49,347 nt of DNA from Myxococcales bacterium (GTDB lineage Bacteria; Myxococcota_A; Polyangia; Polyangiales; Houyiibacteriaceae): contig JAHBWH010000047.1 in NCBI GenBank assembly GCA_019637115.1, forward strand, positions 1-49,347, written 5' to 3'. The translations under genes were made by a program, and so were the position numbers. Numbering within the stretch: position 1 is the first letter of the stretch; the number at the start of each line of letters is the position of its first letter. The notes under the pieces are model-generated. The model did no database searches, was not told where the DNA came from, and was given only the letters and a program-made list of their open reading frames with translations. This document shows, one piece after another, positions 1 to 49,347 of the stretch.

Positions 1-1059
1 GACGCGGAGGTAGTCGCGCCAGCTCTCCGCCTTGCCGAAGGCCACCGGCGCGAGCGCGTGCACCGCCTTCTGCGGCAGCTTCACCTCGGCGTTGCTGGTC
101 GAGTCGCTCCCCCCCGCGATCACGACGTCGGCCTCGCCGCGCTCGATCGCCGCGGCCGCGAGCGTCACGGCCTGCAGCCCCGAAGCGCAGGCGCGGGTGA
201 CCGTCATGCCCTCGACCGCCGCGCCGAGGTGCAGATCGAGCGCGATCTCGCGCGCGACGTTCGGCGCGCTCGCGGGCAAGATCACCCCCCCCCAGACGAT
301 CGCGTCGATCTCGCGGCGCGCCAGCCCGACGCGCTCGAGCAGGGCGCGCACCGCGGCGCCGCCGAGACCGATCGTGTCGAGCGCCAGCAGCTGCCCGAAC
401 GCCTTCGCGAAGGGGGTGCGCACGCCCGAGATGATCACCGCGCGGCGCGCCCGCGTCTTCGTGACGAGAACCTCGGGCCGCCCCGCGGGCCGCGGGCGCC
501 CTGCCGAACCGGCGGGCCGAGCACGCGCAGCGGGCTTGGTGGCGGCGCTCGCCTCGGCCTCCATCGTCGGGCCGGTCGCGCTCGGAGCTTTGGGTCGTGA
601 CGAGGCGCGGGTCGACGACGCGCGCGCTCTGGGGACCGCCGAGCCGACGTCGGCGCCGGACGGCTCCTCGCGCTCCGTGTCTGGCTCGGTGGGGACCTCC
701 GCCGCACCGGCGCTCTTCTCTGCGCCCTTCGTCCGCGCGATGACATCATCCGCGGCAATCTTCTCTTTGCCCCTCTGCTTCTCGACCGCGGCCACCTCCC
801 CTGCGGAGCTCTTCTCCTTGTTCTTCTTCCCCTCCGCGACCACCTCGACCTCTGCCGAGGCCTTCTCCTTGCTCTTCTTCTTCCCCGCCGCGACCGCCTC
901 GACCTCCCCCGCCGAGGTCTTCGCCTTCTTCTTCTCCGCCTCCGCCTTGGCCTTGGCCTTCGCCTTCTTCTTGGCGCGCTTGCCCTCGGGCGAGAAGAGC
1001 TCCGCGATCCGCCGCTCCGCGTCGCTCAAGGGCTCGTCCGTCTTCTTCGCGCTGGCCAT
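1..1059 (-). CDS. Thiolase (acetyl-CoA acyltransferase), N-terminal part, with long Lys/Ala-rich extension
   Basis: Reads from an ATG at 1059 to the left edge, 353 codons without a stop, so the C-terminal half lies outside the window. Residues 1-200 or so are low-complexity and rich in Lys, Ala and Glu. From about residue 205 the protein reads RRAVIISGVRTPFAKAFGQ, a typical thiolase start. The nucleophilic Cys is C291 in VTRACASGLQ; in ordinary thiolases it sits near residue 90, so the extension adds about 200 residues. Thiolases join or cleave acyl-CoA and acetyl-CoA in beta-oxidation or in acetoacetyl-CoA formation. The divergent FabG-like reductase gene across a 190-base gap fits a shared fatty-acid or hydroxyacyl-CoA pathway. 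The His and second Cys of the active site cannot be seen. Family assignment is firm; degradative versus biosynthetic role is open. Confidence 0.9.
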   Translation of the reverse strand, partial: MASAKKTDEPLSDAERRIAELFSPEGKRAKKKAKAKAKAEAEKKKAKTSAGEVEAVAAGKKKSKEKASAEVEVVAEGKKNKEKSSAGEVAAVEKQRGKEKIAADDVIARTKGAEKSAGAAEVPTEPDTEREEPSGADVGSAVPRARASSTRASSRPKAPSATGPTMEAEASAATKPAARARPAGSAGRPRPAGRPEVLVTKTRARRAVIISGVRTPFAKAFGQLLALDTIGLGGAAVRALLERVGLARREIDAIVWGGVILPASAPNVAREIALDLHLGAAVEGMTVTRACASGLQAVTLAAAAIERGEADVVIAGGSDSTSNAEVKLPQKAVHALAPVAFGKAESWRDYLRV

Positions 1060-1249
1060 GGCACCTCCTGCGGCGCGAGCCGACCCGATCGAGCGCCATC
1101 CGTCAAGGGGCAGGCGGCTGGGCGAGGTGAGCGAGCCACGCGCGAGCTCGTGGCCCGCGAGGTCGAAAGGTCGAAGCGCGAGCGGGCCCGACAGGGCCGC
1201 CTGCACGTCGGGTTGAGCTTTGGCCGCGGACGCGCGACCTTGGCGCGCG

Positions 1250-2668
1250 ATGGCCAGCGACCTCTTGCTCTCCCTCGCCTCCGACCCCCGCTCGCGCGGG
1301 CTCATCCAGCGCCTCGGCCTCCCCATCCCGCTGCCGCAGCGCCTCGACCGCGACGACGCCCCTTACGCCGCGCGCCCGCTCGAGGGCCGCCGCGTCCTGG
1401 TCGGGGGCGCGCTCGAAGGCGAGCTCGGCCGCGCGCTCGCGCGCGCGCTCGTCGAGGCAGGCGCCGAGCCCATCCTCGCCAGCCCCACCGACGTCTTCGA
1501 CGGACCGGCCGAAGCCTGGGGCCGTCCCACGCGGTCCCTCGACGCGCTCGGTGACACAGAGCGCGTCGACGCGCTCGTCTTCGACGCCTCCTCGCTCGAC
1601 CTCGGGCTCGGCGCCCTCTACGAGTTCTTCCACGCGGCCGCGCCACGCCTGCGCCCGTGCGGGCACGTCGTCGTGATCGGCCGCCCGGTCGAGGAAGCGC
1701 GCGACGGCGTCGCCGCGGCCGCCAGCCAAGCCCTCGACGGCTTCGTGCGCAGCCTCGCCAAGGAGCTCGGCCGCCGCGGCTCCACCGCGAACCTCGTCCT
1801 CTGCGAGGCGGGCGCCGAGGCGCGCCTCGCGGGCCCCGCGCGCTTCTTGCTCACCGAGCGGGGCGCCTTCGTGACCGCCCAGCCGCTCCGCGTCGGGCGG
1901 CTCGCCTCGATGCCCACGGACGTCCCCTTCGAGCGCCCGCTCGACGGCAAGGTGGCGATGGTGACCGGCGCGGCGCGAGGCATCGGCGCCGCCACCGCCC
2001 GCGCGTTGGCGCGCGAGGGCGCGAAGGTGCTGCTCGTCGACCGCCCAGCAGACGACGAGCTCGTCGCCGAGGTCGCGCGCGAGCTCGGCGGAGTCCCGGT
2101 GCTCCAAGACATCACGGCGCCGGATGCGGCGGAGGCGCTCGTCGCGACCGCGAAGGCCCATGGCGGCGTCGACGTCGTGGTGCACAACGCCGGCATCACC
2201 CGCGACAAGACGCTGGCGAAGATGTCGCGCGAGCTCTGGGACCAGGCCGTCTCCGTGAACCTCGGCGCCGTGATCCGCGTCACGGACGCGCTGCTCGCGG
2301 CGCAAGCCGTCCACGAGCACGCGCGCGTCGTGCTCCTCTCGAGCGTCTCCGGCCTCGCGGGCAACGTTGGACAGACCAACTATGGCGCCTCGAAGGCGGG
2401 CCTCGTGGGCTACCTCCGCTACCTCGCGCCCCTCGTCGCGTCGAAGGGCATCACGATCAACGCGATCGCGCCCGGCTTCATCGAGACCCGGCTGACCGAC
2501 GCCATGCCCGTCACGATCCGCGAGGCCGCCCGGCGGCTCTCGGCGCTCGGACAAGGGGGCCAGCCCCGCGACGTCGCCGAGGCGATCCTCTTCTTGTCCA
2601 CGCCGGGCAGCGTGGGCGTCACGGGGGGTGTGCTGCGAGTCTGCGGCGGCGCGCTGGTCGGCGCCTGA
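1250..2668 (+). CDS. Two-domain 3-oxoacyl-ACP/CoA reductase (FabG4-like SDR)
   Basis: 472 residues from an ATG at 1250; a TTG at 1220 in the same frame is less likely. The C-terminal half is a complete short-chain dehydrogenase: the nucleotide-binding turn TGAARGIG begins near residue 238, followed by HNAG, the catalytic Ser in LSSVSG and YGASK with Y378 and K382. The N-terminal half (about residues 45-215) resembles a second Rossmann fold whose glycine motif has decayed (VGGALEGELG). This architecture and length match the high-molecular-weight FabG (FabG4) group, which reduces 3-oxoacyl-CoA or -ACP with NADH. Single-domain FabG is about 245 residues. The stop lies 12 bases from the convergent stop of the next gene. 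With the divergent thiolase it suggests a beta-ketoacyl handling module; substrate chain length is unknown. Confidence 0.9.
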   Translation: MASDLLLSLASDPRSRGLIQRLGLPIPLPQRLDRDDAPYAARPLEGRRVLVGGALEGELGRALARALVEAGAEPILASPTDVFDGPAEAWGRPTRSLDALGDTERVDALVFDASSLDLGLGALYEFFHAAAPRLRPCGHVVVIGRPVEEARDGVAAAASQALDGFVRSLAKELGRRGSTANLVLCEAGAEARLAGPARFLLTERGAFVTAQPLRVGRLASMPTDVPFERPLDGKVAMVTGAARGIGAATARALAREGAKVLLVDRPADDELVAEVARELGGVPVLQDITAPDAAEALVATAKAHGGVDVVVHNAGITRDKTLAKMSRELWDQAVSVNLGAVIRVTDALLAAQAVHEHARVVLLSSVSGLAGNVGQTNYGASKAGLVGYLRYLAPLVASKGITINAIAPGFIETRLTDAMPVTIREAARRLSALGQGGQPRDVAEAILFLSTPGSVGVTGGVLRVCGGALVGA

Positions 2669-2680
2669 CGGACGCGGCCG

Positions 2681-3175
2681 TCAATGCTCCGTGACGCCGA
2701 GGAGCGCCGGGGCGTGCACGAGGACGTGGATCCCCGCCTCGACCGCCGGGCCCTTCCCGGGCGCGTCGATGCCGATGGTGCAATGGCCGACCACCACGAA
2801 GCCCTTCGCCGCGAGCAGCTCGTCGCTCACGCGCCGGTCGGCGGAGAGCGCGAGCGTCCCCAGCACCATGCCGCCCTCGAAGAGGCAGCTCACCTGATGG
2901 AGCACGGTGCGGCTCGTCGAGCGTGAGACCGCCTCGACGAGCTCGTCCGCCATCGGCTGCACGAGCACGATGCCGCTCATCGCGACGGCGAGGAACGAGA
3001 GCTCCTCCCCGGCGGGGAGCTTCACGTCGCTCAGCGACACGAAGGTCCTGGGCTCCTCGAGGTAATCGAGGAGCGGCTGCGCGACCGGCACGTGGAGCTT
3101 CCCCGTGATCCACCCCGCGCGCGTCAACAGACGTACGAGCACCCTCCGCTGCTCCGGCCGCTCTTGCCCGCTCAT
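2681..3175 (-). CDS. Conserved hypothetical protein, 164 residues
   Basis: Start ATG at 3175 is chosen because GGAGG lies seven bases upstream; the open frame extends further but reads as low-quality sequence. The product is MSGQERPEQ... to ...LLGVTEH, with no signal peptide, no membrane segment and no motif I recognise. It has alternating hydrophobic stretches typical of a small soluble alpha/beta protein, for example LLDYLEEPRTFVSLSDVKLP and LSFLAVAMSGIVLVQPM. It lies downstream of and co-directional with trpS and the VOC gene, separated from the latter by an 82-base gap, so it may be in the same transcription unit. Function not assigned. Confidence 0.75.
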   Translation of the reverse strand: MSGQERPEQRRVLVRLLTRAGWITGKLHVPVAQPLLDYLEEPRTFVSLSDVKLPAGEELSFLAVAMSGIVLVQPMADELVEAVSRSTSRTVLHQVSCLFEGGMVLGTLALSADRRVSDELLAAKGFVVVGHCTIGIDAPGKGPAVEAGIHVLVHAPALLGVTEH

Positions 3176-3257
3176 CCCCCAACCTCCGCGGCCGAGCATA
3201 GCGCAGCGGCGCCCCGCTCCGACAGGGCGTAGTCTTCGAGCGTCTGGAGCGGCGCGT

Positions 3258-3719
3258 TCAGCCGAGCGCGTCGACGACGTCGGGGGGCGCCTGAACCAGC
3301 TCGACGAGCACCCCCTCGGCGCCCACCGGGAAGGCGTCGTTACCCTTCGGGTGGATGAAGACGACGTCATGACCGGCGGCGCCCGGGCGCGGCTCGCCGA
3401 GCACGCGGACGCCCTGGGCCTTCAGCCAGGCCACGGCGGCCGCGAGGTCGTCCACCCAGAGGCCCACGTGGTTCAGCGGAGGGATGTGCACCTTCGGCGC
3501 CTTCGCGGGGTCGATCGGCTGCATCAGGTCGATCTCGACCGCGTGGGGCCCGTGGCCGAGGCGCAGGATGTCCTCGTCCACGTTCTGCGCCTCCTCGCGA
3601 TAGGTCCCGTGCGCCTCGACGCCGAGCAGATCCACCCAGAAGCGCCGGAGCGCCCCCTTGTCGAGGCCGCCGATGGCCACCTGTTGAATCCCGAGCACGC
3701 GAAAGGGTCGTTCCGTCAT
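3258..3719 (-). CDS. VOC (glyoxalase/dioxygenase) superfamily protein
   Basis: About 153 residues. Two start codons are possible: ATG at 3725, whose A is shared with the trpS TGA stop (TGATG), and ATG at 3719, which has GGAGG nine bases upstream. The second is reported because of its better spacing. The body reads [20 protein letters not shown]... then [21 protein letters not shown], the paired beta-alpha-beta units of the vicinal oxygen chelate fold, and ends [12 protein letters not shown] with the metal-ligand Glu usual for the last strand. Members include glyoxalase I, methylmalonyl-CoA epimerase and extradiol dioxygenases. The substrate cannot be told from sequence. Coupling to trpS suggests co-translation, not a shared pathway. 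Confidence 0.85.
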
Positions 3720-3724
3720 CGTCA

Positions 3725-4750
3725 TCAACCTCCGAGGTCCGAGCGCTTCAGGTTCACCGTGCTTCGGAGGTCCTGCAGCGGCCTCGCGATGCCGATGGCC
3801 TCTCGGACACGCGCCATCGTCGCCCGCGCGACCCGGCGCGCCTGCTCGGCGCCCTCGGCGAGGACCCGGTCGAGCTTCTCTTCGTCCGCGCGGAGGGCGG
3901 CGTAGACCTCTCGCTTGGGCCCGAGCTCGGCCTCGAGCGCCTGGTAGAGATCCTCCTTGGCGTGCCCCCAGCCGTACCCTCCGGCGCGGAGCTTCTCCGC
4001 CATCGCGTCCGCGACCGCGGGCGAGAGCTGGCGAGTGAGCTGCCACACGGTGGCCGCCTCGGGATCCTTGGGCGCCTCGAGGGGCTCGCTCGTGGTCGCG
4101 ATCTTCATGACCACCTTGCGCAGCTCCTTGGCGGACGCGAAGAGCGGGATCGCGTTGCCGCGGCTCTTCGACATCTTCTCGCCGTCGAGCCCGGGCACGA
4201 GCGGTGCGTCGCTGAGGTGCGGCTCGGGCACCACCAGGACCTTGCCCCCGTAGACGTGGTTGAGGCGCACGGCGACGTCCCGGCAGAGCTCGAGGTGTTG
4301 CTTCTGGTCCTTGCCGATCGGCACGACGTTCGTGTCGTAGAGCAGGATGTCGGCCGCCATCAGCACCGGGTAGTAGAAGATGCCCGCGTTCGCGACCTCG
4401 CCCTTGGCGATGGCGTCCTTGTAGGCGTGCCCGCGCTCGAGCTGCCCAGTCGCCAAGAGGCAGCTCAGGATCCACGAGAGCTCGAAGACCTCGGGCACGT
4501 CGGACTGCCGGAAGAAGACCGTGCGCTCGGGGTCGAGGCCGGTGGCGAGCCACGTCGCGGCGACGTCGTGGACGTAGCTGCGCAGGGCGACCGGATCCTT
4601 CACCGAGGTGATCGCGTGGTAATCCGCGATGAAGTAGAAGCTGCGGAACGTCTTCGAGAGCTCGAGCGCGGGGCGGATCGCGCCGAGGTAGTTGCCGAGG
4701 TGGGGGGTCGCGGTGGGCTTGATGCCCGTGAGCGAGGTCTTCGCGGTCAT
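3725..4750 (-). CDS. trpS: Tryptophanyl-tRNA synthetase
   Basis: 341 residues from ATG at 4750, close to the roughly 330-residue bacterial family norm. This class I synthetase charges tRNA-Trp with tryptophan. Visible signatures are the HIGH-type motif HLGN at residues 17-20 following GIKPTATP, the tryptophan-pocket region around FYFIADYHA, and KMSKS at residues 192-196 in [11 protein letters not shown]. The C-terminal helical domain ends ...[10 protein letters not shown]. The stop codon overlaps the possible start of the VOC gene by one base. There are 87 bases to the divergent gene at 4838. No T-box or Trp leader peptide is visible upstream. It is the only trpS in this window; it looks intact. 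Confidence 0.97.
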
Positions 4751-4837
4751 GACCGGCGCATCGTTGCGCGCGCGCAGAGGGGGGGCAACCTTCGGCGACG
4801 TCACGCTCGGCCCCCCTCGCGCGACGGAACGGAAGCG

Positions 4838-6031
4838 ATGTTCGTGACCCCCTCCACCTGCCTGCGCGCGCTGCTCCCGCGCGGACACGTGCCCAGCGTG
4901 AGCGAGGTGGCGTCCCGACTCGAAGGCGCGGGCGTCCGGCTGCGCCCCGCCGCCGGGGGGACCTGTCGCTGGAGCCTGGAGGGCGCCGTGCCGGCGGGCG
5001 CGCGGGAGCTGCCCGTCCGCGTGCGCCTCCGCCCGAGCGCCGGGGTCCCCGCCCACCTCGCCGAGGGCCGCCCCCACGTGGCCGCCGAGGCCGAGGGCGT
5101 CGAGTTCGAGCTCATCGTCGAGGCGACGATCGGCGCGGCCCCGGCGCATGAATACCACGCGCTCCTCAAGGTGGTCGCCGCCGCGGCGCCCGAGGCGCGC
5201 CTCTTCGTCGACGACGCGGCGTACACCGCCCGCTTCCCGGCGTGGGTCGAAGCCGCCGCCCGCTCGGCGGCGCCCCCCTCGCCGCGCGCGCTCTACACCG
5301 TGCACGCCGTCGAGGCCGACGGACGCGTCTGGATCCACACGCACGGCCTGTGTCGATGCGGGGCCATCGAGCTCGAGATGCTCGACGTCCCCGCCGACGC
5401 CGCCGACTGCCTCGCGCCGCTCGTGCACGCCGTCGCCGCGCAGTGGATGGAGCAAGGCCCGCCATGCCCCGGCCAGACCTTCGCCGCGGGCCGCGACCTC
5501 GAGCTCGCCTGGGCGCCCTGGCCCAAGGCGCTCTCGAAGCTCGCCCCGGCGGGCCCCGGCGGCGAGCGCGACCGCGACCCCCTCCACGCGGTGCCCGCTG
5601 GCGTGCTCTACGTGCCCGAGCGCGGCCTCGCGCGCACCCGCTGGCGCTGCCCGTCGACCCTCGCGCCAGCGCTCCGGGCCGATCCGCTCCTCTACGTCTC
5701 CGAGACCGAGACGGAGCGCATGCGCCTCTTGGCCCAGGAGCGTTGGCCCACCTTCGTCGCCGCGCTCGCCGCGCATCGCGGGGAGGAGGACTGGCGCTTC
5801 CTCGTGAAGCTCGCGTTCGAGGCCGAGGGCGGCCGCCGCGAGCACCTCTGGGCCGAGGCCCACGCGGCCGACGCGGAAGCGGTCGACGTCACCCTGCTCA
5901 GCGCCCCACGCCTCGTCGCGCTCGAGCCAGGCGCGCGCGCCGCCCACCCGACCCATCGCCTCAGCGACTGGCTCGTCATCACCCCGCATGGCGACGTCGG
6001 CCCCGACGACGCGATCGCGCTCGAGGACTGA
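4838..6031 (+). CDS. DUF4026/DUF2314-like hypothetical protein
   Basis: 397 residues from ATG at 4838. The frame is open much further upstream, but that part is antisense to trpS. The central part contains [19 protein letters not shown] followed by [13 protein letters not shown], which resembles the DUF4026 type of protein. The C-terminal segment ([25 protein letters not shown], then HRLSDWLVI) follows the pattern of DUF2314, where an EH-aromatic-W motif precedes a final strand ending S-D-W. Both assignments are from memory of the families and are moderate. No signal peptide or transmembrane helix is visible, so it is probably cytosolic. Function unknown. It diverges from trpS and stands alone. 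Confidence 0.75.
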
Positions 6032-6530
6032 GGGCCCGCGAGCGATCGTGCTCCGCACGCGCCTTCCGGAAGACGAGCGCGGGAAGCGGAAGAAGCGGCG
6101 TCGCACTCGGCGGTTGGTGAACAGCCCAACGCGAGAGTCGCGATGAACAGGTGAGCGAGAGCTTCAGAGACGGGTAGTCGCGCGTTCGTCCACAAGGATC
6201 ACCCCCCCAAGCGCATGCAGAGGTGCCGTGCGACGACGGGAACGACTCCCACCTGCGCGCCGGCCTGGTACTGGAAGCCCAGTCGCCCCCGAGCGGCACA
6301 AACCGCTCCCAGCGGACGATTCTCGGTACGTCGTATGGGCTGTCAAGCGACGACTGCGGGTTTGGCCTCCCAACTACCTCGTTTGGGGTAGGCGCGGTAT
6401 GGAAGGCACAGGTTTGGGCACCGCGGCTAGCCTGGCGCATCCCCCGGCGTCTTCTTCGGGCCCGAGTCGCATCCATCTCGTGGGGCAGGGGAAACTGCTC
6501 CACACTGGGGCTCGCCGAGTCGTGACCAAA
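6032..6530 (+). other. Gene-poor stretch at the left border of the defence patch
   Basis: About 500 bases with no open frame that shows family-like sequence or a convincing start. Short frames on both strands are dense in Arg and Ser and look like noise. Base composition appears less GC-rich than in the flanking housekeeping genes, as is also true of the following defence genes. No repeats, tRNA or obvious attachment site were seen. Confidence 0.5.
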
Positions 6531-9098
6531 CTACGTCGCGACCTCCACCCCCACCCGACTCGCGACAGGCGTCCAGAGGTCCGCTTCGACGTCGTCGGTC
6601 TCAATCGACACCACCAGCGCATACCGCGCCCCAAGCTCGCTCCGGTCGCGTTTCGCGAGCTCCTTCCACCACCCCGTCACCGGGAACACCGCGATCGTGC
6701 CCCGCTCGGCAATCTCCGCCGCAGATCCGCTCAGGACGTCGGAGTGGATCGACCCACGATCCCGAGCCCGTGGGCCCAAGTACCAGCCGTCGTTGTCCGC
6801 GCCGGAGTCCGGTCGGCTCTCCTCCTCGTCGAGCGCACTTTGGTTGCGGCGTTTGCGAAACTCGTCGAGCGACTCCGTGGGCCCCTTCACCTCGAAGCGA
6901 AGGCCGTGCGACTGGTAGCGATGCTTCGTCTTCCAGCCGCGCCGACCGGGGTTGGGCTCGACGAAGTAGGACAGGGTCACACGCACGCGGACGGTGGCGC
7001 CTCCAAGCGCAGCGAGAGTCTCCGCTGGCCATGGAAGATCGTGAAAGTGAATCTCGCGCATCTTGCCGTCGAGGAACGGGCGGATGCTGTCTTGCACGAT
7101 GAGCGTGACGGCGTTCGAGGCGCTCCAAAGCGCTCGATCGAGGTCGGGAACGCCGTAGCCGTAGCGGCGGAGCAGCTGCGCGCGCGCGGTCCTGCCTCCG
7201 GCCTGGTCGAAGTGGGCCCGCATCGCCTCGGTCCAGTCGGCCGAGTGCACGACCAGGGCGCGGAGAGCCTCGGGCCAGAGGTCGGGGTGGTGCGCGGAGA
7301 GGATGGCGCAGAAGCGGGCGGCTTGGGCGGTTGCCGCGCTCGTCGCCCACGTCGGCACGAGTGTCTTGTCGGCCGGCTTGTAGTACGTGGTGAGTAGGCG
7401 CAGGTCGTCGCAGTGCGTTCTGATGCGCTCCTTTTCGTCAGACACGACATTCCCACCCTCGAACACGACCTCCGGCTTGATGGGCCACGCAGGTTGGAAC
7501 ACGACGGATGTGGTGCTCCATGGCGATAGATCTCCAGTGCGAGCAACGGGCGACCAGCCAATCCATTCGGGATCCCGGATGACAACCTTCTCGGTAAACG
7601 CGCCGACAGTGAGCGCGTTCCAAGCCTGCGCCGGGTCGTGCACGGGTTCGACGTCACTTCGAGACAGGTGGTCGCGCTGAAGATGTAGGTCCTCGATGTT
7701 TCCCGTGCTCACCACGAAGAGGCGGCGGAACGCGTCCTCGTGCCCATCGATGTACTTCAGGCCGTTGTCTTGGGGATCGAAGCTCCGACCGGCCGATAGC
7801 GCATCGACGGCCGCAGACCACGAGGAGGGCTGACCACGGTCGCGCCCATCCGTGGTCACCGCCGTGGAGAACACCCTGCGTCTCGAGGGCGCCTGGACCT
7901 CAGGTCGACTCGTCGCCTCCGCAGTGATCGCGCCGTAGAGTTCGGGTGCATTGCTGCCCACGCGCGGCAGGATCTTCACGGACTCGAGGCGATGTCGAAG
8001 CACCACTGGCGCATCGCTTGCCAGGACATCCACGAGGTCTCCGAAGAGCGCGAGCCCCGCCATCTCGGTGCCGTGCCCCTCCATCCCAGGACCACCGCCG
8101 TCGTCGTCGACTCCCCAGGACGGGTCGCACGCGTGGCGGTCTTCCGCGGCGAGTGAACCTTCGAGGAGCGGGTGCCCCGCGTTGACGCCGGTGTCGAGCA
8201 AACACACCGCCGGCGCATCGGGGCCAGCCGGTGTCGTTCGGGCGGCCAGGTCTTTGGTCCACTCCGCCTGTTCGCCCGGCTTCTCCTTCACGAAGAAGGT
8301 CGCCGTCTCCTTCGCGCGTTGAAGCTCCGCGATGTCGCCCATGACGTCGAGGGAGGCCGCGAGAGTGTTCGCGGAAGCGAAGAGGAGCGTCACGATGCGG
8401 TCGTCGAACTCGATGCGGCGAGGGGAGAGCGTTGCTCCGACCTGGCCGCAATACGCCTGCAGCCGCTCGACCTCCTTGCCGTCGGTGCGCCGAAGCCAGA
8501 CCTCCCACCAGAGGGTGTCGTCGTTGCTGGCTGGGAACACCTCAGGTGCGTCGGTCCAGAGCCCTCGCAGCGCTGCGAGTCGAACGTGGGCGATGCGGTC
8601 GTAGACGTCTTCGTGCCGACGTTCGCCATGGTTCTTCGGCGTCGTGTCGGCGTACTTCTCGAGCTGCTCGAGAAAGTGTCCGACCTCCCCGTCGGGTACG
8701 AAGACGGTCGCGCGCTGGGTTCGCACGGCCGCTGTGCCTTCGTCAGCGTGGTCGGCGTGAGTGACCGCGACGAGCTCGACGTGCCGCCGCGCGTCCTTGG
8801 CGCGTCGCTTCTCCATGCTCTGGAGCGCGAGGTCCCAGCCGGGAAAGGACTCGAACTCCAGATACATCCCAGGGATCGCTCCCGGGATCTCGACCGCCGC
8901 CACGCTGCGTCGTTGCGTGGCCAGAGTTCTCGCGCTTTCGATTGCGAGCTGCAGTGCCTGCCCGTGGCTCTCGCGCCCCGAGGGCGGTGCGCCGGGCTTC
9001 TTCGACGGGCCACCGCGGCCGTGCGGGGTGTAGTCCTCTCGAGCTCGCCAAGACTCGGCAGGAACGAGGATGTGCGACCGGTCGCGCTTCGAGGCCAT
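6531..9098 (-). CDS. ietS: Subtilisin-like S8 serine protease, IetS-type defence protein
   Basis: 855 residues from ATG at 9098, seven bases after the stop of the ATPase gene, so the two are translated together. The S8 catalytic residues are visible: Asp302 in CLLDTGVN, His342 in GHGTEMAG, the oxyanion Asn in VVSTGN, and the nucleophile Ser587 in WATSAATA, a variant of the usual GTSMAAP. The first 290 residues have no protease motifs and may recognise a partner or target. No signal peptide is present, so the protein should act in the cytosol, unlike most subtilases. An AAA ATPase followed by a cytosolic subtilase is the arrangement of IetAS, a two-gene anti-phage system reported from defence-island screens. 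Assignment as an IetS homologue is inference from architecture; the family identity is firm. Confidence 0.88.
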   Translation of the reverse strand: MASKRDRSHILVPAESWRAREDYTPHGRGGPSKKPGAPPSGRESHGQALQLAIESARTLATQRRSVAAVEIPGAIPGMYLEFESFPGWDLALQSMEKRRAKDARRHVELVAVTHADHADEGTAAVRTQRATVFVPDGEVGHFLEQLEKYADTTPKNHGERRHEDVYDRIAHVRLAALRGLWTDAPEVFPASNDDTLWWEVWLRRTDGKEVERLQAYCGQVGATLSPRRIEFDDRIVTLLFASANTLAASLDVMGDIAELQRAKETATFFVKEKPGEQAEWTKDLAARTTPAGPDAPAVCLLDTGVNAGHPLLEGSLAAEDRHACDPSWGVDDDGGGPGMEGHGTEMAGLALFGDLVDVLASDAPVVLRHRLESVKILPRVGSNAPELYGAITAEATSRPEVQAPSRRRVFSTAVTTDGRDRGQPSSWSAAVDALSAGRSFDPQDNGLKYIDGHEDAFRRLFVVSTGNIEDLHLQRDHLSRSDVEPVHDPAQAWNALTVGAFTEKVVIRDPEWIGWSPVARTGDLSPWSTTSVVFQPAWPIKPEVVFEGGNVVSDEKERIRTHCDDLRLLTTYYKPADKTLVPTWATSAATAQAARFCAILSAHHPDLWPEALRALVVHSADWTEAMRAHFDQAGGRTARAQLLRRYGYGVPDLDRALWSASNAVTLIVQDSIRPFLDGKMREIHFHDLPWPAETLAALGGATVRVRVTLSYFVEPNPGRRGWKTKHRYQSHGLRFEVKGPTESLDEFRKRRNQSALDEEESRPDSGADNDGWYLGPRARDRGSIHSDVLSGSAAEIAERGTIAVFPVTGWWKELAKRDRSELGARYALVVSIETDDVEADLWTPVASRVGVEVAT

Positions 9099-9105
9099 CG
9101 TCAGT

Positions 9106-10089
9106 CTATCGCCGCATCGATCGTCGCTCGTCCAACGCGGTGACCAAGTCCTCGGTCTCGAGCGCGGTGCGGTCATCGAGGAGCGCGTTCTTCGCCGCCT
9201 GCTCGCATGCGCGGGTCAGGTCCGCGTGGCTGAGCCCCTCGGCGCTGGCGGCGGCCGCCGTCCAGTCGATCGCCGAGGTCCGAAGCAACGCGAGCCGAGC
9301 CTGCATCACCTCGATCGCGATGTCGGGGCTTGGCAGTTCGTACTCGAAGACGGCGTCGAACCGCCGGAACAAGGCTTGGTCGAGCAGAGACACGTGATTC
9401 GTGGCGCCGACGAGGAGACTGTCGGAGTCGTCCAGCTCCAGGAACTGCAAGAACGAGTTGAGGACGCGTCGGATCTCTCCGACGTCGTTGCCCATCCCGC
9501 GCTCGCTGCCGAGCGCGTCGAACTCGTCGAACAAGTACACGCCTCGGGTCGCGGCGATGGCCTCGAACACCAACCGCAGCTTCGCCGCGGTTTCGCCCAT
9601 GAACTTCGTGATCAGACCGTCGAGTTTGATCGAGAAGAGGGGAAGGCCCAGCTCGCCGGCCAGCGCGGCGGCGGTCATGGTCTTTCCGGTCCCGGGCGGA
9701 CCGATGAGCAGGAGCTTCCGCTGGGGCGAGAAACCATGCGACCGAAGCCGCTCTCGCTGTCGCTGCTCGCGCACGACGCGTTGGAGTCGCTCCGCAAGCG
9801 CGCCGCCGAGCGCCATGTCGTGGATGCGCGTCTTGGGGTACCCCACCGCGAGCAGCCCGGCGAGCTCGCCCCGGGGCAACGCGAGAGGAACCGGCTGCGG
9901 GCCTCGACTGCCCGCCGGCCTCGCCTGCGCCTTCGCCTGGTCGATGAGGTCACGAAGCTCTTGCGCGAAATTGCCTTGCCCCGCACGAGCGGCCTGCGCA
10001 GCGACCTGCATGGCGACGGCGTAGAAGCGGCTGTCGTCGCCTTCGGCGTGGCAACGGATCAATGCCTTGATTTGGTCGGCCTTGGCCAT
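9106..10089 (-). CDS. ietA: AAA+ ATPase, IetA-type defence protein
   Basis: 327 residues from ATG at 10089. Residues 1-85 are helical and may bind the partner protease. The AAA core follows: Walker A GPPGTGKT with Lys136, Walker B VYLFDEFDALGSER, sensor-1 Asn in LLVGATNH, and an arginine-finger-like FRRFD. The C-terminal lid reads GLSHADLTRACEQAAKNALL, typical of FtsH/spastin-like classical AAA proteins. It precedes the S8 protease gene by seven bases. In IetAS both genes are reported to be needed for phage protection; a reasonable model is that the ATPase senses infection or unfolds targets and licenses the protease, but nothing here shows that directly. Upstream lies a C-rich direct repeat (10190-10226). 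Confidence 0.88.
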   Translation of the reverse strand: MAKADQIKALIRCHAEGDDSRFYAVAMQVAAQAARAGQGNFAQELRDLIDQAKAQARPAGSRGPQPVPLALPRGELAGLLAVGYPKTRIHDMALGGALAERLQRVVREQRQRERLRSHGFSPQRKLLLIGPPGTGKTMTAAALAGELGLPLFSIKLDGLITKFMGETAAKLRLVFEAIAATRGVYLFDEFDALGSERGMGNDVGEIRRVLNSFLQFLELDDSDSLLVGATNHVSLLDQALFRRFDAVFEYELPSPDIAIEVMQARLALLRTSAIDWTAAAASAEGLSHADLTRACEQAAKNALLDDRTALETEDLVTALDERRSMRR

Positions 10090-10189
10090 CGTCTCGTCCC
10101 TCGGCGCTCGTTCCCCGTGGTCGGTGAAGGAGCGGGAGTCCGAGGCATGATGCCTTGACGCGGATCCCAGGTCACGCGTTCGACCTCCC

Positions 10190-10226
10190 TCCCCCACCCC
10201 GACCCATCTCCCCCACCCCGACCCAT
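10190..10226. repeat. 19-base direct repeat in a C-rich tract upstream of ietA
   Basis: Two copies of an 18-19 base unit (TCCCCCACCCCGACCCAT) start at 10190 and 10209. They lie inside a strongly pyrimidine-rich tract of roughly 80 bases (10180-10265). On the ietA sense strand the tract is G-rich. It sits between the divergent ietA gene and the truncated peptidase gene, where the promoters should be. Confidence 0.7.
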
Positions 10227-10292
10227 CACCCCCGAACCACCCCTCCACCCGCACCACCCGCCCTCGCCCACGCTCTGCGCTACGCCGGCCAG

Positions 10293-10781
10293 ATGCGGAA
10301 GCTCGCGCCCCTCCTCGTCTTCACGCTCGCCTGCGGTGGCACGCAGGCTTCTCCCGAGACCACGCCGACGACGACGGGCGAGACGACGCAGAGCTCGCGG
10401 CCTCGCCCGCCGATCGCCAAGCAGGTGCCGCACGCGCTGGAGGCGCACGGGCAGACGCGGCGGGACCCCTACTACTGGATGTGCGACGACGACCGCGACG
10501 ATCCGGAGATCCTCGCGCACCTGCGCGCGGCCGCGGTGCGGGCGCCGCTGCGCGACTTCCGCGACGCCCTCTACCAGGAGATCGTCGGGCGCATCCCGCA
10601 GGACGACGCGTCGGTGCCCTCGCGCTACGGGAGCCACGCCACGCCGACACAAACTCTTGGCCCGCCGACTCGCCCGCAGCCCGGCGACGTCGCCACGAGA
10701 CGGTCCTCGAATGGGACGATTGACGCCACGGATGACACGACTCGCGACACTGGGGATCCGAGTCGGGCCGCCGACGCATAG
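10293..10781 (+). pseudogene. Truncated N-terminus of a lipoprotein prolyl oligopeptidase (S9, oligopeptidase B-like)
   Basis: From ATG at 10293 the protein begins MRKLAPLLVFTLACGG, a lipoprotein-like signal. It then reads PPIAKQVPHALEAHGQTRRD, PYYWMCDDDRDDPEILAHL and GRIPQDDASVP. This matches the opening of protease II/oligopeptidase B-type S9A peptidases, where the propeller starts with HG-x-x-R-x-D-x-YYW and RIP. Homology stops near residue 115 (about base 10635). The remaining 48 codons are Thr/Ser/Arg-rich and do not resemble the family. The whole propeller and the Ser-Asp-His catalytic domain, some 550 residues, are absent. This is best read as a 5' remnant left by a deletion or insertion whose breakpoint is near 10635. 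It could still make a small lipoprotein, but not an active peptidase. Confidence 0.7.
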
Positions 10782-10789
10782 TACGGGCC

Positions 10790-11791
10790 ATGACAGGGAT
10801 CCGATGGACCCGCGCGAACCGCAAGAAGCTTCATGGCTTCCGCCGCCCGCACCAGCATGATCCGGCCGACGTCGCTCCGACGCTCGAGGCCGCGTGGTCG
10901 CGACTCGTCCGCGCCGCCGAGCAGGTCACGGTCGTGGGGGACGACAAGCTCGCCGCCACGAGCCGCGCCGTCCTCGAGGAACTCCGCGCAGACGCCCCGC
11001 CAGAGGAGCTGGACGTCGAGCGCGAGCTGATACGTACGGCGTTCTTCCTCGGGCCGCTCCGCGAGCGCGACACGATGAAGTGGGAGAGCTGGGCGATCGT
11101 GCGCGACCTCGTCGCCCTCTGGGTGGAGCGGGGGGGCGTGGCGTTCGCGGCTCGGGTGCTCGACCAGCCGCCCGCTTGGAACACCTTCAGCAGCAGCCGC
11201 TCGCCGACCGAGGTGGTCTTTCAACCCCAGCCGCTGCCCGCGGCCGACGAGCTCCAAGACTGGGACCGTGACCCGAACACGGGCGGCCCTCGGGAGCACA
11301 TCGGGCCGTATGCGACCTATGCGCAGGTCCTGCCTGCGTGGTGGGCGCTCCGGTGCCGCGTCTCGAGGATGGACGAAGGCGCCGTCGCGGCGGCATCCAA
11401 GGGGTGCGCGCCCCTGCTCGAAGGCTTGCCACAGGGACGTTGCTGCGACGGCGGCTGGTTCCGGCGCGCCGCGCTGCTCTTCGCGCTGAGCCGGGATCGC
11501 GCGGTCACTGCGGACGGGATCGCGCGTCTCGACGCCGCGTGGGAGGGCACCCTCGTATGGGATGGGGTCGCCATGCTCTTCGCTGCCGCGCCGGACGCCG
11601 CGACCGCTCTGGCCCTGGCTCACCGCAGTCCGGTCAACCCTCGGGTGTACGCCTTCGACGTGGTCGAGGCGTTCGAAGCAGACGCCGCGCCCGTGCTCCA
11701 GCACCTCTTCACGGAGGTTCGGAGGCACAGCGCGCTGCGGTACCTCAAGGACGTCCGCGCCGCGATCGCGCTCACGGGCGCAAAGGTCTGA
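10790..11791 (+). CDS. Hypothetical protein, 333 residues
   Basis: Starts at ATG 10790, nine bases after the stop of the truncated peptidase, with a possible -10-like TAGTAC just before the start, which would suit a leaderless transcript. The sequence is soluble and helix-rich, with pairs of helices such as LDVERELIRTAFFLGPLRERD and WESWAIVRDLVALWVERGG. Its C-terminal third (DGIARLDAAWEGTLVWDGVAML, ...VEAFEADAAPVLQHLF) looks like a HEAT- or TPR-like solenoid. No catalytic motif, signal or membrane segment is seen. I do not recognise the family. Its position beside the defence pair and a broken gene suggests the accessory gene pool. Confidence 0.65.
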   Translation: MTGIRWTRANRKKLHGFRRPHQHDPADVAPTLEAAWSRLVRAAEQVTVVGDDKLAATSRAVLEELRADAPPEELDVERELIRTAFFLGPLRERDTMKWESWAIVRDLVALWVERGGVAFAARVLDQPPAWNTFSSSRSPTEVVFQPQPLPAADELQDWDRDPNTGGPREHIGPYATYAQVLPAWWALRCRVSRMDEGAVAAASKGCAPLLEGLPQGRCCDGGWFRRAALLFALSRDRAVTADGIARLDAAWEGTLVWDGVAMLFAAAPDAATALALAHRSPVNPRVYAFDVVEAFEADAAPVLQHLFTEVRRHSALRYLKDVRAAIALTGAKV

Positions 11792-11804
11792 CGCCCAAAT
11801 TCGC

Positions 11805-12116
11805 TCACTGAGAAAGGCGCGCGCGCTCGATCACCAGCCCGACGAAGCCGCCAAAGCCCGCCGCGGTTCGCTCCTCCTCCGGGCACGAGCCGAGCTCGCA
11901 GCGCGGGAAGAACGAGACCCGCCCACGCGACACGCCGACGTCGAGGGACACCTTCAGCTTCGGCGACTCCGGGGCGGTGAGCTGCACGCGCGCGCCGAGC
12001 TCCGAGGCCCATGACCAGGGCGCCGTCGCCGAGGAGCTTTCCGAGCGCGGAACCGCGGAGCGAGACTCGCGCGCGCGGGCGCCACCGCGGAGCCCGCGGC
12101 GCATCTCCCGATGCAA
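11805..12116 (-). pseudogene. Decayed 3' fragment, possibly of a beta-barrel or secreted protein
   Basis: Reading the minus strand, the last 65 or so codons look protein-like: GARVQLTAPESPKLKVSLDV, then SRGRVSFFPRCELGSCPEEE and GFGGFVGLVIERARLSQ before the stop at 11805. This alternating pattern resembles the last strands of an outer-membrane or autotransporter-type barrel. Upstream of about 12005 the frame turns into Arg/Ser-rich noise, while another frame briefly looks better (GALVMGLG). That suggests a frameshift in a degraded gene. No start or ribosome site is convincing. The rest of 11792-12264 shows nothing beyond the tandem repeat at 12222. Treat as a fragment; identity is a guess. Confidence 0.35.
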
Positions 12117-12221
12117 GATCGAGAGGGATTGGACGCGGGCGAGGCGATGGAAGCGCGAGCGGCACGGGGCGCTCGTCTGTGGTCGCTGGCCGGTGTTGTA
12201 CTCCTCGATCCGCAGCTAGGA

Positions 12222-12273
12222 GAGCTCAGAACGCGAGCTCAGAACCCGAGCTCAGAACCCGAGCTCAGAACCC
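12222..12273. repeat. 13-base tandem repeat spanning the stop codon of the FAD oxidase
   Basis: Four adjoining copies of GAGCTCAGAACCC (first copy ends CGC) at 12222, 12235, 12248 and 12261. The last copy contains the TGA stop (12265-12267, minus strand) of the neighbouring oxidoreductase. The array therefore repeats the last Gly-Phe-stop codons of that gene. Replication slippage at the 3' end of the gene is the simplest origin. Confidence 0.9.
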
Positions 12274-14154
12274 GAGGTGCTCTCGCCAGTAGCTCGTCGC
12301 GAAGACGCCCTTGGGGTCGAGCTGCGCGCGGAGCGCGAGGAAGTCCGCCAGCCGCAGCTGCGAGGCGTAATGGGCCCGCCACGCGTCGCTCGCCGGCGGG
12401 AGCCACTTGCCCCAATGGGGCCGGAACGCCAGGTCCTTCAAGAGATCCCAGAAGGGCCGATAGAAGGCCTCCGGAGAGCCGGCGTCGAGACCGAACCAGA
12501 ACACGTCGACCCGCAGCACGTCCGCGCCATGCGCGGGGCTGATCCAGAAGTCGTCCGCCTTCGCGGCGTAGATCTCGCAGCTGAAGGTGCCCGTGGCGGC
12601 GAGCGCCCCGCGCGGGGTGCCGTCGCCCGCGTAGTGTTTGCGCAGGCGGTTCATCGCCTCGTCGCAGCGCTCCATCGGGATCCAGAGCTCGGTGAACTCG
12701 GTCGGCCAGAGGAGGTCGTCCATCTGGTTGTCCATAGGGAGCCCGCAGCGCCACGAGTCCCAAAAGGGCGTCCCGTCGCGGTCGATGGAGACGAAGAGGT
12801 CGAGCACGTAGGGCATCGCCCACGGCAGGGCGAGCTTCACGCCGTCCGCGAGGAGCTGCGCGAGCCGCGTGTCGAAGGCCCTCTGCGAGACGAGCTCGAG
12901 CAGCTTCACGAGCCCATGCACGAACGCGTCCCACGCCGGGTGGCCGGCGACCGTCGGCACCGCACCGAGCTCGCGCCGCACCAGCTCCGCGAAGCGCTCG
13001 ACCTCGTCGGGCGCAGCGGCGGACTCGAGCGGCGCGTCGGCGTGCGCGCGGAGGGCGGCGTGGGTGCCGTTGCGGACGTGCCCGAGCACCTGATCGCGAT
13101 GACGGACGGCGTGGAAGGTCGCGGCCGTGCTCGGGACGCTCTCCCCCGGTAGACAGGGGCAAGCGTCCGGGTTGGGCGCGCCGGCGAGGAACGCCTCGAG
13201 CTTGTCGTACCAGGCGAGCTGCAGCTTCGAAGGCACTACCGAGATGTCGTCGAGGTTCCCGAGCACCGTGTACGTGAGCGACCCGGCGAGGGCGGCGAGC
13301 TGGGGTGTCCGACCGAGCTCGCGGTAGGGGTTTCGCTTCATCCGCGGGATCGGCTCGACGCGGCCCGCGCGCCAGATCTGCACCCGCTCGAAGCCGCGCT
13401 GAGGCCACCACATCAGGCGCGAGTACGGGGTCTGACGCAGGAAGCTCGCGAGGCTCTTGGGGCTCGCGTTCGGCGCGAAGAGGTCGACGGGGGACTCGGG
13501 ATCGTCGGTCCTCACGGTGACCTGATCGCCGAAGACGTCGAACGTCGGCCCCACGCGGAAGCTGACCGCGACCACCACGGCGAGCAGCCCGAGGTTCACG
13601 CCGAGCGCGCCGAAGCGCGGGTCGGCGCGATCGATCACGTGGAGGTGGCCGAGCCCGTCGACGATCTCGAAGGAGACGATCTGGTCACCCACCGCGTGGG
13701 TCAGCGATCCCCCGCTCGAGCCCGTCGCGAGGAACCCCGCCACGGTCTGGTGGGTGATGCCGCCGGTGTCGGCGAGCGCATACCCGCGCTCCTGAAGCTG
13801 CCAGCCCAGACTGTTCTCCCACGTCGACGTGCCGGTCGGATCGTAGGGATCGAGGCCGAGGTGGCAGCCCGCCTCCACCCGGACGAGGGCGTGTGTGGCG
13901 TCTGCCTCCGGCGTGATCGCCACGTCTCGGAGGCGATCGAGCATCACCTCGATCACGTCGCTCGGCGGCGCGCCCTCGCCGTCGAAACCGGTCGAGTAGA
14001 TCGCCGCCGGGACGCTATGCCCCGACCCGCGAACGCGGAGTGACCGCGTGGTTCCGTCGATTGCGCCGCCCGCGAGCTGCACGAGCCATTGCACCTCGGC
14101 CACGTCGTTCGGGTGGTAGTAGCCGTCCGCCCCACGCTGCACCGTGCTGGTCAT
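12265..14154 (-). CDS. FAD-binding oxidoreductase (PCMH/VAO type, sugar-lactone-oxidase-like)
   Basis: 629 residues. ATG at 14154 is chosen because GGAGG lies nine bases upstream; an ORF start 60 bases earlier has no such site. The N-terminal part reads HPNDVAEVQWLVQLAGG then LRVRGSGHSVPAA, the FAD pyrophosphate-binding loop of the VAO/PCMH fold. ALADTGGITHQTVAGFLATG then SSGGS is the second FAD motif. The C-terminal end LALRAQLDPKGVFATSYWREHLGF matches the closing DP-x-x-x-F segment of gulono- and arabinono-lactone oxidases. The family is usually about 430-550 residues, so the middle (roughly 220-400) carries extra sequence. No signal peptide is visible. It oxidises an alcohol or lactone using O2 or another acceptor; the substrate is unknown. 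It diverges from the kinase gene. Confidence 0.85.
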   Translation of the reverse strand: MTSTVQRGADGYYHPNDVAEVQWLVQLAGGAIDGTTRSLRVRGSGHSVPAAIYSTGFDGEGAPPSDVIEVMLDRLRDVAITPEADATHALVRVEAGCHLGLDPYDPTGTSTWENSLGWQLQERGYALADTGGITHQTVAGFLATGSSGGSLTHAVGDQIVSFEIVDGLGHLHVIDRADPRFGALGVNLGLLAVVVAVSFRVGPTFDVFGDQVTVRTDDPESPVDLFAPNASPKSLASFLRQTPYSRLMWWPQRGFERVQIWRAGRVEPIPRMKRNPYRELGRTPQLAALAGSLTYTVLGNLDDISVVPSKLQLAWYDKLEAFLAGAPNPDACPCLPGESVPSTAATFHAVRHRDQVLGHVRNGTHAALRAHADAPLESAAAPDEVERFAELVRRELGAVPTVAGHPAWDAFVHGLVKLLELVSQRAFDTRLAQLLADGVKLALPWAMPYVLDLFVSIDRDGTPFWDSWRCGLPMDNQMDDLLWPTEFTELWIPMERCDEAMNRLRKHYAGDGTPRGALAATGTFSCEIYAAKADDFWISPAHGADVLRVDVFWFGLDAGSPEAFYRPFWDLLKDLAFRPHWGKWLPPASDAWRAHYASQLRLADFLALRAQLDPKGVFATSYWREHLGF

Positions 14155-14389
14155 CCCGTCGTTCCTCCAGGAGACGCGTCGCTCCGCGTGTCCCCGCTCC
14201 GATGCCCTCGACACGTGCCGTTCGTCGCGGCGGAGGGTCGCAACGAGCGACGCCTCGGGTCAACGAGAACCCTCCCCGAGCGAGCATTGTTCGGGCGGGG
14301 CCTGCCCTCGCCGGACCAACCGCCCGACCGACCGTGCCAAGCGCGTCGAACGTGACCGCGACGACCGCGCACGCGTAAGCTCGGCGTCC

Positions 14390-18127
<3,738 letters not shown>

Positions 18128-18163
18128 GCCCCTGTGTTCGCCAGTGTTTCACCAGCCCGGAGA

Positions 18164-20167
18164 TCACCACCGCCAGAGGGGCAGCGCGCTCGCGTGGTCG
18201 TCGGTGAAGAGGCGCGGCCGGACGTCGATCGCGCGCCACCCGAAGGCGGCGAGCGCCCGCACTCGCTCGGCGGGGCCGATCGCGACGTAGCGTGACGCAT
18301 CCTCGAGCACGCCGAGCCCTTCGCCGCGATCCTTGACCCACGCCTCGAGGCCACGCGCCTCGGCGGCGGCGCGCAGCGGGGGCCGCAGGTCGAGGTAGCG
18401 ATTCGAGACGTGATAGAGGACGAGCCCACCGGGTCGCACCCGCTCGCGGTAGACGTCGAGCGCCTCGAGCGTCAGCAGGTGCAGGGGGACCGCGTCGCCG
18501 CTGAAGGCGTCGATGACGAGGAGGTCGTAGGGCGGCGCGTCGTCTCGCGGGATCGTGTGCCGCGCGTCGCCGATGACGACGCGCACCTCGGCCCCCGCCT
18601 CGGTCGCGCGCCCGAGGTAGGTGAACCACCCGCGCGCGAGCTCCTCCACGACCGGGTCCAGCTCGAAGAACGTCAGGTGCTCTCCGCTCTCGAGGTGCCC
18701 CGCCACCGCGCCGACACCGAGGCCGACCACGCCAAGTCGCCTGGGCCGCGGGAGGGTGCGCAGCGCGTCGCCGAGCGGGCTGTCGCGGTGGTAGTAGCCG
18801 AGCGGCGCGCGCGAGAGGTGGAGGTCGTCCGCCGCACCGACGAGGGCCTGCCGGCCGTGCACCGTGCGCCCGCTGTCGAGGCGCCGCATGCGGTGCTCAC
18901 GCTCGACCACGTCGACCACGCGGTGCACCCCGTAGGGGCTTCGCCGCTGCTCGAGCGTCCGGCCCACCTCGTCGCCGAGCGGCGCGAAGATCGCCGCGCC
19001 GGCCGCGAGGGCGACGAGGCCGAAGGTGATCTGCGAGGCGCGCGGCGCCCGCCACGCCGCGCGTCGCGCGCCCACCGTGACGAGCAGCAGCGCGAGCGCC
19101 ACCGGATACTCGAGGAGCGCGTCGAAGACGGCGGGCGCGAGCAAGGCCACGAAGGCGCTGCCGAGCCACCCTCCGAGAGCGAGCGCGAGGTAGAACCAGG
19201 TGAGCTGCGCGGGGTCGGGGCGGTCCTCGTAGAGCTCGCCGTGGGCGGCCATCGCGACGACGAAGAGCACGAAGAGGTGGACGAGCGGCAGCCACCCCTC
19301 GACCCCGGCGATGCGGAAGTACGCGACCAGGCCGAGGAGCGCGACGTGTGGCCAGAGGCGCCGGATCCAGCGCGGATGCCAGCCGCGCCCGAAGACGAGG
19401 ATGAAGGTCAGCAGATAGACGATGAGCGGGGGGATCCACACGAGCGGCGCGTTCCCCACGTCGAGCACGAAGACGTTCGTGACCGAGAGCGAGAAGGCCG
19501 AGGGCCACGCCGCGACCAGCACCCAATAGACCATCCGACCGAGCCTCGGTCGTCCGCGGGAGAGCCCCTCGGCCTGGCGCGGCTCCTCGGGCGCGAGAGT
19601 GCGCCAGGTCGCGAAGGCGATCCCGAGCCACGCGAGGTAGAGCAGCGCCCACAGGCCCCCCTGCAGGCGCAGCCCCGAGGCCGGCTCCCACACGAAGACG
19701 TAGACCAGGAGCGCGAGCATCGAGCCCGCGTTGCTCGCCGCGTAGAGCCGCCACGGCTCGCGCCGCGCCTCCTCCGGGACGGTGGTCGCGTAGACCCACC
19801 AGCGCTGCGCGACGACGCTCGTCGTCGCCAGCACGACGAAGGGCACGCCGAAGCGGAGGCAGAGCACGCCGAGGAGCGTCGGCACGTCGGGCGTCGCGGG
19901 CGCCTCGGGCGGGACGAAGGGCAAGAACGCGACGGGCAGCAGCAGCACGCCGAGGTGCCAGGCGCCGAGGCGCGGGGCGAGGAGGTGCGCGTAGAGGTAG
20001 CCCAGGAAGAGCGCGCCCTGGAAGAACATGAGGGCGGTCGACCAGACGTGAAACGCGCTGCCGAAGCTCGGCAGGAGGAGCCGCCCGAGCAGCGGCTCCA
20101 TCGCGAAGAGCAGCGCCGCGCCGACGCCCACGAAGAGCGTGGGGAGAAGCCGAGCCCCGAGGGACAT
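18164..20167 (-). CDS. Polytopic membrane protein with spermidine synthase-like domain
   Basis: 667 residues from ATG at 20167. The first 430 or so residues contain about 12 hydrophobic segments, starting LLPTLFVGVGAALLFAMEPL, in the arrangement of MFS-like spermidine synthase fusions. Residues 500-667 form a Rossmann aminopropyltransferase-like domain: LGVVGLGVGAVAGH for the nucleotide site, FFELDPVV with the acidic residue that binds ribose, VIGDAR, and YDLLVIDAFSGDAVPLHLLT. The gatekeeping Asp pair of true spermidine synthases reads as D-A-F-S-G-D here, as in many of these fusions. Polyamine formation is therefore not assured; the enzyme may use another amine or a lipid. Convergent with the kinase. 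Confidence 0.85.
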   Translation of the reverse strand: MSLGARLLPTLFVGVGAALLFAMEPLLGRLLLPSFGSAFHVWSTALMFFQGALFLGYLYAHLLAPRLGAWHLGVLLLPVAFLPFVPPEAPATPDVPTLLGVLCLRFGVPFVVLATTSVVAQRWWVYATTVPEEARREPWRLYAASNAGSMLALLVYVFVWEPASGLRLQGGLWALLYLAWLGIAFATWRTLAPEEPRQAEGLSRGRPRLGRMVYWVLVAAWPSAFSLSVTNVFVLDVGNAPLVWIPPLIVYLLTFILVFGRGWHPRWIRRLWPHVALLGLVAYFRIAGVEGWLPLVHLFVLFVVAMAAHGELYEDRPDPAQLTWFYLALALGGWLGSAFVALLAPAVFDALLEYPVALALLLVTVGARRAAWRAPRASQITFGLVALAAGAAIFAPLGDEVGRTLEQRRSPYGVHRVVDVVEREHRMRRLDSGRTVHGRQALVGAADDLHLSRAPLGYYHRDSPLGDALRTLPRPRRLGVVGLGVGAVAGHLESGEHLTFFELDPVVEELARGWFTYLGRATEAGAEVRVVIGDARHTIPRDDAPPYDLLVIDAFSGDAVPLHLLTLEALDVYRERVRPGGLVLYHVSNRYLDLRPPLRAAAEARGLEAWVKDRGEGLGVLEDASRYVAIGPAERVRALAAFGWRAIDVRPRLFTDDHASALPLWRW

Positions 20168-20365
20168 GGGGGCCGACAGTAGTACACCCGGGCGGGCGCG
20201 GGGGCACCAGCAGGCCCCCCAGGTCGCGCGAGCCAATTTCTCGACCGGCCAGCCGGAATGCGGGAGTCTGGTCACCGAGCGACGTCCCATCCTTTTGACG
20301 CTGGGCCTCAACGAGTCTATCCCTCGCCGCCGTGCGCCCTAGGCGCCGATCGCCAGGAGAGAGAT

Positions 20366-21361
20366 GTGACCACCCTCAGCCGAGCCGAGATCGAACGCCG
20401 AGACAAGGCACTCGTCGACGCGACGCGACCCTTCTGCAAGGAGGACGTCGCGCGAAGCTGGCGAGAGACGTTGATCACCCTCTGGGTCCTCGTCCTCTGC
20501 ATCGCCCTCGCGGCGGCCGCGCCCCAGCTCTGGATCCGCATCCCCGCGTCGCTCGTCGCCGGCCTCGTGATCGTCCGAGGCTTCATCCTCTACCACGACC
20601 ACCAGCACAACGCGCTGCTCCGCTTCTCGCCGATCGGCCGCGCGCTCTTCTGGATCTACGGCGTCCTCGTGCTCACGCCGCCGACGGTCTGGCGCCAGAC
20701 CCACAACTACCACCACGCCCACAACACCAAGATCGTGGGCTCGCACGTGGGCTCCTACCCCATCCTCACGGTCGACCTCTGGAAGAAGCTGACGCCTCGT
20801 CAGCAGCTCATGTACCGCATCACGCGGCACCCGCTGAACATCCTCTTCGGCTACTTCACGGTCTTCGGCTTCGGCATGTGCATCTCGCCCTTCCTCCGCC
20901 GGCCGAAGGGCAACTGGGACAGCCTCTTCTCGCTCGTCCTGCACGTCGCCATCGTCGTGACGGTCGGCACGCTCGCGGGCTGGGACGTGGCGCTCCTCGC
21001 GGTCGTCCTCCCCCTCTTCGTCGCCTGCGCGCTCGGCGGCTACCTCTTCTACGCCCAGCACAACTTCGAGGGCATGAGGGTCCAGCCCCGCCAGGAGTGG
21101 AGCTACGGCAGCGCGGCGCTCGAGAGCTCGAGCTTCCTCGAGACGGGCCCGATCCTTCAGTGGTTCACCGGGAACATCGGCTTCCACCACGTGCACCACC
21201 TGAACCCGCGCATCCCGTTCTACAACCTGCCGGACGCGATGGCGGCGATCCCGGAGCTCCAGAACCCCGGCCGCACCTCCCTCGCGCCGGGCGAGGTCCT
21301 GGCTTGCTTCAAGCTGAAGCTCTGGGACCCGGTCCAAAACCGCATGGTCGGCTATCCCTGA
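20366..21361 (+). CDS. Membrane fatty acid desaturase (beta-carotene hydroxylase/DesA type)
   Basis: 331 residues from GTG at 20366, preceded by AGGAGAGAGAT. Three His boxes are present with the usual spacing: H77-D-H-Q-H81, H113-N-Y-H-H117 and H274-H-V-H-H278. These bind the di-iron centre that abstracts hydrogen from the acyl chain. Four hydrophobic stretches flank them (LWVLVLCIALAAAA, LWIRIPASLVAGLVIV, LVLHVAIVVTVGTLAG, VVLPLFVACALGGY). This type introduces cis double bonds into membrane acyl chains, often in response to cold. The methyltransferase gene follows 41 bases later. Delta position and acyl carrier cannot be read from sequence. Confidence 0.93.
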   Translation: MTTLSRAEIERRDKALVDATRPFCKEDVARSWRETLITLWVLVLCIALAAAAPQLWIRIPASLVAGLVIVRGFILYHDHQHNALLRFSPIGRALFWIYGVLVLTPPTVWRQTHNYHHAHNTKIVGSHVGSYPILTVDLWKKLTPRQQLMYRITRHPLNILFGYFTVFGFGMCISPFLRRPKGNWDSLFSLVLHVAIVVTVGTLAGWDVALLAVVLPLFVACALGGYLFYAQHNFEGMRVQPRQEWSYGSAALESSSFLETGPILQWFTGNIGFHHVHHLNPRIPFYNLPDAMAAIPELQNPGRTSLAPGEVLACFKLKLWDPVQNRMVGYP

Positions 21362-21402
21362 TCCCCCGGCGGAGGCCCCGCCCCACCGATCGCCGTAACG
21401 CC

Positions 21403-22092
21403 ATGCCCGACTCCACTGCGCCCGCCCGCCTCGCCGCTCGTCCCGACCTCGACACCCCGTGGGCGATCGGCGCGGCAGCCTACGCAGCCATCGTCGCGCA
21501 GCTCCGCGAGATGAACGCGCGCGTACTCGTCGAGTTCGGCAGCGGGTCGTCGACGATCGCGCTCAGCCGCGACCTTCCCGCGCTGTCGATCACGTCGATC
21601 GAGCACGACCCACGCTTCCTCGAGGCGACGCGCGCCGCGCTGGGCGCCAACGCGACGCTCGAGCACCGCCCGCTCGCGTGGCAGCGGCACGGCGACGCAC
21701 CCTACCTCAGCTACACCCCCGGCCCGCTCCCGGCATCCATCGACGCCGTGATCATCGACGGGCCGCCCTTCTGGACGCGCCGCGGCCGCGAGGCCTGCCT
21801 CTACCAATGCTTCGACGCGCTCCGCGTCGGCGGCCGCGTCTTCCTCGACGACTACGAGCGGCTCGGTGAACGTCGCATCGTGCGCCATTGGCTGCGCGGC
21901 TTCTCGGGCGCGCTCCGCCTCGTCGAGGTGATCGACGAGGCCAAGCGTGTCGCGGTGCTCGAGAAGACGGCCGAGGCCACGCTCGCCCCGAGCGCCCTCG
22001 TGCAGATCGACGCGAAGGCGCAGGCGCTGGTGCAGCCGCTGACGAGCCGCCTGCGCCGGGCCGCGCTCCGCCTCCGCGGCATCGACCCCTGA
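21403..22092 (+). CDS. Class I SAM-dependent methyltransferase
   Basis: 229 residues from ATG at 21403. Motif I is VLVEFGSGSSTIALS near residues 44-58, followed by the acidic residue in ITSIEHDPRFLEATRAALG. VIIDGPP is the motif IV-like strand end, and GGRVFLDDYER is the post-IV region. This resembles the Methyltransf_24-type group, which often acts on sugars or small molecules. No membrane segment. Probably co-transcribed with the desaturase gene 41 bases upstream, though a shared pathway is not established. Convergent with the phospholipase D gene, with 25 bases between stops. Confidence 0.85.
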   Translation: MPDSTAPARLAARPDLDTPWAIGAAAYAAIVAQLREMNARVLVEFGSGSSTIALSRDLPALSITSIEHDPRFLEATRAALGANATLEHRPLAWQRHGDAPYLSYTPGPLPASIDAVIIDGPPFWTRRGREACLYQCFDALRVGGRVFLDDYERLGERRIVRHWLRGFSGALRLVEVIDEAKRVAVLEKTAEATLAPSALVQIDAKAQALVQPLTSRLRRAALRLRGIDP

Positions 22093-22117
22093 ACCGCTCG
22101 GCGCAGCCGCCGAAGGG

Positions 22118-23521
22118 TCAGAACACGCCCGAGCCGACGCCGAAGGGAGGACGGAGCGGCGCGCGCTGCTCGAAGGGTCGGACGCGACCGACGGGGCGCT
22201 CTCCGCGGGCGAGCCGCGCTTGGTTCGAGGCCGCCATCTCGTCCCAGAGCGCGAAGGCCTCGCGTCCCTCGCGGAGGTGAGGGTCCTCCGCCTCGAGGCC
22301 GAGGTGCTCCGCCATCAGGTTCCGTCGGAGCGGGCCCGCGACGCCACGATCGAGGACCACCGCGTTCATCTCGCCCTCGTATTTGAAGCCCCGGTCGTTG
22401 ATGTTCGCGCTGCCGATCGTCAGCCACACGTCGTCGATGATCATGACCTTGGCGTGTACGTCGACGGGTCGCTCGACGAGCCGGCCCGCCGCGTCCAGCT
22501 CCGCGCTCACGAGCCTCGTCAGCCGAAACGCGGGCCGGACGTGGCGCACGCGATCCTGCGTGTACGCCGTCCAATAGCCCGCCGGGTTCAGGCTGCGTCG
22601 CCCCCCTGCGATTGGCCACGTCACCACGATGAGCCGGAGGTCCGGGTTCCGCTCGAGGGCGCCGACGAGCGCGTCGGCGACGAGCCGCGACCGGAAGTAT
22701 TGGTTCTCGATGTAGATCGTCTCGCGCGCGTTCGCGATCGCGCGGCGGTAGGCGTCCAAGATGCCTTGCTCGGCGGGCGGCGCCGAGAAGATCCCCCCGG
22801 CGTCCTGCGACCGGGTCCTGACGATCTGCACCCACGTCGGACCCACGGGCTCGGATCGAGTCGGCGGCGTCGGCGACGCCGGGAGCGCGGCCGGCGGCAG
22901 CCGCTTGGACGTCACGCGGCGCCAGAGCCACCCCAGCCATCCCCCGGGCCGCCGACGCCATTGGCGCGCGGCCGCCTCCCACCGCTTTGCGAAGCAAGCG
23001 TCGATGTGAGCGACGACCGGCCCCTCGACACGCAGGCTGAGATCGTGACGAGGCGGGAACCTGCTCGGCCGCCGGCGCTCGGCGACCGCTCGGCGCGCGT
23101 CGGACGACGCACGGCGACGCGGCTCGAAGAGCGAGTGCTCCGGGGTGTCCCAGTCGTTCTCCTTCAGGTTCATCCCGCCGCAGTACCCGACGCGTCCGTC
23201 GATGGTCAGGGTCTTCTGGTGGTTGCTGCCGATGAGCACCGGGTGGTCGTGCTCGAGGACGTCGATGTTGCGGGGCGCGCGCCAGTACCAGCGGCGCAAC
23301 CATCGATTCACGAGCGGCGTGTACGTCATGCCCCAGATCAGGATCCGCAGCGCGACGCCTCGCCCGGCGAGCTCCTCCACCAGCGCGCCGAAACGGTCCG
23401 CGGCGCGCGCGGGCGGTCCGTCGAGCGCCATCGTCTCGGGGCGCTCGAGCTCGGTGTCGGGCCGGAGCATCCACGACGCGACGCGCACGTCACGCCTCGC
23501 GCTCAGGAGGTCGGCCTTCAC
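22118..23521 (-). CDS. Phospholipase D family protein
   Basis: 467 residues reading from GTG at 23521, which lies inside the end of the upstream gene (32-base overlap). Further upstream this frame becomes Arg/Ser-rich noise. Two HKD motifs are present: NHQKTLTIDGRVGYCGG with H101, and VHAKVMIIDDVWLTIGSAN with H356. Both carry H-x-K-x4-D, so the protein should be active as a PLD-type phosphodiesterase or phosphatidyltransferase through a phosphohistidine intermediate. There is no signal peptide and no transmembrane hairpin, unlike cardiolipin synthases. An overlapping partner with a peptidoglycan-binding fold is typical of secreted effector cargo such as Tle5-type PLDs. That role is inference; a housekeeping lipid enzyme is the alternative. 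Confidence 0.88.
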   Translation of the reverse strand: MKADLLSARRDVRVASWMLRPDTELERPETMALDGPPARAADRFGALVEELAGRGVALRILIWGMTYTPLVNRWLRRWYWRAPRNIDVLEHDHPVLIGSNHQKTLTIDGRVGYCGGMNLKENDWDTPEHSLFEPRRRASSDARRAVAERRRPSRFPPRHDLSLRVEGPVVAHIDACFAKRWEAAARQWRRRPGGWLGWLWRRVTSKRLPPAALPASPTPPTRSEPVGPTWVQIVRTRSQDAGGIFSAPPAEQGILDAYRRAIANARETIYIENQYFRSRLVADALVGALERNPDLRLIVVTWPIAGGRRSLNPAGYWTAYTQDRVRHVRPAFRLTRLVSAELDAAGRLVERPVDVHAKVMIIDDVWLTIGSANINDRGFKYEGEMNAVVLDRGVAGPLRRNLMAEHLGLEAEDPHLREGREAFALWDEMAASNQARLARGERPVGRVRPFEQRAPLRPPFGVGSGVF

Positions 23522-24155
23522 GCGCCCACGCCGCCGCCCCGTCGACGAGCGCCTCGACCGCGTTCCCGGGCTCGGGCGGGAACTCGCCCGCGAGCGAGAA
23601 CCAGTCGTACACGACCAGCGTGATCGCGGGGCCGTCGGGGCGGTCGCACGACAGGACCTGGACGTCGACGGGAAGATCGGCCGCGACGGTCTCCGAGGGG
23701 AGCGGAGGTGAGGTCCGCGGCGCGCGGGCGCGCGGCGTCGGCGCGTCACCGTGGTAGTGGCGGTCGAGCCGCGCGAGCAAGGCCTCGTCCAGGGGGCCCT
23801 CGTCGGTGACCTGACCGCCGCCGCTCGCGCGAGCGAACGACCGGAGCGCGCCACGCGTCCTCGGCCCGGCGTCTCCGTCGACCGGGCCCGCATGAAAATT
23901 CAATTGATTGAGCCGCGCCTGGACGCCTCTTACCGACGTGACGGGCTCGAGCGCGTCGACGTGAAGCACGAACCGGCGCCACGCGACCGTGAGATCGACG
24001 CGAGCCGAGGTCGGCGGGATGGACTCCGAGAAGCGACCGTCCTCGCTCGTGAGCCCGCTGCGCACGTCGCCCTCGATCTCGAGCCGATAGGGGCGCCCGG
24101 CGAGCGGGATCCCGGTGCTGTCCAAGAGGATGAGGTTCAGGTAACGCGCCGTCAT
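23490..24155 (-). CDS. Peptidoglycan-binding-domain protein, probable partner of the phospholipase D
   Basis: 221 residues from ATG at 24155. Residues 1-65 read YLNLILLDSTGIPLAGRPYR then LEIEGDVRSGLTSEDGRFSE, a small beta-sandwich of the carboxypeptidase-regulatory type. Residues 75-120 read VRGVQARLNQLNFHAGPVDG then DAGPRTRGALRSFARA, a PG_binding_1 fold. The C-terminus has VDVQVLSCDRPDGPAITLVVYDW, also beta-rich. No signal peptide is present. This domain pair is seen in proteins encoded beside VgrG, PAAR or effector genes of contractile injection systems. Its 32-base overlap with the PLD gene implies a tight functional link, for instance as chaperone, adaptor or immunity protein. No secretion-system structural gene is in the window, so the delivery route is unknown. 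Confidence 0.72.
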   Translation of the reverse strand: MTARYLNLILLDSTGIPLAGRPYRLEIEGDVRSGLTSEDGRFSESIPPTSARVDLTVAWRRFVLHVDALEPVTSVRGVQARLNQLNFHAGPVDGDAGPRTRGALRSFARASGGGQVTDEGPLDEALLARLDRHYHGDAPTPRARAPRTSPPLPSETVAADLPVDVQVLSCDRPDGPAITLVVYDWFSLAGEFPPEPGNAVEALVDGAAAWAREGRPPEREA

Positions 24156-24202
24156 TCATGCTCCCCGGCGGCATCGTCGGACGAGATGCGCGCCCGCGTC
24201 CA

Positions 24203-25537
24203 TCACACATCGTCACGCGGGGCTCGAACGACTCCATCGGACCGCATCGCGCGGCGCGCCATCACGACCATCAGCGCCATCATCGCCGCAAAACAGATCA
24301 GGGTCCCGAGCGCCGCGCCGACCCCAGCCAGCGAGGGCACGAGCGCGGCGTTCGCGGCGACGTTGACGAGCGCACCGAAGACCGTGACGCCGAGCACGAC
24401 CCGCGGCTTGCCGCGCGCCAGCAGCGCGGCCTGCCAGAAGCCCTGCACCCCGAAGAGCCCGACCCCCACCGCGACGATCGGCACGATCCACACGGCGCCC
24501 TCGTAGCCCTCGCCGAGCACGGGGACGACGTAGAGGAAAGCCGGGACGAGGATCGCGAGCCCCATCGACGCCGCGAAGGTCTGCAGGCTCGTGCGGCGCA
24601 GGACCGCGAGGGCCCGCGCGTGGTCGCCCCGCGCGTGGGCGGCGTAATACACGGGCGAGAACGACCGTCGCATCACGATGTTCACGGTCTGTCCGAGGAG
24701 CGCGATGCGATACGCGACGTCGTAGCTGCCCGCCGCCTCGAGGCCGTGAAACGCCGTCACGAAGAGCCGGTCCGCGCTGTCGTAGGCGACGTAGGTCACG
24801 CCCATCAACATCGTCGGCACCATGAACGAGAGCGCCCCCTTCAGCTCCTTCGAGGGGCTGTCGCCAGCCCCTCCCCCCGTGGGCATGCTCGGCCCCCTGC
24901 GTGGCCACGCGAGCCATCCCGCTCGCGCGAGCAGGTGGAGCGCCAAGAGCCCCGCGCCGGCCTGCGCGACCACGAGCCCCACCCACCGCGCCTCCCAGGT
25001 CCAGGCGAGCGCGAAGAAGACGGGCAGCGCGATGAGCGGGCGCAGCCCGTCGCCGACCTCGGTCCACAGCGAGGAGCGCCCCGCCTCACCGCGCGCCTCG
25101 TGGACCCCCTGCGCGACGAGCCGCCCGACGCTCACCGCGGCGGCGAGCGCGATGCCCGCGACGGCCCATCGCGGGATGCCGTCGCCCAAGAGCGCGAGCC
25201 ACGACGCCGGCGCCGCGTACGCGAGGCCCGCCGCGAGGGCTCCGAGCGTCAGGCTGAGGGGGACGAGCCCGCCGAGCGCGCGCGCGAGCCGCTCCTTCGG
25301 CCACGCGTGGAGGTGCGCGAGGATGAAGGGCTGGGGGGTGAGCGTGAGGCCCGCCGCGAGGAAAGCGTAGAGCACCTGCAAGTTCGCGAAGCGCCCATAA
25401 TCGGCGGGGTCGAGCAGGTGGGTCCAGACGACGTGGGAGGCGTGGAGCAGCCCACCGAAGACGCTCGCGAGGCCGTAGATGCGCGCCCGCCGCCAGAAGC
25501 TCGCGCGCTCCTCGGCGTCATTCGCGTCCGTCGTCAC
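24203..25537 (-). CDS. Polysaccharide flippase-like (Wzx/MATE superfamily) membrane protein
   Basis: 444 residues from ATG at 25537. About twelve hydrophobic helices span the sequence, for example LVPLSLTLGALAAGLAYAA, WAVAGIALAAAVSVGRLVA, and near the end LGTLICFAAMMALMVVMARR. The pattern (ARIYGLASVFGGLLHASHV at the start; central DRLFVTAFHGLEAAGSYDVAY) is that of the PST/Wzx flippases that move lipid-linked glycans across the inner membrane. A cytoplasmic loop near residues 220-232 (PTGGGAGDSPSKELKG) is encoded by a hairpin repeat also found twice elsewhere in the window. No glycosyltransferase lies nearby, so the substrate is unknown. Confidence 0.85.
   Translation of the reverse strand: MTTDANDAEERASFWRRARIYGLASVFGGLLHASHVVWTHLLDPADYGRFANLQVLYAFLAAGLTLTPQPFILAHLHAWPKERLARALGGLVPLSLTLGALAAGLAYAAPASWLALLGDGIPRWAVAGIALAAAVSVGRLVAQGVHEARGEAGRSSLWTEVGDGLRPLIALPVFFALAWTWEARWVGLVVAQAGAGLLALHLLARAGWLAWPRRGPSMPTGGGAGDSPSKELKGALSFMVPTMLMGVTYVAYDSADRLFVTAFHGLEAAGSYDVAYRIALLGQTVNIVMRRSFSPVYYAAHARGDHARALAVLRRTSLQTFAASMGLAILVPAFLYVVPVLGEGYEGAVWIVPIVAVGVGLFGVQGFWQAALLARGKPRVVLGVTVFGALVNVAANAALVPSLAGVGAALGTLICFAAMMALMVVMARRAMRSDGVVRAPRDDV
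24852..24873. repeat. Hairpin repeat, copy 1, inside the flippase gene
   Basis: A perfect 9-base inverted repeat, GAGGGGCTG and CAGCCCCTC, around a TCGC loop. Including five bases of left flank, the 23 bases from 24846 to 24868 are identical to the copy at 36939-36961. Here it is translated in frame as part of a Gly/Ser-rich loop of the flippase. Confidence 0.85.
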
Positions 25538-25647
25538 GCGGCCCCTCGCACGCGAGTGGGACTACCGCGCGCGCCCTCGGACGTCGAGCCCGTTCCGCGG
25601 TCGTTCGCGCGCGGCGTCACCGCGCGTCCCGTGATAGATCGCGCCAC

Positions 25648-26166
25648 ATGCCGACCTACGACGCGAGCCGAGCCGAGTGCCTCGTCTTCACCTACAAGGA
25701 GGGCCTGCTCTCGAAGATCGCCCACGACCTCGAGATCCGGGTCGAGCGCTTCGAGGTGAAGGTGGAGGGCACGACGATCGAGGCGACCTTCGACCCGACG
25801 AGCCTGCGGGTGGTCACCGCCCGCAAGGATGGCCAACCGAACGCCGGCGCGCTCTCCGCGGGTGACCGCGCGAAGATCGAGGGCAACATCACGGGCGAGG
25901 TGCTCGAGACGAAGCGGCACCCCGAGGTGCGCTTCACGGGCCGGGCCGAGGTCTCGGATCAGGACGCGCGCGTCCATGGCGAGCTCACGCTGCATGGACG
26001 CACCCGGCCGCTCGACGCGACCGTCCGCCGCGAGGGCGCGCGCTGGGTGACCCGCGTGCGGCTCCACCAGCCGGACTTCGGGATCAAGCCCTACTCGGCG
26101 ATGCTCGGCACGCTGAAGATCCAGCCCGACGTCGAGATCGAGCTGCGTGTGCCCGCCGAGTCGTGA
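25648..26166 (+). CDS. YceI family protein
   Basis: 172 residues from ATG at 25648. YceI proteins form a lipocalin-like barrel that binds isoprenoids or other lipids. Diagnostic stretches are SKIAHDLEIRVERFEVKVEG, IEATFDPTSLRV, IEGNITGEVLETKRHPEVRF and GELTLHGRTRPLDATVRREG, ending FGIKPYSAMLGTLKIQPDVE then IELRVP. Most YceI proteins are periplasmic, but no signal peptide is visible, so this one may be cytoplasmic. It diverges from the flippase (110 bases) and converges on the acyl-CoA dehydrogenase gene. Ligand unknown. Confidence 0.88.
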   Translation: MPTYDASRAECLVFTYKEGLLSKIAHDLEIRVERFEVKVEGTTIEATFDPTSLRVVTARKDGQPNAGALSAGDRAKIEGNITGEVLETKRHPEVRFTGRAEVSDQDARVHGELTLHGRTRPLDATVRREGARWVTRVRLHQPDFGIKPYSAMLGTLKIQPDVEIELRVPAES

Positions 26167-26199
26167 TGGGTGAACGGTTGCCGAGCGGAGCGCGCGCGC

Positions 26200-27345
<1,146 letters not shown>

Positions 27346-27514
27346 CAGGCCCTCGCTTGCATGAATGACGATTCAGTGTCTCCGAGCCGAAGAGCCAGAG
27401 CAAGCGCGCTCGCGAACCCCGCGCGCCGGAGGCTCAGCTCGGGTCGGGGAGGTCAGCGGCGTGAGAGTACTCGACGGCTGGTTCGTGAACGGGCACGCTC
27501 GGCCGGGAGGGCGC

Positions 27515-28573
27515 GTGACGAGGAGCGAGAGCGAGCGCGGCGGCGAGCGCGGGGACGACCTCGGAACGTCGCACCCTCCGACAGCGCCAACCGACGTCCG
27601 ACGCGCACCAACACGCGAGAGCGTTCGCAGCGACGACCGCGGCGCGTCGCGCTCACCCACGGCAGCATCCGAGGTCCGACGTGCGCCGTCGGCGACGCGC
27701 GAGGCGACGCGGCTCGCCGCCTGGATCGGAGGTCTCTACGTCGCGCTTTCCGTGACGTGGATCGCCGTTTCGGATGCGCTGGTGGATCGCTTCGCCACCA
27801 CTCCGAGCGCTTGGCAGACCGCGAAGGGGGTGGGCTTCGTCCTCGCGAGCGGGTCGTTGATCTTCGCGCTCGTCCGCGCTGCCGTACGACGAATCCTCGA
27901 GGCCCGCGCGAAGCTGGAGCGGACCCTCGAAGACCTGGCCACGTCACACGAACGTACGGAGCGCTTCGTGAGCCACATCAAGCGCGCTCGTGAGGACGAG
28001 CGCGCGCGCCTGGCCCGCGAGCTCCACGACGCGCTCGGCTCGACCTTCACGGGCCTGAAGCTCCTCGCGCAGTCTCCGCAGAACGACGAGACCATGGCGC
28101 TCATCGCTTCGACGTGTGACGAGGGTATCCTCCTCGTCCGACGGCTCGCGACCGAGCTCCGCCCCGCGGTCCTCGACCAGCTCGGGCTTGCGGCGGCGTT
28201 GGACTGGCTCGCGGGGCGCTGGGAAGACAGCACGGGCCTCCCCGTGGTCCGTTCGTTGCCGGAAGACGTCCCCGTCGCGAAGGATGACGCGATACACGTC
28301 TTCCGCATCGCGCAAGAGGCGCTGACGAACGTCGCACGCCACGCGGGCGCGACCCGGGTGGAGCTCTCACTCGAGCTGAGCACCGCGGGAGAGCTGGTGC
28401 TCACAATCATCGATGACGGCCGCGGCCTGGACGTGCCAATGGACCACGAGTCCTTTGGTCTCGCGAACATGCACGAGCGCGCACGGATGTTGGGCGGCCG
28501 CCTCAGCCTGGAGCCGCGTCACCCCTCGGGACTCTCCGTACGACTTCTGATGCCCCTGCCCGAGCTCCGGTGA
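27515..28573 (+). CDS. Membrane sensor histidine kinase, NarL/DesK-type (HisKA_3)
   Basis: 352 residues from GTG at 27515, chosen because GGGAGG lies five bases upstream. An ATG at 27365 in the same frame would leave only 19 bases to the divergent gene and adds Arg-rich sequence. Two transmembrane segments (AAWIGGLYVALSVTWIAVSD and VGFVLASGSLIFALVRAAV) enclose a very short loop. The dimerisation/phosphoacceptor helix is EDERARLARELHDALGSTF, and the ATPase domain has FRIAQEALTNVARHAG (N box) and IIDDGRGLDV (G1). Such kinases phosphorylate LuxR-type regulators, and one is encoded immediately downstream. With almost no periplasmic domain the signal may be membrane state or an internal cue. Confidence 0.9.
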   Translation: MTRSESERGGERGDDLGTSHPPTAPTDVRRAPTRESVRSDDRGASRSPTAASEVRRAPSATREATRLAAWIGGLYVALSVTWIAVSDALVDRFATTPSAWQTAKGVGFVLASGSLIFALVRAAVRRILEARAKLERTLEDLATSHERTERFVSHIKRAREDERARLARELHDALGSTFTGLKLLAQSPQNDETMALIASTCDEGILLVRRLATELRPAVLDQLGLAAALDWLAGRWEDSTGLPVVRSLPEDVPVAKDDAIHVFRIAQEALTNVARHAGATRVELSLELSTAGELVLTIIDDGRGLDVPMDHESFGLANMHERARMLGGRLSLEPRHPSGLSVRLLMPLPELR

Positions 28574-28659
28574 CGACCTCGCCATGCCACGGGCGATCGA
28601 CGCCACGGGCGCGCCTGCGAGGCCACACCAACCCCCCCATCCGCGTGTATGCTCTCCCG

Positions 28660-29292
28660 GTGCACAAGATCGTCATCGCGGATGATCACGCCCTGGTGAG
28701 ACGGGGCCTGCGCGCGTTGCTCGCCGCACAGCCGGACATGCTGCCCGTGGTCGAGGTCAATGACGGGGCCAGCTTGCTCGAGGCCATCGCAGCCGAGCGC
28801 TTCGACCTCGTCCTGCTCGACGTCTCGATGCCGAACACGAACGCGCTCGAGCTCGTCGCGACGCTCCGGAGCCGACACCCCAACCTCCCCGTGCTGATGC
28901 TGAGCGGCCACCCCGAAGACCAACTCGCGATCCGGCTGATCCGTGCGGGCGCGGCCGGCTACGTCTCGAAGTCCGAAGCGACCGACCAGCTCTTGGCGGC
29001 GATCCGACGAGTGCTCGGCGGCGGAAAGTGGGTCGGCGTCGAGCTCGCCGAGCAGCTCGCCTCTCGGCTCCAGAACGAGGATCAGCCACGCCACGCCACG
29101 CTCTCGGACCGCGAGTTCGAGGTGTTGCGTGGCCTCGCATCGGGCCGCACCGCGACCGAGCTCGCCGACGATCTCGGGCTCTCCGTCAAGACGATCAGCA
29201 CGTACCGTAGCCGCATCCTCGACAAGCTTGGCCTCGACACCACCGCGGACATGATCCGTTACGCCCTCGCGAACGATCTCGTCGCGGAGTAG
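28660..29292 (+). CDS. NarL/FixJ-family response regulator
   Basis: 210 residues from GTG at 28660. A TATGCT sequence seven bases upstream could be the -10 of a leaderless message. The alternative GTG at 28570 overlaps the kinase stop (GTGA) but adds 30 residues with no receiver-like sequence. The receiver domain begins HKIVIADDHALVRRGLRALL; the phosphoacceptor Asp is in LVLLDVSMPNTNALELV, and the switch Lys is in GAAGYVSKSE. The C-terminal LuxR helix-turn-helix reads LSDREFEVLRGLASGRTATE then LGLSVKTISTYRSRILDKLG. It should bind DNA when phosphorylated by the upstream kinase. Confidence 0.93.
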   Translation: MHKIVIADDHALVRRGLRALLAAQPDMLPVVEVNDGASLLEAIAAERFDLVLLDVSMPNTNALELVATLRSRHPNLPVLMLSGHPEDQLAIRLIRAGAAGYVSKSEATDQLLAAIRRVLGGGKWVGVELAEQLASRLQNEDQPRHATLSDREFEVLRGLASGRTATELADDLGLSVKTISTYRSRILDKLGLDTTADMIRYALANDLVAE

Positions 29293-29370
29293 CCGTCGTC
29301 TCCGACGCCCCCGTCGGAATCCTCCTACGCGCGCGAGCACGGATTCCCACGCCGGCTCACGAATCCCCCG

Positions 29371-29781
29371 ATGCAGCTCCCCCGGACGACCGCGATGCTG
29401 TCGGACGACATGGGAACCGCCGCGCTCGTCGACGACAACGCTCAGCTCCGCCGCACCCTCCGCTACATCCTGGTGGACCGCGGCTGGGAGGTCGTCTACG
29501 TCGGTGAGCGGGTCGACCTCGCCCAACCCGTGGACGTGATCATCCTCGATCTCTCCCTCGGCGCGCACAGTGGCCTCGAAGAGCTCGCGCGCCTGCGCGC
29601 GGCCGGCCGCGATGATGCCGTCGTCGTCTACTCGAACCACACGGAAGACGCGCTCCGCCGCCGCTGCCTCGATCTCGGCGCGACGGCGGTGGTCGACAAG
29701 TCGTCACCGCTCGAGATGCTCCTCGCGGCCCTGCGAATCGCGCGCGACGAGCGCGATCTCGAAGACGAAGAGCGCTGGTGA
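29371..29781 (+). CDS. Single-domain receiver protein (CheY-like)
   Basis: Up to 136 residues from ATG 29371; ATG 29398 or 29410 are alternatives because the first 13 residues are not conserved-looking. It consists only of a receiver: TAALVDDNAQLRRTLRYILV with the acidic pair, VDVIILDLSLGAHSGLEELA with the phosphoacceptor Asp, and GATAVVDKSSPLEMLLAAL with the conserved Lys. There is no output domain, so it likely passes phosphate on or binds a protein partner. It lies between the NarL-type regulator and the hybrid kinase, all on one strand, and may serve either. Confidence 0.85.
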   Translation: MQLPRTTAMLSDDMGTAALVDDNAQLRRTLRYILVDRGWEVVYVGERVDLAQPVDVIILDLSLGAHSGLEELARLRAAGRDDAVVVYSNHTEDALRRRCLDLGATAVVDKSSPLEMLLAALRIARDERDLEDEERW

Positions 29782-29899
29782 GCACCGAAGCCTCCCGGAG
29801 AGGTGTAAGCGCTCACCTACACTCCGCGGCACCCGACTCGCACACCGAGGCGGGCGGACCGCCGATGAACGAGGATCCACGCCGTTGGATAGTGTATCC

Positions 29900-31456
29900 A
29901 TGACCGGCCAACCTCCGTTCTCCGTTCGCTCGACCCCACGAGACACGACGGCTCCGCCTCAGACGGTCGTGGATGTCTCGCCGATCGCGATCGTAAGCTT
30001 CACCCCGGACGACGGCCTCGTGAGGAGCGCGAACCTCGCGGCCCATCGGCTCTGCGGTCTCGAGCCCGGCGCGCTCGCGGCGACGACGCTCGGTGACCTC
30101 CTCGGCGACGACCCCGCCGCCGAGGTCCTCGACACCGTCCGACGCGGCGCTCAACTGAACGCCGCACACCTCCTCGTTTCGGGAGCGTACGCGAGACCTC
30201 TCGAGGTCGTCGCGTGGACTTCGTGCCTCGACGAGAAGACCCCCCTGTGCGTTCTGGTCCTCGCCGACACGATCGAGCAGCGCCAGCGTGAGCGGGAGCG
30301 GGCCAAGGTGCACGCGACCCTCATCCAATCCAACAAGATGGAGGCGCTCGGACGGCTCGCCGCGGGGGTCGCCCACGACTTCAACAACCTGCTCACGGTC
30401 ATGCTCGGGGCGACCGAGCTCCTCTTGGACGAGCTGCCCTGCGCCTTCCGCTTGCGAGAGGACGTCGTTGCCGCGCACGACGCCGCGCAGCGCGCTGCCG
30501 CGCTCACCCGCCAACTCTTGCTCTTCAGCCGCGGCAACGGCGACAGGTGCTCGATCGACGCCAGCGAGGCCCTCCGCGGCTCCGAGCGCCTCCTCCGGCG
30601 GGTGGTCGGCGACGCGGCGCGCGTCGACCTCGATCTGGCGCACGATGTCCCGGCCATCCGTCTCGACCGAGGGCACCTCGAGCAGGTGACGTTGAACTTG
30701 CTCGTCAATGCGCGCGACGCTCTTCCGGAGGGCGGGCGCGTCCTCGTACGGCTGCGCGATCGGCTCGTCGACACGATCGAGGCCTCCACCCTCGACGTTC
30801 CACCCGGCCACTTCGTGAGCATCGAAGTGCAGGACGACGGATGCGGGATGGACGAGGAGACGCGCGCGAGAGCCTTCGAGCCGTTCTTCACGACCAAGGA
30901 TGCCACTCGCGGCACGGGGCTCGGTCTCGCGACCGTCTACGAGATCGTGACGAGCGCGGGCGGCGTCGTTCGCCTGGACAGCCGCCCCGGCGAGGGGACC
31001 CGCGTCGAGGTGCTCTTCCCCGTCTCGGACGCCAAGCCCGAACGCCCCACGCCAACGATCGCGCTGCGCAGGGTCGCTCCGGACCGCTGCCTATCGATCT
31101 TGCTGGTCGACGACGACCCGGCGGTTCGGCGCGTCATGCTCACCACCCTCGCGCGAGCGGGCCATCGAGTGGTGGACGCCCAGAACGCTGGAGAAGCAAT
31201 GCTCTTGGCCGAGCGGCCTCGACCGCGCTTCGACCTCGTGATTTCCGATGTCTCGATGCCCTACCTCTCCGGCGCCGCGTTGGTACGCCGGCTCCGCCAC
31301 GCTCACCCGTCGCTGGCGACCTTGCTCGTGGGCGGCGACAGCGATGAGGTCCAGCTCCCCCCGGACGTCGCGCATCTTCGCAAACCCTTCACGCCCGAGG
31401 CGCTGCTCCGTGGAGTCACACGCGCTCTCCTCGCCGCGCCACATGCGCGCACCTGA
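29900..31456 (+). CDS. Hybrid histidine kinase: PAS, HisKA, HATPase, receiver
   Basis: 518 residues from ATG at 29900. Residues 25-130 form a PAS-like domain (VVDVSPIAIVSFTPDDGLVR ... CVLVLADT). A phosphoacceptor helix follows: KMEALGRLAAGVAHDFNNLL. The ATPase domain shows LNLLVNARDALPEGG, VQDDGCGMDEE, FEPFFTTKD and GTGLGLATVYEIV. A C-terminal receiver starts LSILLVDDDPAVRRVMLTTL with its Asp in LVISDVSMPYLSGA and Lys in LRKPFTPEAL. There is no membrane segment, so sensing is cytosolic. The layout (PAS, H-x-FNN kinase, receiver) is common in myxobacteria. The lone receiver just upstream may be a partner. Confidence 0.92.
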   Translation: MTGQPPFSVRSTPRDTTAPPQTVVDVSPIAIVSFTPDDGLVRSANLAAHRLCGLEPGALAATTLGDLLGDDPAAEVLDTVRRGAQLNAAHLLVSGAYARPLEVVAWTSCLDEKTPLCVLVLADTIEQRQRERERAKVHATLIQSNKMEALGRLAAGVAHDFNNLLTVMLGATELLLDELPCAFRLREDVVAAHDAAQRAAALTRQLLLFSRGNGDRCSIDASEALRGSERLLRRVVGDAARVDLDLAHDVPAIRLDRGHLEQVTLNLLVNARDALPEGGRVLVRLRDRLVDTIEASTLDVPPGHFVSIEVQDDGCGMDEETRARAFEPFFTTKDATRGTGLGLATVYEIVTSAGGVVRLDSRPGEGTRVEVLFPVSDAKPERPTPTIALRRVAPDRCLSILLVDDDPAVRRVMLTTLARAGHRVVDAQNAGEAMLLAERPRPRFDLVISDVSMPYLSGAALVRRLRHAHPSLATLLVGGDSDEVQLPPDVAHLRKPFTPEALLRGVTRALLAAPHART

Positions 31457-31485
31457 CCTCGTGGCCGTCGTTCTCTCGCCGCTAC

Positions 31486-32628
31486 TCATCCTCCGTTGCG
31501 TGGGGTGAGGAACCGGGCGACCTCGTCCCAGAGCAGCTCGAAGCGCTCGCGGTCGAACCCGCTGCCGGTGCGCAGCCAGTCGACGTGTCGCGGCGAGTGC
31601 TCGGGGTCGTGGAAGTGGCCGACGACGTCCAGGTGGTCACCGACGGTGCCGTGCAAGATGTCACCCCAGACCTGGCTGCGAGTCGGGACGATGGCGTCGC
31701 TGTCGGAGGCGCGTGGCACCTCCCCGAACGCGGCGAGCAGCTTCTCCCGCTGCCCGGGGGTGAGCGGGGGGACGAGCGCCTCGGAGAGGCTCGACGAGAG
31801 GATGTGCAAGCTCCGGTAGAGCGCGTACTGCGCCTGCTGGACCGGGCGCAGGCCCGTCGAGAGCACTCCGCGGAACGTCGGCGCGGGCGCGCGCACGACC
31901 ACCGAGGCGTAGCGCACCTCCGGGTTGCGCGGCGCGAGCGCCTCGAAGAGGAGCATCGCCTCGGGGGTGAGCTGCAAGAGCAACGTCTGGTCGTCGTACG
32001 CGCCGCGGAAGTAGGCCTCGATCTGCGCCCGCCGGTCCGGGTCGAAGTCCTTGAGCACGAGCCGGTAGACCTGATCGAGCAGCGTCCCGGCGCGGGGCGC
32101 GAAGAGATCGCGGCCCGGCAGCGCCGGGATCGCGCCGACGAGCTCCAGCAGCGCGGGCAGCGGGACCGTGCCGAAGCGGATCCCCGCGATCGTGACCATC
32201 GAGAGCGCCCGGAGCAGCTTCTTGCCCTGGAGCCCCGTGAAGAACGCCGCCGCCGGGGCGCCGTGGTGGGGCGTCGCGACGCAGACGACGCTCCGCACGT
32301 GCGAGACGTAGCGCCCGACGTCGAGGCTTGTGGGCAATTTCACCGAGGGCGCCGTGAGCAGGCGCGCGTCGAGCCCGCCGGTCGAGTGACCGACGAGGTG
32401 CAACGCGTCGTCCGGCCCCGCGTGCTGCGCGATGGTCTCGAGCAGCCGCACGGCGCGTCGATCGAGCGACGAGGTCGGCAGCGTCGGGACGTAATGGATC
32501 TCGGCGCGGACGCCGCGGAGCGCCATCGCGTCGCGGAGGCGGTCACGGACGTGCATCCAGTAGCCGAACTCTCCGAGGTTCGTGAACCCGAAGAACCCGG
32601 GGACGAGGAAGACTCGATGAAGGGGCAT
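31486..32628 (-). CDS. Alpha/beta-hydrolase, lipase-like
   Basis: 380 residues from ATG at 32628. The opening MPLHRVFLVPGFFGFTNLGE carries the oxyanion-loop Gly-Phe-Phe-Gly-Phe. The nucleophile elbow is GHSTGG with Ser82. Candidate Asp and His are in SDSDAIVPTRSQVWGDI (Asp) and VVGHFHDPEH (His) near the C-terminus. These are the hallmarks of triacylglycerol lipases and PGAP1-like hydrolases. There is no signal peptide, so it may act in the cytosol or be exported by another route. It diverges from the deacetylase gene across 128 bases. Substrate unknown. Confidence 0.85.
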   Translation of the reverse strand: MPLHRVFLVPGFFGFTNLGEFGYWMHVRDRLRDAMALRGVRAEIHYVPTLPTSSLDRRAVRLLETIAQHAGPDDALHLVGHSTGGLDARLLTAPSVKLPTSLDVGRYVSHVRSVVCVATPHHGAPAAAFFTGLQGKKLLRALSMVTIAGIRFGTVPLPALLELVGAIPALPGRDLFAPRAGTLLDQVYRLVLKDFDPDRRAQIEAYFRGAYDDQTLLLQLTPEAMLLFEALAPRNPEVRYASVVVRAPAPTFRGVLSTGLRPVQQAQYALYRSLHILSSSLSEALVPPLTPGQREKLLAAFGEVPRASDSDAIVPTRSQVWGDILHGTVGDHLDVVGHFHDPEHSPRHVDWLRTGSGFDRERFELLWDEVARFLTPRNGG

Positions 32629-32756
32629 GAAGAGACCCTGGGGCAATCGGGCGCGAATTGCACCCCTGAGCAGACCTCGCGGGCGCTCTGCGCCCCGCAG
32701 CGCTCGGGCAACGTCCACCGTTGCGTCCCCCCGGCGCTCGGCGTCAGAGTGACGCC

Positions 32757-33779
32757 ATGCGCCCGACGCTCGCCCTGGTCGACGACCCTTCGATGGCGCT
32801 CCACGCCTGCCACCAGCGCCACCCCGAGCGCCCCGAGCGCGTCGAGGCGGCCCGCGCGGCGGTCGACGCGAGCCCGCTCTCCCGCGTCGCGCTCGCGCCC
32901 CGCGACGCGACCGACGACGAGCTCGCGCGCGCGCATGCCCCCGAGCACCTGGAGGTGCTCCGCGCCCTCGACGGCGCCGACGAGTGGGTGGACGCCGACA
33001 CCTACGTGGTCCCGGGGACCGCGCGCGCGGCCCGCCGAGCCGCGGGCGGCGCGCTCGCGCTCGTCGACGCGCTGCTCGACGGCGACGCCGACTACGGGCT
33101 CGGTTTGCTTCGTCCACCAGGCCACCACGCCGGTCGGCAGCGGATGCACGGCTTCTGCCTCGTCAACAACGTGGCCGTGGCCGCTGCCCACGCGCTGACC
33201 CGGGGCCTGGACCGCGTCCTCGTCCTCGACTGGGACGTGCACCACGGCGACGGCACGGAGGACATCTTCCGCGACGAGCCCCGCGTCTGCTTCGTCTCGC
33301 TCCACCAAGACGGCATCTTCCCGGGCACCGGCCAAGCGGACGTCCGCGGCGAGGGCGAGGGCTTCGGCTACAACGTCAACATCCCCCTCCCAGCTGGGTC
33401 GGGCGACGCGGACTATCTCGCGGCCTTCGATCGCGTCGTCCTGCCGATCGTGAGCGACTACGCGCCCCAGCTCGTGCTCGTCAGCGCCGGCTTCGACGCG
33501 CACGCGCGCGATCCGCTCGCCGGCATGGAGCTCGGCGACGGCGGCTTCGGTGCGATGATGGCGGCCCTACGCGGCGCCCTCGACCAGGGCGGGCGTGGCC
33601 GCCTGGGGCTCGTGCTCGAGGGAGGCTACGACCTCGTCGGCCTCGAGGGCTCGGTCCGCGCCGTGCTCGGGGCGCTCGCGGGCGAGGACACGACGACTGA
33701 TCGGTCCACTCCGCTCCGCGTCGACCGCGCGCTCGCGCGTGTCATCGACCAACAGCGCGACCGCTGGCCGGTGGGCTGA
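32757..33779 (+). CDS. Histone deacetylase family amidohydrolase (AcuC/acetylpolyamine amidohydrolase type)
   Basis: 340 residues from ATG at 32757. The zinc-hydrolase motifs are complete: HQRHPERPERVEA near the N-terminus, RPPGHHAGRQRMHGFCLVNN with the catalytic His pair, VLVLDWDVHHGDGTEDIF with zinc ligands Asp and His, SAGFDAHARDPLAG with the third zinc ligand Asp, and LVLEGGYD with the transition-state Tyr. Bacterial members remove acetyl groups from polyamines, acetoin-pathway enzymes or other proteins. Length and start are typical. No neighbour points to a specific substrate. Confidence 0.94.
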   Translation: MRPTLALVDDPSMALHACHQRHPERPERVEAARAAVDASPLSRVALAPRDATDDELARAHAPEHLEVLRALDGADEWVDADTYVVPGTARAARRAAGGALALVDALLDGDADYGLGLLRPPGHHAGRQRMHGFCLVNNVAVAAAHALTRGLDRVLVLDWDVHHGDGTEDIFRDEPRVCFVSLHQDGIFPGTGQADVRGEGEGFGYNVNIPLPAGSGDADYLAAFDRVVLPIVSDYAPQLVLVSAGFDAHARDPLAGMELGDGGFGAMMAALRGALDQGGRGRLGLVLEGGYDLVGLEGSVRAVLGALAGEDTTTDRSTPLRVDRALARVIDQQRDRWPVG

Positions 33780-33831
33780 AGGAGCTCCGTCCGCTCGCCG
33801 CGTCCCAACACCAAGCGAGCGTGAGGAGCGC

Positions 33832-36729
33832 TCACCCCGTCGAGCGCGCCAGCACGGTCCGCCGCGACGATCGAGCCCGCAGCACCGCGCGCTCGATCCC
33901 CTTCGCGGCCTCGACGAGCGGCAGCGGCAGCACCGCCAAGCCGAGGACGAGGCCCCACTCGGGCAGCCCGAGCGGGTGCGTGAGGAAGATCGGTCGCAGC
34001 GAAGGGACCAGCACCGAGACGACACAGAGCGCCGCGCTCACGAGGACCGCCAGCCAGAGAAAGCGGTTGCCGAACCACCCCACCGTGACGATCGACTCAC
34101 GCGCGCTGCGGCAGTTGAAGGCGTGCACGAGCGGGGAGAAGGCGAGGATGACGAAGCTCATCGTCCGCGTCTCGAGATCGCGCTGCACGGGATCGGATGA
34201 GAAGAGCGAGGGCCAGATCGAGGGCAAGCCCGCGACCGAGAGCGCCGCGGCCGCCATGATCGTGCCGACGAAGAGCGTTCCCAGCAGGTCGCGCGCGCCG
34301 ACGATGCCCTCCTCACGCGGTCGGGGCCCCTCGCGCATCTGCGCGGGGTCCGGTGGGTCGACGCCGAGCGCGAGCGCAGGGAGGCCGTTGGTCACGAGGT
34401 TGATCCAGAGGAGCTGCAGCGGCGTCAACGTCGGCACGGCGTCGAAGAAGGTCGACGCGAGCACCGCGATCACGAGGCCGGCGTTCGAGCTCCCGAGAAA
34501 GAAGATGAACTTCTGGATGTTGCGGTAGATCGCGCGCCCCTCGCGCACCGCGTGCACGAGCGTCGCGAAATTGTCGTCGGCGAGCACCATCTCCGCCGCG
34601 GAGCGCGCGACGTCGGTGCCGACGCGACCCATCGCGACCCCGATCGGCGCCTCTCGCAGGGCGGGCGCGTCGTTCACGCCGTCCCCCGTCATCGCGACCA
34701 CGTGCCCCGCGGCGCCGAGCGCCCGCACGATGCGGAGCTTCTGCTCCGCCGTCACCCGCGCGAAGACCTTCGTCCGGACGACTCGCGCGGCGAAGGCGCT
34801 CGTGTCGAGCTCCGTGAGCTCTCGACCGGTCATCGTGAGCCCGTCGGAGGTCTCCGCCCCGTCGGCGCCGTCCTCCTCCAAGATCCCCAGCTCGCGCGCG
34901 ATCGCCCGCGCGGTCGTCGCGTGATCTCCCGTGATCATGACCACGCGGATCCCCGCCGCCCGACAGGCGGCGATGGCGGCCGGCACCTCCGGGCGCGGGG
35001 GATCGTTCATCGCCACGAGCCCGAGGAAGGTCAGGTCGCGCTCGATCGTCTCGGGGGTGGGCTCGTCGTCGCTCTCGTCCGCCAACGGCCGCTCCGCGAA
35101 CGCGAGCACGCGGAGCGCCCCCGTGGCGTGGCGCTCGTTGATCGCGGCGAAGCGCTCACGCTGCTCGTCCGTCATCGGCGCGTCACCCTCCGCGGTGCGG
35201 ATCCTGGTCGCATGCGCGAGCACGACGTCCGGCGCCCCCTTCACGTGGGCGACGCGCCGGCCCTCCGCGTCGCGGGTGATGACGCTCATGCACTTCCGGT
35301 CCGAGTCGAAGGGAAGCTCCGCCTCGACCCGAAGCTCGCTACGCTCGCCGATCAGGCCCTCCCGGCTCACCCCGCCCTTCCGCGCCAACACGAGGAGCGC
35401 CCCCTCCGTCGGATCCCCGAGGACGGTGGGCTCATCCCCCTCGAGGTGGGCGTCGTTGCAGATGACGGCCACCTCGAGCAGCCGCTGGAGCACGGCGTCG
35501 TCCGCGGGCGTCGCTTCGCCTGCCGACGCGCCCGCTCCTCCCGAAGCGCCCTCTCCCTCCGACGCCCGCTCCCCCTCGCCCGCAGACGCGCGCGTGATCG
35601 AGCCCACGGGCCGATAACCTTCGCCCGTCACGCGATAGGTGGCCACCACCGTGTCGACGGCCCGCGCCGTCATCGCGTTCTGGGTGAGCGTCCCCGTCTT
35701 GTCGGTGCAGATCACCGTCGCCGATCCCAGCGTCTCCACCGCGGGCAAGCGACGGACGATGGCGCCACGCTGCGCCATCCGCTGCATCCCGAGCGCGAGG
35801 GTGATCGTGGTGATGGCCGGGAGCCCCTCGGGGATCGCCGCGACCGCCAGGCTGACGGCCGTGAGCAGCAGCATCGACAGGCTCATCGCGCCGCGCAGGT
35901 AGCCGATCACGAAGAGCGCGATGCTGATCAACACGCAGACGATCAGGATCACGCGCCCCAGGCGCGCGAGGCGCTCCTCGAGCGGCGTGGCCTCGCGAGA
36001 GGCCGCGGCGAGCAGCGCGCCGATGCGCCCGAGCTCGGTGGCCGCGCCCGTCGCGACGACGACGGCGCGGGCCCGGCCTCGCGTCACGGTCGTCCCCGTG
36101 AAGAGCATGTTGGCGCGCTCGGAGACCGGCGCCTCGACCTCCACGCGCGCGGCGGCGCGCTTGTGGACCGGGGTCGACTCACCGGTGAGCGCCGCCTCCT
36201 CGACGTCCAGCGACGCGCCGGCCACGGCAGAGAGCAGCCGAGCGTCCGCCGGCATCGCGTCGCCCGCGCTCACCTCGAGCACGTCGCCGACCACGAGGCT
36301 GGCTGCCTCGACGTCCACGACCTGTCCGTCGCGGATCACCCGCGCGTGGAGCGCGGTCATCGACCGCAGCGCCGCGAGCGCGGCCTCGGCCCGGCGCTCC
36401 TGCACGAAGCCCAGCACGGCGTTCAGGACGACGATGAGCAAGATCGCGATCGTGTCGACGAACGAGCTGCCTTCGGTGATGGCGACGACGGCGGCGACGA
36501 TGGCGGCGAGCAAGAGGACGCCGACCAGAGGATCGACGAGCTGCGCGAGCAGGCGCCGAAGCGGGTGGGGTCGCGGCGGCTCCGGCAGCGCGTTCGGGCC
36601 GTCTCGCTCGAGCCGGGCGCGGGCCTCGTGGGTCGATAGGCCGACCTCCGGGTCCACGCCGAGCTCGCGCGCGATCGCCCCCGCATCCTCCGCATGCCAC
36701 GCGCGTACGCTCTCGGCCGGGCTCGCCAC
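33832..36729 (-). CDS. P-type cation ATPase, calcium (SERCA/PMR1) type
   Basis: 965 residues from GTG at 36729, which has GGGAGG five bases upstream. Hallmarks: actuator loop [10 protein letters not shown], phosphorylation site [10 protein letters not shown] with Asp343, nucleotide-binding [11 protein letters not shown], hinge [12 protein letters not shown], and membrane helix 4 motif [11 protein letters not shown]. Membrane helix 6 contains [20 protein letters not shown]. The PEGL and N-x-x-x-D sequences are those of type IIA calcium pumps. A low-complexity Ala/Ser/Glu/Gly insertion ([20 protein letters not shown]) lies in the nucleotide domain between phosphorylation and ATP-binding motifs. 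The protein exports Ca2+ (or Mn2+) from the cytosol using ATP. No regulatory partner nearby. Confidence 0.94.
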
Positions 36730-36798
36730 GTTCCCTCCCTCTCGCGCGACGCTATGCCCGGTCGGGCACGCGAGCAAGGATCGCCGTCAGCTTCCGTT

Positions 36799-36828
36799 GA
36801 GGGGCTGTCGCCAGGTCGCCAGCCCCTC
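36799..36828. repeat. Hairpin repeat, copy 2, intergenic
   Basis: GAGGGGCTG (36799-36807) and CAGCCCCTC (36820-36828) form the same 9-base stem as copy 1, but the loop is 12 bases because TCGCCAG-like sequence is duplicated. It lies upstream of the P-type ATPase gene, in the 230-base gap 36730-36961 that holds no gene. Confidence 0.8.
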
Positions 36829-36938
36829 CCCCACGGGGCATCAAGCCCCGCGGGGCTCCCTCCCACGAGCCTACGCTCGCTTCGCTCGCTGCGCGCCGTC
36901 CGGTAGGGCAGCGCGCCAAAACGGCTGAGCTTTCAGGT

Positions 36939-36961
36939 TCCTTCGAGGGGCTGTCGCCAGC
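36939..36961. repeat. Hairpin repeat, copy 3 (left arm and loop), next to a stop codon
   Basis: This 23-base stretch is identical to 24846-24868 of the flippase gene, including GAGGGGCTG and the TCGC loop. The right arm is interrupted after CAGC, so the full hairpin cannot form. It ends one base before the stop codon (36962-36964) of the propeller-like gene. Confidence 0.8.
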
Positions 36962-37723
36962 TCAGCGGGGCTCGTCCAAGACCTCGCCGCCTCGCGCCAC
37001 GCGGTAAACGCGGCGCGCCGTTCGCACGACGATGGCGTCCGCCTCGGTGCGGACCGACGTCGGCCGCTCGCTCGTGATCTGCGTCCGGTTCCCGCGCCCC
37101 TGCCAGAGCCGCCACGTCGCGCCGCGCGCGTCGACGAGCACGACGGCGTGGCCAAGCACGTGGACGTCGACGTAGTCGGGCTCGGCGCCGCCGCGTCGGC
37201 GCGTCCACGTCGCGCCGCCGTCCTCGGTCGTCCACACGCCGCCGCCGTCGCCCGCGGCGACCCCGAACGACGACGTCGCGTCGAACGCCAAGGCGCGGGC
37301 GATCTGCGGCCCGGGCAGGAAGGTCTCGCGCCAACGTCCACCGAGATCGTCGGTGTACGCCGCGCTGGTGCGATCGAAGCGGATCGGCGGCAGCACGAGC
37401 GGCGGCGGGCTCGCGCCCTGCTGCGCCGGCACCCCGGGGGCGACGGGTCGGTCGAGGTAGAGCGCGACGATGCGCCCGCTCCGCGGGACGCGCGCGAAGG
37501 TGATCGCCTCGTGCAACACGTGGAGCTCGCCGAACGAGAACCCCGCTGGGGTCCACTGGTGACAGGTCGGCGGCACGAAGGCCACGCCCCAACACGGCAC
37601 GCGATGTCCGTGGACCGCCACGCCCTCGCCGAGCTCGATCCGCAGCGGCGCTTGCGCGGAGAGCAGCGCGCCCTCGGCGAAGAGCCAGAGGGCCGCGACG
37701 GCCGAGAGCAGAGGTCGCGTCAT
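36962..37723 (-). CDS. Secreted protein with BNR/propeller-like repeats
   Basis: 253 residues from ATG at 37723. A Sec signal peptide is visible: MTRPLLSAVAALWLFAEGAL then LSAQA, with likely cleavage after AQA. The mature part has AYTDDLGGRWRETFLPGP and GGGVWTTEDGGATWTRRRGG, two copies of the BNR (Asp-box) type seen in sialidases and photosystem-assembly-like propellers. Five or fewer blades would fit in this length, so the fold may be partial. It is probably periplasmic or outer-membrane. Three Cys-free repeats and no catalytic signature suggest a binding role; function not known. Confidence 0.75.
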   Translation of the reverse strand: MTRPLLSAVAALWLFAEGALLSAQAPLRIELGEGVAVHGHRVPCWGVAFVPPTCHQWTPAGFSFGELHVLHEAITFARVPRSGRIVALYLDRPVAPGVPAQQGASPPPLVLPPIRFDRTSAAYTDDLGGRWRETFLPGPQIARALAFDATSSFGVAAGDGGGVWTTEDGGATWTRRRGGAEPDYVDVHVLGHAVVLVDARGATWRLWQGRGNRTQITSERPTSVRTEADAIVVRTARRVYRVARGGEVLDEPR

Positions 37724-37789
37724 GTCCTGAGCATGCCACGCGCTCGGCCCCGGCCACGCCCCTCCGCGACGCGAATCAAGGAAAACCCC

Positions 37790-37817
37790 TTGCCTCCGTG
37801 GGAGCCGGAGCTATCTT
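37790..37817 (+). promoter_or_regulatory. Candidate sigma-70 promoter for the tRNA cluster
   Basis: TTGCCT at 37790-37795 and TATCTT at 37812-37817 are separated by 16 bases and lie about 20 bases upstream of the tRNA-His 5' end. The match to TTGACA/TATAAT is moderate, but the position is right and the surrounding sequence is unusually AT-rich for this window. Confidence 0.5.
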
Positions 37818-37837
37818 CGGCGTCCGTTTTTTCCCAT

Positions 37838-37913
37838 GGTGGCTGTAGCTCAGTGGTAGAGCACTGGATTGTGGCTCCGGTTGTCGCGGGTTCGATCCCC
37901 GTCAGTCACCCCA
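37838..37913 (+). tRNA. tRNA-His (GTG anticodon)
   Basis: A full cloverleaf can be drawn. The acceptor has the extra G-1 paired to C73 that is specific to tRNA-His, giving GGTGGCTG against CAGTCACC with one G-T pair. The D-loop has AGCTCAGTGGTAGAGC, the anticodon loop TTGTGGC reads GTG, and the T-arm has GGTTCGATCCC. CCA is encoded. First of three tRNAs read in the same direction. Confidence 0.95.
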
Positions 37914-38000
37914 CCGCTCCTCGCGGGCGTTCCTTGACAGGCAGGTTAGGTGAGGTAGAGAAGGCGCCCCTTCGGGGTCGTTCTTTCTTCGGATGGCCAT

Positions 38001-38077
<77 letters not shown>

Positions 38078-38125
38078 AGCTCCAAGCTCGGCTGGACTTC
38101 GGTGCCGGCTCCTTCCTTGCCGGCA

Positions 38126-38166
38126 TCCTTCGATGCCGGGTCCTTCGATGCCGGGTCCTTCGATGG
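38126..38166. repeat. 15-base tandem repeat between tRNA-Arg and tRNA-Lys
   Basis: Units of TCCTTCGATGCCGGG start at 38126 and 38141, with a third partial copy from 38156 that diverges after TCCTTCGATGG. The preceding CTCCTTCCTTGCCGGCA is a degenerate relative. The repeat sits in the spacer between mature tRNAs, so it would be removed during processing. Confidence 0.8.
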
Positions 38167-38195
38167 AGGCTCCTCACCCTAACGGCCAATCATCC

Positions 38196-38271
38196 GGGTC
38201 ATTAGCTCAATTGGTAGAGCAGTGGATTCTTAATCCATTGGCTTCAGGTTCAAGTCCTGAATGACCCACCA
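38196..38271 (+). tRNA. tRNA-Lys (CTT anticodon)
   Basis: The acceptor GGGTCAT pairs with ATGACCC, then A and an encoded CCA. The D-arm is AGCTCAATTGGTAGAGC, the anticodon loop TTCTTAA contains CTT (reads AAG), and the T-loop is GGTTCAAGTCC. Last tRNA of the cluster; its final base is also the first base of the terminator stem. Confidence 0.95.
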
Positions 38272-38300
38272 GCCCGCGCCACGCGCGGGCTTTTTCTTTT
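38271..38300 (+). terminator. Rho-independent terminator after tRNA-Lys
   Basis: An 8-base stem, AGCCCGCG and CGCGGGCT, around the loop CCACG is followed directly by a T-rich run (TTTTTCTTTT). It starts at the last base of tRNA-Lys and should end the three-tRNA transcript. Confidence 0.88.
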
Positions 38301-38344
38301 CCGTCGCCTTCCGCCGCCCCGCCACCAACCCACAGAGGCGGCTC

Positions 38345-39316
38345 TCACCGCACCACGGGCAGCGCGACGCCTCTCGGGGTCCCGCGGGCGAGCGGCGATG
38401 CGAGCGACCCCACGCCGGTGAAACCTCGCGCGAGCGGCTCGTCATCCGCGCCGCGCGCGCCGCCGGGCGCGAGCGGCCTGAGCTCGTCGCCCCCGAAGCG
38501 CCGCAGATAGATGGCGTCGACGCCGACGCACGACGTCCGCTGCCCGCAGCCGTCGCACCGCGGGGCGAACGCGCGCGTGTCCATGGGTACGGGTCGTACG
38601 ATCGAGCGGGCCGCGAACGCGCCGAGCAAGCAGCGCGGCGCGCCGCTCACGTACGCCGGCAGCCCGAGCCGGCGGGCCACCTCGATCGCGTGCAACGCGA
38701 AGGGCACGGCGAGCGCGAGGCGCGGGTGGACACGCGCGAAGTCTCGCTCCGCCGCGCCTCGACCGATGGGCAGCGCGAGGTGCCACCCCGCCACCCCACG
38801 CGCGAGGAGCACGAGGGGCACCTCGTTGAGCACGCGGTAGGACGAGCGCGTCACCAGCGTCGTCACGAGCAACCGAAGGCGCGCGGCGCGCGCGCTCGCC
38901 GCGCCTTCCCAGAGGCGCTCGAAGCTACCCGCGCGACCCGTGTGGTGATCGTGCGATCCCGGGTCGGGCCCGTGGAGCGAGAGGTGGACGTCGGTCAGCC
39001 CCGCCCCAGCGAGCGCAGGCGCGAGCGCCGAGAGGGCGTGACCGTTCGTCTGCAGGACGATCCGCTCGAAGCCCGCGGCGCGCGCTTGGGCGACCGCGTC
39101 GACGAGCGAGTCCGCCTCGAGCGTCGGCTCCCCGCCCGAGAGCGTGACCTCCCGCGCGCCGGTCATGCGGAGCGCCGCGAGCCGCTCCGCGACGCTCGTC
39201 GCCAGCTCCGCGTCGTCGAAGCCACAGAAGACACACTGGTTGGTGCACCGCCCGCTGAGCGTGATCGTCGCGGACGTGAGGGTCGCGGTGCTGGTCGTCA
39301 CCGGGATGCTCGTCAC
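38345..39316 (-). CDS. Radical SAM protein with C-terminal Cys motif
   Basis: 323 residues from GTG at 39316, the first usable start in frame. The [4Fe-4S] cluster ligands are C24-x3-C28-x2-C31 in GRCTNQCVFCG. SGGEPT is the SAM-binding motif, and VLQTNG and LSLHGPDPGSHD follow the radical SAM barrel. Near the C-terminus C254-x2-C257-x5-C263-x-G (CDGCGQRTSCVG) precedes YLRRFGGDELRPLAP. The same motif recurs in the three radical SAM proteins at 42784-49066. It may bind an auxiliary cluster, as SPASM/twitch domains do, but it is shorter than SPASM. The gene starts 21 bases after the stop of a Tat-exported protein gene, and is probably co-transcribed with it. A relation to the His-Xaa-Ser cluster is likely from sequence but not proven. 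Confidence 0.88.
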   Translation of the reverse strand: MTSIPVTTSTATLTSATITLSGRCTNQCVFCGFDDAELATSVAERLAALRMTGAREVTLSGGEPTLEADSLVDAVAQARAAGFERIVLQTNGHALSALAPALAGAGLTDVHLSLHGPDPGSHDHHTGRAGSFERLWEGAASARAARLRLLVTTLVTRSSYRVLNEVPLVLLARGVAGWHLALPIGRGAAERDFARVHPRLALAVPFALHAIEVARRLGLPAYVSGAPRCLLGAFAARSIVRPVPMDTRAFAPRCDGCGQRTSCVGVDAIYLRRFGGDELRPLAPGGARGADDEPLARGFTGVGSLASPLARGTPRGVALPVVR

Positions 39317-39337
39317 CGAGATGCTCGTCGCTGCGGC

Positions 39338-39841
39338 TCATCCCGCGGGCGCGACGACGGTCGACGTGACCGCAAACATCCCATCGGGGAAGCGCGTGCG
39401 GCGCTCTTCGAAGGTCGCGAGCGCAGGCAGCGCCACACCCGCGCGGGCTCGACGCTCCAGCGCCGCACCGAGCGCGCGCGCGCCACGCTCTTCGACCGGG
39501 TCGGTCGCGCGGCGCCCATGGTCGTGCAGGAAGAGGCTGAAGTGCTCGGTGTTGTGCACGCCCGCGCGTCCCTCCGGGTCGCGTCGGAGCACGTCGACCT
39601 GGAAGCGCGCCTCGTCGAGCCGCAGCACGAAGGGCAGCGCGCCGTAGTGCAGCCCGTACGCCGCCACGACGTCGTACCCGCCAGCGAGCGCGAGCTCGTG
39701 AGAGATCGGGCCCGCCGGGACGAGCCCCGGACGAGCCAGCGCGACGGCTCCGCGCGGTGCGTCGGCGCGCGCGACGCGGAAGGCAGAGAGCGCGAGCGGA
39801 GCCACTCCGAGCGCGGACAAGAAACGACGCCGCTGCAGCAT
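39338..39841 (-). CDS. Tat-exported hypothetical protein
   Basis: 167 residues from ATG at 39841. The N-terminus MLQRRRFLSALGVAPLALSA is a twin-arginine signal (R-R-x-F-L) with cleavage likely after ARA. The mature part has HYGALPFVLRLDEARFQVDV and HNTEHFSLFLHDHGRRATDP, with several His and Asp that could bind a metal or cofactor, which would fit export in a folded state. I do not recognise the family. It is followed at 21 bases by the radical SAM gene, so it may be a substrate or partner of that enzyme. That is inference. Confidence 0.7.
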   Translation of the reverse strand: MLQRRRFLSALGVAPLALSAFRVARADAPRGAVALARPGLVPAGPISHELALAGGYDVVAAYGLHYGALPFVLRLDEARFQVDVLRRDPEGRAGVHNTEHFSLFLHDHGRRATDPVEERGARALGAALERRARAGVALPALATFEERRTRFPDGMFAVTSTVVAPAG

Positions 39842-40072
39842 GGGGCCCAGGATAGAGACTCGTTCACCTTCTCGTCAATCGAGGGGACGAGCGCGAACGC
39901 GGGCGGCTCTCTCCATGAAGCACGGTGACCCACATGAGGGTCTACCTCGCCCATCGCCGCCTCCGAGCGGGCGATGGCGTCTCATGTAGGGGACGCCGCG
40001 CCGTTGACGTCGAGCAAGCCGAGCACGTAGCCTACAGCCTGGGTGAAACGGGTTCGCCTCCGGGGAGGCACG

Positions 40073-42409
40073 ATGTCGCGGTATACGTCGGGGCGATGCG
40101 CGGGGCTGTGCGCGTGTCTGATCGTGCTCGGCACGATCGGCTGCGGCGCGAAAGGTCGAATGGGAACGGATGCTGGGTTGAGCGACGCCAGCACCTCCGA
40201 CGTTTCCGTCGACGACACCGGCGTCGATCCGATGGACGCGGGGCACGACGCGGGCACGGACGCGGGGCCGTCGATGAGCGCAGAGACGTGTGAGGCCTGC
40301 GAGGTCCACGGAGACTGCGTGGTTGGATCGTATTGCATCCCGTTGACGGTCGGCGGGCGCGCGTGCTTGCCCGGCTGCAACCCCGATCTGCCCAGCTGCC
40401 CGCGCAGCTTCAACTGCGTGCTCGACATCGCGAGCGGCGTGGACACGCCGATCTGCGTCCCCGTGGGCGGGACCTGCTGCGTCGACGAGGACGCCGACGA
40501 ATATGGTCAAGGAGTCGGATGCCTCGGCCCCGACTGCGACGACGACGATCCGGAGATCAACCCTGGCGCCCCCGAGCGCTGCAACGGCGTGGACGACGAC
40601 TGCGACGGCGTGGTCGACAACCCGCCCACGGACTGCCAGTCGGGCCGCTGCGACGGCAGAGGCGACGGCCGCTACGAGTCGATCTCGGGCGCTCCCTGCG
40701 TCGACGCGACGTGCGGTGATGGCGTGGTCGTCGAGTGTGGCCTCTTCACCTGCAGCGGCGGGGGCGAGGAGGGCAACCGCTGCGCGTCGACCTGCCTTCG
40801 CGACGACATGGACGACGACGCGCTCTGCATCGCCGCCGCGCACTGCGAGGCGGGCATCTGCGTCCCCGACGTCCCGAACGGCGGCGTCTGCACCCAGGAC
40901 CGGCAGTGCGTCTCGGGCCACTGCGACAACGGCTTCTGCTGCGAGACGGGTCGTTGTTGCAGCGCGGCCAGCGACTGCGGGAGCCCCGACGCGGCGATCT
41001 GCAACGACACGATGCGTTGCCAAGGCACGCGCGGCGACGTGAGCTGCGAGGACAACATGTGCCGATCACGCTCGGGGATCGAAGACGACTCGGGCTGCAC
41101 CTCCACTACCCGCGCGCTCACCTGCGGCAACTACCGTCCCGTCTTCTGCACGGGTGCCGTGAGCCAGACGCCCCCCTCGTGTCCGACGAGCTGCCTCGCC
41201 GACTCGGAGTGCGTCGACGGCGCGCACTGCGAGCGCATCGGCGCCGCTCCGGGCATCTGCTCGCTCGATCGCGCGCCGGGCTTCTCCTGCACGCGCAACC
41301 CCGAGTGCCAGGCGGGGCTCTTCTGCGTGGACGGCGTCTGCTGCACCTCGACGTGCAGCGGCACCTGCGCGGCCTGCAACCTGGCGGGGAGCCTCGGTAC
41401 CTGCTCGCCGATCCCCGTGGGGCAAGACCCAGCGAACGAGTGCCTCGGCTTCTCGTGCGCGGCCTACCACTCTGGGTTCGGCCCCGGGGAGAACACCTGC
41501 TTCCGTCACCGGGACGTGACCAACATGCAGGCCGTCTGCAACGGCGCTGGCGCCTGCGTCGGCCCCGAGACCCTCTGCCCGCTGCAGATCCGCGACCCCC
41601 AAGCGCAATGTCACGCGATCTGTCAGACGCCGACGGCGGGGACGTGTGGCTTCATGAACCCGGGCGCGTGCACGGACCTCGGCGCGGCGGCGGGGACCCA
41701 GAGCTGCGGCACCGGCGCGTGCCGACGCACCATCGATCAATGCACGGGCGGAACGCCGAACACCTGCATGCCTGGCACGCCGACCGCCGAGGTCTGCAAC
41801 GGTGTCGACAACGACTGCGACGGGGTCGTCGACAACGGCAGCCCCGCCAGCCTCTGCCCCCCGCCGCCCAACACCGCCTCGACGATGTGCGCGGGCGGGA
41901 TGTGCTCGTTCACCTGCGCGACGCGTTGGTTCGACGTCGACGGCGTCGCGACCAACGGCTGCGAGTGCCAGGACGACACGACGTCGAACGCCTGCACCGC
42001 GCCGACGTCGCTCGGGTCGATGTCGGTCGGCGCGGCCGACATCGTGGTCAATGGCGTCATCCCGACGTCGATGCAGGAGGACTGGTACAGCATCTCCTTC
42101 CCAACCGGCGCCCGCGGCCCCGGGTTGGGGGTCCCGCAGATCGCGCTGACCGGCCCGAACGCGGGGAACTTCGTCCTCGGCTTCTTCACGAGCTGCGCGA
42201 CGAACGTCACCTGCGGAGAGGGCTCGGCGACCGGCGTCGGGTCGTACAGCTTTCGCGACAACGCCTCGATACCGGGCCCACGGGCCTACACGGGGCCGCA
42301 CTCGGTCAGCTGGCCGACGACCGTCATCTTCCGTGTCACCCGCACGGGCGCGGCCGCGAGCTGCGCCGCCGCGTCCTATCAACTCACCATCCGCAGGCCC
42401 GGCTCGTGA
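40073..42409 (+). CDS. Cys-rich lipoprotein with MopE-like metal-binding repeats
   Basis: 778 residues from ATG at 40073, with GGGGAGG a few bases upstream; an in-frame ATG at 40043 is less likely. Signal peptide with lipobox: CACLIVLGTIGC. An Asp/Gly/Ala-rich linker follows (MDAGHDAGTDAGPSM). The body has many Cys pairs of the C-x-x-G-x-C-C type seen in myxobacterial surface proteins. Two copies of the MopE/PF11617 motif are seen: CDDDDPEINPGAPERCNGVD then DDCDGVVDN, and EVCNGVDNDCDGVVDNG. The last 130 residues look like a beta-sandwich (PPC-type) domain. Probably an outer-surface lipoprotein binding Ca or Cu. It directly precedes the peptide gene on the same strand, with 93 bases between, but this family is common in myxobacteria and a link is not required. 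Confidence 0.85.
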   Translation: MSRYTSGRCAGLCACLIVLGTIGCGAKGRMGTDAGLSDASTSDVSVDDTGVDPMDAGHDAGTDAGPSMSAETCEACEVHGDCVVGSYCIPLTVGGRACLPGCNPDLPSCPRSFNCVLDIASGVDTPICVPVGGTCCVDEDADEYGQGVGCLGPDCDDDDPEINPGAPERCNGVDDDCDGVVDNPPTDCQSGRCDGRGDGRYESISGAPCVDATCGDGVVVECGLFTCSGGGEEGNRCASTCLRDDMDDDALCIAAAHCEAGICVPDVPNGGVCTQDRQCVSGHCDNGFCCETGRCCSAASDCGSPDAAICNDTMRCQGTRGDVSCEDNMCRSRSGIEDDSGCTSTTRALTCGNYRPVFCTGAVSQTPPSCPTSCLADSECVDGAHCERIGAAPGICSLDRAPGFSCTRNPECQAGLFCVDGVCCTSTCSGTCAACNLAGSLGTCSPIPVGQDPANECLGFSCAAYHSGFGPGENTCFRHRDVTNMQAVCNGAGACVGPETLCPLQIRDPQAQCHAICQTPTAGTCGFMNPGACTDLGAAAGTQSCGTGACRRTIDQCTGGTPNTCMPGTPTAEVCNGVDNDCDGVVDNGSPASLCPPPPNTASTMCAGGMCSFTCATRWFDVDGVATNGCECQDDTTSNACTAPTSLGSMSVGAADIVVNGVIPTSMQEDWYSISFPTGARGPGLGVPQIALTGPNAGNFVLGFFTSCATNVTCGEGSATGVGSYSFRDNASIPGPRAYTGPHSVSWPTTVIFRVTRTGAAASCAAASYQLTIRRPGS

Positions 42410-42502
42410 GCGTCCGCGTCGAGATGGTATACCTTTCACGTTGGGCTCCCGAGCGGGCGCCCCTTTCCGAGGTTCCCCCCGCGCGACGGGGCCGGAGGCG
42501 AG

Positions 42503-42781
42503 ATGGCCGACAAGAACGATGATCTTCCTAGCTTCACCCGCAAGGCGGGCGGCCTGATGCAGCCCACCGAGCGCGCGATCGCCGATCGGGCGCGGGAGGA
42601 AGCCGACGCCGCGCGACCCGACCCGCAGGACGAGATCCTCCTGGCGCAGCATTGCTCGCACGGCTCGCACGGCTCGCACGGATCCCACGGGTCGCATGGG
42701 TCGCATGGGTCGCATGGGTCGCATGGCTCGCACGGGTCCCACGGATCCCACGGGTCCCATGGGTCCCACGGGAGCTGGTGA
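42503..42781 (+). CDS. His-Xaa-Ser repeat precursor peptide (candidate RiPP substrate, HxsA-like)
   Basis: 92 residues from ATG at 42503 with GGAGG four bases upstream. Residues 1-49 form a charged, helical leader-like part: MADKNDDLPSFTRKAGGLMQ, then a Glu/Arg/Ala-rich helix ending DPQDEILLAQ. From His50 to Ser91 the protein is 14 uninterrupted His-Xaa-Ser triplets: the first is His50-Cys51-Ser52 and the other thirteen are His-Gly-Ser. It ends with Trp92. There is no signal peptide. The stop overlaps or abuts the first radical SAM gene. A short leader plus a repetitive core followed by modifying enzymes is the pattern of ribosomally made, modified peptides. The known His-Xaa-Ser (Hxs) systems pair such a repeat protein with two radical SAM enzymes. 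A TATACC at 42428 could be a -10 element. Modification type and product are unknown. Confidence 0.88.
   Translation: MADKNDDLPSFTRKAGGLMQPTERAIADRAREEADAARPDPQDEILLAQHCSHGSHGSHGSHGSHGSHGSHGSHGSHGSHGSHGSHGSHGSW
42656..42772 (+). repeat. Thirteen 9-base units encoding Ser-His-Gly
   Basis: The array codes for thirteen Ser-His-Gly units. Codons vary (TCG/TCC, CAC/CAT, GGC/GGA/GGG), with three adjacent units identical (TCGCATGGG, units 5-7). Variation only at synonymous positions means the amino acid pattern has been kept while the DNA drifted, with some recent duplication in the middle. Confidence 0.95.
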
Positions 42782-42783
42782 AG

Positions 42784-43818
42784 GTGAAGGCGCTCGCGCA
42801 CGAGCCCAGCATCGACGAGCGGATCGCCCGCAAGGACGAGCGGGTCCACGTGCTCACGGGCGCGGTGTGCAACAACAACTGCATCTTCTGCATGGAGGAG
42901 GATCGTGACGGTCGCTACGTCACGAACAGCCAAACCGACGACGCCCTCGTCCGCTTCATCCTCGAGCAGAAGAAGGGAGCCGAGGAGATCTGCTTCACCT
43001 CTGGCGAGCCGACGACCAACCCGCGGCTTCCCCACTGGGTGCGCTGGGCCAAGGAGGCCGGGATCCCCCGCATCAGCGTGATGACCAACGGCCGCGCGCT
43101 CTCCTACGAGAAGTACGCGCGGGCGCTGATCGCAGCCGGGATGAACCGGTTCTACGTGAGCATCCACGGGCACGACAAGAAGCTCCACGAGAGCCTCACG
43201 CGCACCCCCGAGAGCTTCGAGCAGACCGTCGCCGGGCTCGACGTGATCACCAAGTACAAGCGCTACGGCGTCGAGCTCCACACGAGCACGGTGATCACCA
43301 AGCGCAACCTGCCGCACATGACGGAGATCTATCGCTTCCTCCGCTCGCACGGCGTCGATCAGGTCGTCTTCAACGTGATGCAGGCCAACGGGCGCGCCGA
43401 CACCTACTTCGAGCGCATCTTCCCGACCTACACCGAGATCGCCGGGACGGCGCGGCGCTTCTTGGAGGAGCAGATGCGGGTCGAGCCGCAGGTGATGGCC
43501 TTCTTGGTCGACATCCCGCTCTGCACGACGACGGCGCTGCCGGACTTCAACCGCGGCTACGTCGAGGCGTACGTGCACTACGAGCCGGCCGCGAACGCCG
43601 AGAAGCTCGTGTCGGTCGACGCGCTGCTCGGTCGCCGCGAGGTGGGCGCCGACGATCGCGAGCTCGTGGCGATCCGCCGCGCCGACCTCGACGACTCCGA
43701 GCGGCAGAAGCGCGCCGAGTGCGCGACCTGTCGGCACGAGGCGACCTGCGAAGGGGTCTGGGGCAACTACCTCCGGCGCTATGGCTGGGACGAGTTCGTC
43801 CCCGTACCGCCGCAGTAG
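42784..43818 (+). CDS. Radical SAM maturase adjacent to the His-Xaa-Ser peptide
   Basis: 344 residues from GTG at 42784, placed eight bases after GGGAG; a GTG at 42778 that overlaps the peptide stop (GTGA) is an alternative. Cluster motif C29-x3-C33-x2-C36 in AVCNNNCIFCMEE; FTSGEPTTNP is the SAM-binding site; ISVMTNG and FYVSIHGHDKKLHESLTRTP follow the barrel strands. The C-terminal C313-x2-C316-x5-C322-x-G (CATCRHEATCEG) with NYLRRYGWDEFVP repeats the motif of the other radical SAM proteins here. Such enzymes form C-C, C-O or C-S links, epimerise or cleave peptides using a deoxyadenosyl radical. Immediate linkage to the peptide gene makes that peptide its likely substrate. Confidence 0.93.
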   Translation: MKALAHEPSIDERIARKDERVHVLTGAVCNNNCIFCMEEDRDGRYVTNSQTDDALVRFILEQKKGAEEICFTSGEPTTNPRLPHWVRWAKEAGIPRISVMTNGRALSYEKYARALIAAGMNRFYVSIHGHDKKLHESLTRTPESFEQTVAGLDVITKYKRYGVELHTSTVITKRNLPHMTEIYRFLRSHGVDQVVFNVMQANGRADTYFERIFPTYTEIAGTARRFLEEQMRVEPQVMAFLVDIPLCTTTALPDFNRGYVEAYVHYEPAANAEKLVSVDALLGRREVGADDRELVAIRRADLDDSERQKRAECATCRHEATCEGVWGNYLRRYGWDEFVPVPPQ

Positions 43819-43826
43819 GCCCCCGC

Positions 43827-43947
43827 GGCAGCAGGGCCCTGTGGCAGTAGGGCCCTGTGGCAGTAGGGCCCTGTGGCAGTAGGGCCCTGTGGCAGTAGGG
43901 CCCTGTGGCAGTAGGGCCCTGTGGCAGTAGGGCCCTGTGGCAGTAGG
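43827..43947. repeat. 16-base tandem repeat between two radical SAM genes
   Basis: Seven full units of GGCAGTAGGGCCCTGT (the first has C for T at position 6) plus a partial eighth. Each unit contains the palindrome AGGGCCCT, so single-stranded DNA or RNA could fold in many registers. The 3' end of the upstream gene, GCAGTAGGCCCC with its TAG stop, resembles the unit, so the array may have grown from that gene end. There are no spacers, so it is not CRISPR. The array ends 33 bases before the next start codon. Confidence 0.95.
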
Positions 43948-43980
43948 CTGGGCCGCCGCGCGCTGTTACCCTCCCAACGG

Positions 43981-45843
43981 ATGTCCACGCTCACGCAGTC
44001 CACGCCGTCCCACGGCACCGATGAGGTGCAGAAGGTGGTCGAGCACGAGGCGGCCGCGCACGAGAAGCGCAACTGGGTGCGCCTGACCTTCGACTGCAAC
44101 AACCGCTGCATCTTCTGCCTCGACTCGGACACCCACGACGGCCGGATGCGCGACCGCGAGGAGGTCAAGCAGCAGATCCTCGAAGGCCGCCGGGCCGGCG
44201 CCACGCGCCTCATCCTCTCGGGGGGCGAGCCCACCATCCACCCGAGCTACGTAGACTTCATCAAGCTCGGCAAGCGCGCCGGGTACACGAAGATCCAGAC
44301 CGTCACCAACGGTCGCCTCTTCCAATACCAGGACTTCCTCGACCGGTGCATCGCGGCGGGCCTCGACGAGATCACCTTCTCGCTGCACGGCCCGAACGCC
44401 CGCATCCACGACGCGCTCGTCGGCGTGAAGGGCGCGTTCGAGCAGGAGAGCGCGGGTCTGCGCCGAGCGCTCGCGACGCGGGACCGCACGGGAAAGCCGA
44501 TCGTCAACGTCGACATCGTCATCAACCGCGCGAACGTCCGACACCTGCGCGAGATGCTCGACCTCTTCATCTCGTGGGGCGTGCACGAGTTCGACCTGCT
44601 GCAGGTCGTCCCCTTCGGGCGCGCGTTCACCGAGGGGCGCACCACGCTCTTCTACGACCTCGAGGAGATGCAGCCGCACCTGCGCGAAGCCTTCGAGTAC
44701 ACGAAGCGGCCGGGCATGCACATCTGGCTCAACCGCTTCCCGCCCGCCCACCTCGAAGGCTTCGAGCACCTCATCCAGGATCCCTACAAGCTCAACGACG
44801 AGGTGCGCGGCCGAAAGGAAGAGTTCGCGCGGCTGCTGACGACGGGAGAAGACCTCGACTGCCGCGAGAAGGACGGGCGCTGTCGCTACTGCTATCTCGA
44901 GCAGCTCTGCAACCACCTCTATGACGAGCGCGACCGCGTCGCCGAGGCGCGCTTCACCCGCGTGCGCGTCGAGAGCGAGGCGCGCCGCCCGGTCGTCTTC
45001 GGCGGCGACCCCGCGAGCGCCAAGCGCGCGGTGCACTTCGGCGGGCCCGCCGAGGGCGAGCCGGAAGCGACGCGGCGGCACCTGCCGCTCCTCGCTCCGA
45101 CGGTCGGGCAAACCTCCGCGCCGCCCGCGCGCAGCCTCGACGAGCGCCTCGAGCACGCTGGCGTGACGTTCGGCTGGATCGTCGCGCCGAACCTCGAGCG
45201 CGCCCGCGCCGCGCTCGCCGCGCACCCGAGCCTGCGCGAGCTCGAGCTCGAGCTCGAGCAGCTCGACGGCCTCGCCGACGCGCTCGACGGCGACACGCTC
45301 GACGGCCGCGTCGTGCGCGCGATCCACGCCCAGACGGCCGAGGAGGCCGAGGCGCTCCTGGCCCTCCCCGGCCGCTTCGAGGTGGTGCTCGCGCTGCGCA
45401 GATCGACCGAGGCGTGGCTGCTCGCGCTGAGCGACCCCGATCCCCGCCTCGTCCTGCGGCAGCGCACGCACGAGCGCCTCACCGAGTCCGCCGAGGACGA
45501 CGTCGATCTCGGCGCGTTCTTTGCCGCCTTCCGCCACGACGTGCCGGTCGTCGGGGTGCCGGCCTGCGTCCTCGGTCGCTCTCCGCGCGTCGAGCCGCCG
45601 ACGCTCGACGCCGCGATGCTCGCGCCCGAGGGAGCGCTCGAGATCTTCCGCTTCACCCAGCGGCACATCGAGGCGGGCTATTTCACGAAGGCGCTCCGGT
45701 GCGGGGGGTGCGCCCGCGACGCCGAGTGCCGAGGTCTCCACGTCAACTACGTGCGCGCGCACGGCTACGACGTGATGAAGCCCATCGCCCCCGACGCAGA
45801 CACGCACCCCGAGGGGCCCGACGGAGCGCTCGCCGCAGAATGA
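43981..45843 (+). CDS. Large radical SAM protein with added C-terminal domain
   Basis: 620 residues from ATG at 43981; no clear ribosome site. Residues 30-320 hold a radical SAM core: C39-x3-C43-x2-C46 (CNNRCIFC), ILSGGEPTIHPS, VTNGRLFQ, FSLHGPNARIHDALVG and VVPFGRAF. Cys-rich segment at residues 294-310 (C294, C301, C304, C310; CRYCYLEQLC) may bind a second cluster. After a linker, residues 380-620 form another domain without a CxxxCxxC site. It ends with C574-x2-C577-x5-C583-x-G (CGGCARDAECRG) and NYVRAHGYDVMKP, the same tail as the smaller enzyme. The extra domain could recognise the peptide or be a decayed second barrel. The stop overlaps the HExxH gene start (ATGA). Likely a second maturase for the His-Xaa-Ser peptide. 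Confidence 0.92.
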   Translation: MSTLTQSTPSHGTDEVQKVVEHEAAAHEKRNWVRLTFDCNNRCIFCLDSDTHDGRMRDREEVKQQILEGRRAGATRLILSGGEPTIHPSYVDFIKLGKRAGYTKIQTVTNGRLFQYQDFLDRCIAAGLDEITFSLHGPNARIHDALVGVKGAFEQESAGLRRALATRDRTGKPIVNVDIVINRANVRHLREMLDLFISWGVHEFDLLQVVPFGRAFTEGRTTLFYDLEEMQPHLREAFEYTKRPGMHIWLNRFPPAHLEGFEHLIQDPYKLNDEVRGRKEEFARLLTTGEDLDCREKDGRCRYCYLEQLCNHLYDERDRVAEARFTRVRVESEARRPVVFGGDPASAKRAVHFGGPAEGEPEATRRHLPLLAPTVGQTSAPPARSLDERLEHAGVTFGWIVAPNLERARAALAAHPSLRELELELEQLDGLADALDGDTLDGRVVRAIHAQTAEEAEALLALPGRFEVVLALRRSTEAWLLALSDPDPRLVLRQRTHERLTESAEDDVDLGAFFAAFRHDVPVVGVPACVLGRSPRVEPPTLDAAMLAPEGALEIFRFTQRHIEAGYFTKALRCGGCARDAECRGLHVNYVRAHGYDVMKPIAPDADTHPEGPDGALAAE

Positions 45844-47096
45844 GCGCGGGTGAGCCGACCCACCTGCCTCCGGCGTCGACCTCCGCGTCGCTCGAGCCGA
45901 CGCGCCCGCTGGCCGAAGCTCTCGGCGCGTCGGGCCTGGTGCTCGATGAGCCAGGCGCGCGCGTCGACGACCACCCCGCGCCCAGCCCTCGGCTCGCGAG
46001 CCTTCGCCGGGCCGAAGCGTGGCGTCTGCTCAAGGCGCACGCCGGTACGGGAGAGCGCCACGTCGCCCGGGCGCTCGCAGACCTCGCCCGACGCGCGCCC
46101 GACGAGGCCGCCGCCGTCCTGCTCTCACCGATGGCGGCCGTGCTCGCGCGGACCGGGCGCGCGCGCGAGGCAGCGCCGACGTGGGCGCTGGAGCTCGCGC
46201 GGCGTAACGCCCTCGGCGCGCGCTACCCGCTGCGCGACGCGACGGTCACGAACCTCGCGCTCGGGGTCGAGCTCACCGTCGGCGAGGGCGCGCTCGAGGA
46301 CGGCGCGCTCGTGCTCGGCGGCGGCGACCGCATCTGGCTGACCCCCGAGGCGCTCGGCGACCACCCCTGCGCCCGTCGCGTCATCCACCCGCTCGGTCCG
46401 GGCGTGTACTTCGCCGAGGTCGACCCCAACCCCTTGGCGATGCACGAGGCCCACCCCGACAAAGCGGGCAACGCGCTCTCCCTCGGCGACCACCCGCCCT
46501 CCGCCTGGATCGACGCCCTCACGGCCGCGCTCGGCCTCGTCGAGCGCCACCTCCCGAGCGTCGCGCGCGACCTCCGCGCGCTCGACACGGTGCTCCTCCC
46601 CGTCGGCCACCGCGACGACGCGCACCTCTCGGCGTCGTACGCGGAGTACGTCGGCGCCGCCTACCTCACGCTGCACCCGAGCCCGACGACCTTGGCCGAG
46701 GCCATCGTGCACGAGCACCAGCACAGCAAGGCGAACCTCGCGGGCTTTCACGACCCGCTGCTCGAGAACGCCCACTCGACCCGGGTGGTCTCGCCGGTGC
46801 GGCCCGACCTGCGCCCGCTCTGGGGGGTGCTGCTCGCGGTGCACGCCTTCGTCCCGGTGGCAGAGCTCTACCTCCGCCTCGAGGCCGCAGGCGGCGCGCG
46901 GGTCCACGCGCGGCTCGTCGACGTCGTCTCGCGCAACGACGAGGGCCTGGCGACCTTGCGCGAGCACGCGCGGCCGACGCCCGTCGGCGCCATGATCCTC
47001 GCGGAGCTCGAGGCTTGGCACGAGGCGCACCTCGTCGCGCTCGCGGAGCGCGGCCTCGCGCCCGAGCGCACGGAGGCACCTCGATGGGAGGGCTGA
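45840..47096 (+). CDS. HExxH-motif peptide modification protein
   Basis: 418 residues from ATG at 45840, overlapping the previous stop by ATGA, so translation is coupled. The metal site is H291-E-H-Q-H295 in AEAIVHEHQHSKANLAGFHD, followed by PLLENAHSTRVVSPVRPDLR then PLWGVLLAVHAFVPVAELYL. This matches the HExxH domain of RiPP gene clusters (known beside FxsB-type radical SAM maturases). As I recall, members of this family have been shown to be iron and alpha-ketoglutarate dependent peptide beta-hydroxylases, including on His. No signal peptide or zinc-protease prosegment is visible, so a secreted protease is unlikely. Here hydroxylation of His or Ser in the repeat is a reasonable guess. The end overlaps the next gene by 13 bases. 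Confidence 0.88.
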   Translation: MSAGEPTHLPPASTSASLEPTRPLAEALGASGLVLDEPGARVDDHPAPSPRLASLRRAEAWRLLKAHAGTGERHVARALADLARRAPDEAAAVLLSPMAAVLARTGRAREAAPTWALELARRNALGARYPLRDATVTNLALGVELTVGEGALEDGALVLGGGDRIWLTPEALGDHPCARRVIHPLGPGVYFAEVDPNPLAMHEAHPDKAGNALSLGDHPPSAWIDALTAALGLVERHLPSVARDLRALDTVLLPVGHRDDAHLSASYAEYVGAAYLTLHPSPTTLAEAIVHEHQHSKANLAGFHDPLLENAHSTRVVSPVRPDLRPLWGVLLAVHAFVPVAELYLRLEAAGGARVHARLVDVVSRNDEGLATLREHARPTPVGAMILAELEAWHEAHLVALAERGLAPERTEAPRWEG

Positions 47097-49066
47097 AGGC
47101 CGGGGTCCCCGTCGCGCGCTCGCGCGCGTCGACCACGCGCGAGCGCGCGACGTCAGCGCCCCCGATCGCGCCGTGGGCGGTGGGCTGGCGAGGGCGCAAG
47201 GCGCTGCTGAAGGTGGGCTACGGGTGCAACGAGAACTGCACCTTCTGCCACACGGCCGACGTGCGACACGTCGACGGCACGCACGGCGAGGTCGTCGCGA
47301 AGATCCGCCGCGCCGCCGAGCTCGGACACGGCATGGTGGTCTTCTCGGGGGGCGAGCCGACGATCCGCGGCGAGCTCCTCGAGTGGGCGGCCCTCGCCGC
47401 GAGCCTGGACATGGACACCGGCCTCGTCACGAACGGGCTCGTGCTCGCCTACCCCGACGTCGTCGACGCGCTCTGCGCGCGGCGTCTGCGCTACGTCTAC
47501 ATGTCGCTGCACGGCGTCGGGCGTATCCACGACCGCCTCGTCCGCAGCGAGTCGTGGGAGGCGGCCTACCGGGCGGTCGGGAACCTCTCGGGGCGCGGGA
47601 TCGATCTCACGCTGAACTGTGTCGTCACCAAGCAGAACCTCGAGCACCTCGTGCCGCTGGTCGACGCAGTGCTCCCCTTCTCGGATCTCCGGCTCAAGTT
47701 CTCGATGGTCCAGCCGAAGGGCGGCGGCGCGCGGCTCTTCGACGGCCTCACCGCGCGCGTCACCGACGTCGCCGCGCGCGTCGCCGAGGCGATCGCGCAT
47801 GGCGCGCGCGCGGTCGCCGAGCGCGGCGCCGCGGGGCCCTCGTTCGGCCACGATGGCATCCCGCACTGCCTCTTGCCGGAGCTCGAGGGCCTCTACGACG
47901 ACCTCAAGACACACCGCTTCGCGACGATGAGCGACGTCGGCGAGCCCGACTACTTCCCCGTCGACGAGGAGGCCAACGTCCAGCCCGAGGAGACCTGCGG
48001 CGGCTGCGCGCGGCGGGGTCCCTGCCCGGGGCTCTACCGCGGCTACGCGGAGCGCTTCGGCACGAGCGAGCTGCGGCGCCCGCCGCCCGCGCCACGCTCG
48101 AACTCGTTCACGTGGACCTTCGAGGCGCAGGTCGCCTCGCGCGCGTCGGACGATCACTGCCCGCTGCGCGACGGCGCGCTCGGTGTGATCCCGTGGGACC
48201 GCGGCCGCGAGCTCTTCGTCCGCCATCACGTCCCCGCCGAGGGCGGCTGGCGGATCGCGCGCTTCCGCGCCGACACGCGCGACTTCGACGACCGCGAGAT
48301 CGTGGCGACCAAGCACGCGCTCGGGCAGGCCTACCTCGACGTCTCGCGCAAGCCGGCGCCCGACGACTTCGCGCGGGACCTCCGGCCGCTCGCGCGGAGC
48401 GCGCTCTGCAGAGGCTGCGCGCACGCAACGCGCTGCACCGGGCTCTTCGAGCCCCGACTCGACGACGACCCCTTCACCCGCGACGACGAGCTCGTCCGCG
48501 AGCTCCTCCGCGGCCTCGAAGGCGACGTGCTCGACCTCGGCTGCGGCGAAGGGCCCTACGAGGACGTGTGGGCGCCCCGCGTCCGCGCCGGTCACGTCCG
48601 CTACGTCGGCGTAGACCCCCACGCCGACCTCGACGCGCTCCGGCGCCGCTGGCCTTGGGCCACCCTCCACGAGGGCGAGGCGGAGTCGCTCGCGCTCGAC
48701 GCGCGCTTCGACCACGTGCTCGTGCTGCGCAGCTGGAACCACTTCGCCGATCCAGGAGAGGTGGTCCGGCGCGTCGCGGAGCGGCTGCGCCCCGGCGGCA
48801 CGCTCCTGGTCGTCGACAACGTCGCCTTCGGCCTGGCCCGCACCCGCGCGCACGCGCGCGTCGCCGAGCGCGGCCCCGCGCGCTTCGAGCACTTCCGCAA
48901 CGACGACGCGGAGGCCGCCGCGCGCGTGATCGCGAGCGCGACCGACGCCCTCGTGCCGACCCTGCGGCGCGACGTCGGTCCAGGGACCGCGAACCAATGG
49001 CTCCTGCGCTACGCGCGCGCGGCAGACGCGCCGGACGCCGACACGCCGAGCGAGCCGACCGGATGA
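47084..49066 (+). CDS. Radical SAM protein fused to a SAM methyltransferase
   Basis: 660 residues from ATG at 47084, with GGAGG about eight bases upstream, overlapping the HExxH gene by 13 bases. Cluster motif C48-x3-C52-x2-C55 (CNENCTFCHTAD), then FSGGEPTIRGE, LVTNGL and MSLHGVGRIHDRLV. Two C-x2-C-x5-C-x-G sites follow: C305 (CGGCARRGPCPG, with YAERFGTSELRRP) and C442 (CRGCAHATRCTG). From about residue 475 comes a class I methyltransferase: VLDLGCGEGPYEDVW, YVGVDPHADLDAL, HVLVLRSWNHF and LRPGGTLLVVDN. The fusion suggests sequential radical chemistry and N-, O- or C-methylation of the same peptide. Its stop overlaps the next start by ATGA. Confidence 0.92.
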   Translation: MGGLKAGVPVARSRASTTRERATSAPPIAPWAVGWRGRKALLKVGYGCNENCTFCHTADVRHVDGTHGEVVAKIRRAAELGHGMVVFSGGEPTIRGELLEWAALAASLDMDTGLVTNGLVLAYPDVVDALCARRLRYVYMSLHGVGRIHDRLVRSESWEAAYRAVGNLSGRGIDLTLNCVVTKQNLEHLVPLVDAVLPFSDLRLKFSMVQPKGGGARLFDGLTARVTDVAARVAEAIAHGARAVAERGAAGPSFGHDGIPHCLLPELEGLYDDLKTHRFATMSDVGEPDYFPVDEEANVQPEETCGGCARRGPCPGLYRGYAERFGTSELRRPPPAPRSNSFTWTFEAQVASRASDDHCPLRDGALGVIPWDRGRELFVRHHVPAEGGWRIARFRADTRDFDDREIVATKHALGQAYLDVSRKPAPDDFARDLRPLARSALCRGCAHATRCTGLFEPRLDDDPFTRDDELVRELLRGLEGDVLDLGCGEGPYEDVWAPRVRAGHVRYVGVDPHADLDALRRRWPWATLHEGEAESLALDARFDHVLVLRSWNHFADPGEVVRRVAERLRPGGTLLVVDNVAFGLARTRAHARVAERGPARFEHFRNDDAEAAARVIASATDALVPTLRRDVGPGTANQWLLRYARAADAPDADTPSEPTG

Positions 49067-49347
49067 GCCACGCCGAGCCCGAGCGCGGCGCGACGCCGAA
49101 CGCGCGCCTCCGTCACGCCATCGCGCTCGCCGGGCGCCGCGCGCTCGCGGGGGCGCGCGCGCAGGCTCGGGCCGCGCTCGACGAGGCGCCGGACGATCCG
49201 CTCGTCGCGACGGTTGCGGGTCTCGTGCTCTTCGTCACGCGGGACTACGGCGAGAGCCTCGACGCGCTCGCGCGCGCGGCCGCGCTCGGCGCCCCTCCGC
49301 GGGTCCACTGGCTCCGTCGCGAGCGGGCCGCGAGGCTCGGGTGGGAG
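49063..49347 (+). CDS. TPR-like protein, N-terminal part (runs off the right edge)
   Basis: 95 codons from ATG at 49063, overlapping the previous stop (ATGA), with no stop before the edge. The sequence is made of Ala/Arg/Leu-rich helices: RHAIALAGRRALAGARAQAR then AALDEAPDDPLVATVAGLVL and GESLDALARAAALGAPPRVH, the spacing of tetratricopeptide repeats. The HExxH protein upstream also has TPR-like helices at its start. It may scaffold the peptide or the enzymes. Nothing more can be said from this part. Confidence 0.65.
   Translation, partial: MSHAEPERGATPNARLRHAIALAGRRALAGARAQARAALDEAPDDPLVATVAGLVLFVTRDYGESLDALARAAALGAPPRVHWLRRERAARLGWE

Follow-up and report, generated by a model that had tools for sequence, protein, structure and literature searches.

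The window (the whole stretch of 49,347 nucleotides that was analysed) carries on its + strand a short gene (42503..42781) encoding a precursor peptide of 92 residues, leader and core, that belongs to the HxsA4 family (NF038313, 114.9 bits vs a cut-off of 55). The leader (residues 1-49, MADKNDDLPSFTRKAGGLMQPTERAIADRAREEADAARPDPQDEILLAQ) is followed by a core (42650..42778, +) composed of 14 His-Xaa-Ser units, i.e. one HCS and 13 HGS, and a terminal Trp. Downstream and on the same strand lie genes for a radical SAM protein (HxsC4), a larger radical SAM protein (rS2), an HExxH protein (HEX), a radical SAM-methyltransferase fusion (rSMT) and a TPR-like protein. This gene series and the 14 triplets are as the earlier note had described them, and so are the junctions: the HxsC4 gene either overlaps the stop codon of the peptide gene (GTGA, start at 42778) or begins after a gap of 2 bases (start at 42784), and the genes found from 43981 onwards overlap by 4 (rS2/HEX), 13 (HEX/rSMT) and 4 bases (rSMT/TPR). 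Neither sigma-70-type promoters nor intrinsic terminators were found at 42380-44050.

The 14 units are encoded by nine different 9-mers. Codon differences between neighbouring units are synonymous in 15 cases and non-synonymous in a single one, which is HCS vs HGS; over 72 distinct HxsA4 precursors, adjacent units show 1408 synonymous vs 78 non-synonymous differences. Since synonymous differences dominate in both cases, the repeat is not a product of chance, and strong purifying selection acts on the HGS units. These 72 precursors harbor 8 to 59 units each, and 1048 of their 1124 units are HGS (61 are HCS, 8 HAS and a few others). HCS is the first unit of the array among the precursors listed, and the terminal Trp is found in 72/72. 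The leaders share a motif close to LPxF.R......L....R.IS, then ...A (spacing approximate). No signal peptide is evident in the leader of the window peptide. In three divergent precursors (loci L138, L228 and L250), the leader contains a Tat-like signal of the RRDF type, and the precursor of an Elusimicrobia genome has a hydrophobic stretch there.

Enzymes and companion genes of the locus

HxsC4 (42778 or 42784..43818, +) exceeds the cut-off of its family (NF038332, 633.1 bits vs 500). Besides the core Cys, C249, C315, C318 and C324 are invariant in this family, and the nearest solved structure is that of cytosylglucuronate decarboxylase (7vob). The 162 bp that separate the HxsC4 and rS2 genes include a 16-bp tandem repeat (GCAGTAGGGCCCTGTG, 8.5 copies, 43812..43947, no strand), which has no other occurrence in the genome. 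The rS2 protein (43981..45843, +) combines a radical SAM domain with a second, barrel-like C-terminal domain that has its own C...CxxCx5C motif. Its AlphaFold model (pLDDT 79.7, pTM 0.80) gave Foldseek matches that include the two-barrel proteins 1pii and TrpC. The last ~51 residues of rS2 align with the C-terminus of HxsC4 (hhalign probability 91); beyond them, no sequence match to the radical SAM half was found, and the idea that the C-terminal domain is a full degenerate copy of it was therefore rejected.

The rSMT protein (47084..49066, +; PF04055, PF13489) includes a radical SAM domain, a second 4-Cys module and a class I methyltransferase domain. Its model (pLDDT 89.4) displays the radical SAM barrel and the methyltransferase domain; Foldseek matches are radical SAM RiPP maturases, and NodS-type methyltransferases are among the nearest folds of the methyltransferase domain. 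Radical_SAM and class I methyltransferase are its only Pfam domains, a cobalamin-binding domain not being among them. The two 4-Cys modules comprise C262/C305/C308/C314 and C359/C442/C445/C451; such extra modules in radical SAM enzymes suggest auxiliary Fe-S clusters. A further radical SAM protein, rS4 (38345..39316, -), is HxsC/HxsC4-like, with CxxxCxxC and a C-terminal CxxCx5C.

None of rS2, rSMT and rS4 reaches a family cut-off. Their best NCBIfam profile is HxsC4 or HxsC (NF038332 with 115.5 bits for rS2; HxsC with 80 bits and HxsC4 with 74 bits for rS4, all under cut-off), with housekeeping radical SAM proteins such as MoaA and PqqE ranking behind. Furthermore, each family, rS4 included, forms its own clade in a tree of 60 radical SAM domains, in which the joins between clades are deep and partly unsure. 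Hence, these enzymes do not group with housekeeping families, and the peptide is conserved with them in other genomes (see below), so that neither part of the outcome named by the earlier note as refuting its proposal was observed.

HEX (45840..47096, +) is a predicted stand-alone alpha-ketoglutarate HExxH-type hydroxylase (TIGR04267, 81.3 vs a cut-off of 40), in line with what had been proposed from the sequence. Its motif HEHQH (residues 291-295; 46710..46724, +) is intact, and H291, E292 and H295 are invariant in 12/12 HEX sequences. Sequence matches in the PDB are 22nu (E 3e-21) and ChlH (8s5f, E 6e-12).

Directly upstream of the peptide lie rS4 and two other genes that the earlier note overlooked and that have relatives at other HxsA4 loci. 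The partner of rS4, dTAT (39338..39841, -), is a small protein with a twin-arginine signal (MLQRRRFLSALG...); the RR motif and the following L..G are conserved in its family, for which no Pfam or NCBIfam family was matched. The other gene (40073..42409, +) encodes a Cys-rich secreted protein with MopE-type motifs (PF11617, E 8e-14) and a conserved C-terminal domain common to proteins at other Hxs loci. Only two clear copies of this domain were found in the whole genome. The second copy lies on contig C427, with no Hxs genes around it.

HxsB, HxsD and the inheritance of the enzyme set

No HxsB or HxsD gene was found within the 49-kb window, and the earlier note had seen no HxsD. This absence does not extend to the rest of the genome. 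Contig C210 (6677 bp) encodes an HxsB (2787-4325, -; TIGR03978, 534.8 bits vs 370) that is 85% identical to the one of a relative, G173, together with an HxsD-like protein (NF038315, 66.4 bits vs 41) and an HxsD that scores 49.5 bits vs a cut-off of 50 (TIGR03976), i.e. 0.5 bit under it, the HxsD of G173 reaching 52.3. In relatives, these genes adjoin HxsA4. According to NCBIfam and Pfam, the gene order on C210 is TPR (cut), HxsD, HxsD-like, HxsB and a MopE-type secreted protein. The nearest radical SAM structure to HxsB is 5wgg; no solved Hxs structure was found, nor any structural match for HxsD.

The window ends inside its TPR gene (49063..49347, +; N-terminal part, ...RLGWE) and C210 starts inside a TPR gene (ERAGALLDEVLEARPDEP...). 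Put end to end, the two parts join between codons and keep the TPR register, and the order rSMT-HxsD-HxsD'-HxsB is frequent in relatives. Therefore, the TPR gene of the window probably continues on C210, which would give an operon HxsA4-HxsC4-rS2-HEX-rSMT-TPR-HxsD-HxsD'-HxsB. No homologue of either TPR part that might confirm the join was found at the loci of the relatives compared.

Neighbourhoods were compared at 80 loci around HxsC4, HxsA4 and rSMT and at 71 rSMT-related loci from named genomes. Within ~10 kb of rSMT, a distance before which many contigs end, we found HxsD at 33 loci, HxsB at 30, HxsA4 at 29, rS4 at 24, dTAT at 22, rS2 at 21, HEX at 17 and HxsC4 at 15. A common order in relatives is rSMT-HxsD-HxsD'-HxsB-HxsA4, then often HxsC4. 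Among the named hosts are Plesiocystis pacifica, Enhygromyxa salina, several Nannocystis, Polyangium, Paraliomyxa and an uncultured Sandaracinus. Moreover, the Elusimicrobia genome mentioned above (L251) encodes together HxsB, an HxsA4 of 29 units, rSMT, a B12-type/radical SAM double enzyme and further radical SAM proteins; the association therefore reaches outside the phylum.

In a sample of 379 genomes of the phylum (HxsC4 being scored as present at E <= 1e-60), HxsA4 is present in all 52 genomes with HxsC4 (P 6e-27) and in all 41 with rSMT (P 9e-21), and the same holds for HxsB (52/52 and 41/41). HxsA4 and HxsB co-occur with an odds ratio of 278; 120 of the 126 HxsB genomes encode HxsA4, and HxsA4 matches without HxsB are mostly weak. 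At the level of the class, 66 genomes were compared, 41 with HxsA4 and HxsB and 25 others, the latter being few, mostly smaller and taken from the genomes listed, and the sampled genomes being related by phylogeny. The first group encodes rS2 (40/41), the B12-type/radical SAM double enzyme (40/41), rSMT (38/41), HEX (37/41) and HxsC4 (33/41), and the second one a single rS2 (1/25) and none of the four others (0/25 each), counts that fit direct modification of HxsA4 or a linked function alike. Across the genera of the family to which the window belongs, presence and absence agree as well. The genes lie within about 30 kb in G173 and megabases apart in G339 (HxsA4 at 13.0, HxsC4 at 4.07, rSMT/rS2 at 5.05 and HEX at 12.64 Mb). 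Hence, the enzyme set appears to be inherited as one package across the class, even when its genes are far apart, a trait that is apparently undescribed in the sources available.

Relationship to known systems

The classical HxsABCD system of Haft and Basu reportedly consists of a repeat precursor, two radical SAM enzymes and HxsD. The window system shares this logic but scores far below the classical models (HxsA, TIGR03979, 10.6 vs 121.65; HxsC, TIGR03977, 87.3 vs 267.9). It is closer to the HxsA4/HxsC4 subtype, since the precursor, HxsC4, HxsB and the HxsD-like protein are over their family cut-offs, HxsD being 0.5 bit short. It differs from this subtype by the addition of rS2, rS4, HEX and rSMT and, elsewhere in the genome, of the B12-type/radical SAM double enzyme; no NCBIfam model naming any of these five as an Hxs part was matched. 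Gene content and family membership, as established here, thus bear out a His-Xaa-Ser pathway with added radical SAM, HExxH and methyltransferase enzymes, both by profile matches and by the conservation of these genes together with the precursor across many genomes. The novelty claimed for it applies to this extension and not to its core: HxsA4 (NF038313) and HxsC4 (NF038332) pass the cut-offs of existing NCBIfam families, so this pair was already modelled. In the literature searched, Hxs systems occur at most by name, neither HxsA4 nor HxsC4 being mentioned in any paper, and no biochemistry, product or chemistry was found for any Hxs enzyme.

HEX resembles the alpha-ketoglutarate HExxH peptide hydroxylases (ChlH, BpmH, PflC/PosC) by its TIGR04267 score and its match to ChlH, but a His-Gly-Ser array is presumed as its substrate. 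ChlH adds hydroxyl groups to His and Asp once the cyclophane is in place, and PflC/PosC target stretches of one repeated residue (PMC12636437); a His repeat as the substrate of HEX would agree with this. The largest known group of HExxH hydroxylases is fused to a radical SAM domain (PMC12636437); this is not the case here, rS2 and HEX being encoded by separate ORFs (43981-45843 and 45840-47096), unlike the ChlB-ChlH type. The cyclophane-forming maturases (FxsB, ChlB, GrrM) also combine radical SAM and auxiliary Cys modules, act on peptides and, in the case of ChlB, pair with an HExxH protein, but the radical SAM enzymes described here reach none of the compared cyclophane family cut-offs. For instance, HxsB of this genome scores 33.9 vs 370 with the FxsB model (TIGR04269), which is absent from the 25 best matches of the window radical SAM proteins. 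The profile comparison suggested earlier is thus positive for HxsA4, HxsC4, HxsB and TIGR04267, negative for classical HxsA, HxsC and FxsB, and borderline for HxsD. Finally, like the RiPP radical SAM methyltransferases of classes A-C (PMC11285071), rSMT unites a radical SAM domain with a predicted methyl-transfer function in a single polypeptide; its additional domain, however, is a class I methyltransferase and neither a cobalamin nor a HemN-like domain.

A proposed maturation pathway and its alternatives

Very probably, a single pathway including most of these enzymes matures HxsA4. From the data above, we infer enzyme-substrate assignments, an order of steps, a chemistry, an export and a function. 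HxsA4 would be made as a leader and a core of 14 HxS units with a terminal Trp. HxsD and the HxsD-like protein, both encoded on C210, would probably help to present the leader. Guided by this leader, HxsB (C210), HxsC4, rS2 and rS4 would perform radical chemistry on the His, Gly and Ser units, cross-linking being the best guess; any particular bond type in the modified array deserves much less confidence than the existence of the pathway. After the radical step, HEX would hydroxylate the array, with the C-beta of His as the most likely site. The rSMT enzyme may couple a radical reaction to methyl transfer, the latter by its class I methyltransferase domain. The B12-type/radical SAM double enzyme encoded elsewhere in the genome probably takes part in the same pathway. 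The modified product is probably exported, as suggested by the Tat signals of dTAT and of the three divergent precursors; none of the genes in the cluster was recognised as encoding a transporter or a protease. Owing to its His array, the product may bind metal through modified imidazoles, the weakest step of the mechanism. Taken as a whole, with these enzyme roles and export, an expanded HxsA4-type Hxs RiPP pathway is an interpretation that we favor with some reserve. More tentatively, the locus could define an undescribed RiPP class in which at least six enzymes (HxsB, HxsC4, rS2, rSMT, the B12-type/radical SAM enzyme and the HExxH hydroxylase), inherited as a unit, act over and over on one HGS tract to give a periodic polyimidazole rod with multiple modifications that is exported and handles metal; we regard this as possible, with the balance leaning slightly against it.

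Some of the enzymes may belong to a second pathway, rS2, HEX and rSMT forming a separate module for an unseen substrate next to a standard HxsA4-HxsB-HxsC4-HxsD system. The 162-bp gap with its tandem repeat does part HxsC4 from rS2, and rSMT and rS2 are distant from HxsA4 in some genomes (Polyangium, G339). This is nonetheless unlikely: apart from one rS2, none of the three occurs without HxsA4 and HxsB in the class sample, many relatives have HxsD-HxsD'-HxsB-HxsA4 immediately after rSMT, and no second precursor was seen. It is still less probable that HxsA4 is modified by HxsB and HxsC4 only, the extra enzymes acting on the exported companions, i.e. the MopE-type secreted protein or dTAT. Such a role would account for the position of the secreted protein, directly upstream and recurrent at Hxs loci with its common C-terminal domain, and for the pairing of dTAT with rS4. 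However, this domain was found at only eight of the compared loci, whereas rSMT, rS2 and HEX accompany HxsA4 almost without exception, and the secreted protein is devoid of a repeated candidate core.

We give very little credit to the view that the HGS tract belongs to a structural protein of the collagen type (Gly-X-Y) and not to a RiPP precursor, with unrelated radical SAM genes as neighbours. Pfam Collagen does match the repeat (E 5e-7), and phage collagen-like tail fibres match it as well, but the dedicated HxsA4 family scores 115 bits with the leader included, the unit is fixed as HGS and free of proline, the leader and the terminal Trp are conserved, and HxsA4 accompanies HxsB in nearly all genomes that encode the latter. 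Least credible of all is the independent pathway without HxsD and HxsB proposed in the earlier note, which agrees with the content of the 49-kb window and is refuted at the genome level by the genes of C210, adjoining HxsA4 in the nearest relatives.

The maturation of HxsA4 by one enlarged enzyme set is therefore the reading that we retain. The name Hxs is years old, and the HxsA4/HxsC4 core was already known by name; what appears undescribed in the sources available is how large the enzyme set is and that its members are inherited together. The locus leads to the components of a far more elaborate form: a substrate unit that hardly varies, an array whose start (usually HCS) and end (W) are fixed, and enzymes whose co-inheritance in 41 genomes defines them as a set. 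Hence, the role of Hxs radical SAM enzymes becomes directly testable, and the locus suggests that a single repeating imidazole array receives modifications of several kinds.

Secreted proteins and precursors

Apart from the Cys-rich secreted protein encoded upstream of the HxsA4 precursor (40073-42409, forward strand), a second secreted protein, carrying six MopE-type motifs and a DUF4114 domain, is encoded on contig C210 of the same genome (L180 2-2353, reverse strand), where its gene immediately follows HxsB. Genome-wide, the sole other good copy of the first protein's C-terminal domain belongs to a short lipoprotein-like gene (G000:C427:27862-28176, reverse strand), without any Hxs gene nearby on contig C427.

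Besides, locus L197 encodes two HxsA4-type precursors of 35 and 59 repeat units, much longer than the usual 8-20 units.

Radical SAM genes and their surroundings

In three genomes (G057:C91:63038-63979, G103:C4:81730-82635 and G116:C1:869100-870032), the second Cys module and methyltransferase of rSMT, which make up its C-terminal half, give a separate match that adjoins the radical SAM gene rS2. Therefore, some lineages may encode separately the parts that are fused in the window's rSMT. Elsewhere in the window's genome, contig C378 carries a B12-type/radical SAM double enzyme (L259 6991-10259, reverse strand; 81% to the relative G173), followed by an f13-like radical SAM gene, with more radical SAM-like genes within 10 kb.

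Between HxsC4 and rS2, a 16-bp unit that includes GGGCCC is tandemly repeated in 8.5 near-perfect copies (43812-43947); no other occurrence was found in the whole 8.9-Mb genome. Furthermore, rS4 is adjoined by tRNA-His, tRNA-Arg and tRNA-Lys genes (37839-38271), the closeness of tRNA-His to a His-rich precursor being probably a coincidence.

An HxsA4-type locus in Elusimicrobia

Locus L251, from Elusimicrobia, harbors an HxsA4 pathway that looks complete, with rSMT, the B12-type/radical SAM enzyme and more radical SAM proteins among its components. Its presence in this lineage suggests horizontal transfer of the entire set.

Follow-up and report, generated by a model that had tools for sequence, protein, structure and literature searches.

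What does a protein bearing an HExxH motif do beside a gene for a peptide with a Ser-His-Gly repeat? The question is raised by the stretch of DNA analysed here (the window: 49,347 nucleotides of contig JAHBWH010000047.1 from a Myxococcales bacterium), for which an earlier note had proposed that the protein hydroxylates the His-Gly-Ser core of the peptide. The Hxs radical SAM system has long been known from sequence. The best explanation as a whole, which we hold with belief and doubt in about equal measure, is that the gene product is a stand-alone Fe(II)/2-oxoglutarate oxygenase within an enlarged Hxs (His-Xaa-Ser) system, and that it would hydroxylate the HxsA4 core iteratively, most likely at His. 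The proposal of the earlier note is thus supported in part: its enzyme class and its substrate peptide both gained support.

Gene cluster in the window

The window ends where the contig ends, at position 49347. The following features are considered.

38345..39316, reverse strand: fourth radical SAM gene, HxsC-like (TIGR03977 80 bits, below cut-off)
42503..42781, forward strand: precursor HxsA4, 92 aa, leader followed by (SHG)13-SW (NF038313 114.9 bits, cut-off 55)
42656..42772, forward strand: 13 copies of the 9-bp Ser-His-Gly unit
42778..43818, forward strand: radical SAM gene HxsC4 (NF038332 632.6 bits, cut-off 500); inferred GTG start overlaps the precursor stop
43981..45843, forward strand: second radical SAM gene, rSAM2 (PF04055)
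45840..47096, forward strand: predicted aKG-HExxH-type oxygenase, 418 aa (TIGR04267 profile match, fold match to SjiH and ChlB-HExxH)
46452..46472, forward strand: HPDKAGN motif, residues 205-211
46710..46724, forward strand: HEHQH motif, residues 291-295
46800..46817, forward strand: RPDLRP, residues 321-326
47084..49066, forward strand: radical SAM gene with C-terminal methyltransferase domain (PF04055, PF13489/PF08241)

The HExxH gene overlaps both of its neighbours, its ATG lying across the rSAM2 stop (ATGA, 45840-45843) and its 3' end across the start of the radical SAM/methyltransferase gene (ATG 47084), and therefore appears to be a member of an operon. The order rSAM2, HExxH, radical SAM/methyltransferase is kept in two other genomes (G353 and G172) at 60-79% identity; there, rSAM2 homologues 78-79% identical precede the HExxH gene and the radical SAM/methyltransferase homologue follows it. 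Homologues of the latter also lie near HExxH at four further loci (L038, L040, L157 and L160), where the HExxH gene is adjoined by homologues of the HxsC-like gene as well. The radical SAM/methyltransferase protein of the window carries extra Cys clusters.

Within its own genome, the HExxH protein is the single TIGR04267 match in a profile scan, and HxsA4, three genes upstream of it, is the single precursor match over cut-off. The Hxs genes are not all in one cluster here: HxsB (534.7 bits, cut-off 370) and HxsD (50.9 bits, cut-off 50) lie together on another contig (C210). The cluster contains no recognisable peptidase gene. The space separating HxsC4 from rSAM2 is occupied by 8.5 tandem copies of the 16-bp unit GCAGTAGGGCCCTGTG (43812-43947, 95% match), with no obvious coding. 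Directly upstream of the precursor, 40076-42409 encodes a large, Cys-rich protein that is apparently secreted and carries a pair of MopE-type metal-binding motifs (PF11617); in G353 its place is taken by HxsD and HxsB.

Enzyme class and active site

The reading frame that the earlier note had placed at 45840-47096 on the forward strand was recovered exactly, and the motif it had read as H291-E-H-Q-H295 is indeed HEHQH at those residues. The RiPP-associated domain that it had assigned there is matched by TIGR04267 (NCBIfam, aKG-HExxH-type peptide beta-hydroxylase) over residues 228-390 with 81.3 bits, the curated cut-off being 40 bits. This is the sole domain of the chain in NCBIfam and Pfam scans, a radical SAM domain being absent, and no Pfam family, peptidase or radical SAM included, was matched by the protein. 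Chance occurrence of HExxH was ruled out by the TIGR04267 score together with the invariance of the motif in 76 homologues.

The predicted structure, built from 76 sequences (mean pLDDT 90.3, pTM 0.90), matches SjiH (PDB 22ob) with Z 29.6 over 364 residues, which is nearly full length, and the HExxH domain of ChlB (8s5f) with Z 26.4 over 290 residues; the next-best match is an unrelated helical entry at Z 9.6. A sequence search of solved structures was significant only for SjiH (22nu/22ob) and ChlH/ChlB-HExxH (8s5f), and the profile match to SjiH covers nearly the whole chain (E 8.5e-20), although at an identity of about 17%. No description of the function of SjiH was found in the accessible literature.

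In a three-way alignment, our protein, SjiH and ChlB-HExxH agree at thirteen positions of the motif region, among them H291, E292, H295, K297, P319, R321, D323, L324, R325, P326 and G329. The residues H291, E292, H295, R321, D323, R325 and H335 are invariant in the 76 homologues, as are the HEHQH and RPDLRP motifs. Conservation singled out no third metal ligand: H335 is aligned with Phe in the case of ChlB and with Tyr in that of SjiH, and E309 varies among homologues of the subfamily itself. We regard H291 and H295 as putative Fe ligands, and 2-oxoglutarate is probably held by R321, D323 and R325, the two arginines being assigned this role because of their conservation. Family model, fold and active-site residues all agree with the iron/alpha-ketoglutarate oxygenase class suggested in the earlier note rather than with a protease, and the product of 45840-47096 is almost certainly an aKG-HExxH-type oxygenase, as judged from profile and model.

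The HPDKxGN motif marks the HxsA4-associated HExxH subfamily. It is present in the HxsA4-linked set of HExxH proteins and was not found in the TIGR04267 proteins of seven genomes (G040, G060, G101, G176, G210, G342 and G358). One HExxH homologue (L248) comes from a metagenome bin labelled Klebsiella pneumoniae, which is probably mislabelled or contaminated.

The HxsA4 precursor and its core

HxsA4 scores over the cut-off of NF038313 as a His-Xaa-Ser repeat precursor (HxsA-type) and consists of a 51-residue leader ending in QHC, 13 SHG units and a final SW. The 13 units are encoded by 8 different nonamers, all synonymous; the repeat is thus kept by selection at the protein level and is not the result of a recent expansion of the DNA. 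The 14 equivalent sites counted in the earlier note hold for Ser, counted from residue 51, and become 13 for His, or 14 if the pre-repeat His50 is included.

The 79 distinct HxsA4 cores compared, of 8 to 50 repeats each (one core incomplete), comprise 1281 repeat units. His is conserved in 99.8% of the units (1278), Ser in 99.7% (1277) and Gly in 97.7%, figures inflated by the choice of the cores on SHG content and a final Trp. Precursors at four loci (L180, L182, L187 and L271) have 41 to 50 SHG units and are thus roughly three times as long as usual.

The modified residue was sought from variation of the core between systems with and without an HExxH gene; both have the same SHG core and no signal was obtained. 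Since the core exists in systems without the gene (loci L189-L204), the enzyme is dispensable for the existence of the core, nor can it be held responsible for the conservation of His. The L189-L204 precursors carry this core behind a different, signal-like leader (KITRxQAA...HALA), and their genomes mostly have no haem-copper oxidase.

Association of the enzyme and the precursor across the phylum

The same set of 377 genomes of the phylum was scanned with the TIGR04267, HxsA4 and HxsC4 profiles. Over cut-off, HExxH and HxsA4 occur together in 86 genomes, HExxH alone in 24, HxsA4 alone in 27 and neither in 240 (Fisher p 2e-38, ancestry ignored); collapsed to genera, the counts are 50, 18, 19 and 147 (p 2e-20). 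A hand count over the 28 genomes of the order that reach 8 Mb gave 21 with both, 2 with HExxH only and 5 with neither (p 2e-4, ancestry again ignored), so that genome size is no explanation for the association. The two genes lie at most 15 kb apart in 27 genomes from about 12 families. HxsC4 is rarer than HxsA4, being present in 34 genomes, which indicates that HExxH tracks the precursor and not HxsC4. Named carriers include Minicystis (with M. rosea), Polyangium, Nannocystis, Plesiocystis (with P. pacifica) and Enhygromyxa (Myxococcota).

In seven of the 24 genomes with HExxH only, the TIGR04267 proteins lack the HPDKxGN motif. Twelve others have an HxsA4 match below cut-off, the weakest of which could be chance, and these twelve include eight of the nine motif-bearing HExxH-only genomes that were inspected; one of the twelve (G211) encodes a plain (SHG)8-SW peptide. 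Where the genes are linked, the clusters contain HxsA4, several further radical SAM genes, HExxH and rSAM2 and often HxsD (TIGR03976 over cut-off) and HxsB (542.6 bits, cut-off 370), with HxsB and HxsD adjoining HxsA4 in G353 and many other genomes. Many genomes of the Polyangium and Nannocystis types carry a solitary HExxH gene a long way from the precursor; no rival precursor was found beside these stand-alone genes, the neighbours of which show only genus-level housekeeping synteny.

The position in the operon, the joint occurrence across the phylum and the physical linkage all support the His-Gly-Ser peptide as the substrate, as the earlier note had assumed, and HxsA4 is in all probability the peptide on which the HExxH enzyme would act.

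Oxygen and lineage

An O2-dependent enzyme is expected to be absent from lineages without oxygen respiration. Haem-copper oxidase (PF00115) was found in all 21 HExxH-bearing genomes tested versus 7 of 19 HxsA4 genomes without HExxH, 4 of these 7 matches being weak (near 190 bits) and the other 12 genomes having no oxidase; this contrast (p 9e-6) is confounded by ancestry, as 13 of the 19 genomes come from one family (f27). Some HxsA4 genomes without HExxH retain HxsB and HxsD beside the precursor. The distribution of the oxidase is as would be expected for an O2-dependent step and, with that confounding, gives a hint of one.

Proposed reaction and alternatives

In the proposed pathway, the HxsA4 leader would be bound by the enzymes, after which HxsB/HxsD, HxsC4 and the further radical SAM enzymes would modify the peptide. 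The HExxH enzyme, with Fe(II) on H291/H295 and 2-oxoglutarate on R321/R325, would then form an Fe(IV)=O species that abstracts the beta-hydrogen of a core residue, most likely His, to give beta-hydroxy-histidine, and the hydroxylation would be repeated along the 13 SHG units; both the residue and the number of sites are presumptive. For enzymes of the aKG-HExxH class, beta-hydroxylation has been described at His, Asp, Phe and Pro and at stretches of four to five Gln (PMC12636437, PMC13060819). His is the first choice because ChlB hydroxylates His and because PosC/PflC process four to five Gln in succession; the chances of His in particular being the modified residue seem roughly balanced, and a modification in the repeat core rather than at another site is the likelier case. 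To call such a reaction "unusually iterative", as the earlier note did, is too strong, since iteration by an aKG-HExxH enzyme has already been published.

The most serious competitor keeps the enzyme class and the peptide and changes the outcome: Ser might be converted to an aldehyde, with a loss of 2 Da at each site, or the target might be one position only, such as the C-terminal Trp or the pre-repeat His-Cys. The conservation of Ser in the repeats is on a par with that of His, the final Trp is found in 79 of 79 cores (where it is also a selection criterion), and a Ser introduced at the target site of PosC was oxidised by 2 Da (PMC12636437). Against this, the literature covered contains no report of Ser as the native target of a natural aKG-HExxH enzyme, whereas His is native for ChlB, and the Trp and His-Cys are equally present in systems without HExxH. 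We consider this outcome rather unlikely, though a good deal less so than the two that follow.

Cleavage of the peptide, whether oxidative at the backbone in the manner of PflC/PosC or hydrolytic as by a zincin-type leader peptidase, would suit the zincin motif HExxH and a cluster in which no peptidase gene is recognised, and PflC does cleave oxidatively and, without the leader, hydrolytically (PMC12636437). Yet fold and residues match the oxygenases (Z 26-30), true zincins reach only Z about 6 in the fold search, the protein has no Pfam peptidase match and the precursor has no ARMD-like site, so that cleavage is improbable; the protease reading was given low weight after the comparison of fold and residues. 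An equally small chance is given to the idea that the enzyme targets some other, unlinked peptide or protein and that its position in the cluster is incidental. This would agree with the stand-alone HExxH genes found among unrelated genes in many genomes, but it is opposed by the co-occurrence, by the 27 physical linkages and by the single candidate precursor over cut-off in the genome itself. Iterative beta-hydroxylation of His in the HxsA4 core is the preferred reading.

Literature in one open-access library on HxsA/HxsB/HxsC, His-Xaa-Ser and hydroxyhistidine reported no product and no HExxH partner. The HExxH and HxsA4 families are already known by name; the literature searched has no account of their conserved partnership, of how widely it occurs or of the subfamily motif. 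The present findings suggest a dedicated oxygenase added to the Hxs system across a phylum. The substrate is simple, repetitive and His-rich, and counting +16 Da steps on it would show how aKG-HExxH enzymes iterate, in which direction they proceed and which sites they choose. More tentatively, and with the doubts outweighing the case for it, the phylum may share a RiPP in the form of a long, collagen-like Gly-Ser-His polymer in which most or all repeats bear beta-hydroxy-histidine, for which a single oxygenase would have to act as often as about 50 times per chain in the longest relatives; aerobic lineages would add this layer and anaerobic ones make the same peptide without it. If true, a poly-hydroxyhistidine peptide would represent a novel type of biopolymer, one that binds metals or surfaces.

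Comparison with known systems

SjiH (PDB 22ob/22nu) offers the closest solved fold. ChlB, a fused radical SAM/aKG-HExxH enzyme of Chlorogloeopsis (PDB 8s5f), is alike in its HExxH fold, in HExxH itself, in the Lys and in RxDLRP, and fused enzymes of its type hydroxylate Asp and His of a RiPP precursor. In ChlB the HExxH domain shares its chain with the radical SAM domain and depends on a cyclophane formed beforehand, whereas here the enzyme is encoded by a gene of its own and the core consists of Ser-His-Gly units. The Pseudomonas enzymes PosC/PflC, which beta-hydroxylate four to five successive Gln, provide the precedent for iteration; unlike the present system, they also cleave the backbone at ARMD, act on a precursor with a nitrile-hydratase-like leader and have no radical SAM partner. 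Of the Hxs system itself (HxsA, HxsB, HxsC and HxsD), the window has HxsA4 and HxsC4, and another contig of the genome supplies HxsB and HxsD, each of the four scoring over its cut-off. Judged by the names of its models, that system is defined without an HExxH enzyme, whereas here an HExxH enzyme is a conserved partner, accompanied by several extra radical SAM genes.
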